From Flavobacterium aerium (GTDB lineage Bacteria; Bacteroidota; Bacteroidia; Flavobacteriales; Flavobacteriaceae), in assembly GCF_030766725.1 (NCBI RefSeq), contig NZ_JARQWR010000002.1:62001-126000 (forward strand): a stretch of DNA of 64,000 nucleotides, written 5' to 3'. Both the position numbers and the translations under genes were made by a program. The notes beneath the pieces were generated by a model. That model saw nothing but the letters and a program-made list of their open reading frames with translations. It did no database searches and was not told where the DNA came from. Shown here piece by piece: positions 1-64,000 of the stretch. Every line of letters starts with the position of its first letter. Position 1 is the stretch's first letter.

Positions 1-933
1 TGGTTTTTCATGCGTAGTTACTTCCGAAGTTTCAAAGCATCCGCCAGTATCAATACTAACATCGACAATTACAGCTCCTTTTTTCATATGCTCAACCATC
101 GTTTCAGAAACGACAACAGGGCAACGATCCTTTCCTCTCATAGCACCAATAGCGACATCACAACGACGTAAAGCTTTCAGTAAACCTTTGTCTTGAATTG
201 TTGAAGTGAAAATACGTTGATTTAAAGTATTGTGTAAACGTCTTAGTTTTGTAATCGAATTATCAAAAACTTTGACAGTGGCGCCAAGGCCTAATGCAGT
301 ACGGGCAGCATATTCGCCAACAGTTCCTGCACCTAGAATAACAACTTCTGTAGGAGGAACACCTGTTATATTTCCAAAAAGTAATCCTTTTCCAAATTTT
401 TGATTAATCATCAATTCTGCAGCGATAAGTACAGAAGCTGTACCTGCAATCTCACTGAGTGATTTTACAGCTGGGTAAGAACCATCATCATCCCGAATAA
501 ATTCAAAGGCTAAAGCTGTAATTCGTTTTTTTGATAAGGTTTCAAAGTAACTCTTTTTCTGTGTTTTGAGTTGAATTGCCGAGATAATTAACGCATCCGG
601 TATCATCATTTCAATTTCCTCAATCGTAGGCGGTTCCACTTTTAAGATTAAAGGGCAACTGAATACTTTTTTAGTATCCTGTGTAATTTCTGCACCGGCT
701 TCACTATATTCCCGATCCGTATAACTAGAACTCTCTCCGGCACCGGCTTCCATAAGCACACGATGACCGTGTGACGTTAAAGAATTAACACCATCTGGAG
801 TTAAACAAATTCGTCGTTCCTGATAAGACGTTTCTTTAGGAACGCCAATAAAAAGTTCACTCTTATGTCTAGCAATTTCAAGCTTCTCTTCTTGAGGAAG
901 CAATTGGGATTTAGTGAAGGGGGTTATAGACAT
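1..933 (-). CDS. ald: Alanine dehydrogenase, C-terminus cut by window edge
   Basis: NAD-dependent oxidative deamination of alanine to pyruvate and ammonia in the cytoplasm. I translated the minus strand from an ATG at 931-933; the frame stays open to base 1, giving 311 residues. The N-terminal alanine dehydrogenase/PNT signature is visible (residues about 34-48, FIGVPKETSYQERRI), and a Rossmann-type segment (VVILGAGTVGEYAARTALGLGA) sits near residue 210. The family is usually about 370-400 residues, so only the last part is missing. It lies 54 bases downstream of tsaE and in the same direction as porX-tsaE-ald, so co-transcription is likely. The product call is strong from the motifs; the function of linking it to tsaE and porX is not obvious. 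Confidence 0.9.
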   Translation of the reverse strand, partial: MSITPFTKSQLLPQEEKLEIARHKSELFIGVPKETSYQERRICLTPDGVNSLTSHGHRVLMEAGAGESSSYTDREYSEAGAEITQDTKKVFSCPLILKVEPPTIEEIEMMIPDALIISAIQLKTQKKSYFETLSKKRITALAFEFIRDDDGSYPAVKSLSEIAGTASVLIAAELMINQKFGKGLLFGNITGVPPTEVVILGAGTVGEYAARTALGLGATVKVFDNSITKLRRLHNTLNQRIFTSTIQDKGLLKALRRCDVAIGAMRGKDRCPVVVSETMVEHMKKGAVIVDVSIDTGGCFETSEVTTHEKP

Positions 934-987
934 AGCACTGTTATGAAAAATTGATACAAATTACGAAAAAAAATGTTTAACAGCCCG

Positions 988-1395
988 TTATTTCAATAAC
1001 AAATTTCGCTTCCCTTGAGAGGCTAGTTTTATTTTGATTGTGGTATGATCAGTTGGAATCAAATTAGGAATTCTTTCAGGCCATTCAATAAAACACCATT
1101 CATCGGAATATAAATATTCATCAATTCCCATATCGTAAGCTTCTTCTTCTTTGTTTAATCGATACAAGTCAAAGTGATAAATACGATCTCCATTTTCAGT
1201 TTCGTATTCGTTGACTAATGAAAATGTAGGACTACTGGTAGCTCCTCTAACGCCGAATGCTTTGGCTAAAGCTTTAATCAAAGTAGTTTTACCAACTCCC
1301 ATGTCACCGTGAAACACGATGACTTTGTTAGGGTTACTGGCAATAATTTGTTGTGCTACCTGGTCAATTTCGGCAAGCGAAAATAATATTTCCAT
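988..1395 (-). CDS. tsaE: tRNA threonylcarbamoyladenosine biosynthesis ATPase TsaE
   Basis: TsaE is the small ATPase that works with TsaB and TsaD to make the t6A modification at position 37 of ANN-decoding tRNAs. The protein has 135 residues, normal for the family. A Walker A motif GDMGVGKTT is at residues 30-38, followed by the family segment TSSPTFSLVNEYE and the C-terminal FIEWPERI signature. It starts 15 bases downstream of the porX stop codon and precedes the alanine dehydrogenase, so it is probably the middle gene of a three-gene transcript. Confidence is high from motifs and length. Confidence 0.93.
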   Translation of the reverse strand: MEILFSLAEIDQVAQQIIASNPNKVIVFHGDMGVGKTTLIKALAKAFGVRGATSSPTFSLVNEYETENGDRIYHFDLYRLNKEEEAYDMGIDEYLYSDEWCFIEWPERIPNLIPTDHTTIKIKLASQGKRNLLLK

Positions 1396-1410
1396 TAAAA
1401 ATAGATGCGA

Positions 1411-2964
1411 TTATTTGGGATTAAAAACTAAAAATGGAATAATCATTTCCTCTAATGAAATACCACCATGCTGATAAGTATTTCGATAGTAACTCACGTA
1501 ATGATTATAATTATTAACGTAAGCAAGGAATAAATCATTTTTTGCAAAAATATAAGAACTTGTCATGTTTATGGCAGGTAAATGTACTTTTTTTGGATCT
1601 TTGATGTGATACACATCTTTATCCTCGAAAGTTAAACTACGTCCAGTTTTGTAACGCAAGTTCAAACTAGTATTACGATCACCAATTACTTTCGATGGAT
1701 TTTTAACGTTAATAGTACCGTGATCGGTAGTTAAAATCAATTTAAAGCCCATCATTTGAGCCTGTTGGATCATTTCAAGTAATGGAGAGTTTTTGAACCA
1801 GCTTAAAGTAAGGGAGCGGTATGCTTTGTCATTTGAAGCTAATTCTTTTACAACATCCATTTCTGTTTTAGCATGGGATAACATATCCACAAAATTATAG
1901 ACAATAGTAGTCAAATCGTTATTTTTTAAAGATTTGAAATTGTCCACTAATTTTTTACCATCACGAAAGTTCGTAATTTTGAAATACTCTTGTTTGATGT
2001 TAAGTCCTAAACGTTTCAATTGTTCCGTTAAAAACTCAGCTTCGAAAAGGTTTTTCCCACCATCTTCTACGTCATTTTTCCAATATTGTGGATACATTTT
2101 TTCCATTTCCAATGGCATTAAACCAGAGAAAATAGCATTACGAGCATACTGTGTAGCTGTAGGCAAAATGGCGTAATAAGAAGTTTCTTTTTCCAGTTTG
2201 TAATAATTATTCACAATGCCTTCAAAAGCTTTCCATTGGTCATATCTTAAATTGTCGATAACGACAAAAAGAATCGGTTTATCTTTCTTTTTTAATTCCG
2301 GGACAACTAGTTCCTTGAATAGAGTATGGGATAGAATCGGTTTTTCTTCATTCTTATCAAACCAATATTCATAGTTCTTTTCAATGAATTTACCGAATTG
2401 AGAATTGGCTTCCAATTTCTGAGATTCAAGAATCTCCACCATGCTTTGATCATTGATGTTTTCTAATTCAATTTCCCAGAAAACCAATTTTTTATACAAT
2501 TCAATCCAATCCTCAAATGAATTGACCATCGCCATTTCCATGGAGATTTTTCGGAATTCTTTTTGATAATCTAAAGTCGTTTTTTCAGACACAAGACGAG
2601 AATGGTCAAGGTTCTTTTTTAAACTTAAAAGAATTTGGTTTGGATTAACAGGTTTGATTAGGTAATCGGCTATTTTAGAACCAATAGCTTCTTCCATAAT
2701 ATATTCTTCTTCACTTTTCGTGATCATGATAACAGGAACAGAAGATTTTTTCTCTTTAATTTCAGCTAAAGTTTCTAATCCGCTTAATCCCGGCATGTTC
2801 TCGTCTAGAAAAACAATGTCGAAGTTTTGTTCGTCAAAAAGATCTATCGCATCACTACCATTATTACAAGTAGTTACAGCGTAGTTTTTTTTCTCTAAGA
2901 ACATTATATGTGGTTTCAAAAGATCAATTTCGTCGTCAACCCAAAGTATTTTGATTTTTTCCAT
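1411..2964 (-). CDS. porX: PorX-type response regulator with PglZ/alkaline-phosphatase-fold effector
   Basis: Regulator of the type IX secretion system in Bacteroidota. The receiver domain covers residues 1-120, with the acidic pair D10-D11 and the phospho-acceptor D54 in FLDENMPG, the same position as in characterised PorX. The C-terminal part is a PglZ domain of the alkaline phosphatase superfamily, with metal-site-like motifs VVIDNLRYDQW and TTDHGTINV; known PorX acts on phosphodiesters such as cyclic oligonucleotides. I use the ATG at 2962-2964 (517 residues) and not an upstream in-frame start, because it begins exactly at the receiver domain (MEKIKILWVDDE). A minus-strand -7 box TACATTTG lies at 2982-2989. 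Two T9SS cargo proteases are encoded elsewhere in this window. Confidence 0.93.
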   Translation of the reverse strand: MEKIKILWVDDEIDLLKPHIMFLEKKNYAVTTCNNGSDAIDLFDEQNFDIVFLDENMPGLSGLETLAEIKEKKSSVPVIMITKSEEEYIMEEAIGSKIADYLIKPVNPNQILLSLKKNLDHSRLVSEKTTLDYQKEFRKISMEMAMVNSFEDWIELYKKLVFWEIELENINDQSMVEILESQKLEANSQFGKFIEKNYEYWFDKNEEKPILSHTLFKELVVPELKKKDKPILFVVIDNLRYDQWKAFEGIVNNYYKLEKETSYYAILPTATQYARNAIFSGLMPLEMEKMYPQYWKNDVEDGGKNLFEAEFLTEQLKRLGLNIKQEYFKITNFRDGKKLVDNFKSLKNNDLTTIVYNFVDMLSHAKTEMDVVKELASNDKAYRSLTLSWFKNSPLLEMIQQAQMMGFKLILTTDHGTINVKNPSKVIGDRNTSLNLRYKTGRSLTFEDKDVYHIKDPKKVHLPAINMTSSYIFAKNDLFLAYVNNYNHYVSYYRNTYQHGGISLEEMIIPFLVFNPK

Positions 2965-2981
2965 AAAAAATAATTCTTTTT

Positions 2982-2989
2982 CAAATGTA
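2982..2989 (-). promoter_or_regulatory. -7 box upstream of porX
   Basis: On the minus strand this reads TACATTTG, a perfect match to the Bacteroidota -7 consensus TAnnTTTG, 17 bases before the porX start. A TTG (plus-strand CAA at 3004-3006) lies only 14 bases upstream, shorter than the usual 17-23, so the -33 element is uncertain. Confidence 0.45.
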
Positions 2990-3241
2990 ATAAATGAAGT
3001 GAGCAATTTAATCAGTTTAAAATTTATTGTTCTTAATTTTTTAATAAAAAAATGGGACTTAAAATTTTATTTTAGACTATTAGATTGAAACGGTAATGTG
3101 AAGAAAATCTTATGAAGGCTTATTAAATAAATGAATTTAAAAAAGGAAAAGAGCAGTCAAATTTAGAAAGCAGAAAAAAGGGTGTTAAAAAAAGTATGAT
3201 TTTTATTGAATCACTATTCTATTAACTGAATTCTAATTAAT
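2990..3241. other. Intergenic region between divergent porX and HD hydrolase genes
   Basis: AT-rich stretch between two divergent genes. Apart from the flanking -7 boxes I see no gene, RNA or clear inverted repeat. Confidence 0.6.
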
Positions 3242-3249
3242 TATATTTG
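3242..3249 (+). promoter_or_regulatory. -7 box of the HD hydrolase gene
   Basis: TATATTTG, a perfect TAnnTTTG, 21 bases before the GTG start at 3271. No TTG is found at the normal -33 spacing, so only the -7 element is supported. Confidence 0.45.
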
Positions 3250-3270
3250 TAACAAAGTTATCTATTAAAC

Positions 3271-4506
3271 GTGAGTAAAATTAATAAATTAAAAATACTG
3301 AATGACCCTATATATGGGTTTATAACGATACCGAATTCTTTGATCTATGATTTGATAGAACATCCTTATTTTCAGCGATTAAGAAGGATTTCGCAGATGG
3401 GAATGTCTTATTTAGTTTATCCTGGAGCACATCATACGCGTTTTCATCACGCATTGGGCTGTATGCATATTATGCAGAAAACAGTTCAAGTTTTACGTTT
3501 TAAAGGCGTTTCTATTACGAAAGAAGAGGAAACAGCACTCTATGTTGCGATACTTCTACATGATATTGGACATGGACCATTTTCACACGCTATGGAACAT
3601 AGTATTGTAGAAGATGTTAGCCATGAGTCTATTTCATTATTACTGATGAATAAACTAAATGAAGAGTTTAAAGGTAAAATGAGTTTAGCTATTCAGGTAT
3701 TCAAAGGAGAATACCATCGTAAATTTATGTTGCAACTCATTTCAAGTCAGTTGGATATGGATCGCATGGACTATTTGAAAAGAGATAGTTTCTATTCGGG
3801 AGTAGCAGAAGGGAATATTAATTCTGAGCGATTAATTCAAATGATGAATGTGGTAGATGATACATTGGTCATTGAGGAAAAAGGAATTTATTCGGTAGAA
3901 AAATTCTTAGTTGCCCGAAGATTGATGTATTGGCAAGCCTATTTACATAAAACGAGTTTAGTAGCCGAATCTATTTTGACACGAATACTAAAAAGAGCGA
4001 AGGAACTTACTCAAAAAGGTATACTTTTACCTTGTAGTCCACCATTGCAATATTTTCTTCAAAATAAAGTAACGAACGAAAATTTTGATGATAACGTTTT
4101 GAATCAATTTGCACAATTGGATGACTTTGATATCATGGGAGCTATTAAAGGATGGCAGTTTCACGAAGATTTTGTTTTAGGAAATCTGAGTAAAATGATT
4201 ATCAATAGAGATTTATTAAAGATAAAATTAAGCAGCGAAAAGTATTCGACAGAGGAATTAGACCGTAAAAGAGCCGATTTTGCGGCATTAAGTCATATTT
4301 CTCTACAGGATGCAAGCTATTTTATTTTTAAAGGTAAAGTAAAGAATCAAGCATACAATAAAGAAGAAGAACCAATACGTATCTTGAAAAAGGACAAGAC
4401 AATAGAAGATGTTTTGGAGGCGTCAGATCAATTAAATTTGAAGGCATTATCACGCCCCGTAACAAAATATTTTATTTGTTTTCCAAAAGTACTTGTTGAA
4501 AACTAA
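3271..4506 (+). CDS. HD-superfamily phosphohydrolase (dGTPase-like)
   Basis: Predicted metal-dependent phosphohydrolase of 411 residues. The HD metal site is visible as [13 protein letters not shown] followed by [16 protein letters not shown], and a later catalytic Asp segment is [16 protein letters not shown]; this pattern is typical of dGTPase/SAMHD-like proteins of the YdhJ type. Translation starts at GTG 3271, shortly after a -7 box; the reading frame has no better in-frame ATG near the first conserved block ([12 protein letters not shown]). The gene runs into the lpxD promoter region 34 bases downstream. The exact substrate cannot be read from the sequence. Confidence 0.85.
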
Positions 4507-4540
4507 AGTTTACTTTTCAAATTTTTATATTTTTGTCGCG

Positions 4541-5560
4541 ATGAAATTTACAGCGGACCAAATAGCAGGTATTTTAGAAGGCGAAGTGGAAGGGAATCCT
4601 AAAGCGGAAGTCTATAAATTATCCAAGATCGAAGAAGGAACAGAAGGTTCCTTGACTTTTTTGGCTAATCCTAAATATATCAATTACATATATACAACAT
4701 TAGCCTCAGTAACAATAGTTAATAAAACTTTTGTTGCGGAAGCACCTATACAAACAACTCTTATACGAGTAGAAGATGCTTATCAATCATTTTCAAAATT
4801 ATTGGAGTTTTATGATCAAGTAAAAAATAATAAATCAGGTATTGAACAACCTTCCTTTATTTCGGAACACGTTGTTTATGGAGATGAAATATACATTGGA
4901 GCATTCACTTATATTGGAAAACAAGTAAAAATTGGTAACAATGTAAAGTTGTATCCGAATGTTTATATTGGTGACAATGTTACAATTGGAAATAATGTTA
5001 CTATTTTTGCTGGCTCAAAAATCTATTCAGATAGTGTTATTGGGAATAGTTGCGTGATAAACTCAGGAGTTGTAATCGGAGCCGATGGTTTTGGTTTTGC
5101 ACCAAGTGAAGAAGGTAGCTACAGTAAGATTCCACAAATCGGAAATGTGATTATTGAAGACAATGTGGATATAGGAGCTTGTACGACAATTGATAGAGCT
5201 ACATTGGGCTCAACAATTATTCGTAAAGGTGTAAAATTAGACAATCAAATTCAGATTGCTCATAATGTTGAAATAGGAGAGAATACCGTTATTGCAGCAC
5301 AATGTGGAATTGCAGGATCTTCCAAAATCGGTAAAAATTGCATGCTAGGAGGCCAAGTAGGTGTAGCCGGGCATTTAACGATTGGGAATAATGTGAGAAT
5401 CCAAGCGCAAAGTGGTATTTCCAGAAATTTAAAAGATGGCGAAGTTGTTCAAGGAACACCATCTTTCAATTATAACGATTTTAATAAGTCGTATGTGCAT
5501 TTTAAAAACTTGCCAAAAATTGTTTCTGACGTTGATAAAATTTTAAAGAATAACAAATAA
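4541..5560 (+). CDS. lpxD: UDP-3-O-(3-hydroxyacyl)glucosamine N-acyltransferase
   Basis: Third step of lipid A synthesis: transfers a hydroxyacyl chain from ACP to UDP-3-O-acyl-glucosamine in the cytoplasm. The 339-residue protein has the N-terminal uridine-binding domain (residues 1-100), then left-handed beta-helix hexapeptide repeats, with the catalytic His at about 241 in [10 protein letters not shown] chose the ATG at 4541 ([10 protein letters not shown]) because the upstream in-frame start overlaps the previous gene and adds non-homologous residues. A TATTTTTG box at 4528-4535 sits only five bases before the ATG, so it could be chance or give a leaderless transcript. First gene of the lpxD-lpxC/fabZ-lpxA-efp block. 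Confidence 0.94.
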
Positions 5561-5573
5561 AAAAGCATAAACA

Positions 5574-6962
5574 ATGGTTAAACAGACTACCATCAAAAAC
5601 GAAATTTCGTTAAAAGGTGTTGGACTTCATACAGGTAAGGAAGTTACAATGACTTTTAAACCTGCTCCAGTAAACAATGGATTTTCATTTGTGAGAGTTG
5701 ATTTAGAGGGGCATCCCGTAATTGAGGCAGATGCAAATTATGTTGTAAATACTCAAAGAGGAACCAATTTAGAAAAAAAAGGCGTTAAGATCCAGACTTC
5801 TGAGCATGTATTAGCTGCCTTTGTAGGATGTGATATCGATAACGTTATCATCGAATTGAATGCTTCTGAGCCACCAATTATGGACGGTTCATCAAAGTAT
5901 TTTGTGGAAGCAATTGAAAAAGCAGGAGTTGAAGAACAAGATGCTGAACGTAAAGTTTATGTTGTAAAAGAAGTTATTTCTTATACTGATGAAGCTACGG
6001 GAAGTGAAATTCTTATTATGCCGTATGATGATTATCAGGTAACTGCGATGGTGGATTTTGGTACTAAAGTTTTAGGTACACAAAATGCAACAATGAAAAG
6101 CATTTCTGATTTTAAAAATGAAATTTCAAATGCAAGAACATTCAGTTTCTTACATGAATTAGAAGCTTTATTAGAGAATGGATTAATCAAAGGAGGCGAT
6201 TTAAATAATGCAATTGTATATGTAGATAAAGAAATTTCTGCTGAAACAATTGAACGATTAAAAGTAGCTTTTGAAAAGGATTCAATCTCTGTGAAACCAA
6301 ATGGTATTTTAGATAACCTTACGTTACATTATCCAAATGAAGCAGCAAGACACAAACTATTAGATGTAGTAGGTGATTTAGCTTTAGTAGGAATGCGTAT
6401 CAAAGGAAAAGTAATTGCTAATAAGCCAGGACACTTTGTAAACACTCAATTTGCTAAGAAATTATCTAAAATTATAAAAATCGAGCAACGTAATCAAGTA
6501 CCTGTTTATGACTTACATCAAGAACCTTTGATGGATATTCATAAAATCATGAGTATATTGCCACACCGTCCACCATTTTTATTGGTAGACAAGATTTTAG
6601 AATTATCAGACAGTCATGTGGTAGGACAGAAAAATGTAACGATGAATGAACCATTCTTCGTAGGGCATTTCCCCGAAGCACCAGTTATGCCGGGTGTATT
6701 GATTGTAGAAGCAATGGCTCAAACAGGAGGTATACTTGTATTATGTACTGTTCCAGATCCAGAGAATTATTTAACGTATTTCATGAAAATTGATAAAGTT
6801 AAATTCAAACATAAAGTACTTCCAGGAGACACTTTAATATTTAAATGTGACTTGATTATCCCTATTAGAAGAGGAATCTGTCACATGCAGGCAAATGCTT
6901 ATGCAAATGGAAAACTAGTTGCAGAAGCAGAACTAATGGCTCAAATAGCTAAAAAGAATTAA
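5574..6962 (+). CDS. lpxC/fabZ: Bifunctional LpxC-FabZ: UDP-3-O-acyl-GlcNAc deacetylase / 3-hydroxyacyl-ACP dehydratase
   Basis: The N-terminal half (about residues 1-310) is the zinc deacetylase LpxC, the committed step of lipid A synthesis; zinc/catalytic motifs are SEHVLAAF (H78) and ARHKLLDVVGDLAL, then GHFVNTQFAK. The C-terminal part (about 320-462) is FabZ, the hot-dog-fold dehydratase of fatty acid elongation, with LPHRPPFLLVDKI and the active-site segment GHFPEAPVMPGVLIVEAMAQ. The fusion, 462 residues long, is the normal arrangement in Bacteroidota. It lies 13 bases after lpxD and 15 bases before lpxA, so it belongs to the same transcript. The fusion couples hydroxyacyl-ACP use by LpxA/LpxD with its consumption by FabZ. 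Confidence 0.96.
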   Translation: MVKQTTIKNEISLKGVGLHTGKEVTMTFKPAPVNNGFSFVRVDLEGHPVIEADANYVVNTQRGTNLEKKGVKIQTSEHVLAAFVGCDIDNVIIELNASEPPIMDGSSKYFVEAIEKAGVEEQDAERKVYVVKEVISYTDEATGSEILIMPYDDYQVTAMVDFGTKVLGTQNATMKSISDFKNEISNARTFSFLHELEALLENGLIKGGDLNNAIVYVDKEISAETIERLKVAFEKDSISVKPNGILDNLTLHYPNEAARHKLLDVVGDLALVGMRIKGKVIANKPGHFVNTQFAKKLSKIIKIEQRNQVPVYDLHQEPLMDIHKIMSILPHRPPFLLVDKILELSDSHVVGQKNVTMNEPFFVGHFPEAPVMPGVLIVEAMAQTGGILVLCTVPDPENYLTYFMKIDKVKFKHKVLPGDTLIFKCDLIIPIRRGICHMQANAYANGKLVAEAELMAQIAKKN

Positions 6963-6977
6963 TTATTTATTTCAATT

Positions 6978-7763
6978 ATGAATCAACCTTTAGCATACGT
7001 ACATCCTGGAGCTAAAATCGCTAAAAATGTAGTGATTGAACCTTTTACTACGATACATAATAATGTAGAAATTGGTGAGGGAACATGGATCGGGTCTAAT
7101 GTTACTATTATGGAAGGCGCTAGAATCGGAAAAAATTGTAATATTTTCCCTGGAGCCGTAATTTCAGCAGTACCACAAGATTTAAAGTTTGGCGGTGAAG
7201 ATTCTTTAGCGATTATAGGTGACAACTCAACAATTAGAGAGTGTGTTACAATCAATAGAGGTACAGTAGCATCTGGACAAACCAAAATAGGAAGTAACTG
7301 TTTAGTTATGGCAACAGCGCATATTGCACACGATTGCCATATTGGAGATAATGCAATTATTGTAAATGGAGTAGCTTTAGCAGGACATGTAACCGTTGGT
7401 AATTTTGCTATCATTGGCGGATTAGCAGCAGTACATCAGTTCATCAATATTGGTGATCATGCTATGATTTCTGGGGGATCTTTAGTTCGTAAAGATGTAC
7501 CACCTTTTACAAAAGCAGCAAAAGAACCATTATCTTATATCGGAATCAATTCAGTAGGATTGAGAAGAAGAGGATTCTCTACAGAGAAAATCAGAGAGAT
7601 ACAAGATATATATAGAATATTATATCAAAAAAATTATAACACGACACAAGCTTTAGGCATCATTGAAGCCGAAATGGAAGCAACGCCAGAACGTGATGAA
7701 GTAATTCTATTCATTAGAAACTCATCAAGAGGGGTGATGAAAGGTTATTCAGGAATTTATTAA
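6978..7763 (+). CDS. lpxA: Acyl-ACP--UDP-N-acetylglucosamine O-acyltransferase
   Basis: First enzyme of lipid A synthesis, O-acylating UDP-GlcNAc with a 3-hydroxyacyl chain from ACP. The protein has 261 residues, the standard length, and consists of hexapeptide repeats forming a left-handed beta-helix followed by a C-terminal helical domain (from about residue 190, including LRRRGFSTEKIREIQ). The catalytic His region AHIAHDCHIG is present, with the key His at about residue 118. It sits between lpxC/fabZ and efp, 21 bases before efp. Confidence 0.96.
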   Translation: MNQPLAYVHPGAKIAKNVVIEPFTTIHNNVEIGEGTWIGSNVTIMEGARIGKNCNIFPGAVISAVPQDLKFGGEDSLAIIGDNSTIRECVTINRGTVASGQTKIGSNCLVMATAHIAHDCHIGDNAIIVNGVALAGHVTVGNFAIIGGLAAVHQFINIGDHAMISGGSLVRKDVPPFTKAAKEPLSYIGINSVGLRRRGFSTEKIREIQDIYRILYQKNYNTTQALGIIEAEMEATPERDEVILFIRNSSRGVMKGYSGIY

Positions 7764-7784
7764 TAAACAATATAATTAGAAAAT

Positions 7785-8351
7785 ATGGCTAGTACTTCAG
7801 ATATTAGAAACGGATTATGTATCAAATTTAATAATGATATCTACAAAATCATCGAGTTCCTTCACGTTAAGCCAGGTAAAGGACCTGCTTTTGTTAGAAC
7901 AAAATTAAGAAGTTTGACCAATGGTAAAGTATTAGATAATACATTTTCTGCAGGTCATAAAATCGAAGATGTAAGAGTTGAAACACACAAATTCCAATTC
8001 TTATATCCAGAAGGAGATCAGTTTCACTTCATGCATGTTGAGACTTACGAACAAATCTATTTAGACAGAAGTGTTTTGGATGCACCAGATTTATTGAAAG
8101 AAGGGGAAAATGTAATGATTATTATCAATGCAGAAACAGACGTTCCATTATCAGTAGATATGCCCGCTTCAGTAATCCTTGAAGTAACGTATGCAGAACC
8201 AGGAGTAAAAGGAAATACAGCAACCAATGCAACGAAACCTGCGAAAGTAGAAACAGGAGCAAGCGTAAATGTACCTTTATTCATCAATGAAGGAGATAAA
8301 ATCAAAATTGATACCGCTACAGGTTCCTACATGGAACGAGTAAAAGAATAG
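7785..8351 (+). CDS. efp: Translation elongation factor P
   Basis: EF-P rescues ribosomes stalled at polyproline stretches. The 188-residue length and the three-domain pattern fit: an N-terminal KOW-like domain with the modified-residue loop VKPGKGPAFVRTK (tip Lys at K32), then two OB-fold domains, ending in DTATGSYMERVKE. A Lys at the loop tip would allow lysine-type modification, but no modifying enzyme is present in this window. The gene follows lpxA closely and ends just before a hairpin at 8364-8402. Confidence 0.96.
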   Translation: MASTSDIRNGLCIKFNNDIYKIIEFLHVKPGKGPAFVRTKLRSLTNGKVLDNTFSAGHKIEDVRVETHKFQFLYPEGDQFHFMHVETYEQIYLDRSVLDAPDLLKEGENVMIIINAETDVPLSVDMPASVILEVTYAEPGVKGNTATNATKPAKVETGASVNVPLFINEGDKIKIDTATGSYMERVKE

Positions 8352-8363
8352 TTTACAGTATTG

Positions 8364-8402
8364 CAATGTTCCGTAATTTTTCAATAAGATTACGGAACAT
8401 TG
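8364..8402. terminator. 14-bp hairpin after efp
   Basis: The arms CAATGTTCCGTAAT (8364-8377) and ATTACGGAACATTG (8389-8402) pair perfectly over 14 bp with an 11-base loop. There is no T-run after it, so it may be a weak terminator, a processing site or a pause site between efp and the second LpxD-like gene. Confidence 0.5.
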
Positions 8403-8440
8403 TGCATTGGACGCTAAATACTGAATTCTAAAAATTAGAA

Positions 8441-9370
8441 ATGAAATTTCCTAAAAATTATTCTTTAAAAGAAATAGCTACAATTATTCATTGTGAATAT
8501 GTAGGAGATGACAATTTTCCTGTTTCAGGGATGAATGAAATTCACGTTGTAACACCAGGAGATATTGTATTTGTAGATCACCCAAAATATTATGATAAAG
8601 CCTTACAATCTGCTGCGACGATTGTATTAATTAATAAAATTGTTGACTGTCCAGAAGGAAAAGCTTTATTGATATCGGATGATCCATTTAGGGATTTTAA
8701 TATATTGACCAATCATTTTAGACCCTTTCAGTACTCAAATGTTGCGATTTCACCTTCAGCAAAAATTGGTGAAGGAACTATAATCCAACCGAATACTTTT
8801 ATAGGACACAATGTAGTGATTGGAAAAAATTGTCTGATTCATCCCAATGTTACAATTTATGATAATGCTGTGATTGGAGATCATGTTGTTATTCATGCAG
8901 GAACCATATTGGGAGCAGATGCTTTTTATTATAAAAAAAGACCAGAAGGTTTTGATCAGTTAAAATCAGGTGGTAGAGTAGTAATACAAGACCATGTTCA
9001 TCTAGGAGCACTTTGTACAATTGATAAAGGTGTAACAGGCGATACAACGATTGGAGAAGGAACCAAAATCGATAATCAGGTACATGTAGGACATGATACT
9101 GTTATCGGTAAAAAATGTCTGATTGCTTCACAAACTGGAATTGCAGGTTGTGTGATTATAGAAGACGAAGTAACTATTTGGGGACAAGTAGGAACAACCA
9201 GTGGTATTACCATTGGAGCAAAAGCAGTTATTTTAGGCCAAACAGGTGTAACCAAATCTGTAGAAGGAGGGAAAAGTTATTTTGGAACACCGATTGAAGA
9301 ATCTCGTGAGAAATTGAAACAATTGGCCAACGTAAAAAAAATACCAGAAATTCTTAATAAATTAAAATAA
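8441..9370 (+). CDS. Second LpxD-like hexapeptide acyltransferase
   Basis: A 309-residue paralogue of LpxD with the same order: N-terminal domain (residues 1-100) followed by left-handed beta-helix repeats and a catalytic-type His (about H218) in HVGHDTVIG. It is shorter than the lpxD product at 4541-5560 and diverged from it, but the active-site region is intact. It probably acylates a UDP-sugar with a hydroxyacyl chain; whether it does the same reaction as LpxD, with another chain length or another sugar, cannot be told. It overlaps the next gene by one base, so the two are translationally coupled. Confidence 0.85.
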   Translation: MKFPKNYSLKEIATIIHCEYVGDDNFPVSGMNEIHVVTPGDIVFVDHPKYYDKALQSAATIVLINKIVDCPEGKALLISDDPFRDFNILTNHFRPFQYSNVAISPSAKIGEGTIIQPNTFIGHNVVIGKNCLIHPNVTIYDNAVIGDHVVIHAGTILGADAFYYKKRPEGFDQLKSGGRVVIQDHVHLGALCTIDKGVTGDTTIGEGTKIDNQVHVGHDTVIGKKCLIASQTGIAGCVIIEDEVTIWGQVGTTSGITIGAKAVILGQTGVTKSVEGGKSYFGTPIEESREKLKQLANVKKIPEILNKLK

Positions 9371-9735
9371 TGGAAGCTAGTAAAGATATTGTTTATGATT
9401 TTTATCAGTCTGATGCATTAATCAACAAAGAGAAAATGCAAGCATATCTTCATCCCGAAGTCACTTTGGAATGGGATAGCAGTAAAGGTTTTCACGAATT
9501 TGATCACCATGGACTTTTGAAGTTGGCAGATGAGTTGGAACGATCCTACAATACTTCACGCGTAGAAATTAGTCATTTATTACAGGAAGATAACTTGGTT
9601 ACATTGCGATACAGACAATATGTAACGTTGTTTGAAAATCCAACCGAAGAAATTGCATTGGCAAAATTCATTGTAATTTGGGAGTTAAAAGAACAGAAAT
9701 TGTTCAAAGGATATCAAATGAGCCAGTTGTCATAA
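9370..9735 (+). CDS. NTF2-like (SnoaL-type) small protein
   Basis: A 121-residue protein whose pattern (an N-terminal helix with YDFYQSDALINKEKMQAYLHPEV, then beta strands with LVTLRYRQYVTLFENP and FIVIWELKEQKL) matches the NTF2/SnoaL fold, a family of small ligand-binding or enzymatic proteins. The start codon overlaps the stop codon of the LpxD-like gene (TAATG), so they are coupled. No catalytic residues can be assigned, and a role in envelope lipid metabolism is only suggested by the neighbour. Confidence 0.7.
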   Translation: MEASKDIVYDFYQSDALINKEKMQAYLHPEVTLEWDSSKGFHEFDHHGLLKLADELERSYNTSRVEISHLLQEDNLVTLRYRQYVTLFENPTEEIALAKFIVIWELKEQKLFKGYQMSQLS

Positions 9736-9789
9736 TATTGAATTTAAGATTACAATTTATTAAAGTTATAAAGTTGCAAAAAAACTTTA

Positions 9790-9816
9790 TTGTTAGGCAT
9801 CAAAAGTCTATTTTTG
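9790..9816 (+). promoter_or_regulatory. Promoter of sucD
   Basis: TTG at 9790-9792, 16 bases, then TATTTTTG at 9809-9816, matching the Bacteroidota promoter pattern with a spacer one base below the usual range. It lies 35 bases before the sucD start. Confidence 0.55.
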
Positions 9817-9851
9817 CATCAGATTTTTAAAAACAATTTAAAAAATATATC

Positions 9852-10724
9852 ATGAGTGTTTTAGTTAATAAAGATTCAAAAATAATTGTTCAAGGTTTTA
9901 CAGGAAGTGAAGGAACTTTCCATGCTTCTCAAATGATTGAATACGGTACCAATGTTGTTGGTGGTGTTACACCAGGAAAAGGTGGTACTACACATTTAGA
10001 TCGTCCAGTTTTTAATACTGTAAAAGATGCAGTAGAACAAGCAGGTGCTGATACAACTATTATTTTTGTTCCGCCAGCTTTTGCTGCTGACGCTATTATG
10101 GAAGCTGCTGATGCAGGAATTAAAGTAATCATTACTATTACTGAAGGTATTCCTGTTGCTGATATGATTAAAGCTTATGATTATATTCAAGGTAAAGAAT
10201 GTAGATTAATCGGACCAAACTGTCCAGGTGTTATTACACCAGGTGAAGCTAAAGTTGGTATTATGCCAGGTTTCGTTTTCAAAAAAGGTGGGGTAGGAAT
10301 CGTTTCTAAATCAGGAACATTAACATACGAAGCTGCTGACCAAGTTGTAAAACAAGGTTTAGGAATTACTACAGCAATCGGAATTGGTGGAGATCCAATC
10401 ATTGGAACTACTACAAAAGAAGCTGTACAATTATTGATGAATGATCCAGAAACGAAATGTATCGTTATGATTGGTGAAATCGGAGGTCAATTAGAAGCTG
10501 ATGCTGCACAATGGATTAAAGCTGATGGTAACAGAAAACCAGTTGTAGGTTTTATCGCTGGTGAAACTGCACCTGCTGGACGTACAATGGGTCATGCTGG
10601 AGCTATCGTTGGTGGATCAGATGATACTGCACAAGCTAAAAAACGTATCATGAGAGAATGTGGTATCCACGTTGTTGATTCTCCTGCAGAAATTGGAAAA
10701 AAAGTAAAAGAAGTTTTAGGATAA
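9852..10724 (+). CDS. sucD: Succinyl-CoA synthetase, ADP-forming, alpha subunit
   Basis: Alpha subunit of the citric acid cycle enzyme that interconverts succinyl-CoA and succinate with substrate-level phosphorylation. The 290-residue length is standard. Visible motifs are the CoA-binding Rossmann start [22 protein letters not shown], split as [15 protein letters not shown], the segment [12 protein letters not shown], and the phospho-His loop GHAGAIVGG. The beta subunit gene is not adjacent, which is common in this phylum. It has its own promoter and ends in a strong terminator. Confidence 0.96.
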
Positions 10725-10750
10725 TCTAAATTTTCTGAATCATATAAAAA

Positions 10751-10781
10751 GCCTCGATATCTAAATATCGAGGCTTTTTTT
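10751..10781 (+). terminator. Intrinsic terminator of sucD
   Basis: Perfect 10-bp stem GCCTCGATAT/ATATCGAGGC with a CTAA loop, followed by seven T, 26 bases after the sucD stop. Confidence 0.9.
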
Positions 10782-10805
10782 GTAGGATAAATTTAAGAAT
10801 ATAAA

Positions 10806-10868
10806 ACGGTAAGAATTCTTACTGTATAAATAATTTGTATATTTAAATTCCAATTTTTAAATTGGAAT
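10806..10868. promoter_or_regulatory. Two palindromes in front of the bactofilin-like gene
   Basis: A 20-base palindrome with one wobble position is centred on GAATTC (10806-10825; the central 14 bases GTAAGAATTCTTAC are perfect). A second inverted repeat, ATTCCAATTT/AAATTGGAAT, is at 10847-10868. Both lie between the sucD terminator and the next start codon at 10885, so they may be operator sites or RNA hairpins in a leader. No good TAnnTTTG box is present. Confidence 0.4.
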
Positions 10869-10884
10869 ATTAATAGAAGAATAC

Positions 10885-12219
10885 ATGTCAGAGTTTAGAT
10901 TATTACACTTTTTAGAAGTAAAGAATAAATACCCTTTTTTAGATGAACTTGAAGGATTTGATTATTTTGATGATTGGGATGAGCAAGATTATTTATTAGT
11001 TGCAGAAGACGATGTGGTGGTGAACAGTCATTTAATCCTAGATGTATTTAAAGAAGGCCAAACAGAAAAATTATTCAAGCTTTTACAAGTAAAAGAAACA
11101 AAACAATTTTCAGGAAGAATTCAAGGGATTATTGTATTGGGAGATTTAACGGTACATGGATCAATAATAAATGAAATAGGGGACTACGGACCATTTATCT
11201 ATAATAAAGGAAATGTGCAATGCCAGAGTCTTTTATTAGGAGGTTCCTATGCAGAGTTAAAAGGAAATTGTATTGCAAAAGAAGTTGTGTTGTGTGATTA
11301 TAATCATGGAACATTCAAATGTGAAGGAACAATTACAGCTCCTGTATTCATAGTAAACGATCATCATACGATTTTTGGTAATAAAGAAATATCTCTGTTT
11401 TATTATAATGATAAAGGAACGGATTCACACTCTGAAGAAAATGAATGTGGAGAAAATGACGAGGGCGATTGGACTATTTCATCCGTATTAACCCAACATT
11501 TGTCAAGTACATTAACAACTACTTTTGAGGAATTACAACGAGATCTAGCAAAAGGAGAGTGGGTGTTGCAAACTTCTGAGAAAACAATAAGAGACTATCA
11601 ATATTGGACAGAAAAAGTAAATAAAAATTATAGAGATTTAAAGAGAGTGCCCTTTGATTATAAAGATGAAGCGCTGTGTAATAAAGCCTTAAATCAAACA
11701 TTTTACGCACTGCCATATTGTAAGGAAGAATATATTACAGAAGCTTTATGCATTAGTTTAGTACAAAAAGATGGATTAGCATTACGCGTAATACCGGCGC
11801 AATTTATTACAGAAAAACTCTGCATTCTTGCAGCAGATAAAGGAACAATACTAAATTTAATCCCAGAACGCTATTATACGGAAGAACTAATTCTAAAAGC
11901 GATGAAAAATAGAAGCTATGAACCCAACATTCAGGAAGTTCCAGAAGCTTTTATTACAAAGAATCTACTTGTCGAATATGTGAAAATGGGAAAAGGATTG
12001 TTTCTCGATAAAATCTGTAAAGAAAAAGCGATTGATAAAATAGAAATTCTTAAAGCAGTAGTTGATGAAGATATTAAATCTTTAGATCTTATTTTTAGTC
12101 ATCATTGCAGTGCAGAAATGATTGAATATGCTCTTCAATATTATGATACGGATTTGAATAAAGAAAAATTGAATCAGTATCTAGAAAAATATAAAACAAA
12201 ACTAAGTCGATACAAATAA
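10885..12219 (+). CDS. Hypothetical protein: bactofilin-like N-terminal part, helical repeats
   Basis: I do not recognise a functional family for this 444-residue protein. Residues about 90-180 (IIVLGDLTVHGSI, then repeated short beta units ending in APVFIVNDHH) look like a bactofilin or beta-solenoid segment. An acidic linker follows (about 185-200, rich in E and D). The C-terminal half has repeated units of about 24-36 residues of the kind YITEALCISLVQKDG, FITEKLCILAADKG, YYTEELILKAMKN and FITKNLLVEYVKMG, similar to DUF4116-type helical repeats. There is no signal peptide or membrane segment. It stands alone after palindromic upstream DNA. Confidence 0.6.
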   Translation: MSEFRLLHFLEVKNKYPFLDELEGFDYFDDWDEQDYLLVAEDDVVVNSHLILDVFKEGQTEKLFKLLQVKETKQFSGRIQGIIVLGDLTVHGSIINEIGDYGPFIYNKGNVQCQSLLLGGSYAELKGNCIAKEVVLCDYNHGTFKCEGTITAPVFIVNDHHTIFGNKEISLFYYNDKGTDSHSEENECGENDEGDWTISSVLTQHLSSTLTTTFEELQRDLAKGEWVLQTSEKTIRDYQYWTEKVNKNYRDLKRVPFDYKDEALCNKALNQTFYALPYCKEEYITEALCISLVQKDGLALRVIPAQFITEKLCILAADKGTILNLIPERYYTEELILKAMKNRSYEPNIQEVPEAFITKNLLVEYVKMGKGLFLDKICKEKAIDKIEILKAVVDEDIKSLDLIFSHHCSAEMIEYALQYYDTDLNKEKLNQYLEKYKTKLSRYK

Positions 12220-12242
12220 AACATAAAAAATAACAATATAAT

Positions 12243-12581
12243 ATGGAAAATAATTTAACGTGGAGTGATTTTGAAAAAGTTGAAATGCGTGTAGGAACCA
12301 TTATTGAAGCAGAAATTTTTGCGGAAGTACGCAATCCGGCTTACAAACTAAAAATCGATTTTGGTCCACATGGAATACGAAAAACATCAGCACAAATCAC
12401 AAAACTATATACACCAGAAGAAGTTATTGGAAAACAAGTTGTTGCGGTAATCAATTTTCCGCCGAAACAGATTGCAAATTTCATGAGTGAATGTCTTGTT
12501 TTAGGAGCAGTAGGAGCTGATAAAGAAGTTACTCTAATGACACCAGAGCGACCAAGTGAAAATGGTTTAAGAATAGGCTAA
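12243..12581 (+). CDS. csaA: CsaA-like tRNA-binding-domain protein
   Basis: A 112-residue single OB-fold protein of the EMAP/Trbp111 type. The start WSDFEKVEMRVGTIIEAE and the sequence PAYKLKIDFG...KTSAQITKLY, QVVAVINFPPKQIANFMSE are characteristic of CsaA and related free-standing tRNA-binding proteins, reported to act as chaperones for secretion or tRNA-binding accessory factors. It starts 23 bases after the hypothetical gene at 10885-12219. The family call is strong; the in-vivo role is uncertain. Confidence 0.88.
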   Translation: MENNLTWSDFEKVEMRVGTIIEAEIFAEVRNPAYKLKIDFGPHGIRKTSAQITKLYTPEEVIGKQVVAVINFPPKQIANFMSECLVLGAVGADKEVTLMTPERPSENGLRIG

Positions 12582-12810
12582 ATATATAAAGAAGAAACCG
12601 ATAGATTTGAATTTTTATACAACATTAAAAAGTAGAAGCAGAGAAATCGAATAGTTTAATCTTCCTATATACAATGAGTTATGTTTTTTTATGTAAAAAA
12701 TATAACATTTATAAGATAGGAATTTTAAATCCTACAGTATAAAAATATGTATCTAAGTTCCTAATTATTATATTTGTGACCTTATAGGATTAATAAACCC
12801 AATTTACGAT
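12582..12810. other. Intergenic stretch before fabG
   Basis: About 230 AT-rich bases between the CsaA-like gene and fabG. Besides the -7 box TATATTTG at 12769-12776 I see no gene and no terminator. Confidence 0.5.
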
Positions 12811-13557
12811 ATGAAATTATTAGAAGGAAAAACGGCTATTATTACTGGAGCCAGTAGAGGTATTGGAAGAGGAATTGCAGAAGTATTTGCAAAACACGGA
12901 GCAAATGTTGCTTTTACCTATAGTGCTTCTGCAGAAGCAGCTAAAGCCTTAGAGAACGAATTGATTGCATTAGGTGTAAAAGCAAAAGGATATCAATCGA
13001 ATGCAGCAGATTTTAATGAAGCACAGAAACTAGTAGATGATGTAATAGCTGAATTTGGTGCTATTGATATATTAATTAATAATGCAGGAATCACAAAAGA
13101 TAATTTATTAATGCGTATTTCAGAAGATGATTTTGATAAAGTAATCGAAGTAAATCTAAAATCTGTTTTTAATATGACAAAAGCAGTTCAAAAAACATTC
13201 TTAAAACAACGCCACGGATCAATCATCAACATGAGCTCTGTAGTTGGAGTAAAAGGTAATGCAGGGCAAACTAATTATGCGGCTTCAAAAGCAGGTGTAA
13301 TTGGATTCTCAAAATCGGTAGCATTAGAATTAGGATCAAGAAACATTCGTTGTAATGTAATTGCACCAGGTTTTATTGAAACAGAAATGACTGGAAAATT
13401 AAGCGAGGAAGTAGTACAAGGATGGAGAGATAATATTCCATTGAAAAGAGGTGGAACACCAGAAGATGTAGCTAATGTTTGTGTTTTCTTAGCATCAGAT
13501 ATGTCTGCTTATGTAACAGGCCAAGTATTGAATGTTGACGGTGGTATGTTAACCTAA
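12811..13557 (+). CDS. fabG: 3-oxoacyl-[acyl-carrier-protein] reductase
   Basis: NADPH-dependent reduction of 3-oxoacyl-ACP in fatty acid elongation. It is a 248-residue short-chain dehydrogenase with the cofactor motif TGASRGIGRGIAE near residue 12, NNAG near residue 90, the catalytic Ser in NMSSVVGVKGNAG, and YAASK (Tyr and Lys about residues 154 and 158); the C-terminal end YVTGQVLNVDGGM is typical of FabG. A -7 box TATATTTG lies at 12769-12776, 34 bases upstream, without a clear TTG. Other SDR functions are possible, but similarity to FabG is high. Confidence 0.92.
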   Translation: MKLLEGKTAIITGASRGIGRGIAEVFAKHGANVAFTYSASAEAAKALENELIALGVKAKGYQSNAADFNEAQKLVDDVIAEFGAIDILINNAGITKDNLLMRISEDDFDKVIEVNLKSVFNMTKAVQKTFLKQRHGSIINMSSVVGVKGNAGQTNYAASKAGVIGFSKSVALELGSRNIRCNVIAPGFIETEMTGKLSEEVVQGWRDNIPLKRGGTPEDVANVCVFLASDMSAYVTGQVLNVDGGMLT

Positions 13558-13632
13558 AACATGACACATAAAAGGTTTGTTTCAGATTTTTTAAAATAAA
13601 CAATATCTTAACCATATAGATAAAACTAGATA

Positions 13633-15669
13633 ATGACTATCAATACAATATTATTATTATTATTATTATTACTTTCTGTACTTGTAGCATTATTCTTGGT
13701 TTATATTCAATATTATTATAAAGCCAAAAGTAAGTCGAAAGTACACTTACTTTTGGCTTTTTTACGTTTTGTAGCAATTTTTGGAATACTGGTATTACTG
13801 ATAAATCCTAAGATTACCCACAATACCTTTGAAACTGTAAAAACACCTTTACCACTTATTGTAGACAATTCAAGCTCTATCATTGAATTAAAGCAAAATG
13901 AATTAGCCGTTCAATTATATCAAAAGATAAGCTCTAATAAGGCTTTACAGGAAAAATTTGACATTCAATCCTATAAGTTTGATAGTGAATTTGAGCAAGC
14001 AGAACAGTTTGACTTTAAAGGACATCAAACGAATCTAGATCAAGTAGCAAAAAATCTAAAGAATTTATATAAAAACAGATCATTTCCAACCGTTATTTTA
14101 ACGGATGGTAACCAAACAATAGGGAATGATTATATCTATAGCTTTGAGGCTAATAATGCAGTATATCCTATTGTATTAGGAGATACAACAACCTACTTGG
14201 ACTTGAAAGTAAGCCAATTGAATGTCAATAAATATGCTTTTCATAAAAATAAATTTCCAGTAGAAGTATTTTTGCAATATGCAGGAAATAAAAATGTAAC
14301 CACAGATGTTGTTATTTCGCAAGGAAACACAACATTACACCGAGAAGCAATTACATTCTCAAAAACAAAAAAATCAGCCGTACTCAATGTACTATTACCA
14401 GCGGATAAAGTAGGCTTACAGATTTTTAAAGCGTCTATTAGTTCTAAAGAAGCAGAAAAAAACACCTATAACAATACTAAGAATTTTGCAGTAGAAGTAA
14501 TCGATCAAAAATCTGAAATTGCAATTGTCTCCGCAATCAATCATCCAGATGTAGGAGCATTGAAACGCTCTATTGAGACGAACATGCAGCGCAAGGTCAA
14601 AATTGTCAAGCCAAACGAAATTGGCGCTATAAAGGATTATAATGTTTTAATATTATATCAGCCAACAGCAGCTTTCAAAGCAATTTTTGATGAAAATAAA
14701 TTAGCACACATTAATACTTGGATCATCACTGGATTGAGTACTGATTATGCATTCTTGAATCAACAGCAGAATAGTTTAGAATTTAAGATGAACAATCAAC
14801 GTGAAGATTATACCGCAGCATTTAATGGGCAGTATAATCTGTTTGCAACAGAAGATATCGGATTTGAAAATTTCCCACCCTTACAAAATGCTTTTGGAAC
14901 CGTTAAAGCAAACAGTAAAGTAGAAGTACTATTATTCTCCAAAGTTCGTAATATCCAGACAGAATCTCCTTTATTGGCCTATACAGACAATCAAGGACAA
15001 CGTCAGGCATTTTTATTAGGAGAGAATATTTGGAAGTGGCGTATGCAAAGCCATTTGGATAAGAACTCCTTTGAATCATTCGATGTTTTTATCGATAAAA
15101 GCATACAATTTCTATCTACAAATAATGCAAAAAAATCATTAATAGTCAATTTCGAATCCTTTTATAATTCAGGAGAAGCAATTACAATAACCGCTCAGTA
15201 TTTCAATAAGAATTATGAATTTGATGAAAATGCACGATTAACAATTGTACTAACGAATAAAGAAACGAAGCAGACCAAAACCTATGATTTACTAAAAGGG
15301 AATGGTCTTTACAAAGTTAATTTAGATGGATTGGTTGCTGGAGCTTACAACTTTACAGTAAAAGAAAGCACCAGTGGTAGTAGTTATTCGGGGTACTTTG
15401 AAGTACTGGATTTTGATATTGAAAAACAATTTGTAAATCCCGATTTGAATAAACTAACACAATTAGGGCAACAAACGAAAGGACAACATTATTTTGCAAA
15501 TCAGGTAGACCAGCTAATTGAACGTTTGATTAAAAATGAAGATTATAAAGCAGTGCAAAAAGCCATTGTCAAAAAATCACCATTAATTGATACCGTATGG
15601 CTACTAATCTTAATTGCACTAGCGTTAACAATAGAATGGTTTATTCGTAAATACAATGGTTTATTATAA
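13633..15669 (+). CDS. VWA-type membrane protein with cytoplasm-spanning ends
   Basis: A 678-residue protein with two N-terminal membrane segments (residues about 7-29 and 42-60), a large extracytoplasmic part and one C-terminal membrane segment (about 652-670, TVWLLILIALALTIEWFI). After the second segment comes IVDNSSSI, a DxSxS metal-ion-dependent adhesion site typical of von Willebrand A domains, followed by VILTDGNQTIGN, the usual second VWA block. The layout resembles BatA-like and glutamine-amidotransferase-like membrane proteins of Bacteroidota. The function is unknown. The first segment contains a run of eight Leu encoded by a TTA repeat. Confidence 0.75.
   Translation: MTINTILLLLLLLLSVLVALFLVYIQYYYKAKSKSKVHLLLAFLRFVAIFGILVLLINPKITHNTFETVKTPLPLIVDNSSSIIELKQNELAVQLYQKISSNKALQEKFDIQSYKFDSEFEQAEQFDFKGHQTNLDQVAKNLKNLYKNRSFPTVILTDGNQTIGNDYIYSFEANNAVYPIVLGDTTTYLDLKVSQLNVNKYAFHKNKFPVEVFLQYAGNKNVTTDVVISQGNTTLHREAITFSKTKKSAVLNVLLPADKVGLQIFKASISSKEAEKNTYNNTKNFAVEVIDQKSEIAIVSAINHPDVGALKRSIETNMQRKVKIVKPNEIGAIKDYNVLILYQPTAAFKAIFDENKLAHINTWIITGLSTDYAFLNQQQNSLEFKMNNQREDYTAAFNGQYNLFATEDIGFENFPPLQNAFGTVKANSKVEVLLFSKVRNIQTESPLLAYTDNQGQRQAFLLGENIWKWRMQSHLDKNSFESFDVFIDKSIQFLSTNNAKKSLIVNFESFYNSGEAITITAQYFNKNYEFDENARLTIVLTNKETKQTKTYDLLKGNGLYKVNLDGLVAGAYNFTVKESTSGSSYSGYFEVLDFDIEKQFVNPDLNKLTQLGQQTKGQHYFANQVDQLIERLIKNEDYKAVQKAIVKKSPLIDTVWLLILIALALTIEWFIRKYNGLL
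13651..13671 (+). repeat. (TTA)7 trinucleotide repeat in the VWA gene
   Basis: Seven consecutive TTA codons for Leu in the first transmembrane segment. A change in copy number would keep the frame and only alter the length of the hydrophobic stretch. Confidence 0.9.
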
Positions 15670-15835
15670 CCATTTAACTTCATTTTAATACGATTCCATT
15701 TATAAAGAGTTGAATTTCAATAGAAGTCTGTAATTCAGGACTTAACCCCAATTCTTAAGATTCGCTTAAATTACCAAAATAGGTTCAATTTTATCTTTTA
15801 ACAGGCGTTATTTTGTATTAGAAATTAATACAACT

Positions 15836-17821
15836 ATGACATCTAAATTCAATTCAATTACCTCAGGAAATTTATCCAAAAGATTTTCATTACTATTTAT
15901 CTTTATCAAAGGATTTGTAGTATTCTCTTTTGTGTTACGTTTGATCTTTTTTATATGGCAACGTACCGAAGTTTCTTGGAATATTATTGACTTCTTAAGA
16001 ACAATGCTTACTGGGTTATTTTTTGATATTGGAACCTGTTCCTTTATTGTGTTTCCGAGTATTCTTTATCTTCTCATTTTCCCCAATCGATATATTGGGT
16101 CTTGGTTAGATAAAATTCTAATATATTTTGTTTTCATTCTTACAATCTTCATTTTGGTATTTACCTTTTTTGCGGAGATTACATTTTGGGATGAATTTAA
16201 AACTCGATTTAATTTTATTGCAGTAGATTATTTGATTTATACACACGAAGTGGTAAAGAATATTCAAGAATCTTATCCTTTACCACTTTTAATTGGAGGA
16301 GTTACTTTGATAACCTCAATTATTGTATTCATTTGTTATAAAAAACAAGCTTTTCAGAATACGTTTTCAGGTAAAGCCTCTTTAAAACAAAGGTTGACAG
16401 TAGTAATACCAGCAATTTTGATTATGATTTTCTATGCTAGTTTTATCACCAATAAACAAGCAGAATGGTCTAGCAATAGATACAATACAGAAATATCAAA
16501 AGCGGGGATTTATTCCTTCTTTGCAGAATTTAGAAACAACCAAATGAAGTATGAAGACTTCTATACATCAATACAAAACAATGTAGCCTTCCATTTTGTA
16601 AGAACACACCTATCTGAGGATAAAAGTCAGTTTGTGAGCAATGACCCTTTCTCAATTCGAAGAAACATTAAAGACACACTATCGTCCAATGCAGAAAAAC
16701 CAAATGTTGTTTTTATCCTGGTAGAAAGCCTAAGTGCTAGTTTTATGAAAGAATTTGGAAACGAGCACAATATCACGCCATTTTTAGATTCTATAAAAGA
16801 TCAAAGTGTATTCTTTTCAAATATGTATGCTACTGGAACCCGTACTGTGCGAGGTATGGAAGCCGTTACTCTATCAATTCCACCTACACCGGGACAAAGT
16901 ATTGTAAAAAGACCTGATAATCAAGGATTATTCACAATATCAAACGTATTTAAAGCAAAAAACTACGAATGCAATTTCTTTTATGGAGGAGACGGTTATT
17001 TTGATAATATGAACAGTTATTTTGGAGGAAATGGTTTTAATATTTACGATCGAGGAAGAGGAAGTGTATTGAGTGATAAAATAAAAATGCAACGACATAA
17101 TATTGATGATAACGAAGTCACTTTTGAAAACGCATGGGGAATCTGCGATGAAGATATTTTCAATAAATTGATAAAAGTATCCGATCAACAATACAAGGAT
17201 AGAAAACCATTCTTGAATTTTGTGATGACCACATCAAACCACAGACCATTTACCTATCCAGGCAATAAAGTAAGTATTGCATCCGGAACAGGTAGAGACG
17301 GAGCTGTACAATACACAGATTTTGCTATTAAAGAGCTGTTTAACAAGGTGAAAAATAAGCCATGGTTTAAGAATACAGTTTTTGTAATCATTGCAGACCA
17401 CTGTGCAAGCAGTGCTGGTAAAGACGAAATTGATGTAGCAAACTATCATATTCCAGCTTTTATCGTTAATTTGCCAAAAAATTACAATCAGAAAATTACA
17501 AAACAATGTTCACAAATTGATATTTTCCCAACGTTGTTCTCCCTATTACACTGGGATTATGAGACAAATTTGTTTGGAGAAAATGTATTAGATAAGAGCT
17601 TTAAAGAACGAGCATTTGTAGCAACGTACAGAAAGTTAGTACTAATGAAACAAGATAGCGTGATGATTTTGTCAGACCAAAAGAAACAAGCCTTCTATCA
17701 ATGGAATAAAGTAGATAATAGTTTGAAACCATTACCGATGAATCAAAATTTCTTAAATGAAGCAATTTCATGGTATCAAACAGCTGATTATTTATATACC
17801 AATAAATTATTAAAAGAATGA
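15836..17821 (+). CDS. LTA-synthase-like membrane sulfatase/phosphoglycerol transferase
   Basis: A 661-residue integral membrane enzyme of the LtaS/MdoB alkaline-phosphatase superfamily, with about five N-terminal membrane helices (residues 20-210) and a periplasmic sulfatase-type domain (about 280-620). Active-site pieces are FILVESLSASFMKEFG (metal-binding Glu), GTRTVRGMEA (candidate nucleophile Thr), and VIIADHCASS (metal-binding Asp-His). Such proteins transfer phosphoglycerol or phosphoethanolamine groups onto envelope lipids or glycans; the acceptor here is unknown. The last four bases overlap the next gene (ATGA), a lipid kinase, which suggests a shared lipid head-group function. Confidence 0.85.
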   Translation: MTSKFNSITSGNLSKRFSLLFIFIKGFVVFSFVLRLIFFIWQRTEVSWNIIDFLRTMLTGLFFDIGTCSFIVFPSILYLLIFPNRYIGSWLDKILIYFVFILTIFILVFTFFAEITFWDEFKTRFNFIAVDYLIYTHEVVKNIQESYPLPLLIGGVTLITSIIVFICYKKQAFQNTFSGKASLKQRLTVVIPAILIMIFYASFITNKQAEWSSNRYNTEISKAGIYSFFAEFRNNQMKYEDFYTSIQNNVAFHFVRTHLSEDKSQFVSNDPFSIRRNIKDTLSSNAEKPNVVFILVESLSASFMKEFGNEHNITPFLDSIKDQSVFFSNMYATGTRTVRGMEAVTLSIPPTPGQSIVKRPDNQGLFTISNVFKAKNYECNFFYGGDGYFDNMNSYFGGNGFNIYDRGRGSVLSDKIKMQRHNIDDNEVTFENAWGICDEDIFNKLIKVSDQQYKDRKPFLNFVMTTSNHRPFTYPGNKVSIASGTGRDGAVQYTDFAIKELFNKVKNKPWFKNTVFVIIADHCASSAGKDEIDVANYHIPAFIVNLPKNYNQKITKQCSQIDIFPTLFSLLHWDYETNLFGENVLDKSFKERAFVATYRKLVLMKQDSVMILSDQKKQAFYQWNKVDNSLKPLPMNQNFLNEAISWYQTADYLYTNKLLKE

Positions 17822-18711
17822 TCTATTTACATTTTATTGTAAATCCAATTTCAGGAAAAGGAAAACACAATATTACGAAAGGCCTATTAGAAGCCTATTT
17901 TCCAACAGAAAAGTATAAGATTGATATTGACTATTCAAAATATAAAAAACACGCTATAACGCTTACAAAAGCAGCAATAGAGAAGCAGCCCGATGTTATT
18001 GTGGCCTGTGGAGGTGACGGAACGATTAATGAAGTAGCATCTTGTTTGATTAATACGGAAATTCAATTAGGGATAATCCCTATTGGATCAGGAAACGGAT
18101 TAGCATCCAACCTTAAGATTCCGCAGAATATCGATAAAGCAATTCTTATTATTAAAAATGGGCAAGCAAAAGCCATAGATGTAGGACGAGTAAACGAACA
18201 CTATTTCTTTAGTAATATGGGATTAGGAATCGATGCAATGATTATTCATAACTATGAAAAACATCAAAAGAGAACCCTGTCTGCCTATGTAAAAGCCTCA
18301 ATGAAAGCCTCTACAGCTTATAAAGCACCAAAGGCAATTGTTCAAATGAACAATAAAACATTAGAAGTAGCGCCATTTATGCTGTTTATATCCAATTCAA
18401 ATGAAATGGGGTATAAGATGAGTTTAACACCTTCAGCAAGTTTAAGAGACGGACTTTTAGACCTATTGATTGTAGAGAAATTAAACTTTTTGAATAAAAT
18501 GTATTTAGGAGGATTAGTACTCTTTAATAAAACAGAGAAACTAAAGAAATCCCACCGTGATTTAATTCAGAAAGCAACAATTATTTTTCCAGAAAATGAA
18601 ACCACCGATATACAAATCGATGGAGAATATTACAACCTGTCTACCAATATTATAAACGTTTCAGTACTACCACACTCGTTAAAAATACTATTGAACGAAG
18701 AAGTCGTATAA
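17818..18711 (+). CDS. Diacylglycerol-kinase-family lipid kinase
   Basis: A 297-residue DAGK-catalytic-domain protein (YegS/DgkB type) that phosphorylates diacylglycerol or another lipid. The nucleotide-binding motif is CGGDGTINEV (residues about 64-72), with GSGNGLASNLKIP after it and the C-terminal substrate half including DGLLDLLIV. The start overlaps the sulfatase gene by four bases (ATGA), implying translational coupling. Since LtaS-type enzymes release diacylglycerol, recycling of that lipid is a reasonable inference, known for Gram-positive LtaS/DgkB pairs but not shown here. Confidence 0.9.
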   Translation: MIYLHFIVNPISGKGKHNITKGLLEAYFPTEKYKIDIDYSKYKKHAITLTKAAIEKQPDVIVACGGDGTINEVASCLINTEIQLGIIPIGSGNGLASNLKIPQNIDKAILIIKNGQAKAIDVGRVNEHYFFSNMGLGIDAMIIHNYEKHQKRTLSAYVKASMKASTAYKAPKAIVQMNNKTLEVAPFMLFISNSNEMGYKMSLTPSASLRDGLLDLLIVEKLNFLNKMYLGGLVLFNKTEKLKKSHRDLIQKATIIFPENETTDIQIDGEYYNLSTNIINVSVLPHSLKILLNEEVV

Positions 18712-18866
18712 AACATAATAATTTGTAATATCAGTTATTAACGAACAATGTTAAATTGTTAATTAAAAGGTTGATAGAATTAACATAGTGAATGAAAATT
18801 TTAGCAGAAAATTGATGAAATTTATCCCAGATTTTAGCGTTAATTGTATTTGAAAATAATTGATCA

Positions 18867-19301
18867 ATGAAGAATGTTATAATAGGGTTAGCCATCGGAA
18901 TAAGTTCGCTCAGTCAAGGGCAAGAATTTAAGCAAGATTTTGAGCAGGCAAAGCGACAAGCCCAGCAAGAAAATAAGAATATTCTTTTAGTTTTTTCAGG
19001 ATTAGAATGGTCAGACAATTCCAAAGAATTAGATCGAACAGTATGGCAATCGCCAGACTTTAAAGAGTACGCAACGGATAATCTAGTATTGATAAAAGCA
19101 GAATTCCCTAAACGCAAAGCATGGTCCGAACCCGTAGATGTGAATACACAAAATATGGTTTTGACTGAGAAATACAATCGCGATGGATTTTTCCCATTCG
19201 TGGTAGTATTAGATAAAAATGGAAAAGTATTAGGAAAAACAGGCTACGAAGACTTAAATCCGAAAGAATATATTAAACTGCTGAAATCATTTCAAAAATA
19301 A
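18867..19301 (+). CDS. Thioredoxin-fold secreted protein lacking the CxxC motif
   Basis: A 144-residue protein with a short N-terminal signal peptide (residues about 1-19, ending SLSQGQ), so it is probably periplasmic. It has thioredoxin-family hallmarks (NILLVFSG, then EWSDNSKELD, GFFPFVVVLDKNGKVLG with the cis-Pro), but the redox dithiol is replaced: where relatives have WCxxC, this protein has WSDNS (Ser at 49 and 52). There is no Cys at all in the protein. The fold is likely kept as a binding module. The gene precedes a two-component system by 29 bases. Confidence 0.8.
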   Translation: MKNVIIGLAIGISSLSQGQEFKQDFEQAKRQAQQENKNILLVFSGLEWSDNSKELDRTVWQSPDFKEYATDNLVLIKAEFPKRKAWSEPVDVNTQNMVLTEKYNRDGFFPFVVVLDKNGKVLGKTGYEDLNPKEYIKLLKSFQK

Positions 19302-19330
19302 AAGGAAAATAACCGTTTTAAATTTATCAT

Positions 19331-20002
19331 ATGCATATTCTAATTGTTGAAGATGAAGTTGGTATTTCAGAATTTTTAAAACAAGGATTGGAAGAAGACG
19401 GTTATCAGGTATCACTAGCCTACGATGGGCAACAAGGTTTAAAACTAGCACAACAACAATCATATGACCTATTGTTGCTAGACTGGATGCTTCCTAAGCT
19501 AAGCGGATTAGAAGTTTGTACAGAATACCGAAAAACAAATAAAACAACCCCTATTGTATTTTTAACAGCAAAAGATACAATTCAAGAAACCATACAAGGT
19601 TTACAGGCGGGAGCCAATGATTACATCAAAAAACCATTTAGTTTTGAAGAATTGGTCGAACGCATAAAAGTACAATTTCGTACAGTTCAAGCAGACCCTA
19701 TTGAATACAGTTTAGGAACTATTACCCTAAAAACACAAACCCATCAAGTATTTAATCATAATGAAGAAGTTCTGCTCACGCAAAAAGAATACTCATTATT
19801 AGAATACCTAATGAAGAAAAAAGGAACAGTTTGCACCCGAAACGAGATTATAAAAGAAGTTTGGAATATTCACTTTGAATACGATACTGGTGTAATTGAC
19901 GTTTTTATTAATGCCATTCGCAAGAAACTACAATTAAAGAAAGAAGAAGATTACATTAAAACAGTACGGGGAGTAGGATATATTGCCAACGAAATCAACT
20001 AA
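19331..20002 (+). CDS. OmpR/PhoB-family response regulator
   Basis: A 223-residue two-domain response regulator. The receiver domain has acidic residues at E7-D8-E9, the phospho-acceptor D51 in LLLLDWMLPKLSG and the Lys-Pro switch in YIKKPFSFEEL; the C-terminal winged helix (about residues 130-223) carries the PhoB-type DNA-binding pattern including GVIDVFINAIRKKL and the ending VRGVGYIANE. It sits two bases before its partner kinase gene. The regulated genes are not evident. Confidence 0.92.
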   Translation: MHILIVEDEVGISEFLKQGLEEDGYQVSLAYDGQQGLKLAQQQSYDLLLLDWMLPKLSGLEVCTEYRKTNKTTPIVFLTAKDTIQETIQGLQAGANDYIKKPFSFEELVERIKVQFRTVQADPIEYSLGTITLKTQTHQVFNHNEEVLLTQKEYSLLEYLMKKKGTVCTRNEIIKEVWNIHFEYDTGVIDVFINAIRKKLQLKKEEDYIKTVRGVGYIANEIN

Positions 20003-20004
20003 AG

Positions 20005-21423
20005 ATGTTTCCATTATCGTTTAAAAATAGAATTGCACTGTACTATTTAATTAGCACAGCCTTTGTGATTCTAGTAGTCTTCACGATAATTTACTTTATT
20101 GTATCCACCTCAGTCAATTTTCATATCAATCAAGACCTTCAAATTGAAATAGAACGACACCAAAACGAAGTGAAGTACCATGGTAATTCATTGCATTTAG
20201 TGGAAGATGGAGAATGGGAGGAGCGTGAACACCGCGAAATTAACGTGAATCCAATTTTTGTTCAAGTGTTGGATAATCAGGCTAAATTTATAGATAAATC
20301 CCCTAATTTATATGACCAATTCCTGCATTTCAATTTCCATCAACAAGAAGGATTTCATGATACAAAAATTGGAGATATAGACATCAGGCAAGTACAAGCA
20401 CCCTTAGTCATAAAAGATAAAATTGTAGGCTATGTGATTATAGCAATGTCGTTAGAAGAACCTAAAATGGTATTGAAAAATCTTCAAATTACCCTATCGA
20501 TTCTTTTTCCGATAATTATGATTGCACTGTTTTTTGTGACCCGATGGATTGCAGGGAGAAGTATTAAACCCGCCTTGAATATTATTCAGACCACCAGTAA
20601 TATTACCAATAATAATTTTGATCAAAGAATCACTTTACCCGAAAATAAAGATGAACTATTCATGCTATCCAGTTCCATTAATGAACTACTAGATCGAATA
20701 GAAAGTGCTATTGTACGAGAAAAACAATTCACTTCCGATGCTTCACACGAACTCAGAACACCTCTGGCTGTTATTAAAGGGACACTTGAAGTTTTAATTC
20801 GTAAACCACGTGAAAATCATGAATATATAGAAAAAATAAAATATTCAATAAAGGAAGTAGATCGACTCAATAACTTAGTAGATCAATTACTTTTATTGGC
20901 GCGATTTGAAAACCAGAAATTAGTAATCAGAAAAGAAAAAGTAGCGCTAGATGAAATGATATTACAATCGCTAGAACGATTTTCATCAAAAATAGAAAAC
21001 AAGAAAGTAGTTGTTAATTTTACTTTTGATAAACATTTTTGGGCGGCAACCGATCCCTATTTTGCATCAATTATCATTGAAAATTTATTGTCAAATGCAA
21101 TCAAATATTCTGAAGAAGGAGGAGTTTTGGACATTGTTTTGAGTGAAGAAGAAGACAAAATATTCTGCAAGATAAAAGACTACGGTATCGGAATTGCAAA
21201 GGAAGATTTAGATAAAATATACAAGCAGTTTTATAGATCAAAAGCGACGGTACATCCAGCAATTAAAGGAAGTGGTTTAGGACTTTCGATTACTAAAAAA
21301 CTATGCAGTTTACTTCAAATTAATCTCTGTATAGAAAGTATTGAAGGTGAAGGAGCAGAAGCTAGCTTGGTCTTTGAACGATATATTGAAGAACAAAATA
21401 TTGAGCAGGAAATTGTAGTTTAA
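20005..21423 (+). CDS. Membrane sensor histidine kinase
   Basis: Partner of the preceding response regulator. The 472 residues hold two membrane segments (about 10-32 and 160-180) around a periplasmic sensor of about 125 residues, a HAMP segment, the dimerisation/phosphotransfer box DASHELRTPLAVI with H248, and the ATPase N, G1 and G2 boxes (NLLSNAIKYS, DYGIGIAKEDL, GSGLGLSITKKL). The stop codon lies about 60 bases before the histidine-operon promoter. The sensed signal is unknown. Confidence 0.92.
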   Translation: MFPLSFKNRIALYYLISTAFVILVVFTIIYFIVSTSVNFHINQDLQIEIERHQNEVKYHGNSLHLVEDGEWEEREHREINVNPIFVQVLDNQAKFIDKSPNLYDQFLHFNFHQQEGFHDTKIGDIDIRQVQAPLVIKDKIVGYVIIAMSLEEPKMVLKNLQITLSILFPIIMIALFFVTRWIAGRSIKPALNIIQTTSNITNNNFDQRITLPENKDELFMLSSSINELLDRIESAIVREKQFTSDASHELRTPLAVIKGTLEVLIRKPRENHEYIEKIKYSIKEVDRLNNLVDQLLLLARFENQKLVIRKEKVALDEMILQSLERFSSKIENKKVVVNFTFDKHFWAATDPYFASIIIENLLSNAIKYSEEGGVLDIVLSEEEDKIFCKIKDYGIGIAKEDLDKIYKQFYRSKATVHPAIKGSGLGLSITKKLCSLLQINLCIESIEGEGAEASLVFERYIEEQNIEQEIVV

Positions 21424-21489
21424 TCTGTTTTAAATTAAGTACTTACTAGGTGTCTTAAAGATTAATTAAATGTTATTTTTGAAAAATAA

Positions 21490-21522
21490 TTTGTTTTTCA
21501 AAAATTAAATTCTATACATTTG
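21490..21522 (+). promoter_or_regulatory. Promoter of the histidine operon
   Basis: TTTG at 21490-21493, 21 bases, then TACATTTG at 21515-21522: a perfect fit to the Bacteroidota housekeeping promoter. It lies 25 bases before the leader peptide start. Confidence 0.85.
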
Positions 21523-21547
21523 TACCGTTAAATAATACAAAGAAAAA

Positions 21548-21607
21548 ATGTTTTCAATTCAATTACATCATCATCATTTTCATATTTGCTCTCAGGCGAA
21601 GTGTTAA
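21548..21607 (+). CDS. hisL: Histidine-operon leader peptide
   Basis: A 19-residue ORF (MFSIQLHHHHFHICSQAKC) whose residues 7-10 and 12 are His, five His codons in six positions, all CAT. It lies between the his promoter and an intrinsic terminator just before hisG. This is the arrangement of transcription attenuation by histidyl-tRNA supply. The peptide is too short to be detected by a length-based search and should not be read as an ordinary protein. Its stop codon overlaps a further ATG (TAATG), opening a four-codon frame. Confidence 0.9.
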   Translation: MFSIQLHHHHFHICSQAKC

Positions 21608-21648
21608 TGGTATGCGTGTAAATCATCATATTTTAAAACCCGTTTGAG
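21591..21648 (+). promoter_or_regulatory. Antiterminator pairing in the his leader
   Basis: CTCAGGCG (21591-21598, codons 14-17 of the leader peptide) can pair over 8 bp, with two G-U pairs, with CGTTTGAG (21641-21648), which is most of the left arm of the terminator. A ribosome held at the His codons leaves the upstream element free; one that reaches the stop codon at 21605-21607 covers it. This is inferred from base pairing only. Confidence 0.7.
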
Positions 21649-21667
21649 TATCTCAAACGGGTTTTTT
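21635..21667 (+). terminator. Attenuator terminator before hisG
   Basis: Left arm 21635-21648 pairs perfectly over 14 bp with right arm 21652-21665, with a three-base loop and a T-run that partly forms the stem. It ends 43 bases before the hisG start, so it can stop transcription when histidine is plentiful. Confidence 0.92.
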
Positions 21668-21709
21668 ATTTTCCACCTTTTTGGCGTACTCATTCTAAAA
21701 CAAAACAAA

Positions 21710-22567
21710 ATGAGTATATTAAAAATTGCGATTCAGAAATCAGGACGATTAAGTGAAGAATCACTACAAATGCTGAAAGACTGTGGGATATCCATTAATA
21801 ATGGAAACGATCAATTGAAAGCCGAAGCCAGTAATTTTCCTTTAGAAGTACTGTTTTTAAGAAATTCAGATATTCCACAATATCTAATCGACGGAGTAGT
21901 AGACGTTGCTATGGTGGGTGAAAATCAACTCATCGAAAAAGCACAAGGAATTCCTGTGGTACAGAAGCTAGGTTTTTCGAAATGCAAAGTATCAATAGCA
22001 GTACCCAAAACGTTTAATTACCAATCAATTCACGACTTAGAAGGAATGCGTATTGCCACCTCATATCCCAATACAGTTAATTCCTATTTCGAATCCAAAG
22101 CCATAAAAATAGGATTACACCAAATTTCTGGATCAGTAGAAATTGCACCCAATATTGGATTAGCCGATGCTATTGTAGATATTGTATCCAGTGGTAGTAC
22201 ATTGTTTAAAAACAATCTCAAAGAAGTAGAAACCATACTTTGGAGTGAAGCAGTGTTAGCAATATCGCCTACTTTAAGTGCAGAAAAAAAATCTTTACTT
22301 GAGAAACTGCAATTTCGAATACAATCCGTTATTAAAGCTAGAAAATCAAAATACATTCTAATGAATGTACCCAATCAATCCATTAAAGCAATTAGTGAAC
22401 TATTACCCGTACTAAAAAGCCCTACCATAATGCCTTTAGCAGAACAAGGTTGGAGCAGTTTACATTCCGTAATCGATGAAGAACAATTCTGGGAAGTAAT
22501 TGACCAATTAAAAAATGCAGGAGCTGAAGGAATACTGATTTGTCCTATTGAAAAAATGGTATTATAA
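21710..22567 (+). CDS. hisG: ATP phosphoribosyltransferase
   Basis: First and feedback-controlled step of histidine synthesis, joining PRPP and ATP. I take the ATG at 21710 (MSILKIAIQKSGRL, 285 residues) because an upstream in-frame start lies inside the attenuator terminator. It is the long form, with the catalytic segments (IAIQKSGRL, DVAMVGENQL, SYPNTVNSYF, GSVEIAPNIGLADAIVDIVSSG) and a C-terminal ACT-like regulatory domain (residues about 210-285) used for histidine inhibition. First gene of the operon after the leader. Confidence 0.95.
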   Translation: MSILKIAIQKSGRLSEESLQMLKDCGISINNGNDQLKAEASNFPLEVLFLRNSDIPQYLIDGVVDVAMVGENQLIEKAQGIPVVQKLGFSKCKVSIAVPKTFNYQSIHDLEGMRIATSYPNTVNSYFESKAIKIGLHQISGSVEIAPNIGLADAIVDIVSSGSTLFKNNLKEVETILWSEAVLAISPTLSAEKKSLLEKLQFRIQSVIKARKSKYILMNVPNQSIKAISELLPVLKSPTIMPLAEQGWSSLHSVIDEEQFWEVIDQLKNAGAEGILICPIEKMVL

Positions 22568-22588
22568 CACTTAAAAAAACTAGAAACC

Positions 22589-23908
22589 ATGAATAAAATA
22601 TACAACCCAACGTCAAATGAATGGTCAACTATTTTAAAGCGACCAACCCAATCCATTGAAGATATAGAAAATACAGTAAAACAAATTTTTACTGAAATTC
22701 AGAAAAAAGGGGATTTAGCAGTTGCAAAATATACGGCCCTGTTTGATGGAGTAATACCAAGTACTATTGAAGTAACAGCACAAGAAATCCAGAAAGCGGT
22801 TCAATCTATAGATAAAGAACTAAAAGAAGCGATACAAATTGCAAAAACCAACATTGAAAAATTTCACAGTGCACAAAAAACACAACCCATAGAAGTGGCA
22901 ACAATGGAAGGAGTATTCTGTTGGCAGGAAAAAAGACCCATTCAGAAAGTAGGATTGTATATACCAGGAGGCACAGCACCACTGTTTTCTACAGTATTAA
23001 TGCTAGCAATTCCAGCACAAATTGCAGGATGTGAAGAAGTTATACTTTGTTCACCTTGTGATAAAAATGGACAAATAAATGCAGCTATACTATATGCTGC
23101 ACAACTCTGTGGAGTTACAAAAATTTTTAAAGTAGGAGGTATTCAAGCCATTGGAGCAATGACATTCGGGACCACAAGCATTCCACAAGTTTATAAAATA
23201 TTTGGACCCGGAAATCAATTCGTTACCGTTGCGAAACAACTCGCCACCCAATTTGGTGTAGCCATCGATATGCCAGCTGGGCCCTCAGAATTAATGGTAG
23301 TGGCTGATAATACTGCCAAAGCCTCTTTTGTTGCGTCAGACCTACTTTCTCAAGCAGAACATGGAACCGATAGCCAAGTGATTCTAGTAACAACGTCAAA
23401 ACAAATGCTAGAAGAAGTAGATCAGGAGATTAGTAAGCAAATTGTTGAATTGCCACGCCAAGTAATCGCCCAAAAAGCAATTCAGAATTCCAAATTAATT
23501 TATGTAGAAAGCGATCAAGAAGTCTTGAAATTAATCAATGAATATGGACCTGAACACCTGATTGTCTGTATGCAAAATGAAGATTATTATGTATACGGTG
23601 TTCAAAATTCAGGTTCCGTTTTTATAGGGAATTATACTCCAGAAAGCGCAGGAGATTATGCTTCAGGGACCAATCACACCTTACCAACAAATGGATTTTC
23701 TAAGAGTTATAGCGGAGTCAACTTAGATAGCTTTTTAAAAGCGATAACCTTTCAGAAAATATCAGAAAAAGGAATGCTCAGTATTGGCAGAAGTATAGAA
23801 GTAATGGCCGAAAATGAAGGCTTACAAGCTCATAAAAATGCAGTAACACTCCGTTTGCAAGCTATTGAAAAAGAAGAATTAAGAACAGTAAGTAAAGAAT
23901 TCAGATAA
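22589..23908 (+). CDS. hisD: Histidinol dehydrogenase
   Basis: Zinc-dependent enzyme for the last two oxidation steps, histidinol to histidine. The length of 439 residues is normal. Signatures are VGLYIPGGTAPLFSTVLML, split as GLYIPGGTAPLFSTV, DMPAGPSELMVVAD, LLSQAEHGTDSQVIL, GPEHLIV (catalytic Glu-His), and ASGTNHTLPTNG near residue 350. It starts 21 bases after hisG and touches hisC (one-base gap), so all are co-transcribed. Confidence 0.96.
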   Translation: MNKIYNPTSNEWSTILKRPTQSIEDIENTVKQIFTEIQKKGDLAVAKYTALFDGVIPSTIEVTAQEIQKAVQSIDKELKEAIQIAKTNIEKFHSAQKTQPIEVATMEGVFCWQEKRPIQKVGLYIPGGTAPLFSTVLMLAIPAQIAGCEEVILCSPCDKNGQINAAILYAAQLCGVTKIFKVGGIQAIGAMTFGTTSIPQVYKIFGPGNQFVTVAKQLATQFGVAIDMPAGPSELMVVADNTAKASFVASDLLSQAEHGTDSQVILVTTSKQMLEEVDQEISKQIVELPRQVIAQKAIQNSKLIYVESDQEVLKLINEYGPEHLIVCMQNEDYYVYGVQNSGSVFIGNYTPESAGDYASGTNHTLPTNGFSKSYSGVNLDSFLKAITFQKISEKGMLSIGRSIEVMAENEGLQAHKNAVTLRLQAIEKEELRTVSKEFR

Positions 23909-23909
23909 A

Positions 23910-24953
23910 ATGAAAACAATTGATACAAACTCCTTGGTCAGAGAAAATATAAAACGCTTAAAATCATATTCTTCTGCCAGAGATGAATTTGAAACCAAGA
24001 ATGAAACAATGATTTTTCTGGATGCCAATGAAAATCCTTTTGATACAGGAGTAAACCGATATCCTGACCCTTTGCAATTACAGTTGAAAAATAAGTTAGC
24101 AACGATGAAAGGAATTACGGCATCTGAAATTTTACTAGGCAATGGAAGCGATGAAGTTTTGGATTTATTACTCCGAGTGTTTTGTGAACCCAATCAGGAT
24201 AATATTATTACGCTACCGCCCACTTATGGAATGTACAAAGTATTAGCAGAAATCAACGCTTTGGAGAATAGAGAAGTAGTATTAACCTCAGATTATCAGC
24301 CTAACGTAGAACAAATCCTAAAGATAATAGACAACAGAACTAAAATTATCTTTTTATGTTCGCCAAATAATCCAACGGGAAACTCTTTTTCTGAAAAGAA
24401 TATACTAGAGATTTTAAACCAATTTCAAGGAATAGTAGTGGTAGACGAAGCCTATATCGATTTTTCAACACAAGAAAGTTGGCTGAAAAAGAGGAAACAA
24501 TATCCTAATTTAGTAATAGTGCAAACCCTTTCAAAAGCATACGGGATGGCAGGTATTAGACTGGGGATAGCCTATGCATCAACAGAAATTATTACCCTAT
24601 TGAATAAGATTAAACCACCGTATAATATTAATATACAAACACAAAAAATAGCCTTAGATAAATTAAATAATTTAGAAATTATTCAAAATGAAATTAACGC
24701 TATTATAGAAAGTAAAGTAACTTTACTTAAAGTGTTAGATTCAGTAAAATGGATTGCTGAAATATATCCAACAGATGCAAATTTTGTACTAATAAAAGTA
24801 GACAATGCTACGTTGCGTTACCAACAATTATTGGAAAAAAGAATTGTAATACGAAATCGATCTTCGGACTTTGGATGTGAAAACTGTTTACGCATTACCA
24901 TAGGAACAAAAGAAGAAAATGAATATCTAATTGATGTTTTACAAAAAATATAA
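23910..24953 (+). CDS. hisC: Histidinol-phosphate aminotransferase
   Basis: PLP-dependent fold-type-I aminotransferase that converts imidazole acetol phosphate to histidinol phosphate. It has 347 residues with LDANENPFD near residue 36, [35 protein letters not shown], and the PLP-Lys motif [15 protein letters not shown]. The start codon is one base after the hisD stop. A typical member of the operon. Confidence 0.95.
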
Positions 24954-24957
24954 CACA

Positions 24958-26094
24958 ATGAAAAAAGTATTGTTTATTGACCGTGATGGAACTTTGGTTA
25001 AAGAACCCCATGACTATCAGTTAGATAGTTTTGCAAAACTGGAATTTTATCCAAAAGTATTCCAATACCTCGCTAAGATTACAAAGGAATTAGATTTTGA
25101 ATTAGTTATGGTAACCAATCAAGATGGGTTGGGAACAGAACAATATCCAGAAACTACCTTTTGGCCCGTTCAGGAATTGATTATTAAAGCATTTGAAAGT
25201 GAAGGTGTTAAGTTTTCAGCCATTTATATTGATAAAACCTTTCCCGAAGAAAACGCACCAACCCGTAAACCGGGTATTGGTATGCTAAAGCAGTATATAG
25301 AGAATACAGCCTATGATTTAGAAAATTCATTTGTGATAGGTGACCGATTGACCGATGTGGAATTAGCCAAAAATCTAAAAGCAAAAGCTATTTTTATTAC
25401 AGACCATGTTGCTTTAGGAAGTGATGAAATTACTGTAAATAAAAACTTATTGGAGGAAACAATAGCCTTAGAAACAAAAGATTGGGAAGAAATCTATGCT
25501 TTTTTAAAAGTCGAAGATCGAACCATTTCCATTTCTCGAAAAACCAATGAAACAGATATTAAAATTCAATTGAATTTAGATGGAATAGGTAAAAGCAATT
25601 GTAGCACCGGTATTGCATTTTTTGACCACATGCTGGATCAAATAGCTCGACACGGGCAAATCGACCTAGAAATCGCTGTAAAAGGCGATTTAGAAGTAGA
25701 TGAGCACCATACGATAGAAGATACTGCTATTGTATTAGGGGAAGCTTTTGCAAAAGCCTTAGGGAATAAGCTAGGAATTGAACGCTATGGATTTTGTTTG
25801 CCTATGGACGATTGCGTTGCAACAGTTGCATTAGATTTCGGAGGGCGTAACTGGTTAGTTTGGGAAGCCGATTTTAAAAGAGAAAAAATAGGAGCAATGC
25901 CTACCGAAATGTTTTTCCATTTCTTCAAGTCCTTTTCAGATGGGGCGAAGGCCAATCTTTACATTAAAGCAGAAGGAACAAACGAACACCATAAAATTGA
26001 AGCCATATTCAAAGCCTTTGCCAAGGCAATAAAAGCAGCGATAAAAAGAGATATTGAAAAAATGATTGTACCCTCCACCAAAGGAATTATTTAA
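24958..26094 (+). CDS. hisB: Bifunctional histidinol-phosphatase / imidazoleglycerol-phosphate dehydratase
   Basis: Fused HisB. The N-terminal HAD-type phosphatase (residues 1-165) has the nucleophile motif FIDRDGTLV (D8, D10) and DRLTDVELA; the C-terminal dehydratase (about 185-378) has [23 protein letters not shown] and the second metal site [16 protein letters not shown] use the ATG at 24958, four bases after hisC, since the upstream in-frame start overlaps hisC and adds an unrelated stretch. It has 378 residues, close to the enteric fused form. Confidence 0.95.
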
Positions 26095-26104
26095 TAAAGA
26101 GAAA

Positions 26105-26689
26105 ATGAAAATTGTAATTATAGATTACGGAGCGGGAAATATCCAAAGCATACAATTTGCTTTAGAACGATTAGGGCAAGAAGCACAGCTAAGTAGTAAT
26201 TCTAAAGAAATTCGAACGGCCGACAAAGTAATCTTTCCAGGAGTAGGATCCGCTCAAAGTGCAATGCAAAAGTTAAAAGAAAGAGAACTCGATGTCTTGA
26301 TTCCTATATTAAAGCAACCGGTATTAGGTATTTGTCTAGGCATGCAGCTATTATGCCGATTTTCTGAAGAAGGAAATACAAAAGGATTGGGTGTTTTTGA
26401 TGCAGATGTAATCCAATTTTCAAAAGAAACAATGAAAGTTCCACAAGTAGGATGGAATGAAATATACAATTTGAAAACCCCATTATTTAAAAACATAAAC
26501 CCGCAAGAATACATGTATTTAGTACATAGTTTTTATGTGCCCAAAAATGAACAAGCGATAGCCCTCACAAGCTACGGTGTAGAATATACATCAGCACTAC
26601 AAAAAGACAATTTTTATGGCGTACAATTCCATCCAGAAAAAAGTGGAAAAGCAGGAGCACAAATACTGGATAATTTTTTAAAACTATAA
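26105..26689 (+). CDS. hisH: Imidazole glycerol phosphate synthase, glutamine amidotransferase subunit
   Basis: Class I glutaminase that supplies ammonia to HisF. It has 194 residues with the start [15 protein letters not shown], the nucleophile Cys in GICLGMQLL, and the catalytic His-Glu in FHPEKSG. The ATG at 26105 is chosen because it begins at the conserved core; an upstream in-frame start would overlap hisB. It sits two genes upstream of its partner HisF. Confidence 0.95.
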
Positions 26690-26699
26690 TAAAAGCAAA

Positions 26700-27431
26700 A
26701 TGAGTATCAGAATAATTCCAGCATTAGACATTATTGAAGGAAAATGTGTGCGTTTGACAAAAGGAGATTATGAAACGAAAAAAATATACAATGAAGATCC
26801 TTTGGAGATTGCCAAGCGATTTGAAGCACACGGAATTGAACATCTGCATTTAGTGGATTTAGATGGCGCGAAATCACAACAGATAGTCAACTATAAGATT
26901 TTAGAGAAAATAGCATCTAAAACAGCTTTAAAAATTGATTTTGGAGGAGGATTAAAGTCAGACAATGATCTACGGATTGCCTTTGAGTGTGGAGCAAACC
27001 AAATTACGGGTGGTAGTATTGCGGTACAGGAAAGAAAACTGTTTTTAGATTGGATTCAAAAGTACGGTTCCGACAAAATTATATTAGGAGCCGATGTACA
27101 CAATGGTAAAATAGCAATAAATGGATGGCAGGAAACCTCTAACGAGCAATTAATTCCTTTTGTAACAGAATATCAAAAAGAAGGCATTGAATATGTGATT
27201 TGTACAGATATAACCAAAGACGGTATGCTACAAGGCACCTCAATAGATCTTTACCGTGATATTCGGGAACAATTACCAAGTATTCGACTAATTGCTTCTG
27301 GTGGAGTTTTAAAGCTAGACGAAATCATCCAATTACAAGAATTAGGATGCGAAGGAGTGATTATCGGGAAGGCAATTTATGAAGGACACATCACACTGAA
27401 AGATTTGGAAAATTATAGAATAAGACAATAA
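26700..27431 (+). CDS. hisA: Phosphoribosylformimino-AICAR-phosphate isomerase
   Basis: TIM-barrel isomerase (243 residues) of step four of histidine synthesis. The half-barrel phosphate sites are seen in [11 protein letters not shown] and [11 protein letters not shown], with catalytic Asp at residue 9 ([13 protein letters not shown]) and in [12 protein letters not shown]. It starts 10 bases after hisH. It is clearly related to HisF downstream, but the HisA-specific motifs distinguish them. Confidence 0.95.
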
Positions 27432-27455
27432 TGTTTTTATAAATAAAAAGTAACA

Positions 27456-28211
27456 ATGCTTACAAAAAGAATAATTCCCTGTTTAGACATTAAAAATGGA
27501 CGAACTGTAAAAGGGGTGAATTTCATAAACCTGAAAGATGCAGGCGATCCGATAGAGTTAGCCAAAGCCTATGCTGAAACAGGAGCCGATGAATTGGTTT
27601 TTTTGGATATTTCAGCAACACTAGAAAGAAGAAAGACTTTAATTCCTTTGGTTCGCGCTGTAGCGGCTCAGTTGGATATTCCTTTTACCGTAGGTGGAGG
27701 AATCACAACAGTGAATGATGTGGAAGCATTGTTACGTAATGGAGCCGATAAAGTTTCGATTAATTCCGCAGCAGTAAAGAATCCCCAATTAATTAATGAC
27801 CTAGCAGAAAAGTTCGGAAGCCAATGTGTTGTGGTAGCTATCGATGCGAAATCAATAAATGGAAGATGGAAAGTGTATCTAGAAGGCGGAAAAGTTGCAA
27901 CAAATTTAGATTTGTTTGAATGGGCTAAAGAAGCGGAGTACAGAGGAGCAGGAGAATTGTTGTTTACGTCTATGGATCATGATGGTACAAAAAATGGTTT
28001 TGCAAATGACACCTTGGCCCAATTATCAGAATTAGTCAATATTCCAATTATAGCATCCGGTGGAGCAGGAACAATAGAACATTTTGTAGCAGTGTTTCAT
28101 GTTGGGAAAGCAGATGCAGCTTTGGCCGCTAGTGTATTTCATTTTAAAGAAATTGAAATACAAACTCTAAAGCAAAAATTGAAAACAGAACAGATTAATA
28201 TTCGGTTGTAA
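27456..28211 (+). CDS. hisF: Imidazole glycerol phosphate synthase, cyclase subunit
   Basis: TIM-barrel cyclase (251 residues) that makes imidazole glycerol phosphate and AICAR, using ammonia from HisH. It has [19 protein letters not shown] (catalytic Asp 11), [27 protein letters not shown] (second Asp) and [13 protein letters not shown]. It sits 24 bases after hisA and 24 bases before hisIE. Confidence 0.96.
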
Positions 28212-28235
28212 GAAGCCGATTTAGAATAAAATAAT

Positions 28236-28841
28236 ATGAGATTAGATTTTGAAAAGAATAATAATGGATTGATTCCAGCTATTATACAAGATAATGAAAC
28301 CAGAGTAGTATTGATGTTAGGCTATATGAATGAAGCAGCTTACAAACAAACGATAGAAACTAAAAAGGTTACTTTTTTTAGTAGAACTAAAAATAAACTC
28401 TGGGTTAAAGGAGAAGAAAGCGGAAATTTCCTGAATTTAGTTTCTTTATCCGTTGATTGTGATAACGATACCCTATTGATTAAAGTTACTCCAGATGGCC
28501 CCACTTGTCATAAGGGTACCGATAGTTGCTGGCAAGAATCGAACACGATAGATTATGGATTCTTATCCGTTTTAGAAACAATCATTGATAACCGCAAAGA
28601 GCAAGTAGGAGTAGAAGGTAGTTATATTGCCTCTTTGTTTCAAAAAGGAATTAATAAAATTGCTCAAAAAGTTGGGGAAGAGGCTGTGGAAGTAGTAATA
28701 GAAGCAAAGGATAACAATCCCGTTTTGTTTCTAAATGAAAGCGCCGATTTGTTGTTTCATTATTTAATTTTATTACAAGCAAAAGGATTTAGACTTTCTG
28801 ATGTAGCTTCGATAATGAAAGAAAGACATTTACAACGATAA
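28236..28841 (+). CDS. hisIE: Bifunctional phosphoribosyl-AMP cyclohydrolase / phosphoribosyl-ATP pyrophosphatase
   Basis: Fused HisI-HisE (201 residues) for steps two and three of the pathway. The HisI part (1-110) has VLMLGYMNEAAY, FFSRTKNKLWVKGE and the zinc-binding Cys/His cluster in DCDNDTLLIK and PTCHKGTDSCW; the HisE part (about 115-201) has GSYIASLFQKGINKIAQKVGEEAVEVV, split as KIAQKVGEEAVEVVIEAK, an all-alpha MazG-like fold. It is the last gene of the operon; no clear terminator follows it. Confidence 0.95.
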   Translation: MRLDFEKNNNGLIPAIIQDNETRVVLMLGYMNEAAYKQTIETKKVTFFSRTKNKLWVKGEESGNFLNLVSLSVDCDNDTLLIKVTPDGPTCHKGTDSCWQESNTIDYGFLSVLETIIDNRKEQVGVEGSYIASLFQKGINKIAQKVGEEAVEVVIEAKDNNPVLFLNESADLLFHYLILLQAKGFRLSDVASIMKERHLQR

Positions 28842-28914
28842 AAAAAATACTCAAAAAGCATTCTTGGCATGAAATATGTTAAATTCAAGGCATATAACAT
28901 TTAAAATAAAAATC

Positions 28915-29343
28915 ATGAAGAAGAGTATTTTTGCATCAATGGTATTGGTTTTTACCATAGCACTAACATCTTGTAATAGTATGAAAAAGGTAAGTTCAAC
29001 AGATGGATTAACGAATAATGAGTGGGAGTTAGCGACTTTAAATGGTGCAGAACCAAATCGTACAGAGGATTTTTTAAATGGTTTACCGTATTTGAATTTT
29101 ACAAAAGATAATTCAGTTAATGGATCATCAGGATGCAATCGATTATTTGGACCTTATGATTTGAAGGCAAATGGCGAGATCAAACTGGATAAGATGGGAA
29201 TGACAAGAATGGCTTGTCCTGGTAAAGGAGAAAGTAAATTTATGCAAGCTTTGAATAAAGTAACAAGTTTGAAAATAAAGAAAAACAAGTTGGTTTTGAT
29301 GGAAGGGACGAATGAAGTGATAACGATGACTCCAAAAAAATAA
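28915..29343 (+). CDS. META-domain lipoprotein (HslJ-like)
   Basis: A 142-residue lipoprotein. I start at the ATG 28915 because MKKSIFASMVLVFTIALTSC is a signal peptide with a lipobox (Cys at 20). The mature part is one META domain: NEWELATLNG near residue 35, FTKDNSVNGSSGCNRLFGPY, and the core MGMTRMACPG near residue 100. HslJ-type proteins are linked to heat shock or motility in other bacteria, but the role is not known here. It ends four bases before a second lipoprotein gene, so they form a pair. Confidence 0.88.
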   Translation: MKKSIFASMVLVFTIALTSCNSMKKVSSTDGLTNNEWELATLNGAEPNRTEDFLNGLPYLNFTKDNSVNGSSGCNRLFGPYDLKANGEIKLDKMGMTRMACPGKGESKFMQALNKVTSLKIKKNKLVLMEGTNEVITMTPKK

Positions 29344-29346
29344 ACA

Positions 29347-30132
29347 ATGATAAATTTCAAATCACTTTTATTAATTGCAGGCGGAGTATTGGTTATGATT
29401 TCATGCGGAAGCAGAATCAAAAAGATTGATGCTGATTCTTTTGCAAATGATGAAATGAATAAAACAGCAAAAGTTCCGACCTATTTTTTTAAAGGAACGG
29501 GAAATGAGCCCTTTTGGAATGTTGAGATTACAACAGACAGCATTAAATTTAATTCGGTAACCGATTATGGAGGTTTTTCAGCCAGTGGAGTCAAAATGAC
29601 TGCGCTGATGGATGCCAATATAAAAGAATATAAATCAGAATCGAAATCGGGTACGATTAAAGTTATAGTGCAGCAAAGCAAATGTGTGGACAATATGTCT
29701 GGTCAGGAAAATAAATATACTGTAAAAGTAGAAATTAAGAAAAGACTAGATTTTAATACCGAACTATTTGAAGGCTGTGGAAATTACGTTGTAAATTATA
29801 GACTTCATGATATATGGGTACCCGAAGAAATTGAAGGTAAAAAAGTTACAGCTAGCGATTTTGGAAAAGAAATTCCAGTAATGGAAATTAATGCTGCCGA
29901 AGCTACCTTTATGATTGATTTAAAGTATGGAGCCACTGTAAAAGGAAAATTATTCTCTGAGAATAAACTGTTGCGATTCGTGGATATCAATACAACAGAG
30001 AAAAAGCCAAAACCAATATCAGTTGAGTTTCTTACTGCACTGAAAGGTGTTACTCATTTTGAAATAAAAAATAATAGACTATACCTTTCAAATCCAGACG
30101 GAATGAAAGCCGTCTTTAGGAAAGTAGATTAA
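29347..30132 (+). CDS. Lipoprotein with COG3650-like and META-like domains
   Basis: A 261-residue protein with a signal peptide and lipobox (VLVMISC, Cys at 20). The middle part has KGTGNEPFWNVEI, the signature of COG3650-type outer membrane lipoproteins, with Cys at about residues 119 and 141 that may pair. The C-terminal quarter (from about residue 175) resembles a degenerate META domain, ending LKGVTHFEIKNNRLYLSN. It follows the other META lipoprotein with a three-base gap, and ends at a bidirectional terminator. Confidence 0.75.
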   Translation: MINFKSLLLIAGGVLVMISCGSRIKKIDADSFANDEMNKTAKVPTYFFKGTGNEPFWNVEITTDSIKFNSVTDYGGFSASGVKMTALMDANIKEYKSESKSGTIKVIVQQSKCVDNMSGQENKYTVKVEIKKRLDFNTELFEGCGNYVVNYRLHDIWVPEEIEGKKVTASDFGKEIPVMEINAAEATFMIDLKYGATVKGKLFSENKLLRFVDINTTEKKPKPISVEFLTALKGVTHFEIKNNRLYLSNPDGMKAVFRKVD

Positions 30133-30150
30133 GCTACAAGTACAATAAAA

Positions 30151-30184
30151 AAAAATCCCTCTAGAATTTTCTAGAGGGATTTTT
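30151..30184. terminator. Bidirectional terminator between convergent genes
   Basis: An 11-bp stem ATCCCTCTAGA/TCTAGAGGGAT (30155-30165 and 30170-30180), flanked by A-runs on the left and T-runs on the right, so it works for the plus-strand lipoprotein genes and the minus-strand gene that ends at 30185. Confidence 0.9.
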
Positions 30185-30583
30185 TTATGGATGCATTTCA
30201 AATAATTGAATCTGGCTTTTAAGTCGTTCGATTAATAAATTCATCATCCGTTTATTCAAGGCAGAAGAATTCGCAATGTACTCTTTGAACTCATCTAAGG
30301 TAAACAAACCAATAATCATTCCTTTTAAAGCATTTCTAAACTTGATGTCTTTTTGTATGGCATTGTCAATGTAGATAAACTTCTTCTCTAAGGAAAGATT
30401 GTAAAAATCATTTTTATACTTGGAAATGTAATTGTGGAAAGAAGCGATGAAAAGATCGTTTTGAAGTTTGAGAATAGGTCTTAGTGTTTTGTTCTGAAAT
30501 TGTTCTTCAGCAGAGGATTGCGGGTTAATTTCCCCTAAAATAGCACCTCTAAATTCGATAATAAAAGGATCTCTATCGTTCAT
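30185..30583 (-). CDS. Conserved hypothetical protein downstream of ompA
   Basis: A 132-residue soluble, mainly helical protein (opening MNDRDPFIIEFRGAILGEI) with no signal peptide or membrane segment. I do not recognise a domain. Such genes next to flavobacterial ompA genes are sometimes labelled 'glyoxalase', but I see no glyoxalase metal ligands to support that name. The stop codon overlaps the terminator at 30151-30184, and a terminator for ompA lies upstream, so it is probably transcribed separately from ompA. Confidence 0.65.
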   Translation of the reverse strand: MNDRDPFIIEFRGAILGEINPQSSAEEQFQNKTLRPILKLQNDLFIASFHNYISKYKNDFYNLSLEKKFIYIDNAIQKDIKFRNALKGMIIGLFTLDEFKEYIANSSALNKRMMNLLIERLKSQIQLFEMHP

Positions 30584-30605
30584 ATTTTCTTTTAAAGGTA
30601 TAAAA

Positions 30606-30635
30606 AAAACCTGTTCAAATGAATGAACAGGTTTT
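30606..30635 (-). terminator. Terminator of ompA
   Basis: On the minus strand the stem AAAACCTGTTCA/TGAACAGGTTTT (30606-30617 with 30624-30635) is followed by a T-run, 62 bases after the ompA stop. Its core is shared with terminators at 45659-45689 and 48617-48647. Confidence 0.85.
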
Positions 30636-30696
30636 AAATTTATGTAAAATACAACGTTATACTTTTTCGAGAATAACGATCATAATTTAGTTTGAA

Positions 30697-31962
30697 TTAT
30701 TTTACTTGGAAAGTAACTCTTCTTACTAATTTACGTGCAGCTGCAGAATTTTTATCAACTGAATTATCTTCACCTTCAGCAACAACTTTCAATCTTGATT
30801 CAGCGATACCAGCTTTAGTTAAAACGTTTTTCACGTTTGTAGCTCTAGTATTAGATAATTTAGTGTTATAAGCACTTTTACCTAATTCATCAGCATGACC
30901 AACGATTTCAACAGAAGCAGATGGATTGTTTCTTAAGTAAGTTAAGATGAAATCGATTCCTTCAGTAGAAACGTTTGTTGGAGTAGTTTTGTTGAAGTCA
31001 AAATATGTAGTAACATATCCACCATTAATTAAATCTTTAACTAATTGGTTGTTTGTTTGCTGTACAGCAGTTGTGTTAGAATTGTTACCATATTTTTTCT
31101 CTAAGTAAGATTCTAATTCATCAGGAATACCATTTTGGTTTCTGTCGATAGATCTACCTTTTGTATCAACTGCAACACCAGTGATAGAGTTTGGTTCAAC
31201 ATCTAAGTAATCAGGCACACCGTCTTGGTCAGAATCAACTAACATAGTTTCGATGTCACTAACTCTTTTGTCTAATGCAGATACGATATCATCGTTTTTC
31301 ACTGCATACCAGTCAGCATGTTTAGCATTTTTACCTAAGTAGATAGAGATACCGACAGACGCATTATATAATGTTCCGTTAAATCCTCTGTCTTCTGGAG
31401 CGATAGCACCATCAAAAGTACGGTTTTGATCAATGTTGTTTACCATAGTAAAGTCAGCGTTTAAAGCTACTCTTTCAGATAATTTAATTTGACCTGTTAA
31501 ACCTACGATGAAGTTTACCATTTCGTCAGCACCTTTGTAAGCGTCTTTGTTTCTTAATTGAGAGTAACCAACACCTGTGTGAGCTAAAATGTTCAATCTG
31601 CTAGTCCAGTTTTCGAATTCTAATACTCTACCTAAGTTAACAACCCCTTGAAGGCTTGTTCTGTAATATTGGCTTTTAAATTTGTTAGTGTTGTCAGCAT
31701 TTTCCATGTTGTCAAATCCAACATCAGCTTTCAAACCAAATTTGGTGTTAAACATGTATCTAACTCCAAGGTCAGCATGGTAAAAATTAGCTCTTGAAGT
31801 AGACGATCCAGCACTAAATGGTGTTGTAGGTTTGTTAATTCCTCCCATCAAATCGATAGACCATTTGTTATAACTCTCTGGAGTTTTAACATTTGTTTCT
31901 TGCGCATTTACTGCTGTAAATGACAAGCCTAACATTACTAAGGGAAATACAATTTTTTTCAT
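30697..31962 (-). CDS. OmpA-family outer membrane protein with calcium-type repeats
   Basis: A major outer membrane protein (421 residues) linking the outer membrane to peptidoglycan. It has a signal peptide (MKKIVFPLVMLGLSFTAVNA), an eight-strand beta-barrel region (about residues 25-215), a thrombospondin type-3-like Asp-rich part (DSDQDGVPDYLDVEP and DRNQNGIPDELE, about 240-285), and a C-terminal OmpA peptidoglycan-binding domain with YFDFNKTTPTN, VEIVGHADELG and YNTKLSNTRATNV. Codon use is biased as for a highly expressed gene. A -7 box TACATTTG on the minus strand is at 32020-32027, about 60 bases upstream of the start. Confidence 0.93.
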   Translation of the reverse strand: MKKIVFPLVMLGLSFTAVNAQETNVKTPESYNKWSIDLMGGINKPTTPFSAGSSTSRANFYHADLGVRYMFNTKFGLKADVGFDNMENADNTNKFKSQYYRTSLQGVVNLGRVLEFENWTSRLNILAHTGVGYSQLRNKDAYKGADEMVNFIVGLTGQIKLSERVALNADFTMVNNIDQNRTFDGAIAPEDRGFNGTLYNASVGISIYLGKNAKHADWYAVKNDDIVSALDKRVSDIETMLVDSDQDGVPDYLDVEPNSITGVAVDTKGRSIDRNQNGIPDELESYLEKKYGNNSNTTAVQQTNNQLVKDLINGGYVTTYFDFNKTTPTNVSTEGIDFILTYLRNNPSASVEIVGHADELGKSAYNTKLSNTRATNVKNVLTKAGIAESRLKVVAEGEDNSVDKNSAAARKLVRRVTFQVK

Positions 31963-32019
31963 ACAATTTCTTTTTTTAATTTATTTACTGGCAACAAATT
32001 AATGTTGTTAAAGTAATGG

Positions 32020-32027
32020 CAAATGTA
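32020..32027 (-). promoter_or_regulatory. -7 box of ompA
   Basis: On the minus strand TACATTTG, a perfect TAnnTTTG; no clear TTG at the expected spacing. A leader of about 50 bases would follow. Confidence 0.5.
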
Positions 32028-32087
32028 ATATTTTTCGTTTTAAAAGTTTTAAATTAGATGCAGTTTTAAGATATTAATAACATAACT

Positions 32088-33443
32088 ATGGCCTTAACAA
32101 TCAACCCTTTCACTAATAAGAGTGTATATTCTTACGAAGTATTAACAAAAAAAATGATAGATGAAAAATTAATAGAATCCGATCGTTGTTATATGCTTTG
32201 GAAAAATGTTAAAATTGAAAATCGAAAAAAAAATCTTTCTCAATTATCCAAAATATTAATTTCTCAAAAAAATCTGCTGGGAGCTATGATTTCACAAGAA
32301 ATGGGCAAACCCATTAAACAATCGATAGCTGAAATTGAGAAGTGTAGCCTGCTTTGTGACTACTATTTTGACCATGTTACGTCATTTTTGTCGGGAAGAG
32401 CGATAAAAACAGATGCAAAAGAAAGTTTTGTAACCTATGAACCTCTGGGTGTACTATTAGGAGTAATGCCATGGAACTTTCCTTTTTGGCAAGTTTTCCG
32501 ATTTGCAATACCATCAATTATGGCAGGTAATACTGTGGTAATGAAACATGCTAGTAATGTAATGGGAAGTGCAGCACTTATTGAGAAGATCTTTATTGAT
32601 GCAGGATTTCCTATTGGAGTATATCAAAATCTAGAGATTAGTAGTAAAGAAGTAGCGGATATAATTGCAAATCCTATTGTAAAAGCAGTTTCCTTAACAG
32701 GAAGTGAAGGAGCAGGATCGGCAGTTGCCGCTACAGCAGGGAAATATTTAAAGAAAACATTATTAGAATTAGGTGGATCAAACGCGTTTATTGTCTGTGA
32801 AGATGCAGATATTAAAAAAACAGTTGCTATTGCAGTAAATGCAAGAATGCAAAATGCTGGGCAGAGTTGTATTGCAGCAAAACGATTCCTGGTACACGAT
32901 AAAATTCATGATGATTTTGTAAAACAATTTGCGGAAGCAGTTTCAAAAATGATTCCTGGTGATCCGATGGATATGAAAACAGAAATAGGAACCATGTCCC
33001 GAATTGATCTTGCAGAAGAATTAGAAAAACAAATGAATACATCCGTCAAAATGGGAGCTGTAATTGCCACTGGAGGAAAAAGAAAAGATGCTTTTTTTGA
33101 ACCTACTATATTAACCCATGTTACTCCAGATATGCCAGCTTTTAATGAAGAGCTATTTGGGCCAATTGCAGCAGTAACGTCATTTTCAGATTTTGATGAA
33201 GCAGTAAACCTAAGTAATCAATCTTCATTTGGATTAGGTGTTTCAATTTTTTCTGCAGATGTTGAATTCGTAAAAACTAAAATTCACTTATTCAATGAAG
33301 GAGCCGTTTTTATTAATCAGATGATAAAATCAGATCCAAGACTTCCATTTGGAGGAATTAAAAAATCGGGATATGGCCGCGAACTCTCAGAAGAAGGAAT
33401 TAAAGAATTTGTAAACATAAAAACAGTATTCATTGCAGAATAG
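32088..33443 (+). CDS. NAD(P)-dependent aldehyde dehydrogenase (succinate-semialdehyde type)
   Basis: A 451-residue ALDH-superfamily enzyme. The active-site Cys is in NAGQSCIAAKRF and the general base Glu in LLELGGSNAFIV; PWNFPFWQVFRFAIPSI and the C-terminal ending GIKEFVNIKTVFIAE fit short succinate-semialdehyde dehydrogenases. Similarity within the superfamily makes the exact aldehyde uncertain. The gene is followed by an acyl-CoA thioesterase 88 bases later and divergent from ompA. Confidence 0.87.
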   Translation: MALTINPFTNKSVYSYEVLTKKMIDEKLIESDRCYMLWKNVKIENRKKNLSQLSKILISQKNLLGAMISQEMGKPIKQSIAEIEKCSLLCDYYFDHVTSFLSGRAIKTDAKESFVTYEPLGVLLGVMPWNFPFWQVFRFAIPSIMAGNTVVMKHASNVMGSAALIEKIFIDAGFPIGVYQNLEISSKEVADIIANPIVKAVSLTGSEGAGSAVAATAGKYLKKTLLELGGSNAFIVCEDADIKKTVAIAVNARMQNAGQSCIAAKRFLVHDKIHDDFVKQFAEAVSKMIPGDPMDMKTEIGTMSRIDLAEELEKQMNTSVKMGAVIATGGKRKDAFFEPTILTHVTPDMPAFNEELFGPIAAVTSFSDFDEAVNLSNQSSFGLGVSIFSADVEFVKTKIHLFNEGAVFINQMIKSDPRLPFGGIKKSGYGRELSEEGIKEFVNIKTVFIAE

Positions 33444-33531
33444 ATACTATTGAAGTGATCTTTAAATTCTTTAAAAAGAAAAATAGAGATTTAAATAATA
33501 TAATAAGGACTAATTAGATAATAGAAAAACA

Positions 33532-33924
33532 ATGAGATTTCACACTAGAAAATGGGTTAAACCCGAAGATTTAAATCCTAATGGGACATTATTTGGAGGA
33601 AAGTTATTAGCTTGGATTGATGAAGAAGCTGCTTTGTATTCAATTATTCAGTTGGAAAACCAACGTGTAGTAACAAAATACATGTCAGAAATTAATTTCA
33701 TGAGTTCTGCAAAACAAGGTGATATTGTAGAAATTGGAATTGATGTAGTGAAATTCGGAACAACCTCAATCATTTTGAAAAGCGAAGTACGAAATAAAAT
33801 GACCCATGAAACGATACTTACAGTCGATGCAATTACTATGGTGAATCTGGATAGTTTTGGAAAACCTTGTGCGCATGGGAAAACTACAATAGAATATATG
33901 AAAGATAGACTGGGGAAATTCTAA
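33532..33924 (+). CDS. Acyl-CoA thioesterase, hot-dog fold
   Basis: A 130-residue YciA/BFIT-type acyl-CoA thioesterase. The pattern VKPEDLNPNGTLFGGKLLAWIDEEAA (residues about 8-33) contains the hot-dog active-site region NGTLFGGKLLAWIDE, followed by INFMSSAKQGDIVEIGI. It probably hydrolyses short or medium acyl-CoA. It ends nine bases from the stop codon of the convergent MscS gene, with no visible terminator between them. Confidence 0.9.
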   Translation: MRFHTRKWVKPEDLNPNGTLFGGKLLAWIDEEAALYSIIQLENQRVVTKYMSEINFMSSAKQGDIVEIGIDVVKFGTTSIILKSEVRNKMTHETILTVDAITMVNLDSFGKPCAHGKTTIEYMKDRLGKF

Positions 33925-33933
33925 TTTCTCTGC

Positions 33934-35178
33934 TTATATTCCATCACGATCAGAAGATAATTCATAGATTTCAAGATCAAAATAAATTACAGAGGCGATA
34001 ATGTGGTCGAATATATCGGCCATAATCGCTTCATAATTAATCCATCTTTTGTCACTCACAAAAGCATAAATTTCAAGAGGCATTCCCTGTGGAGTAGGTT
34101 GTAGATGGCGACACATTAAGGTCATATCCTTGTTAATTCCGGGATGACTTGCCAAATATTGATTGATGTATTTTCTGAATAAACCAAAATTAGTCAAATT
34201 TCGTCCATTAATGAATAAAGACTTATCAATTTCATTATTGTGATTGAATTTGTCTATATCAATTTGACGATGCTCAATATAACCTGAAATTAATTGAATT
34301 TTTTTGAATTGCTCTAATTCTTCAGTTTTTAAAAATCGAATACCCGTTGCTTTAATAAAAATAGATCTTTTAATCCTTCTACCACCAGAATTGGTCATTC
34401 CGCGCCAGTTTTTAAAAGAATCAGAAATCAAACTATACGTTGGAATTGTGGTAGTAGTATTGTCAAAATTTCGAACTTTTACAGTAGCCAAGTTGATTTC
34501 AATAACATCTCCATCGGCACCAAATTTATCACTGGTGATCCAATCACCAATACGTACCATATCGTTAACCGATACTTGGATACTTGCAACAAATCCTAAA
34601 ATGGTATCCTTGAAAATCAAAATTACAACTGCCGACACAGCTCCAAATGTTCCTAATAGATAGGTGATCGATTTATTGAATAAAAGTGAAACTATAACAG
34701 TCACAGCAAATATCCAAAAGAATATCATGATTATTTGGATGTAACTGTCAATAGGTTTATCACTAAAAGAAGGCAACTTCTTTAGGTAGTCTTTTATAGC
34801 GTTTAAAATACTTCGGGCAATCCACAAACTAAGAAATACAATGAAGAAGCTGATTCCTTTTTCAAAGAAAGGTTCCCAATGTGTAAATCCTTTTAAAATT
34901 AAAGGAAAGGTCTCGTAAATGAATAATAAAGGGATAAGATGAGCAATATAAGAGGCCGTTTTGTTGGCTACTAAGAAATCATCAAACTCTGTTTTGGATC
35001 TTTTGGCGATCCTTGAAATAATCTCCGTTAGTATTTTTTTAAAGATAAAATCCAATATCAGGGCTACAATACAAAGTACAATAATGTTAACAAATAAGTT
35101 AGCGTAACTTGCTACTATTTTGCTAAAATCCCATTCTCGTAATAACTTATAAACCCAGTTGAATATTTTTTTATCCAT
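33934..35178 (-). CDS. MscS-family mechanosensitive ion channel
   Basis: A 414-residue membrane channel that opens on hypo-osmotic stress. There are several N-terminal membrane segments (between residues 20 and 205), then the pore-lining and beta-domain signature FGADGDVIEINLATVKVRNFDNTTT, close to DVIEINLATVKVRNFDN, and a cytoplasmic C-terminal part. The length and topology resemble YbdG-type MscS proteins. It is followed on the minus strand, upstream, by a small DUF3817-like membrane protein (10-base gap), implying a joint transcript. Confidence 0.9.
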   Translation of the reverse strand: MDKKIFNWVYKLLREWDFSKIVASYANLFVNIIVLCIVALILDFIFKKILTEIISRIAKRSKTEFDDFLVANKTASYIAHLIPLLFIYETFPLILKGFTHWEPFFEKGISFFIVFLSLWIARSILNAIKDYLKKLPSFSDKPIDSYIQIIMIFFWIFAVTVIVSLLFNKSITYLLGTFGAVSAVVILIFKDTILGFVASIQVSVNDMVRIGDWITSDKFGADGDVIEINLATVKVRNFDNTTTTIPTYSLISDSFKNWRGMTNSGGRRIKRSIFIKATGIRFLKTEELEQFKKIQLISGYIEHRQIDIDKFNHNNEIDKSLFINGRNLTNFGLFRKYINQYLASHPGINKDMTLMCRHLQPTPQGMPLEIYAFVSDKRWINYEAIMADIFDHIIASVIYFDLEIYELSSDRDGI

Positions 35179-35188
35179 TTAAACGATA

Positions 35189-35458
35189 TTAAATCATTTT
35201 CTTCTCTACATAAAACGTACCAAAAGGAATAATTGAAGCTAAACAAATCAATAAATATTTTTTCATTGGCCATTCCAATTCCATTTTAAGCATGGAAGCT
35301 AGGATAATATAGCCAATAAATAATATACCATGAGCCATTCCTACTGTTCTAACATATTCTGGCATATCAAATGCATATTTTAGAGGCATAGCTACGAAAA
35401 AAAGCAATAGAAGAGAAACTCCTTCTAAAAAGGCAATAATCTTGAAAAACTTAATCAT
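35189..35458 (-). CDS. DUF3817-family small membrane protein
   Basis: An 89-residue protein with three hydrophobic segments. The pattern starts FFKIIAFLEGVSLLLLFFVAMPLKY and continues VRTVGMAHGILFIGYII, features of DUF3817. Its stop codon is 10 bases before the MscS gene start in the same direction. The function is unknown; the membrane topology and gene pairing suggest an accessory role at the inner membrane. Confidence 0.85.
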   Translation of the reverse strand: MIKFFKIIAFLEGVSLLLLFFVAMPLKYAFDMPEYVRTVGMAHGILFIGYIILASMLKMELEWPMKKYLLICLASIIPFGTFYVEKKMI

Positions 35459-35571
35459 TTTTGTAAAATAAAGGGAATTAATAAATGTATTTATTTGAAT
35501 ATATCAACAAAGCTAAGGGTTATTAAATTCAAATAAAAATTTAAATAAGAATCATTCTAAATTTATGATTT

Positions 35572-36927
35572 CTATTCCATCCCAGAATTTTGAGGAGCAT
35601 CTTTTTTAATAGATTTTAAAACAAGATAACCCAAAACACCACTAATAAATGACCCAATTAAAATTCCAATTTTAGCTTGCAATTGGTACTCCGGATGAGT
35701 GAAAGCTAAGGTGGTTACAAATAAGGACATTGTAAAACCAATACCAGCTAATAGCCCAACACCAATTAAATGTTTGGTCGTCATTCCATCAGGAAGAACA
35801 GCTATTTTTAATTTGATTAATATAGAAGTTAAACCAAAGACTCCAATAAATTTACCAACAATCAATCCTAGTACAACACCTACAGCAACATTGGTTTCCA
35901 GTAAACTGTCAAAATCAATATCCATAGCTACACCTGCGTTCGCTAAGGCAAATACTGGCATGATAATAAAAGTGACAAAAGGATGTAAGGCATGCTCTAG
36001 TTTTTGTAATGGAGGAATAGCTAAATTGCTAATATCTTTCATCTCTTCTACAGTATGCATTTGTTCATTAGTTAATGTAGGAATTTTATTTTGAGGGTCA
36101 ATCGTACTGAAACGCTCCAAATAAACTTTCATTTTATGGACAAACTGTGTTTCTTCAATACGAATATCTATGGGAATAGTAAAGGCAACTAAAACGGCTG
36201 CAATAGTAGCATGAACACCAGACATAAGGAATGGTAACCATACACCTGCAATACCTACGATTGCATAAAATAAAGTATTTCGGACACCAATTTTATTAGC
36301 AATATATAAAACGGCTAAAAAGGCTAAACCTATAGATAAACTAATATAAGAGATACTAGAAGTATAGAAAAAGGCAATCACAAGTACAGCACCAAGATCA
36401 TCTACAATGGCCAAAGCAGTTAAGAATACTTTTAAAGAAGTTGGAATTCGATCTCCCAAAAGGTATAATACACCTAAGGCAAAAGCAATATCTGTAGCCA
36501 TTGGAATACCCCAGCCCGCATGTACTTCTCCAGTATGGTTCAATACAATGTAAATAAGAGCTGGGAAAATCATACCACCAATAGCAGCAGCGATAGGAAG
36601 AAATGCTTTTCGAACATTTGAAAGTTCTCCAGTAATAATTTCACGCTTCAATTCAAGTCCCACTACAAAGAAAAATATAGCCATTAAACCATCATTAATC
36701 CAATGGTGGAGCGATAAGTTTAAGTGTAATGTATCATTTAAAGCAATGCCGATTTTATGTTCCCAAATTTCATGGTACCAATGTGCCCATGGGGAATTAG
36801 CCATAAAAATCGCAACTATCGCGGAGATAAATAAAACGATTCCACCAGTGGTTGACTTACTGATAAAGTTGTTTACAGGGTTAATAATCCATTTGTCTAC
36901 GGGAGTAATTTTGATTTTAATATCCAT
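35572..36927 (-). CDS. nhaA: Na+/H+ antiporter
   Basis: A 451-residue integral membrane antiporter for sodium and pH homeostasis. The ion-binding double Asp is in TALAIVDDLGAVLVIAFFY (about residues 165-185), and MATDIAFALGVLYLLGDRIP, TGGIVLFISAIVAIFMANS and NLSLHHWINDGLMAIFFFVVG match NhaA. It has its own possible -7 box (minus-strand TATTTTTG, plus coordinates 36947-36954). It is separated from the DUF3817 gene by about 110 bases. Confidence 0.95.
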   Translation of the reverse strand: MDIKIKITPVDKWIINPVNNFISKSTTGGIVLFISAIVAIFMANSPWAHWYHEIWEHKIGIALNDTLHLNLSLHHWINDGLMAIFFFVVGLELKREIITGELSNVRKAFLPIAAAIGGMIFPALIYIVLNHTGEVHAGWGIPMATDIAFALGVLYLLGDRIPTSLKVFLTALAIVDDLGAVLVIAFFYTSSISYISLSIGLAFLAVLYIANKIGVRNTLFYAIVGIAGVWLPFLMSGVHATIAAVLVAFTIPIDIRIEETQFVHKMKVYLERFSTIDPQNKIPTLTNEQMHTVEEMKDISNLAIPPLQKLEHALHPFVTFIIMPVFALANAGVAMDIDFDSLLETNVAVGVVLGLIVGKFIGVFGLTSILIKLKIAVLPDGMTTKHLIGVGLLAGIGFTMSLFVTTLAFTHPEYQLQAKIGILIGSFISGVLGYLVLKSIKKDAPQNSGME

Positions 36928-37120
36928 CCTAATTTTTTAATATTGTCAAAAATAAGAATTATGATTGGTATTTACATGATTTATCGTACCTTGTTTTGCT
37001 AGCTGATGGTATTTTATGGTCGAGAAAACGATAAAAGATACCCTATTAATAATGCAATAAATTAAATAAAAACACTGCAAAAAATTCAGATAAAATTCCA
37101 ATTAAAATGAGGCTAAGAGC
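36928..37120. other. Divergent intergenic region between nhaA and DUF6155 gene
   Basis: About 190 bases, AT-rich. Contains a minus-strand TATTTTTG box (36947-36954) for nhaA; I find no clear box for the plus-strand gene. Confidence 0.45.
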
Positions 37121-37636
37121 ATGAGTAAACGTGATCTAAAAAAGTATTTGGCAGAGCTAAATAAAGAACAGTTGGAAGAACAGTTGATTGATTTGTACGA
37201 TAAATTCTCGGATGTAAAAGTATTTTATGATTTTGTCTTTAATCCAAAAGAAGAGAAACTAATACAAGAAGCAAAAACTAAAATTTCCAATGAATATTTC
37301 CCAATAAAAGGGCGTAAACCTAAGATGAGGAGATCTACGGCACAGAAATTCATCAAACATTTCATGACTTTAGGTGTCGACCCATACTATTTGGGAGATT
37401 TAATGTTTTATAATATTGAAATTGCCCAACGATTTTCAGCCAAAAGAGAAATGAAATACACTTCTTTTTATAAAAGCATATTCAACTCCTTTGAACAAGC
37501 AGTAGAATTCTGTATCGCAAACGGTGTATTAATCGAATTTAAAAACAGAATTCAAGCGATAGAAAAAGAAGTAAATCTTCAGAAATGGGAAAATAAATAT
37601 GAATTTCAAAGCCGAATTGAGAAAATAGATTTCTAA
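37121..37636 (+). CDS. DUF6155-like protein
   Basis: A 171-residue soluble protein matching the pattern of DUF6155 proteins: start MSKRDLKKYLAELNKEQLEEQL, then YDKFSDVKVFYDFVFNP, and a central basic stretch PIKGRKPKMRRSTAQKFIKHF. It is charged and mostly helical. No enzyme motif is visible, so the function remains open. It precedes a helicase gene by 163 bases, possibly on its own transcript. Confidence 0.7.
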   Translation: MSKRDLKKYLAELNKEQLEEQLIDLYDKFSDVKVFYDFVFNPKEEKLIQEAKTKISNEYFPIKGRKPKMRRSTAQKFIKHFMTLGVDPYYLGDLMFYNIEIAQRFSAKREMKYTSFYKSIFNSFEQAVEFCIANGVLIEFKNRIQAIEKEVNLQKWENKYEFQSRIEKIDF

Positions 37637-37772
37637 AAAAGAAGAATTCAATATTAATTTAGGATGTTTTACCTGCTGAAAAGCCAAATTTTGGCATCTT
37701 TCTAGGTCCTTATACATTTTTATTTTCAAATAATAAAAGGCATTTGTTTTCGGATTAAGCGTTTAAAGTGCT

Positions 37773-37780
37773 TATTTTTG
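37773..37780 (+). promoter_or_regulatory. -7 box before the SF2 helicase gene
   Basis: TATTTTTG, a perfect TAnnTTTG, 19 bases before the start at 37800. A TTTG at 37743-37746 is 26 bases upstream, longer than the usual spacer, so the call is moderate. Confidence 0.45.
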
Positions 37781-37799
37781 CAAAATCTTAAAAAATAGA

Positions 37800-39311
37800 A
37801 TGTCTTACACAAATATAGAATTAGAAGAAAAGAAAGAACTTTACAGTTATCAGCAAGGAGATATTGATGCTATTTTTGTACGCCTGAATAAGGAATTAAA
37901 TAATTATCGTCTTTTATATCAATTGCCTACTGGAGGTGGTAAAACCGTTATTTTTTCGGAAATAGTGCGCAGATACCTTTCTCAGAATGATAAAAAAGTA
38001 ATGGTTCTCACACACCGTATTGAACTTTGTAAGCAAACCTCAAAAATGCTGAAAGGGTTTAATGTGAAAAACAAAATCATAAACAGTAAAGTAAAAGAAA
38101 TTCCTGATCAGGATGATTATTCTTGCTTTGTGGCTATGGTTGAAACACTGAAAAATCGTTTGAATGATGAAAAGCTTAAAATTGATAATGTAGGATTAGT
38201 TATTATCGATGAGGCACATTACAATTCATTCAGAAAGCTTTTAGGATATTTTAAAAATGCTTTTATATTAGGAGTTACCGCTACACCTTTAAGTTCTAAT
38301 ATTAAACTTCCTATGAATGAAAACTATAATGAACTTATAGTAGGTGAGACCATTCATTCATTGATTGATAAAGGATTTTTGGCCAAAGCAGTTACCTATA
38401 GTTATGATGTTGGGTTAACCTCATTGAAGGTTGGTATTAATGGTGACTATACTGTTAAATCATCCGATGATTTGTACTCTAATATGGCGATGCAGGAGAA
38501 ATTATTGCATTCCTATGAAGAACGCTCAAAAGGAAAGAAAACCTTAATTTTTAATAGTGGTATACATACTTCTTTATATGTGTATGAAACATTTAGAGAA
38601 GCAGGATATGATGTAAGACACCTTGATAATACGAGTACGAACGAGGAACGTAAAGACATATTACAATGGTTTAAGAAAACACCTGATGCAATATTAACTT
38701 CTGTCGGAATTCTAACCACTGGTTTTGATGAACCTACCGTAGAAACGATTATTTTGAATCGTGCTACAAAATCATTGACATTGTATTATCAGATGATTGG
38801 ACGTGGTTCTAGAAAATTGCCTAATAAGTCAGAATTTACAGTAATTGATTTAGGAAATAATGCAGCACGTTTTGGATTATGGAGTGAACCAGTAGATTGG
38901 CAACATATATTTAAATCACCAGAGTTTTATCTTGAAAATCTTAGAGATGATGCCGAAATCGAACTTCATTTTAAATATGAAATGCCGTATGAACTAAGAC
39001 AAAAATTTAGTAAAACTGCGGTTGTAACATTTGATATTGAAGCAGCACATAAAGAAGCCATTGCAAAAAATTTACGATCAAAAGTAGTTTTGGATGCTTC
39101 AATCGAACAACATGCCGTTATGTGTGCAGAAAATAGCGAAGATGTTTTTGATGCCCGTATTTTATCAAGAGAATTACTAGGAGATATTGAATGTCGTGTA
39201 AAACGCTTTTCAAGCTGCTTAAGTAAGAGTAGTAAAAATTATAGAGAATGGCTAGTAGACGATTATAAAGCCAAATTGAGCATTATGATTGGACAGCAAT
39301 TCGTTAAATAA
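37800..39311 (+). CDS. DEAD/DEAH-box SF2 helicase (RadD-like)
   Basis: A 503-residue superfamily-2 helicase. Motifs: PTGGGKTVIF (Walker A, about residues 42-50), LTHRIELCKQT (Ia), VIIDEAHYNSF (DEAH), GVTATPL (III), ILTSVGILTTGFDEP (V) and YYQMIGRGSRK (VI). This set resembles RadD/SSL2-type enzymes working in DNA repair. The C-terminal 130 residues are not a recognised domain. It ends at a strong terminator. Confidence 0.88.
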   Translation: MSYTNIELEEKKELYSYQQGDIDAIFVRLNKELNNYRLLYQLPTGGGKTVIFSEIVRRYLSQNDKKVMVLTHRIELCKQTSKMLKGFNVKNKIINSKVKEIPDQDDYSCFVAMVETLKNRLNDEKLKIDNVGLVIIDEAHYNSFRKLLGYFKNAFILGVTATPLSSNIKLPMNENYNELIVGETIHSLIDKGFLAKAVTYSYDVGLTSLKVGINGDYTVKSSDDLYSNMAMQEKLLHSYEERSKGKKTLIFNSGIHTSLYVYETFREAGYDVRHLDNTSTNEERKDILQWFKKTPDAILTSVGILTTGFDEPTVETIILNRATKSLTLYYQMIGRGSRKLPNKSEFTVIDLGNNAARFGLWSEPVDWQHIFKSPEFYLENLRDDAEIELHFKYEMPYELRQKFSKTAVVTFDIEAAHKEAIAKNLRSKVVLDASIEQHAVMCAENSEDVFDARILSRELLGDIECRVKRFSSCLSKSSKNYREWLVDDYKAKLSIMIGQQFVK

Positions 39312-39329
39312 GAAATAGAATATTTTATA

Positions 39330-39360
39330 AAAAAGACATCCAATATCAGGATGTCTTTTT
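39330..39360 (+). terminator. Terminator of the SF2 helicase gene
   Basis: Stem AAAAAGACATCC/GGATGTCTTTTT (39330-39341 with 39349-39360), seven-base loop, followed by more T. Confidence 0.9.
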
Positions 39361-39419
39361 TGTTTTAATCAAAATAAGAGTACGAAATAAGAGTAAAACG
39401 ATCGACTTCTTTAATTTTC

Positions 39420-39451
39420 TTGAGATTAGTCCATCATACTGATTACCTTTG
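39420..39451 (+). promoter_or_regulatory. Promoter of the DEAD-box helicase gene
   Basis: TTG at 39420-39422, 21 bases, TACCTTTG at 39444-39451. A good match to the Bacteroidota promoter, 17 bases before the ATG, implying a very short leader. Confidence 0.75.
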
Positions 39452-39468
39452 TCAAAATAATAAATTAC

Positions 39469-40815
39469 ATGACCCATACATTTTCAGATTTAGGAATTTC
39501 TAAACACATAATAAAAGCATTAACAGATTTAGAAATTACAATACCAACAGAAATTCAGGAAAAAGCAATTCCAGTACTATTAAACCAAAAAGACGATTTC
39601 GTAGGTTTGGCTAAAACAGGTACAGGAAAAACAGCGGCTTTTGGATTACCTTTATTACAACAGTTGGATTTTACTAAATCGACAATACAAGCTATTATAT
39701 TAGTTCCTACGCGTGAATTAGGACATCAAATAGCGAGTAATTTAGAAGCTTTTGCAAAACATACAACTCAGGTTTCTATAGCAACAGTATGTGGTGGAGT
39801 ACCTATTAAACCTCAAATCCAACGTTTAGAAGAAGGTGCTAATATTGTAGTGGCTACTCCAGGAAGGTTGATTGATTTAATGGAACGTAATGCTATAAAT
39901 GTAAAAGAAGCAAATTATCTTATTCTGGATGAAGCAGACGAGATGTTGAGTGCATTAAAAGATGGATTGGATGTAATTGTAGCAGCTTTACCCAAAAATA
40001 GACGTACATGGCTGTTTTCTGCAACTTTACCAGGAGCTATTAAACAACTGATTCAGAATTATATGTCAAAAAATGTTGTGCAGATTAGTGCAGACATGGT
40101 GACTGTAGGGAATAAAGGAATAGACCATCAATATATTGTTGTAGACCCAATTGAGAAATTAAATGTATTAATGCATTTCTTATCAGAACGTGAGGGACAA
40201 CGCGGGATCATTTTTTGTAAAACCAAAGCAGCTGTAAATAAGCTAGCGAAAAATTTAGCCATTAACCGCTTTTCTTCTGGAGCTTTACACGGTAGTTTAA
40301 CACAACCAATTCGTGATCGTATTATGGACCAGTTCCGAAATGGACACATTAATATTTTAGTAGCAACAGATTTAGCTGCACGTGGAATTGATGTTAAAGA
40401 AATAGCTTACGTAGTAAATTATCATTTACCGGATGTATACGAAGCCTATGTACACCGTAGCGGACGTACCGCTAGAGCAGGAGCAAAAGGACTTTCATTG
40501 ACGGTATTACAACCTGAAGAAGTAATTGAAATTGCAGATTTTGAAAAAGAATTAGGGATTAAATTCATTGAATTCAAAAAACCTACTGCTGAAAGTATTG
40601 AAGAAAATAATACCTATTTATGGGCAAAGCAGATTTTCAAGACTAAACCAAATCATGATGTAGACCCAGCTTTAAAGGACAAAATAAAAACAGTTTTTCA
40701 TCATTTGACAAAAGATGAGTTGATTGAAAAAATGTTAGCCAATCATTTGTTACAGACAAAAACAGAAATTTCTGTACCAGCTGAAGGAGCGGGAAAGAAA
40801 AAGAAGAAAAAATAA
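39469..40815 (+). CDS. DEAD-box ATP-dependent RNA helicase
   Basis: A 448-residue RNA helicase of the RhlE/CsdA type. The motifs Q-motif (ALTDLEITIPTEIQEKAIP), AKTGTGKTAAF, PTRELGHQIA, DEADEML, FSATLP, and HRSGRTARAGAKGLSL are all intact. The C-terminal tail ends in a Lys run (GAGKKKKKK), which probably helps binding to RNA. Such helicases act in ribosome assembly, RNA decay and cold adaptation; the particular role is not seen here. Confidence 0.93.
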   Translation: MTHTFSDLGISKHIIKALTDLEITIPTEIQEKAIPVLLNQKDDFVGLAKTGTGKTAAFGLPLLQQLDFTKSTIQAIILVPTRELGHQIASNLEAFAKHTTQVSIATVCGGVPIKPQIQRLEEGANIVVATPGRLIDLMERNAINVKEANYLILDEADEMLSALKDGLDVIVAALPKNRRTWLFSATLPGAIKQLIQNYMSKNVVQISADMVTVGNKGIDHQYIVVDPIEKLNVLMHFLSEREGQRGIIFCKTKAAVNKLAKNLAINRFSSGALHGSLTQPIRDRIMDQFRNGHINILVATDLAARGIDVKEIAYVVNYHLPDVYEAYVHRSGRTARAGAKGLSLTVLQPEEVIEIADFEKELGIKFIEFKKPTAESIEENNTYLWAKQIFKTKPNHDVDPALKDKIKTVFHHLTKDELIEKMLANHLLQTKTEISVPAEGAGKKKKKK

Positions 40816-40831
40816 AAAGAATAATAAAAAA

Positions 40832-40859
40832 GGGCTCTAAATTTTAGAGCCCTTTTTTT
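40832..40859. terminator. Bidirectional terminator, helicase and fabH
   Basis: Stem GGGCTCTAA/TTAGAGCCC (40832-40840 with 40844-40852), flanked by A-runs on one side and seven T on the other, between convergent genes. Confidence 0.92.
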
Positions 40860-40878
40860 ATAATATATTTTAATACAA

Positions 40879-41889
40879 TTAGTTTTGTTGATTTCTAAGA
40901 TTACCCCATTTCAAATAGGTTGTACCCCAAGTAAAACCTGCACCAAAAGCAGTTAAAGCAATATTGTCACCATACTTGAAATCATCTTTGAAATCCCATA
41001 AACACAAAGGGATAGTTCCCGCTGTAGTATTACCATATTTCTGGATGTTGATTTTTACTTTTTCTATAGGAAAATCTAGTTTCTCACTAACAGCCTGTAT
41101 AATACGTAAATTAGCTTGATGTGGGATTAACCAATCAATATCGTTAGACTCAATATTATTACGATCTAGTATTTTTTGTGTTGTTTCACTCATGCCATTA
41201 ATAGCCGATTTAAAAACAGTTCGACCATCCTGATGAATGAAATGCGTACGATTTGCCAAAGTCTCATCAGAAGCAGGATATTTAGATCCACCAGCAGGAA
41301 CAGAAAGGAATTTAGCACCCTTACCATCCGTTTTGAATAAATTATCAATAATTCCTATTTCTTCTGTCGTTTGTTCTAATAATACCGCTCCAGCTCCATC
41401 ACCAAATAAAATACAAGTATTGCGATCCGTATAATCCACTATAGAACTCATTTGATCTGCACCTACAACAATTACTTTTTTATAACGATTGCTTTCAATT
41501 AAACTTGCTCCAATTGATAAAGAATATAGAAAACCACTACAAGCAGCATTCATATCAATGCCCCAGGCATTTGTTAAATTAGCTTTGTCACATACAATAC
41601 TTGCAGTAGGCAATAAGATATGATCCGGTGTTGAAGTAGCAATAATAACACAATCAATTTCACTTGGATCCAATTGAGCAGTTTCTAATAAGTTTTGTAT
41701 AGCGAATGTTGCCATATCAGAAGTTGCAAGTTCTGGATCATTTAGAATTCGTCTCTCTTTAATTCCAGTTCTGGAAATAATCCAATCATTTGTAGTATCA
41801 ACCATTTTCTCTAAAGCATGATTGTCTAAAATGTTTTCCGGGACGTAACCTCCTAATGCTGTAATTACTGCATGTATTTTTGTATTCAT
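40879..41889 (-). CDS. fabH: 3-oxoacyl-ACP synthase III
   Basis: Condensing enzyme of the KAS III family, normally starting fatty acid synthesis from acetyl-CoA and malonyl-ACP. All three catalytic residues are present in the 336-residue protein: Cys in DMNAACSGFLYSL, His in IPHQANLRI and Asn in KYGNTTAGTIPL. The gene is alone, with no plsX or rpmF beside it, so it may be a second FabH copy or act on a special starter. A long upstream region without genes lies before it. Confidence 0.87.
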   Translation of the reverse strand: MNTKIHAVITALGGYVPENILDNHALEKMVDTTNDWIISRTGIKERRILNDPELATSDMATFAIQNLLETAQLDPSEIDCVIIATSTPDHILLPTASIVCDKANLTNAWGIDMNAACSGFLYSLSIGASLIESNRYKKVIVVGADQMSSIVDYTDRNTCILFGDGAGAVLLEQTTEEIGIIDNLFKTDGKGAKFLSVPAGGSKYPASDETLANRTHFIHQDGRTVFKSAINGMSETTQKILDRNNIESNDIDWLIPHQANLRIIQAVSEKLDFPIEKVKINIQKYGNTTAGTIPLCLWDFKDDFKYGDNIALTAFGAGFTWGTTYLKWGNLRNQQN

Positions 41890-42861
41890 ATAATTGTCAA
41901 AAAATGAAAAAGTAAATAGCTTTCGCTGTTTATCTATTAATTTATTCGTGCCTTCTATGGCTCAATCGCTCCCGAGTAATACTCAAAATAAAAACCAAAG
42001 CCAATTGATTCATATTCCTATAGCATTATTTAAAAAATCTGTATCCTTAAATAATACTCACATACACTCAAAAATCATATCTAAATTATCAATGCAGTTT
42101 GAAGAAGTAAAAACTTAAAAGTGCAAAGTCTTATCACATGGCGGGGGAATTACTTAAAAGGACAGATAATTTCAGTTTTATTTTCTCCTTATATTGATGA
42201 ATATAAAAACATAAAAATAATTTGCATTGTTGATGGGATAAAATAGTTTTTCAGGTTAACCATGATTTTCTACTCAATGCCATAAAATAAACTTTCCATA
42301 TGGATGAAGAATAAAGTTATGAACGTGGCGCCAAAGATACCAACAATCTTGAAAAAAAAAGTGTAAAAAAGACCTTATAATTTGTTAATTAATGCATAAA
42401 ATTTTCGCATAAAACATCTTAAAAAAAGAAGGAATTTGTAATTAAAAATACTATGCATGCATAAGTGTTTACTGGGGTTGCCAGTGTTTTATGTGGTTTT
42501 TCAAGATTTGATATTTTGCTGATTCGAAAATTGAATTTTCGCATAATTTTTTTTGGGAATTCCAGGTGATTTTTGGGGTTATGATTGCGTTAATTTTAAC
42601 ACTTATTCAGTGGAGAAAATGAACGCTATTTTATAAAGCATTTTTAGCCCATTATTTAGTTTGTAAGTTAAAAACACCTTTTTTTTTGGATTTATAAAGC
42701 ATTGAAAATCAATCATTCACATTATGCGATTATGTTATTCGCGGAAATTTTAACAGTTTTTAATAATTAATTTATCTTTTTTGAAATAAATATTCAATAA
42801 TTAATGTTAAAAATCTAATTATTTTCTAATATCACAAAAACACGTCATATTGTTGTTTTTT
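41890..42861. other. About 1 kb without a supported gene
   Basis: Between fabH (minus) and the first protease (plus). A 74-codon plus-strand ORF at 41894-42118 has a composition and content that do not look like a protein. A minus-strand TATCTTTG box at 42332-42339 could start a leader of over 400 bases for fabH or a non-coding RNA. The 12-base string ATTTTCGCATAA occurs at 42401-42412 and 42535-42546, and its core in reverse orientation (TTATGCGA) at 42722-42729. The stretch is very AT-rich; I see no transposase remnant. Confidence 0.5.
42332..42339 (-). promoter_or_regulatory. Possible minus-strand -7 box in the 1-kb gap
   Basis: Minus strand TATCTTTG followed by GGCGCC, a style common in strong promoters of this phylum. 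It is 443 bases from the fabH start and has no TTG at the expected spacing. Confidence 0.3.
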
Positions 42862-42892
42862 TTGAAAAATACTTTTTAGTTGTATATATTTG
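42861..42892 (+). promoter_or_regulatory. Promoter of the first T9SS metalloprotease
   Basis: TTTG at 42861-42864, 20 bases, TATATTTG at 42885-42892, a perfect Bacteroidota promoter 55 bases before the start. The same arrangement precedes the second paralogue. Confidence 0.85.
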
Positions 42893-42947
42893 AGAATGAC
42901 TATTTTATGTTTTACTTAACACTAAAAAATAACCAAAACCACAACAA

Positions 42948-45605
42948 ATGAAACAACAACTATTCGTAATTCTTTTTGCCATTTTACTCACTTCGAGTAG
43001 TTATGGACAAGGAGATAAATTTTGGTCCGCTTCGAGCGAAGAAAGAGTAAGTCCATTGGAAAAAATATCGAGAGGTTCATTACCAGATGAATACAAGATA
43101 TTAAAATTAAATTTAGAAGCTTTTAGAAATCAACTAGCTGTAGCTCCACAAAGAGGTACTTCTTCTGGGCTTTCAAATGTAATTGTGACCTTTCCTGATG
43201 CAAAAGGAAACTTAGAAGAATTTAGAGTAATGGAAGCTTCAGTAATGGCTCCAGAATTACAAGCTAAATATCCGGAAATACGCTCTTATGCAGGGCAAAG
43301 TATTAAAAACCCTGCTAGGATTGTACGCTTTAGTGTATCTCCTGAAAAAGGCTTAAGTGCTTTGTTTTTAGGAGGAATCTCCACAATAATTGATCCTTAT
43401 ACAGTAAATAATCAATATTATTTAGTATTTGATAAAATTAAATCTTCGGTGAAGCAATTTGAATGTACAACCAATGAAGAAACTTCTATACACGAAGCAA
43501 TGGATCGTAACTTACAGGTTGCCCGAAATGCAGATGATAATATTCTGAGGACATTTAGATTGGCAATGTCAGTATCAGGAGAATATTCTGCTTTTCATGG
43601 AGGGACATTAGCAGGAGTGAATGCTGCTATTAATGCAACTATGACTCGTGTAAATGGATTGTACGAGAGTGATTTTAGTGTAAATATGGTCTTGATTGCA
43701 AATAATGATGCAGTCATTTATTTAGATGCAGCTACAGATCCTTATGCCTCTAATGGATCAGGATATAATGCGGCAGTGCAAACAGCAATAACAAATGCCA
43801 TAGGAGAAGCCAATTATGATATCGGACATTTAATGTCTGGATATGGTAATAATGGTAGTGCTGGTTGTATTGGTTGTGTTTGTAATAGTGGAAAAGGTAG
43901 AGGTTTTACTACGAGTACAACACCTGTAGGAGATACTTTTGATATTGATTTTGTGGCGCATGAAATGGGACATCAATTTGGAGGAAGACATACTTATACT
44001 TATAGAAATGAAGCGGGAAGTCAAGCATTATTAGAGCCAGGAAGTGGTACTACAATCATGGGATATGCAGGAATTACTGGTGCTACAGATGTACAAGTAA
44101 ACAGTGATGCTTATTTTCATGCGTATAATATTTTCCAAATCATGCAATATGTAAAAGGGTTAACATGCCCAGTACAAACACCTACAGGAAATGCTACCCC
44201 TGTGGTAGATGCAGGAGCAGATTTGACATTGCCAATTGGGACAGCTTTTAAATTGACAGGTTCTGCTACAGATGCTAATGCAGGTTCTGCATTGACCTAT
44301 TGTTGGGAACAAATGGATGTAGGTGGCCCAGCGACAACATTTCCTTCAATTACAGCTACTGCCGGACCAAATTTTAGATCTTATTCACCTACAACAAACC
44401 CTATCCGTTTTCTTCCAAGTTTTAATGAAGTAGTGACAAATGGAGTGAATGGAATTCAATGGGAAAAAGTACCAAATATTACCCGTACCCTGAATTTTAG
44501 ACTAACGGTACGTGATAATAAATTAGGCGGAGCAAGCAATTCAAGTGATAATATGACTGTATTGTTTGATAGTGCTTATGGACCTTTTGAAGTTACTTCT
44601 CAAAATACAGATGGAGTTTCATGGGTTTCAGGGACACAACAAACCATTACTTGGAATGTAAATAATACAACTGCTTTGACAGGAGCAACCAATGTCAATA
44701 TTAAATTATCGACTGATAATGGTTTAACTTTTCCAATAACCTTAGCAACGAATACACCAAATGATGGATCTGAGAGTATAACAGTACCAAGTCAGAATGC
44801 GGAACAATGTAGAATTCTAATTGAACCGACCAACAATAATTTTTATGCGGTAAATAATAAAACATTCTCAATAGGATATACTTTAGAATCCGTTTGTGCA
44901 ACGTATACAAATACTACTGGAGGAGCCGTTCCAGATGGGATTATAGGAGGTCCTGGGACAAAATTAAATTCTGTTATTACTGTAACAGATACTAACCCTA
45001 TATCTGGAGTTAAAGTAAATGTAAAGGCTACACACACTTATGGAGGAGATTTATTGGTTACGCTAATCCATCCTGATGGGACAAAAATTAGATTGTATAA
45101 ATCACCAGCATGTCAGAGACCAGTTAATTTGGATGTGACCTTTAAAGATGGTTCTCCTGTTGTGACTTGTGCAGCAAATATTGCAGGGGAGTATATGCCA
45201 GTTATGGAATTATCTAAATTAATCAATAAGCCTTCCAATGGAGATTGGACACTTGAATTACAAGATTTAGAACCTGGTGATGTTGGAAATCTAGTTTCTT
45301 GGAATATGGAAATATGCCATCAAACTGCTTCAGTATTGGGAACAAAAGAATTTGAATTAGAGAATTTCGCTTTATACCCAAATCCTAATAAAGGAAACTT
45401 TACGGTTCAATTTAATTCAGATGCTCAGAACAAAATTAATGTTGGAGTGTATGATTTAAGAGGAAGAAAAGTACTCGATAAAGTATACAATAATACAGGT
45501 ATTTTTAATGAAAATATACAACTTGATAAAATTCAAGCAGGAGTATATATGGTTACAGTTCAAGATGGAACCAAAAAAGTAGTCAAAAAAATTGTTATAG
45601 AATAA
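42948..45605 (+). CDS. Secreted reprolysin-like zinc metalloprotease with P-domain and T9SS sorting signal
   Basis: An 885-residue extracellular protease. Order: signal peptide (residues 1-20, MKQQLFVILFAILLTSSSYG), propeptide-like part (to about 195), a metzincin catalytic domain with HEMGHQFGGRHT (zinc His 338, 342, 348 and Glu 339) and a Met-turn GTTIMGYAG, a middle Ig-like/PKD-like part (ADLTLPIGTAFKLTGSATDAN), a proprotein-convertase P-domain (about 680-800), and a T9SS type A sorting domain (YPNPNKGNFT...GVYMVTVQDGTKKVVKKI). It is a predicted T9SS cargo. The next gene is a paralogue. Confidence 0.92.
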   Translation: MKQQLFVILFAILLTSSSYGQGDKFWSASSEERVSPLEKISRGSLPDEYKILKLNLEAFRNQLAVAPQRGTSSGLSNVIVTFPDAKGNLEEFRVMEASVMAPELQAKYPEIRSYAGQSIKNPARIVRFSVSPEKGLSALFLGGISTIIDPYTVNNQYYLVFDKIKSSVKQFECTTNEETSIHEAMDRNLQVARNADDNILRTFRLAMSVSGEYSAFHGGTLAGVNAAINATMTRVNGLYESDFSVNMVLIANNDAVIYLDAATDPYASNGSGYNAAVQTAITNAIGEANYDIGHLMSGYGNNGSAGCIGCVCNSGKGRGFTTSTTPVGDTFDIDFVAHEMGHQFGGRHTYTYRNEAGSQALLEPGSGTTIMGYAGITGATDVQVNSDAYFHAYNIFQIMQYVKGLTCPVQTPTGNATPVVDAGADLTLPIGTAFKLTGSATDANAGSALTYCWEQMDVGGPATTFPSITATAGPNFRSYSPTTNPIRFLPSFNEVVTNGVNGIQWEKVPNITRTLNFRLTVRDNKLGGASNSSDNMTVLFDSAYGPFEVTSQNTDGVSWVSGTQQTITWNVNNTTALTGATNVNIKLSTDNGLTFPITLATNTPNDGSESITVPSQNAEQCRILIEPTNNNFYAVNNKTFSIGYTLESVCATYTNTTGGAVPDGIIGGPGTKLNSVITVTDTNPISGVKVNVKATHTYGGDLLVTLIHPDGTKIRLYKSPACQRPVNLDVTFKDGSPVVTCAANIAGEYMPVMELSKLINKPSNGDWTLELQDLEPGDVGNLVSWNMEICHQTASVLGTKEFELENFALYPNPNKGNFTVQFNSDAQNKINVGVYDLRGRKVLDKVYNNTGIFNENIQLDKIQAGVYMVTVQDGTKKVVKKIVIE

Positions 45606-45658
45606 ATTACCCAACTAAAGTAAATTATCTTTAAAAACATAAAATAGTCTAAGAAAAG

Positions 45659-45689
45659 GCCTATTCATTCATTTGAGTAGGCTTTTTTT
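45659..45689 (+). terminator. Terminator of the first metalloprotease gene
   Basis: Stem GCCTATTCA/TGAGTAGGC (with one G-U pair; 45659-45667 and 45674-45682) with seven T. Its loop core TTCATTCATTTGA is shared with terminators at 30606-30635 and 48617-48647. Confidence 0.82.
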
Positions 45690-45813
45690 ATGGTATACAA
45701 TTTCAAGGAGCTAATTTGTTAATCGAATAAAACACTACTAAATGTTTAAAAATAATCTTCTAAATGTGTATATCGTTATGATTTACGTAAAAAATGTAAA
45801 TATTGTTATTTTT

Positions 45814-45845
45814 TTTGTAAATATATTGAAGTATGTATATATTTG
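45814..45845 (+). promoter_or_regulatory. Promoter of the second T9SS metalloprotease
   Basis: TTTG at 45814-45817, 20 bases, TATATTTG at 45838-45845, 57 bases before the start. The -33, spacer length and -7 match those of the first paralogue, and the flanking bases (ATTGTTatTTTTTTTG) are also similar. Confidence 0.85.
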
Positions 45846-45902
45846 ATTCTGAATAAATTATTCAAAAACTTAACCTAGAATTCTTAACCTAAACCACTAA
45901 AC

Positions 45903-48578
45903 ATGAAAAGAAAATTATGCGTATTGCTTTTTGCCGTTCTGCTATATTCAAGCAGTTATGGACAAGGAGACAAATTATGGTCGGCTTCAAATGAAGCTAG
46001 AGCTGCAGCTCTGAAAAAAATTGAGCGATCATCATCGCCAAACGATTACAAGGTTTTTAAATTAAATTTAGAATCTTTAAGAAACCAACTCGATGCGGCA
46101 CCACTACGTAGCGCTACAGCAGGGACCTCAAATGTCGTAGTTACATTTCCAGATGCACAAGGAAAATTAGAAGAATTCAGAGTAGTGGAAGCTTCTGTAA
46201 TGTCACCAGAATTACAAGCAAAATATCCAAATATTCGCTCATATGCTGGGCAAAGTATTAAAAATCCATCCCGAACAGTTCGTTTTAGTGTTTCTCCAGA
46301 AAAAGGGCTTAGTGCTTTATTTTTAGGAGGATCAGGCACAACAATTATTGATCCATACACGGTGAATGGCGATAATTATATTGTATTTGATAAAGCAAGT
46401 ACAGGAGCAAAACATTTTCAATGTAACACTAAAGAAGAAAAAGTATTACATGATGAAATGGAACGTAACTTGAATAATGGTCGTAATGCAGATGATAATA
46501 TCTTGAGAACATTTAAATTGGCAATGTCAGTTACTGGGGAGTATTCAACATTTCACGGTGGAACATTAGCTACAGTTAATGCTGCAATTGTGGCAACCTT
46601 AACGAGAGTAAATGGTCTTTATGAAAATGATTTCAATGTAAACATGGTATTAATACCAACGAATGATGCTGTTATTTTCTTAAATGCGGCTACAGATCCT
46701 TACGGTCCAAATGATAATAATTATAATGCTGAATTACAAACGGTAATGACAAATACTGTAGGACCAGCAAATTATGATATTGGACATTTAATGTCTGCTT
46801 ATGGAAATAATGGAAATGCAGGTTGTATTGGATGTGTATGCGACAATACATTTGATGAAGATGGAAATGGAAAAGGAAGTGGATTTACAACCAGTACATT
46901 CCCAATAGGAGATGCATTTGATATTGATTTCGTAGCACACGAAATGGGACATCAATTTGGTGCTTACCATACTTATACTTTTAGAAATGAGGGAACACAA
47001 GCGCTTTTAGAGCCGGGTAGTGGTACTACAATCATGGGATATGCAGGAATTACAGGACCAACTGACGTTCAGTCAAATAGTGATGCCTATTTTCATGCTT
47101 ATAGTATTTTCCAAGTATCTCAATACGTAAAAACATTATCATGTCCAGTACAAACTCCTACAGGAAATGCTACACCAGTAGTAAATGCAGGAGCTGACTT
47201 GACGTTACCTATCGGTACTGCATTCAAATTAACAGGTTCTGCAACAGATGCGAATGCAGCTGATGTATTAACCTATTGCTGGGAACAAATGAATGTAGGT
47301 GGAGCAACTACAACATATCCATCTATTACAGCTACAGCGGGTCCTAATTTCCGTTCGTTTACACCAACAACAAGCCCAACACGTTATTTTCCAAATTTTA
47401 GAGATGTAGTGTTAAATGGAGTAAACGGAAATCAATGGGAAAAAGTTCCTAATATTACACGTAATCTAGCATTCAGATTAACAGTAAGAGATAATAAATT
47501 AGGAGGAGCAAGTAACTCTAGCGATAATGTAGTTGTTTCTTTCAGTAATGTCTATGGACCATTTGAAGTAACATCACAAAATACAGCAGGTATTTCTTGG
47601 GTTTCAGGAACACAACAAACGATTACTTGGAATGTGAAAAATACTACTGCTTTGACAGGATCTACTAATGTAAATATTAAATTATCTACAGATAATGGAT
47701 TGACATTTCCTATTACATTGGCAGCAAATACGCCTAATGATGGAACGGAAACAATTACTGTACCTGCACAATCTGCAGCACAATGTAGAATCTTAATTGA
47801 GCCAACAGGAAATGTATATTATGCTGTAAATAGCAAAACATTCTCTATTGGATATACATTAGAAAATGTATGTGCAACTTATAGTAATGGAACAAGTACA
47901 CCTATTCCTGATGGAGCAGCAGGTGGACCTGGTCCAGTTTTAGCATCTACGATTAATGTACCAGATAACTTCCCAATTTCATCTATAAAAGTGAATGTGA
48001 ATGTTACACACTCTTATATTAGTGACTTAAATGTTTCTTTAATTCATCCAGATGGAACTAAAATCAGACTAGCAAAAAGTATGTGTGGTTCTAGAGTGAA
48101 TTTTAATGTAACATTTAAAGATGGAGCACCAGCAGTAGTTTGTGCAAGCCCAACAGTAGGTGAGTATAAACCATTAATGTCTCTCTCTGCATTGACAAAT
48201 AAACCATCTAATGGAAACTGGAGATTAGAGGTTCAAGATATTGAGCCAGGCGATAGTGGAAATTTAGTGTCTTGGAACATGGAAATTTGTCATCAAAATG
48301 CCGCAGTTCTTGGAACGAAAGAATTTGAATTAGAGAACTTTGCTCTATATCCAAATCCAAATAAAGGAAACTTTACAATTCAGTTTAATTCAGATGCTCA
48401 AAACAAAATTAATGTTGGAGTATATGATTTAAGAGGAAGAAAAGTTTTAGATAAAGTATATAACAATACAGGAATTTTCAACGAAAATATCCAATTGGAT
48501 AATATTCAATCGGGTGTGTATATGGTAACTGTTCAAGACGGTGCTAAAAAAGTTGTAAAGAAAATTGTTATTCAATAA
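45903..48578 (+). CDS. Second secreted reprolysin-like metalloprotease, paralogue of the previous gene
   Basis: An 891-residue protein with the same domain order as the gene at 42948: signal peptide (MKRKLCVLLFAVLLYSSSYG), propeptide, catalytic domain (HEMGHQFGAYHT, His 346, 350, 356), Met-turn GTTIMGYAG, Ig/PKD-like region, P-domain and T9SS sorting domain. The sorting domain and signal region are nearly identical in protein sequence to the paralogue but differ in many synonymous bases, so the duplication is not recent. It contains a short insert with DEDGNGKG (about residues 318-325) not found in the first copy, which looks like a calcium-binding loop. Confidence 0.92.
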   Translation: MKRKLCVLLFAVLLYSSSYGQGDKLWSASNEARAAALKKIERSSSPNDYKVFKLNLESLRNQLDAAPLRSATAGTSNVVVTFPDAQGKLEEFRVVEASVMSPELQAKYPNIRSYAGQSIKNPSRTVRFSVSPEKGLSALFLGGSGTTIIDPYTVNGDNYIVFDKASTGAKHFQCNTKEEKVLHDEMERNLNNGRNADDNILRTFKLAMSVTGEYSTFHGGTLATVNAAIVATLTRVNGLYENDFNVNMVLIPTNDAVIFLNAATDPYGPNDNNYNAELQTVMTNTVGPANYDIGHLMSAYGNNGNAGCIGCVCDNTFDEDGNGKGSGFTTSTFPIGDAFDIDFVAHEMGHQFGAYHTYTFRNEGTQALLEPGSGTTIMGYAGITGPTDVQSNSDAYFHAYSIFQVSQYVKTLSCPVQTPTGNATPVVNAGADLTLPIGTAFKLTGSATDANAADVLTYCWEQMNVGGATTTYPSITATAGPNFRSFTPTTSPTRYFPNFRDVVLNGVNGNQWEKVPNITRNLAFRLTVRDNKLGGASNSSDNVVVSFSNVYGPFEVTSQNTAGISWVSGTQQTITWNVKNTTALTGSTNVNIKLSTDNGLTFPITLAANTPNDGTETITVPAQSAAQCRILIEPTGNVYYAVNSKTFSIGYTLENVCATYSNGTSTPIPDGAAGGPGPVLASTINVPDNFPISSIKVNVNVTHSYISDLNVSLIHPDGTKIRLAKSMCGSRVNFNVTFKDGAPAVVCASPTVGEYKPLMSLSALTNKPSNGNWRLEVQDIEPGDSGNLVSWNMEICHQNAAVLGTKEFELENFALYPNPNKGNFTIQFNSDAQNKINVGVYDLRGRKVLDKVYNNTGIFNENIQLDNIQSGVYMVTVQDGAKKVVKKIVIQ

Positions 48579-48616
48579 ATAGGTCCCTATTCTCAATAGA
48601 ATAAGAATATAAAAAG

Positions 48617-48647
48617 AAACCCTGTTCATTTATTTGAACAGGGTTTT
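48617..48647 (+). terminator. Terminator of the second metalloprotease gene
   Basis: Stem AAACCCTGTTCA/TGAACAGGGTTT (48617-48628 with 48635-48646), six-base loop, then T. Nearly the same hairpin as that of ompA. Confidence 0.9.
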
Positions 48648-48648
48648 T

Positions 48649-48656
48649 TATATTTG
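48649..48656 (+). promoter_or_regulatory. -7 box of the hypothetical gene at 48679
   Basis: TATATTTG immediately after the terminator, 22 bases before the ATG. No TTG at the normal distance. Confidence 0.45.
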
Positions 48657-48678
48657 TGAAATTCATTTATAAATTACT

Positions 48679-49125
48679 ATGCGCAATCCTTATCCTATAG
48701 CTATTGGTGGCCTCTTTGCTGATCCAGAAGCCATTTTTTATATATCCCATCATATAAGTCGGATTATTCGTGAGCACTTAGAATGCAGGATAATAGATTC
48801 CGTTTGGTTTGATGAAAAATATGGAACGGATTCTTTTTTATCATTAAAAGACTCTAGTGTTCTAGGTCAATTAGATTTAGAAGTAAAAGGACCAGAAGTA
48901 TCAAAACGATATAAGGTGGTTAGTTATTCATTAAGAATGCCACATGATTTAATCAATTCAGATGTGACAAAATATGAAGTATATTTGACCTATCATGAAA
49001 GAGGTGTAGCAGAAATATTTGAAAATTTACAGATTAAATTATCGGAACAACTACATGATATTTATGAAAAAATTCGAATGGAAATTCAACAGCTACCACA
49101 AGATTTTCTGAATAATCCAGATTAA
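48679..49125 (+). CDS. Hypothetical protein
   Basis: A 148-residue soluble acidic protein (start MRNPYPIAIGGLFADPEAIF). No signal peptide, no membrane segment and no domain that I recognise. It has a -7 box and begins just downstream of the protease terminator. It ends four bases before the convergent DCC-family gene. Confidence 0.65.
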   Translation: MRNPYPIAIGGLFADPEAIFYISHHISRIIREHLECRIIDSVWFDEKYGTDSFLSLKDSSVLGQLDLEVKGPEVSKRYKVVSYSLRMPHDLINSDVTKYEVYLTYHERGVAEIFENLQIKLSEQLHDIYEKIRMEIQQLPQDFLNNPD

Positions 49126-49129
49126 ATAT

Positions 49130-49546
49130 TTATAGAAATTTAGATTTCAATTCTGGAGTTGGAATCATACAACTCTCTTGTTTTCCATACCATTTATAAC
49201 GGTTTTTGGCAATAAAGTCATAAACACTATTTTTAATAAAAGGAGGTACAAATTGAAACAAGGATATTACAGAAACAATTCCTCCTAAATACTTAGCAAT
49301 ACGCATGGCAGCATCTGCTTTGATAAAATAAGCTTTATTAGGCTCATATAAAATGATAGAATCAATACTTTTAGAATCGATACCTAAGTAATTGATGACT
49401 TCTTGTCCTAAATCGGATTGGAGAGAGACAAATCGAAATTGATCTGTTTTATCATGTTTAATAACATACTGAATGGCAGAGTTGCATAAATTACAAACTC
49501 CGTCAAATAATATTATCTTTTTATCTAAAGGTAAGAGGTTTATCAT
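49130..49546 (-). CDS. DCC-family thiol-disulfide oxidoreductase-like protein (DUF393)
   Basis: A 138-residue member of the DCC (DUF393) family, recognised by the N-terminal signature ILFDGVCNLCNSAIQYV (DGVCNLC, the CxxC at residues about 17-20), then FRFVSLQSDLGQEV. The family has a thioredoxin-like fold, but its physiological role is poorly known. The start is two bases after the mutS2 stop, so it is co-transcribed downstream of mutS2. Confidence 0.88.
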   Translation of the reverse strand: MINLLPLDKKIILFDGVCNLCNSAIQYVIKHDKTDQFRFVSLQSDLGQEVINYLGIDSKSIDSIILYEPNKAYFIKADAAMRIAKYLGGIVSVISLFQFVPPFIKNSVYDFIAKNRYKWYGKQESCMIPTPELKSKFL

Positions 49547-49548
49547 TA

Positions 49549-51720
49549 TTATTTTTTTGCTTCAACAAGTTCTAATGCATCCAAATTTACTTTAGACGTA
49601 AAGATACCATAGTTTACTGTTGCTTTGTTTTTTTCAATGTTATCAAGGGTACCAACAGCTTTACCATCCAACATACGTACACGATCACCAACTTTGAGAA
49701 TTGCTTTTGGTTTATCTGCGAGTTGTTTGATTGCTTTGATTTTCTTTTCTTTTTTCTCTTGTCGAATTTCTTCCACAATAACCGATACTTCTTGTATGAT
49801 TTCTTTCTGTTTGACTTCTTTGGCTTTATTCTCTTTTGCGGTAACTTTCTTGCGTTTAGAGTTTTCTATTTCAACAACTTTTAGAAATTCACCAATTAAG
49901 TCTTTCTTGTTTTTAGAATTAAAATAACGCTCAGATAAATCATCAATTTTTTGTCCTAAATAGATTAAACGTTGGTTGGCATCATATAATTCTTGATAGC
50001 TTTCCAGTTTTTGTTGGATTTTAGTATTGATGTTTTCCATCTTTTTGCCTTCTTCCCGTGCTTTACTTTCTTCTTCTTTCAGGGTTTGAGAGGTTTTTTC
50101 CATTTTAGAACGCTCCTTTTGCAGTGTTGCAATAGTTTTATCAAAACGAACTTTTCCTTTCTCAATTTTCTTTTTTGCACGATTAATTAAACCAAAAGGA
50201 ATTCCGTTTTTTTGAGCCACCTCAAATGTAAAGGAACTACCAGCTTGCCCAAGAATCAATTGATACATAGGTTCTAATGATTTCTCATCAAAAAGCATAT
50301 TTGCATTGGTTGCATAAGGCAATTCATTGGCTAAAATTTTCAAATTAGAATAATGTGTAGTAATAATTCCAAAGGCTTCACGATGGTAAAATTCCTCTAA
50401 AAATATTTCTGCCAGTGCACCTCCTAATTCGGGATCTGAACCGGTACCAAATTCATCAATTAAAAACATGGTTTTATTATTACATTTTTTCAAAAAGTAA
50501 TTCATGTTTTTCAATCGGGAACTATAAGTACTCAAATGATTTTCAATAGATTGATTGTCTCCAATATCAGTCATGATACGGTCAAACAAAAAGGTTTCAC
50601 TACGTTCATGTACAGGAATCAGTATACCACTTTGCAACATCAATTGCAATAATCCAATCGTTTTTAAGGTAATACTTTTACCCCCTGCATTAGGTCCAGA
50701 GATTACAATCACTCGGTTTTCCTGATGTAATTCTATCGTTTGAGGATAAGTAGGCTGATTCTTTTTCTTATTGTTTAATAATAAAATAGGGTGGAAGGCT
50801 TCTCTAAAATAGAGTCTTCGTTCTTGTGTTATATGTGGTAAAATACCATTGATTTTGTTAGCATATTTTGCTTTAGCTGCGATAACATCAATATCAGTTA
50901 AAAATTCCTGATACGAAATGAAAAGATCAACGTGAGGACGAATAAAATTGGTCAGTTGTTTTAAAATACGGGTAATTTCTTCTTTCTCTTCGTATTCTAA
51001 ATTATTAAGCTCTCTAGAATATCGTAAGGTTGCTTCAGGTTCAACATAAGTAATGCTACCCGTTTTTGAGTTTCCTAGAATGGAACCTTTTACTTTTTTT
51101 CGGTACATGGCTAATACTGCCAAAACACGACGGTTCTCTACAATACTTTCGCGAATATCATCCAAATAACCTAAGCCATTATACATACTTAGCGCTTGTA
51201 CAAAACTCTGGTTAATTTTACCCTTTACCAGATTAATTTCACGGCGGATACTTTGTAAATTAGGAGAAGCATTATCTTTAATTTCGCCATATTTGTCTAC
51301 AATTTCATCAATCTTAGAAATGACTTCTTTGTTGTAAACAACTTCCGAAGACCGAAGGTGTAGTTTTGGATAATAATCAAAGAATTTTTTTAAGAATAAA
51401 AGTAGAACATTAGTGGTTTCTGAAAGTGTAGCAATTTTTCTAAAACTACCCGTTTCTAAGAAACTATCTTCAATTTTTAAAAATTTAATTTCATGCGTAA
51501 TGGCATCAAAACTATGATTTGGAATAGCATTATTGTTTTCAAGAGAAGAAACATATTCAGAAGTCTGAAGTAAAGCATCCATTAATGTTTCTTCAGTAGG
51601 AAATGGAATAATCTCCAGTGCTTTTTGTTTGCCCAGCTCCGTATTACAAATTGCGGAAATAGTTTCCAGCACTGTAGCGAATTCTAGGTCTTGTAAAGAT
51701 TTATTGGTAATATTAATCAT
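49549..51720 (-). CDS. mutS2: MutS2-type ATPase, lacking the Smr domain
   Basis: A 723-residue MutS2, an ATPase that acts on branched DNA or collided ribosomes. The lever and clamp region is in residues 1-310; the ATPase core has GPNAGGKSITLKTIGLLQLM, split as GPNAGGKSITLKTIG, MTDIGDNQSIENHLSTYSSR, and LIDEFGTGSDPELGGALAEI (shown as LIDEFGTGSDPELGG), followed by a coiled coil of charged residues (about 520-640) and a KOW-like end (KVGDRVRMLDGKAVGTL). The protein ends there, without the Smr nuclease domain found in the Bacillus homologue. A minus-strand box TATTTTTG lies at 51744-51751. Confidence 0.92.
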   Translation of the reverse strand: MINITNKSLQDLEFATVLETISAICNTELGKQKALEIIPFPTEETLMDALLQTSEYVSSLENNNAIPNHSFDAITHEIKFLKIEDSFLETGSFRKIATLSETTNVLLLFLKKFFDYYPKLHLRSSEVVYNKEVISKIDEIVDKYGEIKDNASPNLQSIRREINLVKGKINQSFVQALSMYNGLGYLDDIRESIVENRRVLAVLAMYRKKVKGSILGNSKTGSITYVEPEATLRYSRELNNLEYEEKEEITRILKQLTNFIRPHVDLFISYQEFLTDIDVIAAKAKYANKINGILPHITQERRLYFREAFHPILLLNNKKKNQPTYPQTIELHQENRVIVISGPNAGGKSITLKTIGLLQLMLQSGILIPVHERSETFLFDRIMTDIGDNQSIENHLSTYSSRLKNMNYFLKKCNNKTMFLIDEFGTGSDPELGGALAEIFLEEFYHREAFGIITTHYSNLKILANELPYATNANMLFDEKSLEPMYQLILGQAGSSFTFEVAQKNGIPFGLINRAKKKIEKGKVRFDKTIATLQKERSKMEKTSQTLKEEESKAREEGKKMENINTKIQQKLESYQELYDANQRLIYLGQKIDDLSERYFNSKNKKDLIGEFLKVVEIENSKRKKVTAKENKAKEVKQKEIIQEVSVIVEEIRQEKKEKKIKAIKQLADKPKAILKVGDRVRMLDGKAVGTLDNIEKNKATVNYGIFTSKVNLDALELVEAKK

Positions 51721-51885
51721 TTGAATGTATGCAATTTTGAATACAAAAATACGGAAAAGTTAGTGACATACAGCAGGGAAGAGTATAAAGCACTTTTTTA
51801 ACAAATCACTTGAAATTCTTGTGTGCTTATTCGGTTTAAGCGATTATTTTTTTAACTTCGTTTTTAGTAATAATTAGCTCATAGA

Positions 51886-52836
51886 ATGAGAATAGAAATC
51901 CTTTATTTAGATCATAAATCCAAAAATACAATAGCATTAAGTAATTTTTTAAACTATAACTTAATTGAGATAGACCACGGAACTACTTTCAATGCTGTAT
52001 TTATTACATTAATTAATAATCCTAAAAAAACTCAAAAATTCAAAAGACGTTTTTTGTATAAAAAATACGCAGATATTGCAATTCCTGTTTATTCTGATTA
52101 TGACGATGAATTGAGTGTAGAAAATTTCCAAAAAGAATTTGAGTTTCTTGAAAGCTGTCTGCATTTGGTTCATGAAATAGAAGTAACACCCTTTGATTTT
52201 GATGAAGATTTGTTGCGTAAAGATTTAGAAGAATTAAAGAAAAGAATACCTAAGACAGAAGAAGAGCTGAATTATTGGTTGGATGAAAAAGAAGAACTGA
52301 GAGATCAAATTGTTGTAAAATATGTGAATGGCAAAATAAATCAGCGTAGAAAAAAACCAAAAGAATTGGTTAAACTACTTGGTGGTTTTCGAATTTATGA
52401 CAAAAAAGACAATGTCCTTTTAAGACCTTATTTTAATTTATATTGTGATATTCTATCTCATTTTAAAAAGAAAATAAAGATTTTTACACCAGGATATAAC
52501 GAAATTTACTTTAGTTTTTCGGATCAGCTTGACGATGCTAAAACGGAATTTCCTTTGGAAGACTGGCATCAATATACCTATGCAGTTTTGGATTACAATT
52601 TGTTTTCAACCTCAAGTGAAGAAGGCAGATTTAACCTGCTGTATACATCGATAGCAGAAGCTTTACAAGGTATAGCAGAAATTGATGGATTGGATATAAT
52701 AGTAATAAATTCCCTCTTGACAGCATTGCAGAATGAAATTGCATTGATTCTAAAGACGAATGATTCGAAAGGAATTGCTGACGTTCTGGAATCCAGAAAG
52801 TACAATGAAAGAATACAAATGAATAGAAAAAAATAA
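51886..52836 (+). CDS. Hypothetical protein in operon with ung
   Basis: A 316-residue soluble protein (start MRIEILYLDHKSKNTIALSNF) with a highly charged middle helix (about residues 110-145, rich in E, K and L). No known domain is apparent. It ends 21 bases before the uracil-DNA glycosylase gene, so it is probably co-transcribed with it. Confidence 0.65.
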   Translation: MRIEILYLDHKSKNTIALSNFLNYNLIEIDHGTTFNAVFITLINNPKKTQKFKRRFLYKKYADIAIPVYSDYDDELSVENFQKEFEFLESCLHLVHEIEVTPFDFDEDLLRKDLEELKKRIPKTEEELNYWLDEKEELRDQIVVKYVNGKINQRRKKPKELVKLLGGFRIYDKKDNVLLRPYFNLYCDILSHFKKKIKIFTPGYNEIYFSFSDQLDDAKTEFPLEDWHQYTYAVLDYNLFSTSSEEGRFNLLYTSIAEALQGIAEIDGLDIIVINSLLTALQNEIALILKTNDSKGIADVLESRKYNERIQMNRKK

Positions 52837-52857
52837 ATAGGTCGTAAAAATAAAAAG

Positions 52858-53523
52858 ATGAAAATTCAATGGGATAATGCTTGGGGGAATCAATTAAAAA
52901 CGGAAATTCAAAAACCCTATTTTCAGGATTTAATGAGTTTTGTCGATACCGCATACGAAGAAAACAGATGCTATCCGCCCAAGGAGTTGATTTTTTCAGC
53001 ATTCGATTATTGCAGTTTTGAAAACTTAAAGGTGGTACTTATTGGACAAGACCCTTATCACGGATTAGGACAGGCCAATGGGTTGAGTTTTTCGGTAAAT
53101 GATGGTGTTACATTTCCACCCTCTTTAAGGAATATTTTTAAAGAATTAGAAAATGATTTAGAAATTCCAATTGCTATTTCAGGAAATCTAGAACGTTGGG
53201 CAAAACAAGGTGTATTGATGCTAAATGCCACTCTAACAGTTCAAGAAGGTAAAGCAGGAAGCCATCAAAAGAAAGGATGGGAAACTTTTACAGATGCAAT
53301 TATTCAAAAAATTTCCGATGAAAAAGAAGATGTAATCTTTTTACTTTGGGGTAATTATGCGAAAAAGAAAGGGGCAAAAATTAATAGAGAAAAACATTAT
53401 GTTTTAGAATCCGGGCATCCATCTCCAATGAGTGCAAACCAAGGGTTTTGGTTTGGTAACAAACACTTTAGTCAAGTGAATTCAAGATTAAAAAAGTTAG
53501 GGAAATCAGAGATAGAATGGTAG
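52858..53523 (+). CDS. ung: Uracil-DNA glycosylase, family 1
   Basis: Removes uracil from DNA in base-excision repair. The 221 residues include the catalytic loop VLIGQDPYHGLGQANGLSFS (Asp in GQDPYHG, about residues 61-67) and the DNA-intercalation loop SGHPSPMSANQGF. Normal length. Its stop codon is seven bases from the stop of the convergent transglutaminase gene, and no terminator is visible between them. Confidence 0.97.
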   Translation: MKIQWDNAWGNQLKTEIQKPYFQDLMSFVDTAYEENRCYPPKELIFSAFDYCSFENLKVVLIGQDPYHGLGQANGLSFSVNDGVTFPPSLRNIFKELENDLEIPIAISGNLERWAKQGVLMLNATLTVQEGKAGSHQKKGWETFTDAIIQKISDEKEDVIFLLWGNYAKKKGAKINREKHYVLESGHPSPMSANQGFWFGNKHFSQVNSRLKKLGKSEIEW

Positions 53524-53530
53524 TAAACAG

Positions 53531-54463
53531 TTAGTTTAAGGTCAATGCACCCAAGATTTCTTCGGACATAAATGGCCCACCAGGATACGTTGCAGTATAA
53601 TCTAAATTAAGCCAGACTTGTCCACGCTCATCAATATGATAATGTACATCTTTGCCTTTACTTTCTTCTACAAATAAGACTTCTTTTATCAGGTAGTTGA
53701 TCGTTTCAAGGTCACTTTTATCTCCAATCAACATTTCCGGATATAGATGTCCTCCCGTATGAATAATACGAGGAGTAGTTCCAATCGCTTTAATACAGGC
53801 AGCCATTAAGATAGCATGATCATCACAATCACCTGAGAAATGAATTAAAGATTCGCTGGCACGAGCAATATACTCCCTTCCTTTAGGATCGTTTACATAA
53901 TTCCAGTTATTTCGAATTTCTTTGAAAATAGCAAAACTCTGTATGATTCTACGGTATTTATGATATCCCTTTACATCTCTAAAATGCTTTGTAGTGGCCA
54001 TCAGGGCGAAATTTCGAACTTTCGGATTCTCAAATTCTACGGCATCAATAATTTTAGACTTATTAGGGAAAGGTAATAGTCTAGAAATGATGATATCCTG
54101 CGGATTAGGATCATCAGCCATGGTATAGACCATCGATCTGTAATCTTCATAAACACTGGAAAAACCATAACTGCCAAATATTGTCCCGTAAAACAAAGCG
54201 ATTAAGTATAAACCAATACAAATAATAATTATGGTTCGAAGTAATCGTAGTACGAGCTGTATAATCGCAACAATTGCTATAAATAAAAGGATACGATCAA
54301 TATGAAATGGCAAATCGGGATCAATGACGTTCTGATGTACAATGATAAAAACAGGTACAGCAATAAGAATATTTAAAACCAAAATAATAACATTATCCCA
54401 TGGTTTTTTAACCTGGAGTTTTGCCTTTATTTTTTGAAAAGTTATTTTTTTGGTTTCTGTCAT
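53531..54463 (-). CDS. Transglutaminase-like membrane protein
   Basis: A 310-residue protein with two or three membrane segments at the N-terminus (about residues 23-45 and 55-100) and an extracytoplasmic transglutaminase-like domain. The catalytic Cys is in FSGDCDDHAILMAACIKAIG and the His in IIHTGGHLYPEM, followed by Asp-containing WLNLDYTATYPGG near the end. It may cleave or crosslink a peptide or cell-wall substrate. It sits 31 bases after the solute-binding-fold gene. Confidence 0.75.
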   Translation of the reverse strand: MTETKKITFQKIKAKLQVKKPWDNVIILVLNILIAVPVFIIVHQNVIDPDLPFHIDRILLFIAIVAIIQLVLRLLRTIIIICIGLYLIALFYGTIFGSYGFSSVYEDYRSMVYTMADDPNPQDIIISRLLPFPNKSKIIDAVEFENPKVRNFALMATTKHFRDVKGYHKYRRIIQSFAIFKEIRNNWNYVNDPKGREYIARASESLIHFSGDCDDHAILMAACIKAIGTTPRIIHTGGHLYPEMLIGDKSDLETINYLIKEVLFVEESKGKDVHYHIDERGQVWLNLDYTATYPGGPFMSEEILGALTLN

Positions 54464-54494
54464 GTTGACCTATAGCGGAATAGATTCCATTGTT

Positions 54495-55340
54495 TTATTT
54501 TGCGATTTCTTCGAAAGCAATTGTTTTATCGATAATGTTTAATTCAAACAATTGTTTTTGAATTTCTTCTAAATCCTTTTTTGATAATTGTTTTTGTGAC
54601 CAATGGGTTAAAGATAACCATTCTTGTATATCTTCTCTCTTTTGATGGAATCGTTCTGATAATGTTTGATCAATATTCGGAATATTTTTGAATGTAGCAG
54701 TCGCTTGATTAATTACTTCTAAAATAGTTTGTATAGCTTCAGGGTTTGAATCTAAAAACTCATTGCGAACTGCTATAACAAAGCAAGGCCATGGAGTAGG
54801 ACAATCATCAACTCTACGGAAAATACCTTTATCTACAATTGGTTTTGTCATGAAGCGTTCCCACATAAAATAATCGGCAGTACCATTACTCAATGCCTCA
54901 ACCGCTCCATCCAATGTATTAATGATTTCAAATTGAAGGTTTTGGGTATCCCAACCTTGATTTTTAGCATTAATAATAGCCATTAAATGAGAACCAGAGC
55001 CATAACGGCTAATCGCTACTTTTTTATGTTCTAAATCAGATAAATTTTTATAATTGCTTTTTGCATCAACATGAATGCCCCAAATCAATGGAGATTGAAC
55101 GTAAACTTGTACGATAGAAGATTGATTTCCACCCACAATATCTTTGACAATCCCTTCGGTTAATATAATCGCAATATCCGTTTCTTGATTGCGGAGCATT
55201 TGACACATTTTGCCTGTACCCTCCGGCACATCAGTCCATTCAAGATTAATTCCTTTGGCTGTAAATTCTCCATTTTCAATACATATATGCCAAGGCAAGT
55301 TGAAATGTTCTGGAACACCAACTATTTTTATATTCTTCAT
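54495..55340 (-). CDS. Solute-binding-fold protein without signal peptide
   Basis: A 281-residue protein with the type II periplasmic-binding-protein pattern (KIVGVPEHFNLPWHICIENGEFTAKGI, seen in GVPEHFNLPWHICIENGEF; LSDLEHKKVAISRYGSGSHL; DYFMWERFMTKPIVD). It has no signal peptide and no ABC permease or ATPase nearby, so it is likely cytosolic. It is reminiscent of NMT1/THI5-like and of soluble PBP-like proteins of unknown role found also outside bacteria. The ligand is unknown. Gene order on this strand: MocR regulator, this gene, transglutaminase. Confidence 0.7.
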   Translation of the reverse strand: MKNIKIVGVPEHFNLPWHICIENGEFTAKGINLEWTDVPEGTGKMCQMLRNQETDIAIILTEGIVKDIVGGNQSSIVQVYVQSPLIWGIHVDAKSNYKNLSDLEHKKVAISRYGSGSHLMAIINAKNQGWDTQNLQFEIINTLDGAVEALSNGTADYFMWERFMTKPIVDKGIFRRVDDCPTPWPCFVIAVRNEFLDSNPEAIQTILEVINQATATFKNIPNIDQTLSERFHQKREDIQEWLSLTHWSQKQLSKKDLEEIQKQLFELNIIDKTIAFEEIAK

Positions 55341-55474
55341 CTTTATCCAAAATTTTAGGAGTTAAAGGTACTAACTGAAAAATTTATTTCTATAAAAATG
55401 TATAAATATTAATCAAATTTTGTGAATTTTTTTTATAACAGGTAAGACATCATATTTGTATTGCTAGATATAAT

Positions 55475-56938
55475 TTAAAAGTTACTTTTATACAAGAGAT
55501 TGAGTTTAATTTTCAAAAAAATCACTACTTCTTCTAATTCCTTCTCGTTTATTGAAGCAAAGCCGAAACGGAAAGCATTTTGTTCTATATCCATTCGGGT
55601 AATTTTTAATTGGGGAATATCTTCCAATTTACGAACTGAATATTCCGGGTTTAGTTTTATCCAAATGGCCATTCCACCCGATGGTAGAGAATAAGAAATA
55701 TATTCGCTCAATTTTTCTTTTAGTAATGCATCCAAGAAATCTCTGCGCTGATGGTAAGCTTTCTTTGCTTTTTTAATATGTCGTTTGAGTTCACCATCTT
55801 TAATCAATGTAGCTAATGCATTTTGCATATAACCATCGCCACCTACATCAATAAGTTTTCTTAAAGCTGTACATTGTGTAATGAAATTTTTTGGAGCAAT
55901 CATAAAACCAATGCGAAGTGAAGGATCTAATATTTTAGAAAAAGAGCCGATGTAAATCACGTTCCCGTTATGACCACCACTTGCTAATGGTAGATAGGGC
56001 GATGAGGTATAATGATAATCATAGTCATAATCATCTTCGATGATAGCAAATGAATATTGCTGGGACAATTCCAATAATTTCATTCTACGTTCTACGCTCA
56101 AGGTTACCGTTGTAGGGTAATGATGGTGTGGGATAACATATACGGCACTGATTTTTTTCTTCTTACAAATAGTTTCAATAGCATCTGTATCTATTCCGCT
56201 ATCATCTACCATTACTTCTATTAATTGAGTTCCTGTTTCTTTGAAGGTTCTATTGGCAACAGGATAATTGGGTTTGCCAACGACGATGTTAGTGTTTTTA
56301 TCCAAAAGTAATTGAGCAGCAAGATAAATACTCATCTGTGCCCCGTGTGTAATCAACAGATTATCAATAGAAATATTTAATCCTCTGGTTTCAGCTAAAT
56401 ATTGGGTTAGTTTCTCCCTTAACTTTATTGTGCCTTGTTCTGTACCGATTTGAGCATTTTTTATGGCGTATTTTGTCGAAGTATAAGAACGATAGGTTTT
56501 CAGTAACTCGTCAATAGGTGATAGCCTAATATCTGGATGTCCATCATCAATAATAATTTCAGGAATAATAATAGTGTCATCATGCTGTACATTTTCTTCT
56601 ATCTTTCGGAATGAAAGATTAAACTCATTTTCATAAGATAATAAGAGGGTTGGAATATTCCATTTTTGAGGTTTCAGTAAAGGAATGCGTTCGGATACCG
56701 AAACGTGTTTTCTTGGAACAATTAATATCCAATCTTGGGCATCGAGTTCCTCATAAGCTGCAATTACTGTCTTGCGATGTACACCCAAAATTTTAGCGAG
56801 TTCCCGACTACCGGGCAAATGTGTACCAGCTTTTAATGTACCGTTTCGTATAGCATTGATAAAGCAAAAAGCAATCTGTTTATAAACAGATACTTTTTGT
56901 TTTTTGTCTATAATGATAATATTTTTATACGGAAACAT
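55475..56938 (-). CDS. MocR-family regulator (GntR winged helix plus aminotransferase domain)
   Basis: A 487-residue transcription factor of the MocR/PdxR type. The N-terminal winged helix (residues about 15-85) has LPGSRELAKILGVHRKTVIAAYEEL; the rest is an aminotransferase fold with PLP-site segments EDDYDYDYHY and GSFSKILDPSLRIGF containing the PLP-Lys. MocR regulators respond to PLP or an amino compound. It is divergent from a GNAT gene, with a shared 89-base control region holding three copies of a GGACTAC-like box. Confidence 0.88.
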   Translation of the reverse strand: MFPYKNIIIIDKKQKVSVYKQIAFCFINAIRNGTLKAGTHLPGSRELAKILGVHRKTVIAAYEELDAQDWILIVPRKHVSVSERIPLLKPQKWNIPTLLLSYENEFNLSFRKIEENVQHDDTIIIPEIIIDDGHPDIRLSPIDELLKTYRSYTSTKYAIKNAQIGTEQGTIKLREKLTQYLAETRGLNISIDNLLITHGAQMSIYLAAQLLLDKNTNIVVGKPNYPVANRTFKETGTQLIEVMVDDSGIDTDAIETICKKKKISAVYVIPHHHYPTTVTLSVERRMKLLELSQQYSFAIIEDDYDYDYHYTSSPYLPLASGGHNGNVIYIGSFSKILDPSLRIGFMIAPKNFITQCTALRKLIDVGGDGYMQNALATLIKDGELKRHIKKAKKAYHQRRDFLDALLKEKLSEYISYSLPSGGMAIWIKLNPEYSVRKLEDIPQLKITRMDIEQNAFRFGFASINEKELEEVVIFLKIKLNLLYKSNF

Positions 56939-56939
56939 A

Positions 56940-56982
56940 CTGGACTACCTAATAACTAAAATCTGGATTACAAATGTAGTCC
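56940..56982. promoter_or_regulatory. Operator-like repeats between mocR and GNAT gene
   Basis: CTGGACTAC at 56940-56948 and CTGGATTAC at 56963-56971 form a direct repeat (period 23), and GTAGTCC at 56976-56982 is an inverted copy of GGACTAC. A minus-strand -7 box (TACATTTG, 56971-56978) overlaps the second and third copies. Two direct copies plus one inverted fit MocR-type operators. Confidence 0.6.
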
Positions 56983-57027
56983 TATTTAAAAATATTTTTG
57001 CGTTAATAAATTAAAATATTTAAAGCA

Positions 57028-57474
57028 ATGGATTTAAAAATTAAGAAAGCAAGTCTGGAAGACTTGGAAGAAACAGCCGAATTATTCAATCTTTACCGTG
57101 TTTTTTATCGTCAACAATCTGATGTAGAAAAAGGAAAAGTATTTCTAAAAGAACGATTTGTAAATAACGAAAGTGATATTTTCTTAGCAGTAGTCAATGG
57201 AGAAATAGCGGGATTTGTTCAGTTATACAAACTGTTTCATTACACTAAATTACAGAAACAATGGTTATTGAGTGATTTGTTTGTACATCCCGATTATAGA
57301 GGAAAAGGATTATCTGTAGCCCTGATTGACCGAAGTAAGCAATGGTGTGAAGAAACGGGAGCTTGTGGTTTAATGCTGGAAACAGAAAAGACAAACGACG
57401 TTGGTAATACGCTATACCCACGTTGTGGATTTGAGTATGATGGATTACACAATTATTATCATTGGTGGAAATAA
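57028..57474 (+). CDS. GNAT-family N-acetyltransferase
   Basis: A 148-residue acetyltransferase of the GCN5 fold. The acetyl-CoA pyrophosphate loop is in SDLFVHPDYRGKGLSVALID (residues about 88-107, RGKGLS), and the C-terminal end is ETEKTNDVGNTLYPRCGFEYDG. Its substrate is unknown. A -7 box TATTTTTG at 56993-57000 precedes it. Divergent from a MocR regulator whose presumed operator lies between them, so it is a plausible target of that regulator, perhaps acting on a small amine or amino acid. Confidence 0.85.
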   Translation: MDLKIKKASLEDLEETAELFNLYRVFYRQQSDVEKGKVFLKERFVNNESDIFLAVVNGEIAGFVQLYKLFHYTKLQKQWLLSDLFVHPDYRGKGLSVALIDRSKQWCEETGACGLMLETEKTNDVGNTLYPRCGFEYDGLHNYYHWWK

Positions 57475-58011
57475 CTAACTATGCGGTAGTCCGAAAGGTC
57501 TACCGTTTAATAAGGTTGTTGGGTAAGGCTTTGTGATGTTTTTGCAGTGGTCAAAGTCCATTTCCGACCTCTATTCCTACAATATGAATGTCTTTGTTTA
57601 TCTTTTACTAAAAAAAGGGAAGGGAAATAGGAGGATTTTTACAGGTACATGATTATTCTTCCATTTTCCTGTTTTTTCCAAACAGGTTGCGATCAGGTTT
57701 TAGGGATATTGTTTATCCCATTTTTTGTTTTGGCAAACTTCTTTTCTTTCCACATCCGCGACCAAAGAAAAGATTCTGTGTTATTAAACTACTTTTTTTA
57801 AATTTATTTCTCATTAGGTTGTATACAATATCTACAAAATGTACTTTTGCAATACTCAATGAAAAAAACAGTACAAATATCATCCCCAGTTACTCCGCCT
57901 TGATCTTAGGCTAAACTGTTATTTCCCCCAATTACTTATTGGTTATATTACTGTACCCGAAGTTTTCGCTTTAGGCACATTTCACTTTTATACATTTTAT
58001 TTTATACGTTT
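57475..58011. other. 537 bases before the SulP gene, island boundary region
   Basis: No gene supported. It holds a weak hairpin near 57485-57505, an inverted repeat TCTTTTCTTT/AAAGAAAAGA at 57740-57749 and 57764-57773, and a good promoter at 57819-57849, followed by a 14-codon ORF at 57859-57903 (MKKTVQISSPVTPP). The base composition is less AT-rich than upstream. A longer open frame at 57687-57914 has no protein-like features. Confidence 0.5.
57819..57849 (+). promoter_or_regulatory. Promoter upstream of the SulP gene
   Basis: TTG at 57819-57821, 20 bases, TACTTTTG at 57842-57849, a good Bacteroidota promoter. It lies 162 bases before the sulP start, so the transcript would have a long leader with a 14-codon ORF. 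Confidence 0.6.
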
Positions 58012-59547
58012 ATGCAGAAAATTATCAATTTGTTTGATTTCAAACAAAAAGTAGATTACAAAAATGAAGTTTTAGCAGGTTTAACTGTTGCCATGACAAT
58101 GATCCCTGAAAGTTTATCTTTTGCCATTTTAGCTGGACTCTCACCCTTAACTGGATTATATGCCGCATTTTTAATGGGTTTGGTAACAGCCATTCTTGGC
58201 GGTAGACCGGGAATGGTCTCTGGAGGTGCCGGTGCAACAGTTGTAGTACTCATCGCATTGGCTTCTTCACACGGAGTAGAATATCTCTTCGCTGCCGTAG
58301 TATTGGCAGGTATTTTACAATTATTAGTAGGGCTGTTTAAACTTGGTAAATTTGTTCGTCTGATACCCCAGCCTGTTATGTATGGCTTTCTGAATGGTCT
58401 TGCTGTAATTATTTTTATGGCTCAGGTTGCTCAATTCAAGGTCATAGAGAATGGAGCAGAAAGTTGGATGCACGGAAGTGCACTCTATTTGATGGCTGGG
58501 CTAACAATCCTGACCATAGCGATTGTTTTTCTGCTGCCTAAAATTACCAAGGCAATTCCAGCTTCATTGTTTGCTATACTGGTAGTGTTCGGTATTGTTT
58601 ATTTTTTCAATATAGATACCAAAAAAGTAATTGATATTGCATCTGTCAGTGGTTCATTACCATCGTTTCATATTCCGCAAATTCCTTTTAGCTTAGAAAC
58701 TTTAAGAATCATTTTTCCTTACGCCCTAGTTATGGCTGGTGTTGGCTTGATTGAAAGCCTGCTAACCTTAAACATGGTAGATGAAATTACCAGCACAAAA
58801 GGTCAATCCAATCGGGAAGCGGCTGCACAAGGTATCGCAAATATTACCAATGGCTTCTTTGGCGGAATGGGCGGATGTGCGATGGTTGCCCAAACATTGG
58901 TAAATGTCGGCGCTGGTGCAAGAGCAAGACTATCCGCAATTATTGGAGCTTTCACAATCTTGTTAATTATTTTGGTCGGTGGACCTATAATTGAACAAAT
59001 TCCTATGGCGGCTTTAGTTGGCGTGATGATGATGGTAGCAATTGGAACATTTGAATGGGTAAGCTTTCGTATTATCAATAAAATGCCCCGACACGATATT
59101 TTTATTGGTATGCTTGTGGCAGTCATAACTGTAGTGTTACATAACTTGGCTGTAGCTGTTTTGACAGGTGTGGTTATTTCAGCATTGGTTTTTGCTTGGG
59201 AAAGTGCAAAACGCATCCGTGCAAGAAAATATGTAGATGAAAATGGTGCAAAGCATTATGAAATTTTTGGTCCACTGTTCTTTGGTTCTACTACTGCTTT
59301 TGCCGAAAAATTTGATGTACTGAATGATCCTGATGAAGTGGTAATTGATTTCAAGGAAAGTAAAATAGTAGATATGTCTGCAATTGAAGCCTTGAATAAA
59401 ATTACTGAAAAGTATCACAAAGAAGGTAAAAAGCTCCATTTACGCCACTTAAGTCAGGATTGCAGGCAATTATTGAAAAATGCTGAAACGGTTATAGACG
59501 TGAATATTATTGAAGATCCTACTTATAAAGTAATGACAAATAAATAA
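58012..59547 (+). CDS. SulP-family inorganic anion transporter with STAS domain
   Basis: A 511-residue membrane transporter. The N-terminal part (about residues 15-390) has 10-14 membrane helices with the SulP signature MTMIPESLSFAILAGLSPLTGLYA, seen as PESLSFAILAGLSPLTGLY, and the C-terminal STAS domain (about 420-505) contains VVIDFKESKIVDMSAIEAL. The family moves sulfate, bicarbonate or other oxyanions; the substrate is not certain. The next gene is an ArsR-type regulator about 220 bases on. Confidence 0.88.
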   Translation: MQKIINLFDFKQKVDYKNEVLAGLTVAMTMIPESLSFAILAGLSPLTGLYAAFLMGLVTAILGGRPGMVSGGAGATVVVLIALASSHGVEYLFAAVVLAGILQLLVGLFKLGKFVRLIPQPVMYGFLNGLAVIIFMAQVAQFKVIENGAESWMHGSALYLMAGLTILTIAIVFLLPKITKAIPASLFAILVVFGIVYFFNIDTKKVIDIASVSGSLPSFHIPQIPFSLETLRIIFPYALVMAGVGLIESLLTLNMVDEITSTKGQSNREAAAQGIANITNGFFGGMGGCAMVAQTLVNVGAGARARLSAIIGAFTILLIILVGGPIIEQIPMAALVGVMMMVAIGTFEWVSFRIINKMPRHDIFIGMLVAVITVVLHNLAVAVLTGVVISALVFAWESAKRIRARKYVDENGAKHYEIFGPLFFGSTTAFAEKFDVLNDPDEVVIDFKESKIVDMSAIEALNKITEKYHKEGKKLHLRHLSQDCRQLLKNAETVIDVNIIEDPTYKVMTNK

Positions 59548-59560
59548 CAGGAGAATTACC

Positions 59561-59608
59561 CATCGAAAATTTTCAGCTTTAATCTGAATGTTTTCGATGT
59601 TTTCTTTT
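59561..59608 (+). terminator. Terminator of the SulP gene
   Basis: Outer stem CATCGAAAA/TTTTCGATG (59561-59569 with 59591-59599) with an inner TTCAG/CTGAA stem, followed by a T-rich run, 13 bases after the stop. Confidence 0.8.
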
Positions 59609-59720
59609 TACGAACTTTTTTTTCCTGATTTTTAACCCACTTTAAGCTCTCTAATGCTTCAAAAATCAGTGCTTTCGTTCACAGTTTATACAACTCAACC
59701 GTAATAATTTAAAAAAACTA

Positions 59721-59756
59721 TTGTCAATTAATTTAATTATCGTAATATTGCGATAT
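59721..59756 (+). promoter_or_regulatory. Promoter with overlapping ArsR operator, site 1
   Basis: TTG (59721-59723), 19 bases, TAATATTG (59743-59750; one mismatch to TAnnTTTG). Overlapping it is the near-palindrome ATCGTAATATTGCGATAT (59739-59756), repeated almost exactly upstream of the next gene at 60123-60140. Binding by the ArsR protein here would block the promoter. Confidence 0.7.
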
Positions 59757-59769
59757 AAATATAAAACAA

Positions 59770-60099
59770 ATGGGTGTTACGAAAACCGAAATATTTACAG
59801 AAGAACAGAACCATCTAGCCATCACTTTGAAAGCACTGGCGCATCCTGCACGAATAGCCATTTTACAATATATCATCAGACAGAATGCCTGCATTTGTAA
59901 TGATTTGGTTGAAGAATTGGGATTAGCACAGGCAACCATTTCACAACATTTAAAAGAACTTAAAAATATTGGCATTATTAAGGGAAATATAGAGGGTACA
60001 AGTGTATGCTACTGTATTAATGAGACAGTCTGGCAACAAATTAGAATGGAATTCAATACTTTCTTTGGCGATAATGTAACTATTGAAAAATGCTGTTAA
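59770..60099 (+). CDS. arsR: ArsR-family metal(loid)-responsive repressor
   Basis: A 109-residue winged-helix repressor. HTH region: LAHPARIAILQYI and LGLAQATISQHLKELKNIG. Thiol pairs are CIC (C41, C43) near the start of the DNA-binding domain, CYC (C80, C82), and the last two residues C108-C109. A CxC at this place matches As(III)-sensing ArsR proteins. It precedes an ACR3 exporter gene cluster and has an operator-like site over its own promoter. Confidence 0.92.
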   Translation: MGVTKTEIFTEEQNHLAITLKALAHPARIAILQYIIRQNACICNDLVEELGLAQATISQHLKELKNIGIIKGNIEGTSVCYCINETVWQQIRMEFNTFFGDNVTIEKCC

Positions 60100-60122
60100 G
60101 GCATTTTTTTAAACCTAAATTC

Positions 60123-60140
60123 ATCGTAACATTGCAATAT
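60123..60140 (+). promoter_or_regulatory. ArsR operator-like site 2
   Basis: ATCGTAACATTGCAATAT, 16 of 18 bases identical to site 1, 28 bases before the DUF6428-like start; includes a TAACATTG -7-like box. It suggests a second promoter controlled by the same repressor. Confidence 0.7.
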
Positions 60141-60168
60141 ATAGTTTATTAAAATTAATATCAGAAAT

Positions 60169-60642
60169 ATGAAATTATCAGAAATCAAACAGATCTTACC
60201 GACATTGGAAAATGTGGAATTTCAACTTGAAAACGGAGCTTTTGTGCCAGAGCACTTCCACGTTACCGAAGTGGGACAAATCATTAAAAACTTTATCGAT
60301 TGTGGAGGTGTACTCCGTTCAGAAAAAGTAGTCAACTTTCAATTATGGAATGCAGACGATTTTGAACATAGATTAAAGCCGACCAAATTATTAAACATCA
60401 TCAAATTATCTGAAGAAAAATTGGGTATTGAAGATTCTGAAATTGAAGTGGAATACCAAAGCGAAACAATTGGTAAATACGATTTAGATTTTAACGAGAA
60501 AAACTTTGTCCTGGTCAACAAAACAACAGATTGTCTAGCTCAGGACGCTTGTGGAATTCCATCTGAAAAACAAAAGAAAAATTTAGCAGAACTAACTGCA
60601 AATAATACTAACACTTGTACTCCAGGTGGTGGATGTTGCTAA
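60169..60642 (+). CDS. DUF6428-like protein with Cys-rich tail
   Basis: A 157-residue soluble protein of the DUF6428 type, a family commonly found in arsenic clusters of Bacteroidota. It has PEHFHVTEVGQIIKNFIDCGG (as HFHVTEVGQIIKNFIDCGG) and a C-terminal Cys cluster: DCLAQDACG and the final NTCTPGGGCC, adding five Cys in the last 30 residues, suited to bind thiophilic ions. The function is not known. First gene after arsR, 69 bases on. Confidence 0.78.
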   Translation: MKLSEIKQILPTLENVEFQLENGAFVPEHFHVTEVGQIIKNFIDCGGVLRSEKVVNFQLWNADDFEHRLKPTKLLNIIKLSEEKLGIEDSEIEVEYQSETIGKYDLDFNEKNFVLVNKTTDCLAQDACGIPSEKQKKNLAELTANNTNTCTPGGGCC

Positions 60643-60688
60643 AAATCAACCAAACTCAAAAAAGTAAAAATTCTAAAAAATTCTAAAA

Positions 60689-61462
60689 ATGAAAATTGCA
60701 TTATTCAGCGACATTCACGCCAATTTACCTGCATTAGAAGCATTCTTTGAAGATGTAGAGAAAAGAAATCCAGATAGCATTTATTGTTTGGGCGATCTGG
60801 TAGGTTACAATATTTGGCCAAATGAAGTGGTAAACGAAATCCGTAAAAGAAAAATTCCAACCATTGCAGGAAATTATGATTTCGGCATTGGGAGAATGAG
60901 TAATGAATGTGGTTGTGCCTACAAAACGGATAGCGAAAAAGACAATGGGAATATTTCCATTTCGTTTACAAATTCTTTGATGAAAGATGATGAACGTGCT
61001 TATTTACGTACGCTCCCGGCACACATCAAAGTAGAATTTCAATTGAACGAGGATAAACTCAATTTACTATTAGTACACGGTAGTCCACGTAAAATAAATG
61101 AGTATCTGTTTGAAGACAGGGAAGAAAAAAGTATGCTTAGAATAATGGAACAGGCAGATGCCGATATTATGTGTTTCGGGCATACACACAAGCCATACCA
61201 TCGTGTTTTAAATTCGGGTCTTGACGGTCAGGATCATTTCAGACACGCCATAAATATAGGTTCGGTTGGGAAGCCCAAAGACAGCGATGTCAGAGGTGGT
61301 TATGTAATGCTTACTATCAATGAACAAAGTTCTGTGTTGGATAAAAACAGCATCAGTGTAGAATTTATACGTTTTGATTATGATATTGAAAGAGCAGCAA
61401 AAGCAGTAGAAGAAAGTCCATTGCCCAATGAATATGCAGAAAATTTAAGAAGAGGTTATTAA
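60689..61462 (+). CDS. Calcineurin-like metallophosphoesterase
   Basis: A 257-residue metallophosphoesterase of the YfcE type. Metal motifs: SDIHANLPAL (D8, H10), GDLVGYN (D36), GNYD (residues 61-64, replacing GNH[D/E]), LLVHGSPR, and CFGHTHKPYH. A CxC pair (C74, C76, in NECGCAYK) follows GNYD, an unusual addition that could be a thiol site. It sits 46 bases after the DUF6428-like gene and 17 bases before the H-protein gene. The substrate is unknown. Confidence 0.85.
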   Translation: MKIALFSDIHANLPALEAFFEDVEKRNPDSIYCLGDLVGYNIWPNEVVNEIRKRKIPTIAGNYDFGIGRMSNECGCAYKTDSEKDNGNISISFTNSLMKDDERAYLRTLPAHIKVEFQLNEDKLNLLLVHGSPRKINEYLFEDREEKSMLRIMEQADADIMCFGHTHKPYHRVLNSGLDGQDHFRHAINIGSVGKPKDSDVRGGYVMLTINEQSSVLDKNSISVEFIRFDYDIERAAKAVEESPLPNEYAENLRRGY

Positions 61463-61479
61463 TCTAAAAACTTGTAGAA

Positions 61480-61857
61480 ATGGAACTTCCAAACGAATTA
61501 AAATATTCAAAAGAACATACTTGGATAAGGGTACAAGAAAACACAGGCACAATAGGTATTACAGCATTTGCTCAAAGTGAATTAAGAGAAATTGTATATG
61601 CAGATTTACCAAATGTTGGACATAATTTCCTTCAGGATGAAGTATTTGGCTCTGTTGAAGCGATCAAAACTGTAAGTGATTTATTTATGCCCGTATCGGG
61701 CAAAATTATTGAAACAAACGAACTCTTACTAAAAGAACCAACACTCATTAATACTGCACCTTTTGAAAACGGTTGGCTGATAAAAATAGAAATTAAGGAC
61801 GATGCAGAATTAGAAAATTTGCTTACATCAAATCAATATAAAGAAATTATAAATTAG
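61480..61857 (+). CDS. gcvH: Lipoyl-carrier H-protein (GcvH-like) in the ars cluster
   Basis: A 125-residue lipoyl-domain protein. The lipoylation loop [18 protein letters not shown] holds the modified Lys at 63, as in glycine cleavage H-protein, and the start [10 protein letters not shown] and NGWLIKIEI near the end fit the same family. No gcvT or gcvP is near, so this copy is not in a glycine-cleavage operon. It lies seven bases before the arsenite exporter gene. A lipoyl dithiol would bind As(III) strongly, so it may carry arsenite; that is an inference. Confidence 0.88.
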
Positions 61858-61864
61858 CCATACA

Positions 61865-62896
61865 ATGCAACCAAAATTAAAATTTCTTGACCGTTACCTA
61901 ACTCTATGGATATTACTTGCAATGGCTCTAGGTATAGGATTGGGATATTTCTTCCCAAGTATTTCCAATGTTACAAATGCTTTATCCGTAGGCATAACCA
62001 ACATTCCTTTGGCAATAGGTCTAATATTGATGATGTACCCGCCATTGGCGAAAGTGGATTATTCTTTATTACCTATGGCATTTAAGGATAAAAAAGTAAT
62101 CGGTATATCCTTATTGCTGAATTGGGTTATCGGCACAATATTGATGTTCGGATTGGCAGTTTTGTTTTTACGAAACGAACCCGATTATATGACAGGCTTG
62201 ATACTAATTGGCTTGGCAAGGTGTATCGCGATGGTAATTGTGTGGAGTGACTTAGCTAAAGCAAACAGAGAATATACGGCTATGTTAGTTGCATTGAACA
62301 GTATCTTCCAGATAGTATCTTATAGCTTCTTAGTTTGGCTATTCATCAATGTATTGCCTGCAAAATTAGGATTAGCCAATTTCAATGTAAGCGTATCAAT
62401 GAAAGATGTTACAGAAAGCGTATTGATATACTTAGGCATTCCATTTCTAGCAGGTTTTCTAAGCCGTTACTTTCTTGTTAAATCAAAAGGCATAGAATGG
62501 TATAATAGAAAATTCGTACCCACAATATCTCCTATTACTCTGTACGCATTGCTATTTACAATAGTGCTTATGTTTAGTCTCAAAGGTGATAAAATATTGG
62601 AATTGCCAATGGATGTCCTTAAAGTAGCAATACCGTTAATTATCTATTTTATCTTGATGTTTTTCATAAGCTTCTTTATCAATAAGTCCCTAAAGATTCC
62701 TTACGATAAAAATGCCTCTATCGCATTTACGGCTACGGGAAACAATTTTGAATTAGCTATTGCTGTAGCAATAGCAGTCTTCGGAATCCATTCACCACAG
62801 GCTTTTGTGGGTGTCATAGGACCATTGGTAGAAGTTCCTGTGCTGATATTATTAGTAAGAGCAAGTCTATGGCTGAAAAAGAAGTATTATCATTAA
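61865..62896 (+). CDS. acr3: ACR3-family arsenite efflux transporter
   Basis: A 343-residue membrane exporter for As(III) with about ten helices. The ACR3 hallmarks are the Cys in [14 protein letters not shown] (about residue 120) and the Glu in [15 protein letters not shown]. It is the last gene of the arsR-DUF6428-metallophosphoesterase-H-protein-acr3 series. No arsenate reductase (arsC) is found in the window after it; an IS110 transposase gene lies just downstream. Confidence 0.95.
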
Positions 62897-62957
62897 ATTA
62901 ATGCAAAAAGAATTCAGGGTTATAACTAAAAGCTAAAACCTTTTAAATAAATTACTT

Positions 62958-62982
62958 GGGGGAGTTGACTTAAAACTTCCCC
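62958..62982 (+). terminator. Hairpin after acr3
   Basis: GGGGGAGTT (62958-62966) pairs with AACTTCCCC (62974-62982), one G-U, loop of seven bases, followed by TTTCTTTA. It could terminate the ars transcript or be part of the insertion-sequence end. Confidence 0.5.
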
Positions 62983-62987
62983 TTTCT

Positions 62988-64000
62988 TTATACTCCCAAT
63001 TCCAGGAAAGGAATGATCTGATCCTCGTGTTCTGGATTATAGTAAGAATTGTTTTTCCAGAGGATAAAAGTCAATTCTAGTAATTTCCTTTGGATGGCAA
63101 CAATAGCTTTCATTTTAATTCCATGCCGTGAAACTAATCTTGAAAAGATATCTCTGAACCTTTCATCGGTTCTAATTGCAGCCAGTGCCGGAAAGTGCAT
63201 GACTTTCCTTAAATTCCGATTTCCGCGCTTGGATATTCGGGGCTTGGATTTCACAGAAGTTCCAGATGTCTTTTCCCTAACATCCAATCCAGCATAACTG
63301 ACCAGTTGTCTTTTATTCTTTATCAGTTCAAAACCACTGGTTTCAGCGATAATAGTTACAGCGGTCAAATTTCCGATTCCGGGTATAGAAGATATCATTT
63401 TCATCTTTTCCATTAGTACTTCGTCTGCTTTGGTAAGTTTAGAAATTTCTTCTCGTATCTCCTTTTCCTGCGCATCAATAAGGGCTATTCTTTTGTTTGT
63501 TCGTTTAACTGACTTTTCACTTGATTTTGCAGAAGTACGTTCAGCATGCAACTGATTTTTTAGCATGGTACGTTCCTGTACCAACTGATCACGTTCCCGG
63601 CAAAGTTGTCTCAAATCATTGAATATTTTTAGAGGAGGTTGCCAAACTTCCAATTGCCTTTCCAATCCAAATCTTGCAATGGCTTGTGAAGCACTTTTAT
63701 CAGTAATCGTTTTTATATCAAGTGTTCTCACATAATTACTAATCTTGTTTGGTAAAACGATACTGATTTGTTTTTGAACACTACATAGATAATAAGCTAA
63801 AGATTCATGGTAAACTCCTGTTGCTTCCATTACATACCGTACTTCCGTTGTGGTTGATGTTTGCTTATTAACCCATGACACAAGACTGGAAAACCCTTTT
63901 TTAGTATTGGGAAATACTTTGTAAGCATAAACTTCAACACTGATTTGCTCGTCCATTCGAGCAAGGGACACAACTAATTCCTTTTGAGCAACATCAATTC
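62988..64000 (-). CDS. IS110-family transposase, start beyond the window
   Basis: The frame runs from a stop at 62988 to the right window end; a GTG near 63971 is internal, because the codons before it read IDVAQKELVVSLAR, which includes the N-terminal catalytic Asp of DEDD transposases (plus coordinates 63993-63995). The rest has the IS110 order: a DEDD_Tnp_IS110 domain (AsnKISNYVR, DKSASQAIARFG), then the Tnp20-like C-terminal domain with ISSIPGIGNLTAVTIIAE and a helix-hairpin-helix-like part, and GRSVKSKPRISKRGNRNLR-like residues. About 330 residues of the usual ~350 are visible. Confidence 0.92.
   Translation of the reverse strand, partial: IDVAQKELVVSLARMDEQISVEVYAYKVFPNTKKGFSSLVSWVNKQTSTTTEVRYVMEATGVYHESLAYYLCSVQKQISIVLPNKISNYVRTLDIKTITDKSASQAIARFGLERQLEVWQPPLKIFNDLRQLCRERDQLVQERTMLKNQLHAERTSAKSSEKSVKRTNKRIALIDAQEKEIREEISKLTKADEVLMEKMKMISSIPGIGNLTAVTIIAETSGFELIKNKRQLVSYAGLDVREKTSGTSVKSKPRISKRGNRNLRKVMHFPALAAIRTDERFRDIFSRLVSRHGIKMKAIVAIQRKLLELTFILWKNNSYYNPEHEDQIIPFLELGV
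62988..64000 (-). mobile_element. IS110-family insertion sequence, right part outside window
   Basis: Element carrying the transposase above. IS110 elements often lack long terminal inverted repeats, and I cannot define the left end; the hairpin at 62958-62982 may lie inside or outside the element. Confidence 0.7.

Follow-up and report, generated by a model that had tools for sequence, protein, structure and literature searches.

In an arsenic operon of Flavobacterium aerium, a gene for a protein resembling GcvH, the lipoyl-bearing H-protein of glycine cleavage, lies between a metallophosphoesterase gene and the arsenite exporter gene acr3. We asked what such a protein could do there. The operon was analysed within a stretch of 64,000 nucleotides, here called the window. 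Its five genes all lie on the + strand in the order arsR, DUF6428, metallophosphoesterase, gcvH-like and acr3 (Table 1), just as the earlier note on this DNA had described, and the score of each exceeds the curated cut-offs of its family. By their coordinates, successive genes from arsR to acr3 are separated by 69, 46, 17 and 7 bp. The earlier note started its region at 59721, upstream of arsR (59770). Our analysis suggests that lipoic acid powers arsenic detoxification in some Bacteroidota, from an altered lipoyl protein adjoining an unusual arsenate reductase.

Table 1. Features of the arsenic operon, with positions counted from the first nucleotide of the window.
Feature	Position	Strand	Basis or remark
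ArsR-type operator, imperfect palindrome ATCGTAATATTGCGAT	59739..59754	+	5' of arsR; exact motif match
arsR, ArsR/SmtB-family repressor	59770..60099	+	HTH_5 and NF033788 above cut-off
Second operator copy ATCGTAACATTGCAAT	60123..60138	+	Gap between arsR and DUF6428; exact motif match
DUF6428 protein, Cys-rich tail	60169..60642	+	PF20001, 226.7 bits
Putative Car1-type arsenate reductase, metallophosphoesterase fold	60689..61462	+	PF12850/PF00149; C74, C76; GNY replacing GNH
ars-type GcvH, lipoyl-type H-protein	61480..61857	+	PF01597, TIGR00527; K63, T14, no cysteine
acr3, arsenite exporter	61865..62896	+	SBF; TIGR00832, 433.5 bits against a cut-off of 282.8
Terminator-like hairpin	62958..62982	+	3' of acr3; weak alone

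The operator motif ATCGYAAYATTGCRAT was composed from both operator sites of the window operon. It has three exact matches in the 4.0-Mb genome, each of them upstream of ars genes, whereas the reversed control has none; two of the matches belong to the window operon, and the third precedes a second ars operon (arsR-DUF6428-arsC-acr3), which contains neither gcvH nor Car1. Terminator-like hairpins are not above chance in the stretch (one found, 2.3 expected). The DUF6428 protein is possibly related, by gene order only, to MrArsU of Mucilaginibacter, and a literature search on DUF6428 found no paper. The earlier note had allowed for a gene order unique to this strain. A neighbourhood search found the order elsewhere, and it is neither a product of chance nor strain-specific.

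The GcvH-like protein of the window belongs to the GcvH superfamily by profile score and fold. It scores above the cut-offs of PF01597 and TIGR00527 and falls far under those of the 'not_gcvH' and GcvH-related groups TIGR03077 (61.6 bits against 144.05) and NF045810 (30.3 bits against 150), and its model superposes on the H-protein 1htp with a Z score of 24.2 and an rmsd of 0.8 over 125 aligned residues. The TIGR00527 score and the superposition would suit a spare H-protein that serves glycine cleavage or the supply of one-carbon units during arsenic stress, and gcvH3 of Pseudomonas pseudoalcaligenes is induced by arsenite, according to an excerpt of PMC10138600. With canonical GcvH, the ars-type proteins share the fold, the lipoylation motif and the lipoylation lysine to which the earlier note had drawn attention, K63, which is kept in 29 of 29 ars-type sequences. 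They differ at position 14, which is Thr in all 29 and Glu in all 92 canonical proteins, and in their place in an ars operon. Glu14 is, we presume, the residue that holds the aminomethyl group in the pea H-protein, and the ars-type proteins do not have this mark of a glycine-cleavage H-protein.

The genomic background also argues against a spare H-protein. In the window genome, a separate normal gcvH is found on contig C56 and glycine decarboxylase (gcvP) on C1, whereas the window lies on C22, which bears out the earlier observation that no glycine-cleavage genes are near. Every one of the 25 tested genomes with an intact ars copy (13 other records with such a copy stand outside this count) has one further GcvH above the cut-off, together with lipA, lipoamide dehydrogenase and glycine decarboxylase; in none of them is the ars copy the only gcvH available to the glycine cleavage system, a possibility that the earlier note had raised. 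Where a further copy was retrieved alongside an ars copy of the same genome, it carries the motif HEW in 21 of 21 cases, and in the ars-gcvH operons read we noticed no other gene of glycine cleavage. We therefore consider a spare H-protein very improbable. The idea of a dedicated lipoyl-type protein in an arsenic operon has held up: such proteins occur in Bacteroidota beyond this strain with K63 kept, and the window genome has its separate gcvH.

A tree was built from 121 of the 127 distinct GcvH ORFs, the six omitted being fragments or broken ars copies. Its rows were the nearest matches to the window protein and were labelled 'ars' by a neighbour within 3.5 kb; far relatives of ars-GcvH elsewhere may be absent from them. 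The ars-type proteins (29 of the 121 rows) make up one side of a single branch, with support of 99/89 and recovery in 200/200 bootstraps. As judged from these sequences, the gcvH-like proteins of ars operons are one lineage. L224, L120 and L220 sit on long branches. Of 17 comparisons, 13 were used, and in these the dN/dS of gcvH was 0.09-0.16, which points to purifying selection on ars-gcvH; left out were L043 and L044, where the gcvH value is undefined, and L041 and L175, whose 126-residue proteins were trimmed at the wrong end (one value 1.24). A clear ars-type GcvH was not found on plasmids, where all 162 matching records were below 60% identity; 16 plasmid records held a phosphoesterase homologue of at least 60% identity.

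The earlier note had suggested that the metallophosphoesterase encoded upstream of gcvH might clean up arsenate- or phosphate-ester products. This protein carries Cys74 and Cys76, and Tyr in place of the GNH-motif His of its paralogues; because the CxC is present and the GNH His is lost, we did not retain ester clean-up as its role. Cys74 and Cys76 are reported to be essential for the arsenate reductase Car1 of Rufibacter tibetensis (Shen et al. 2024, Mol Microbiol 122:201, from an excerpt of PMC12124457), and by the Cys positions reported there the window protein matches Car1, which makes it a putative arsenate reductase. Its predicted structure has the metallophosphoesterase fold (pLDDT 95.6) and matches 3rqz, the Ap4A hydrolase SapH. 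Among 129 distinct homologues, Cys74, Cys76 and Tyr63 occur together in 96, His63 without Cys at 74 or 76 in 32, and F74 with C76 and Tyr63 in one. The two long Car1 frames, L158 and L159, were inspected by eye as possible natural fusions with a redox domain, and this reading was dropped; what they carry in addition at the N terminus lies ahead of the usual start.

Of the 41 loci where gcvH is intact (29 distinct gcvH sequences), 39 have Car1 directly upstream of it and 35 have acr3 directly downstream. In these counts (gcvH intact at 41 loci, broken at 9 and absent from 95) some places are included twice, and the locus samples overlap in part, two of them drawing only on the best-matching loci among the matches listed. 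Lipoyl-group dithiols bind As(III), and both this chemistry and the frequent position of acr3 behind gcvH would fit the earlier proposal of an arsenite carrier, in which the dihydrolipoyl dithiol supplies the exporter with As(III) made by Car1, as ArsD supplies ArsA. The window protein has no cysteine, and hence not the cysteine pairs of its own that an ArsD-type protein has; if it binds As(III), it would have to do so through the lipoyl group. Delivery to ACR3 is the part of the proposal that has lost ground. In L046, L048, L051, L203 and L220, acr3 is upstream instead, and gcvH still stays behind Car1. Three operons (L277-L279) combine gcvH and Car1 with a MIP-family aquaporin and show no ACR3 within the 12-19 kb read, although gcvH is intact only in L277 and broken in L278 and L279. 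Furthermore, gcvH was found at none of 8 loci without a CGCAY homologue, a small sample in which most loci have ACR3. The constant neighbour of ars-gcvH is Car1, not ACR3, and a carrier in this sense seems unlikely to us, though a combined role, reductant and then carrier, can be envisaged.

Another reading is that the protein acts as a decoy or buffer for arsenite and so protects the lipoyl enzymes of central metabolism. The retention of K63 with loss of E14 and the position of gcvH behind ArsR-type operators would agree with this, and an excerpt of PMC6453569 ties the lipoyl domain of DBT-1 of C. elegans to the arsenic response. A decoy should have no need of Car1 as a neighbour, yet gcvH was not found without Car1: it occurs at none of the 29 loci whose best homologue is less than 70% identical (duplicates included) and at none of the 8 loci without CGCAY. 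A decoy would also demand large amounts of protein. A decoy is thus quite improbable.

In 92 distinct Car1-type loci inspected, drawn in part from the best-matching of the matches listed, gcvH is intact in 23, broken in 7 and absent from 62; the 92 were obtained from 109 by removing 8 loci without the CGCAY homologue and 9 with the same Car1 DNA, 3 of which (L188, L190 and L217) have an intact gcvH. Where gcvH is broken, the Car1 frame is still free of stops. ars-gcvH is an accessory gene of Car1 loci, and since most inspected Car1 loci have no intact gcvH, Car1 must be capable of working with a different donor.

With gene neighbourhood as the main basis, we hold with about even confidence that the GcvH-like protein serves Car1 as its dedicated lipoyl carrier, most probably by feeding it electrons from lipoamide dehydrogenase. 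Car1 would reduce arsenate and ACR3 would export the arsenite; after each arsenate reduction, the dihydrolipoyl dithiol of ars-GcvH would re-reduce Cys74/Cys76 of Car1, and ars-GcvH would be recharged with NADH by the lipoamide dehydrogenase of the cell. The complete chain, from NADH through lipoamide dehydrogenase and a dedicated T14 H-protein to the CxC of a phosphoesterase-derived reductase, is proposed more tentatively. We infer that ars-GcvH is lipoylated, touches Car1 and passes it electrons, and the same dithiol may capture As(III) beside this donor role. Excerpts of PMC5962072 and PMC8945050 describe Ohr, OsmC and AhpD as taking electrons from lipoylated proteins. There, as in the proposed model, a lipoylated protein and lipoamide dehydrogenase feed a Cys enzyme, but the donors named are dehydrogenase-complex proteins or LpdA, with no dedicated H-protein among them, and the enzymes act on a peroxide. 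Among the matches listed, the literature search found no paper on GcvH in an ars operon or on a GcvH-Car1 pairing.

Some observations speak against a donor role, among them the lack of gcvH at most of the Car1 loci inspected. Tight binding of As(III) makes a dithiol a strange choice of reductant at the place where As(III) arises. In L036, a MAG contig counted among the 39 loci above, a 94% identical Car1 has Phe at position 74 and adjoins an intact gcvH. In some strains, a broken gcvH lies beside an intact Car1.

GcvH can act as a lipoyl relay in other bacteria, such as Bacillus, and the ars-type protein could by analogy be a store of lipoyl or octanoyl groups for re-lipoylating poisoned dehydrogenases. 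In the operons read, of which the library scan covered part of the ORFs, we noticed no gene for an amidotransferase or a lipoate ligase, and a store leaves the tie to Car1 unexplained; we regard it as exceedingly improbable.

If the donor role is true, lipoic acid, which arsenic biology knows as a target damaged by arsenite, would itself take part in detoxifying arsenate, the H-protein would gain a further task outside glycine cleavage, and a recently discovered class of arsenate reductases would have a named electron donor. Should the arsenite product also be taken up by this dithiol, reduction and capture would merge into a single step. Even without a donor role, the constant T14 marks a conserved H-protein specific to arsenic operons; scoring above the TIGR00527 cut-off, this protein would otherwise be named plain gcvH.

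GcvH-L of Streptococcus pyogenes (5a35), which we take to belong to the SirTM operon, matches the window GcvH model with a Z score of 16.3 at 26% identity, a weaker match than the H-proteins listed. Like LbpA of Hdr-like sulfur oxidation (from an excerpt of PMC6067878; a search of the LbpA paper for cleft wording found none), it is a lipoyl H-like protein with another task. Car1 of R. tibetensis and Orf1 of Paraclostridium dentum share with the window enzyme the metallophosphoesterase family, Cys74 and Cys76, and the place in an ars operon; unlike the window operon, they appear without mention of a GcvH partner in the excerpted account (PMC12124457). In Mucilaginibacter gossypii P3, mrme1 corresponds to the CxC type and mrme2 to the GNH paralogue by gene order; the available part of PMC10652896 describes both as not characterised and has no gcvH in the operons it lists. 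At L148, the order is arsR, DUF6428, GNAT, arsC, two more ORFs, acr3, a 78% homologue and a 49% homologue.

A passage of a 2025 paper (PMC12124457) cites Car1 of Rufibacter tibetensis as a metallophosphoesterase evolved for redox catalysis, with Cys74 and Cys76 as essential residues. The window phosphoesterase has cysteines at exactly 74 and 76 and, likened to Car1 through this published description, is a predicted Car1-type arsenate reductase. Both cysteines occur together with Tyr63 in 96 of 129 distinct homologues, His63 without Cys at 74/76 in 32, and Phe74, Cys76 and Tyr63 in one (locus L036). Because CxC homologues carry Tyr63 and Cys-free ones His63, we concluded that the GNH histidine was lost in the CxC type. 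A GNH-keeping paralogue often follows in tandem; in ars operons of L118, L119, L195, L205 and others, a CxC/GNY phosphoesterase is paired in this way with a GNH paralogue lacking CxC. The predicted structure was confident (pLDDT 95.6), with its minimum at residues 71-80 (block mean 81), the stretch containing CxC, and its closest solved structures were phosphoesterases, e.g. an Ap4A hydrolase. The Phe74 protein of L036, a MAG contig, adjoins an intact gcvH and is either a real variant or a sequence error. A 39% homologue (L138) keeps the loop and GNH with Phe at both cysteine positions, and may represent a separate subfamily or an intermediate.

The likely partner of the ars-type GcvH is Car1. 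Of the 41 loci in which gcvH was intact, 39 (L036 counted) had Car1 immediately 5' of it; a UPF0060 gene (L045) or the paralogue (L203) stood between them in the others. Immediately 3' was acr3 in 35 of the 41, and ACR3 was upstream instead in L046, L048, L051, L203 and L220. Three loci (L277, L278, L279) have an operon with arsM, Car1 and a MIP-family aquaporin, in which ACR3 was not found within the 12-19 kb read and gcvH was intact only in L277. At the gcvH place of six loci from families f5 and f17 (L117, L178, L182, L184, L185, L194) there was an ORF of 139-203 residues and one of 163, as if gcvH and this set replace each other. In L117, the first gave weak matches to arsC_pI258 models, far below cut-offs; the second belongs to the GNAT acetyltransferases.

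The ars-type GcvH is a separate lineage: in a tree of 121 rows, the 29 full-length ars copies formed one side of a single branch (support 99/89, 200/200 bootstraps). All 29 kept the lipoylation lysine K63 and had Thr at residue 14, whereas all 92 canonical copies had Glu. The GcvH model superposed on H-protein 1htp, which we take to be that of pea, 1-125 on 1-125 (rmsd 0.8); because the superposition runs residue for residue, position 14 corresponds to residue 14 of 1htp, and Glu14 of that protein holds the aminomethyl group. The HEW motif was present in 21 of 21 further GcvH copies from genomes also bearing an ars copy. Each of the 25 genomes counted with an intact ars copy also had one additional GcvH, together with lipA, lipoamide dehydrogenase and glycine decarboxylase; 13 other such records were left out. 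The ars genes are under purifying selection, with dN/dS of 0.09-0.16 for gcvH (13 of 17 comparisons used) and 0.02-0.04 for Car1 (16 of 17).

Passages of two papers (PMC5962072, PMC8945050) describe the Cys enzymes Ohr, OsmC and AhpD as reduced by lipoylated proteins and lipoamide dehydrogenase. Since this scheme would suit a lipoyl protein linked to a CxC reductase, our preferred reading, at roughly even chances, is that the ars-type GcvH would, as a lipoyl protein, give electrons to Car1. The same lipoyl dithiol may capture As(III), either alone or following reduction.

Among 92 distinct Car1-type loci inspected, gcvH was intact in 23, broken in 7 and absent from 62, the loci from the 231- and 224-genome family samples being the best-matching ones. 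Broken copies lay beside an open Car1 frame in L042, L165, L176/L007, L181, L192, L193, L231/L278 and L241/L279, and some may be draft sequence errors. The many Car1 loci that have no gcvH and the broken copies adjoining open Car1 frames speak most strongly against a needed role of gcvH. When loci, duplicates included, were grouped by identity to the window protein, those with intact gcvH numbered 31 of 46 in the group of at least 90%, 6 of 20 at 80-89%, 4 of 50 at 70-79% and none of 29 below 70%. At E 1e-60, phosphoesterase homologues were found in 23 of 395 phylum-sample genomes and in 25 of 226, 66 of 231 and 58 of 224 genomes of the family samples. Of 80 GcvH loci kept from the genome-contig collection, 14 lie together with a phosphoesterase and ACR3 (GcvH identity at least 60% in 13, 56% in L051); around the remaining 66 (49-59%), neither was present in the DNA examined. 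The operon also occurs on an Ignavibacteriales MAG contig (L041), with phosphoesterase and ACR3 at 92-93% identity, through recent transfer or misbinning.

The genes arsR, DUF6428, metallophosphoesterase, GcvH-like and acr3 are on the same strand, 69, 46, 17 and 7 bp apart, and are followed by a terminator-like hairpin, whose frequency is not above chance. A genome-wide search found only three copies of the operator motif in 4.0 Mb: one ahead of arsR, one ahead of DUF6428 and one ahead of a second ars operon, arsR-DUF6428-arsC-acr3, whose gene row has neither phosphoesterase nor GcvH. The motif was present in 51 of 273 collected loci, often immediately 5' of arsR.

Coordinates of features in and around the ars operon of the window
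Feature	Coordinates	Remark
SulP-type permease	58012-59547	upstream of arsR
Car1-type metallophosphoesterase (predicted)	60689-61462	
GcvH-like protein	61480-61857	
IS110-type transposase	62988-63998	behind the operon; reading frame leaves the window at its end

A SulP permease at 91% identity is likewise upstream in two Sphingobacterium loci (L038, L047), and an IS110 transposase homologue (89%) lies behind the operon in L047.

The gene row of L148 is arsR, DUF6428, GNAT, arsC, two ORFs, acr3 and two phosphoesterases. Save for one additional small ORF, this is the order arsR-mrarsU-arsN-arsC-hp-acr3-mrme1-mrme2 given for Mucilaginibacter gossypii P3 in a passage of PMC10652896; therefore, judged by gene order alone, DUF6428 may be MrArsU or a relative.
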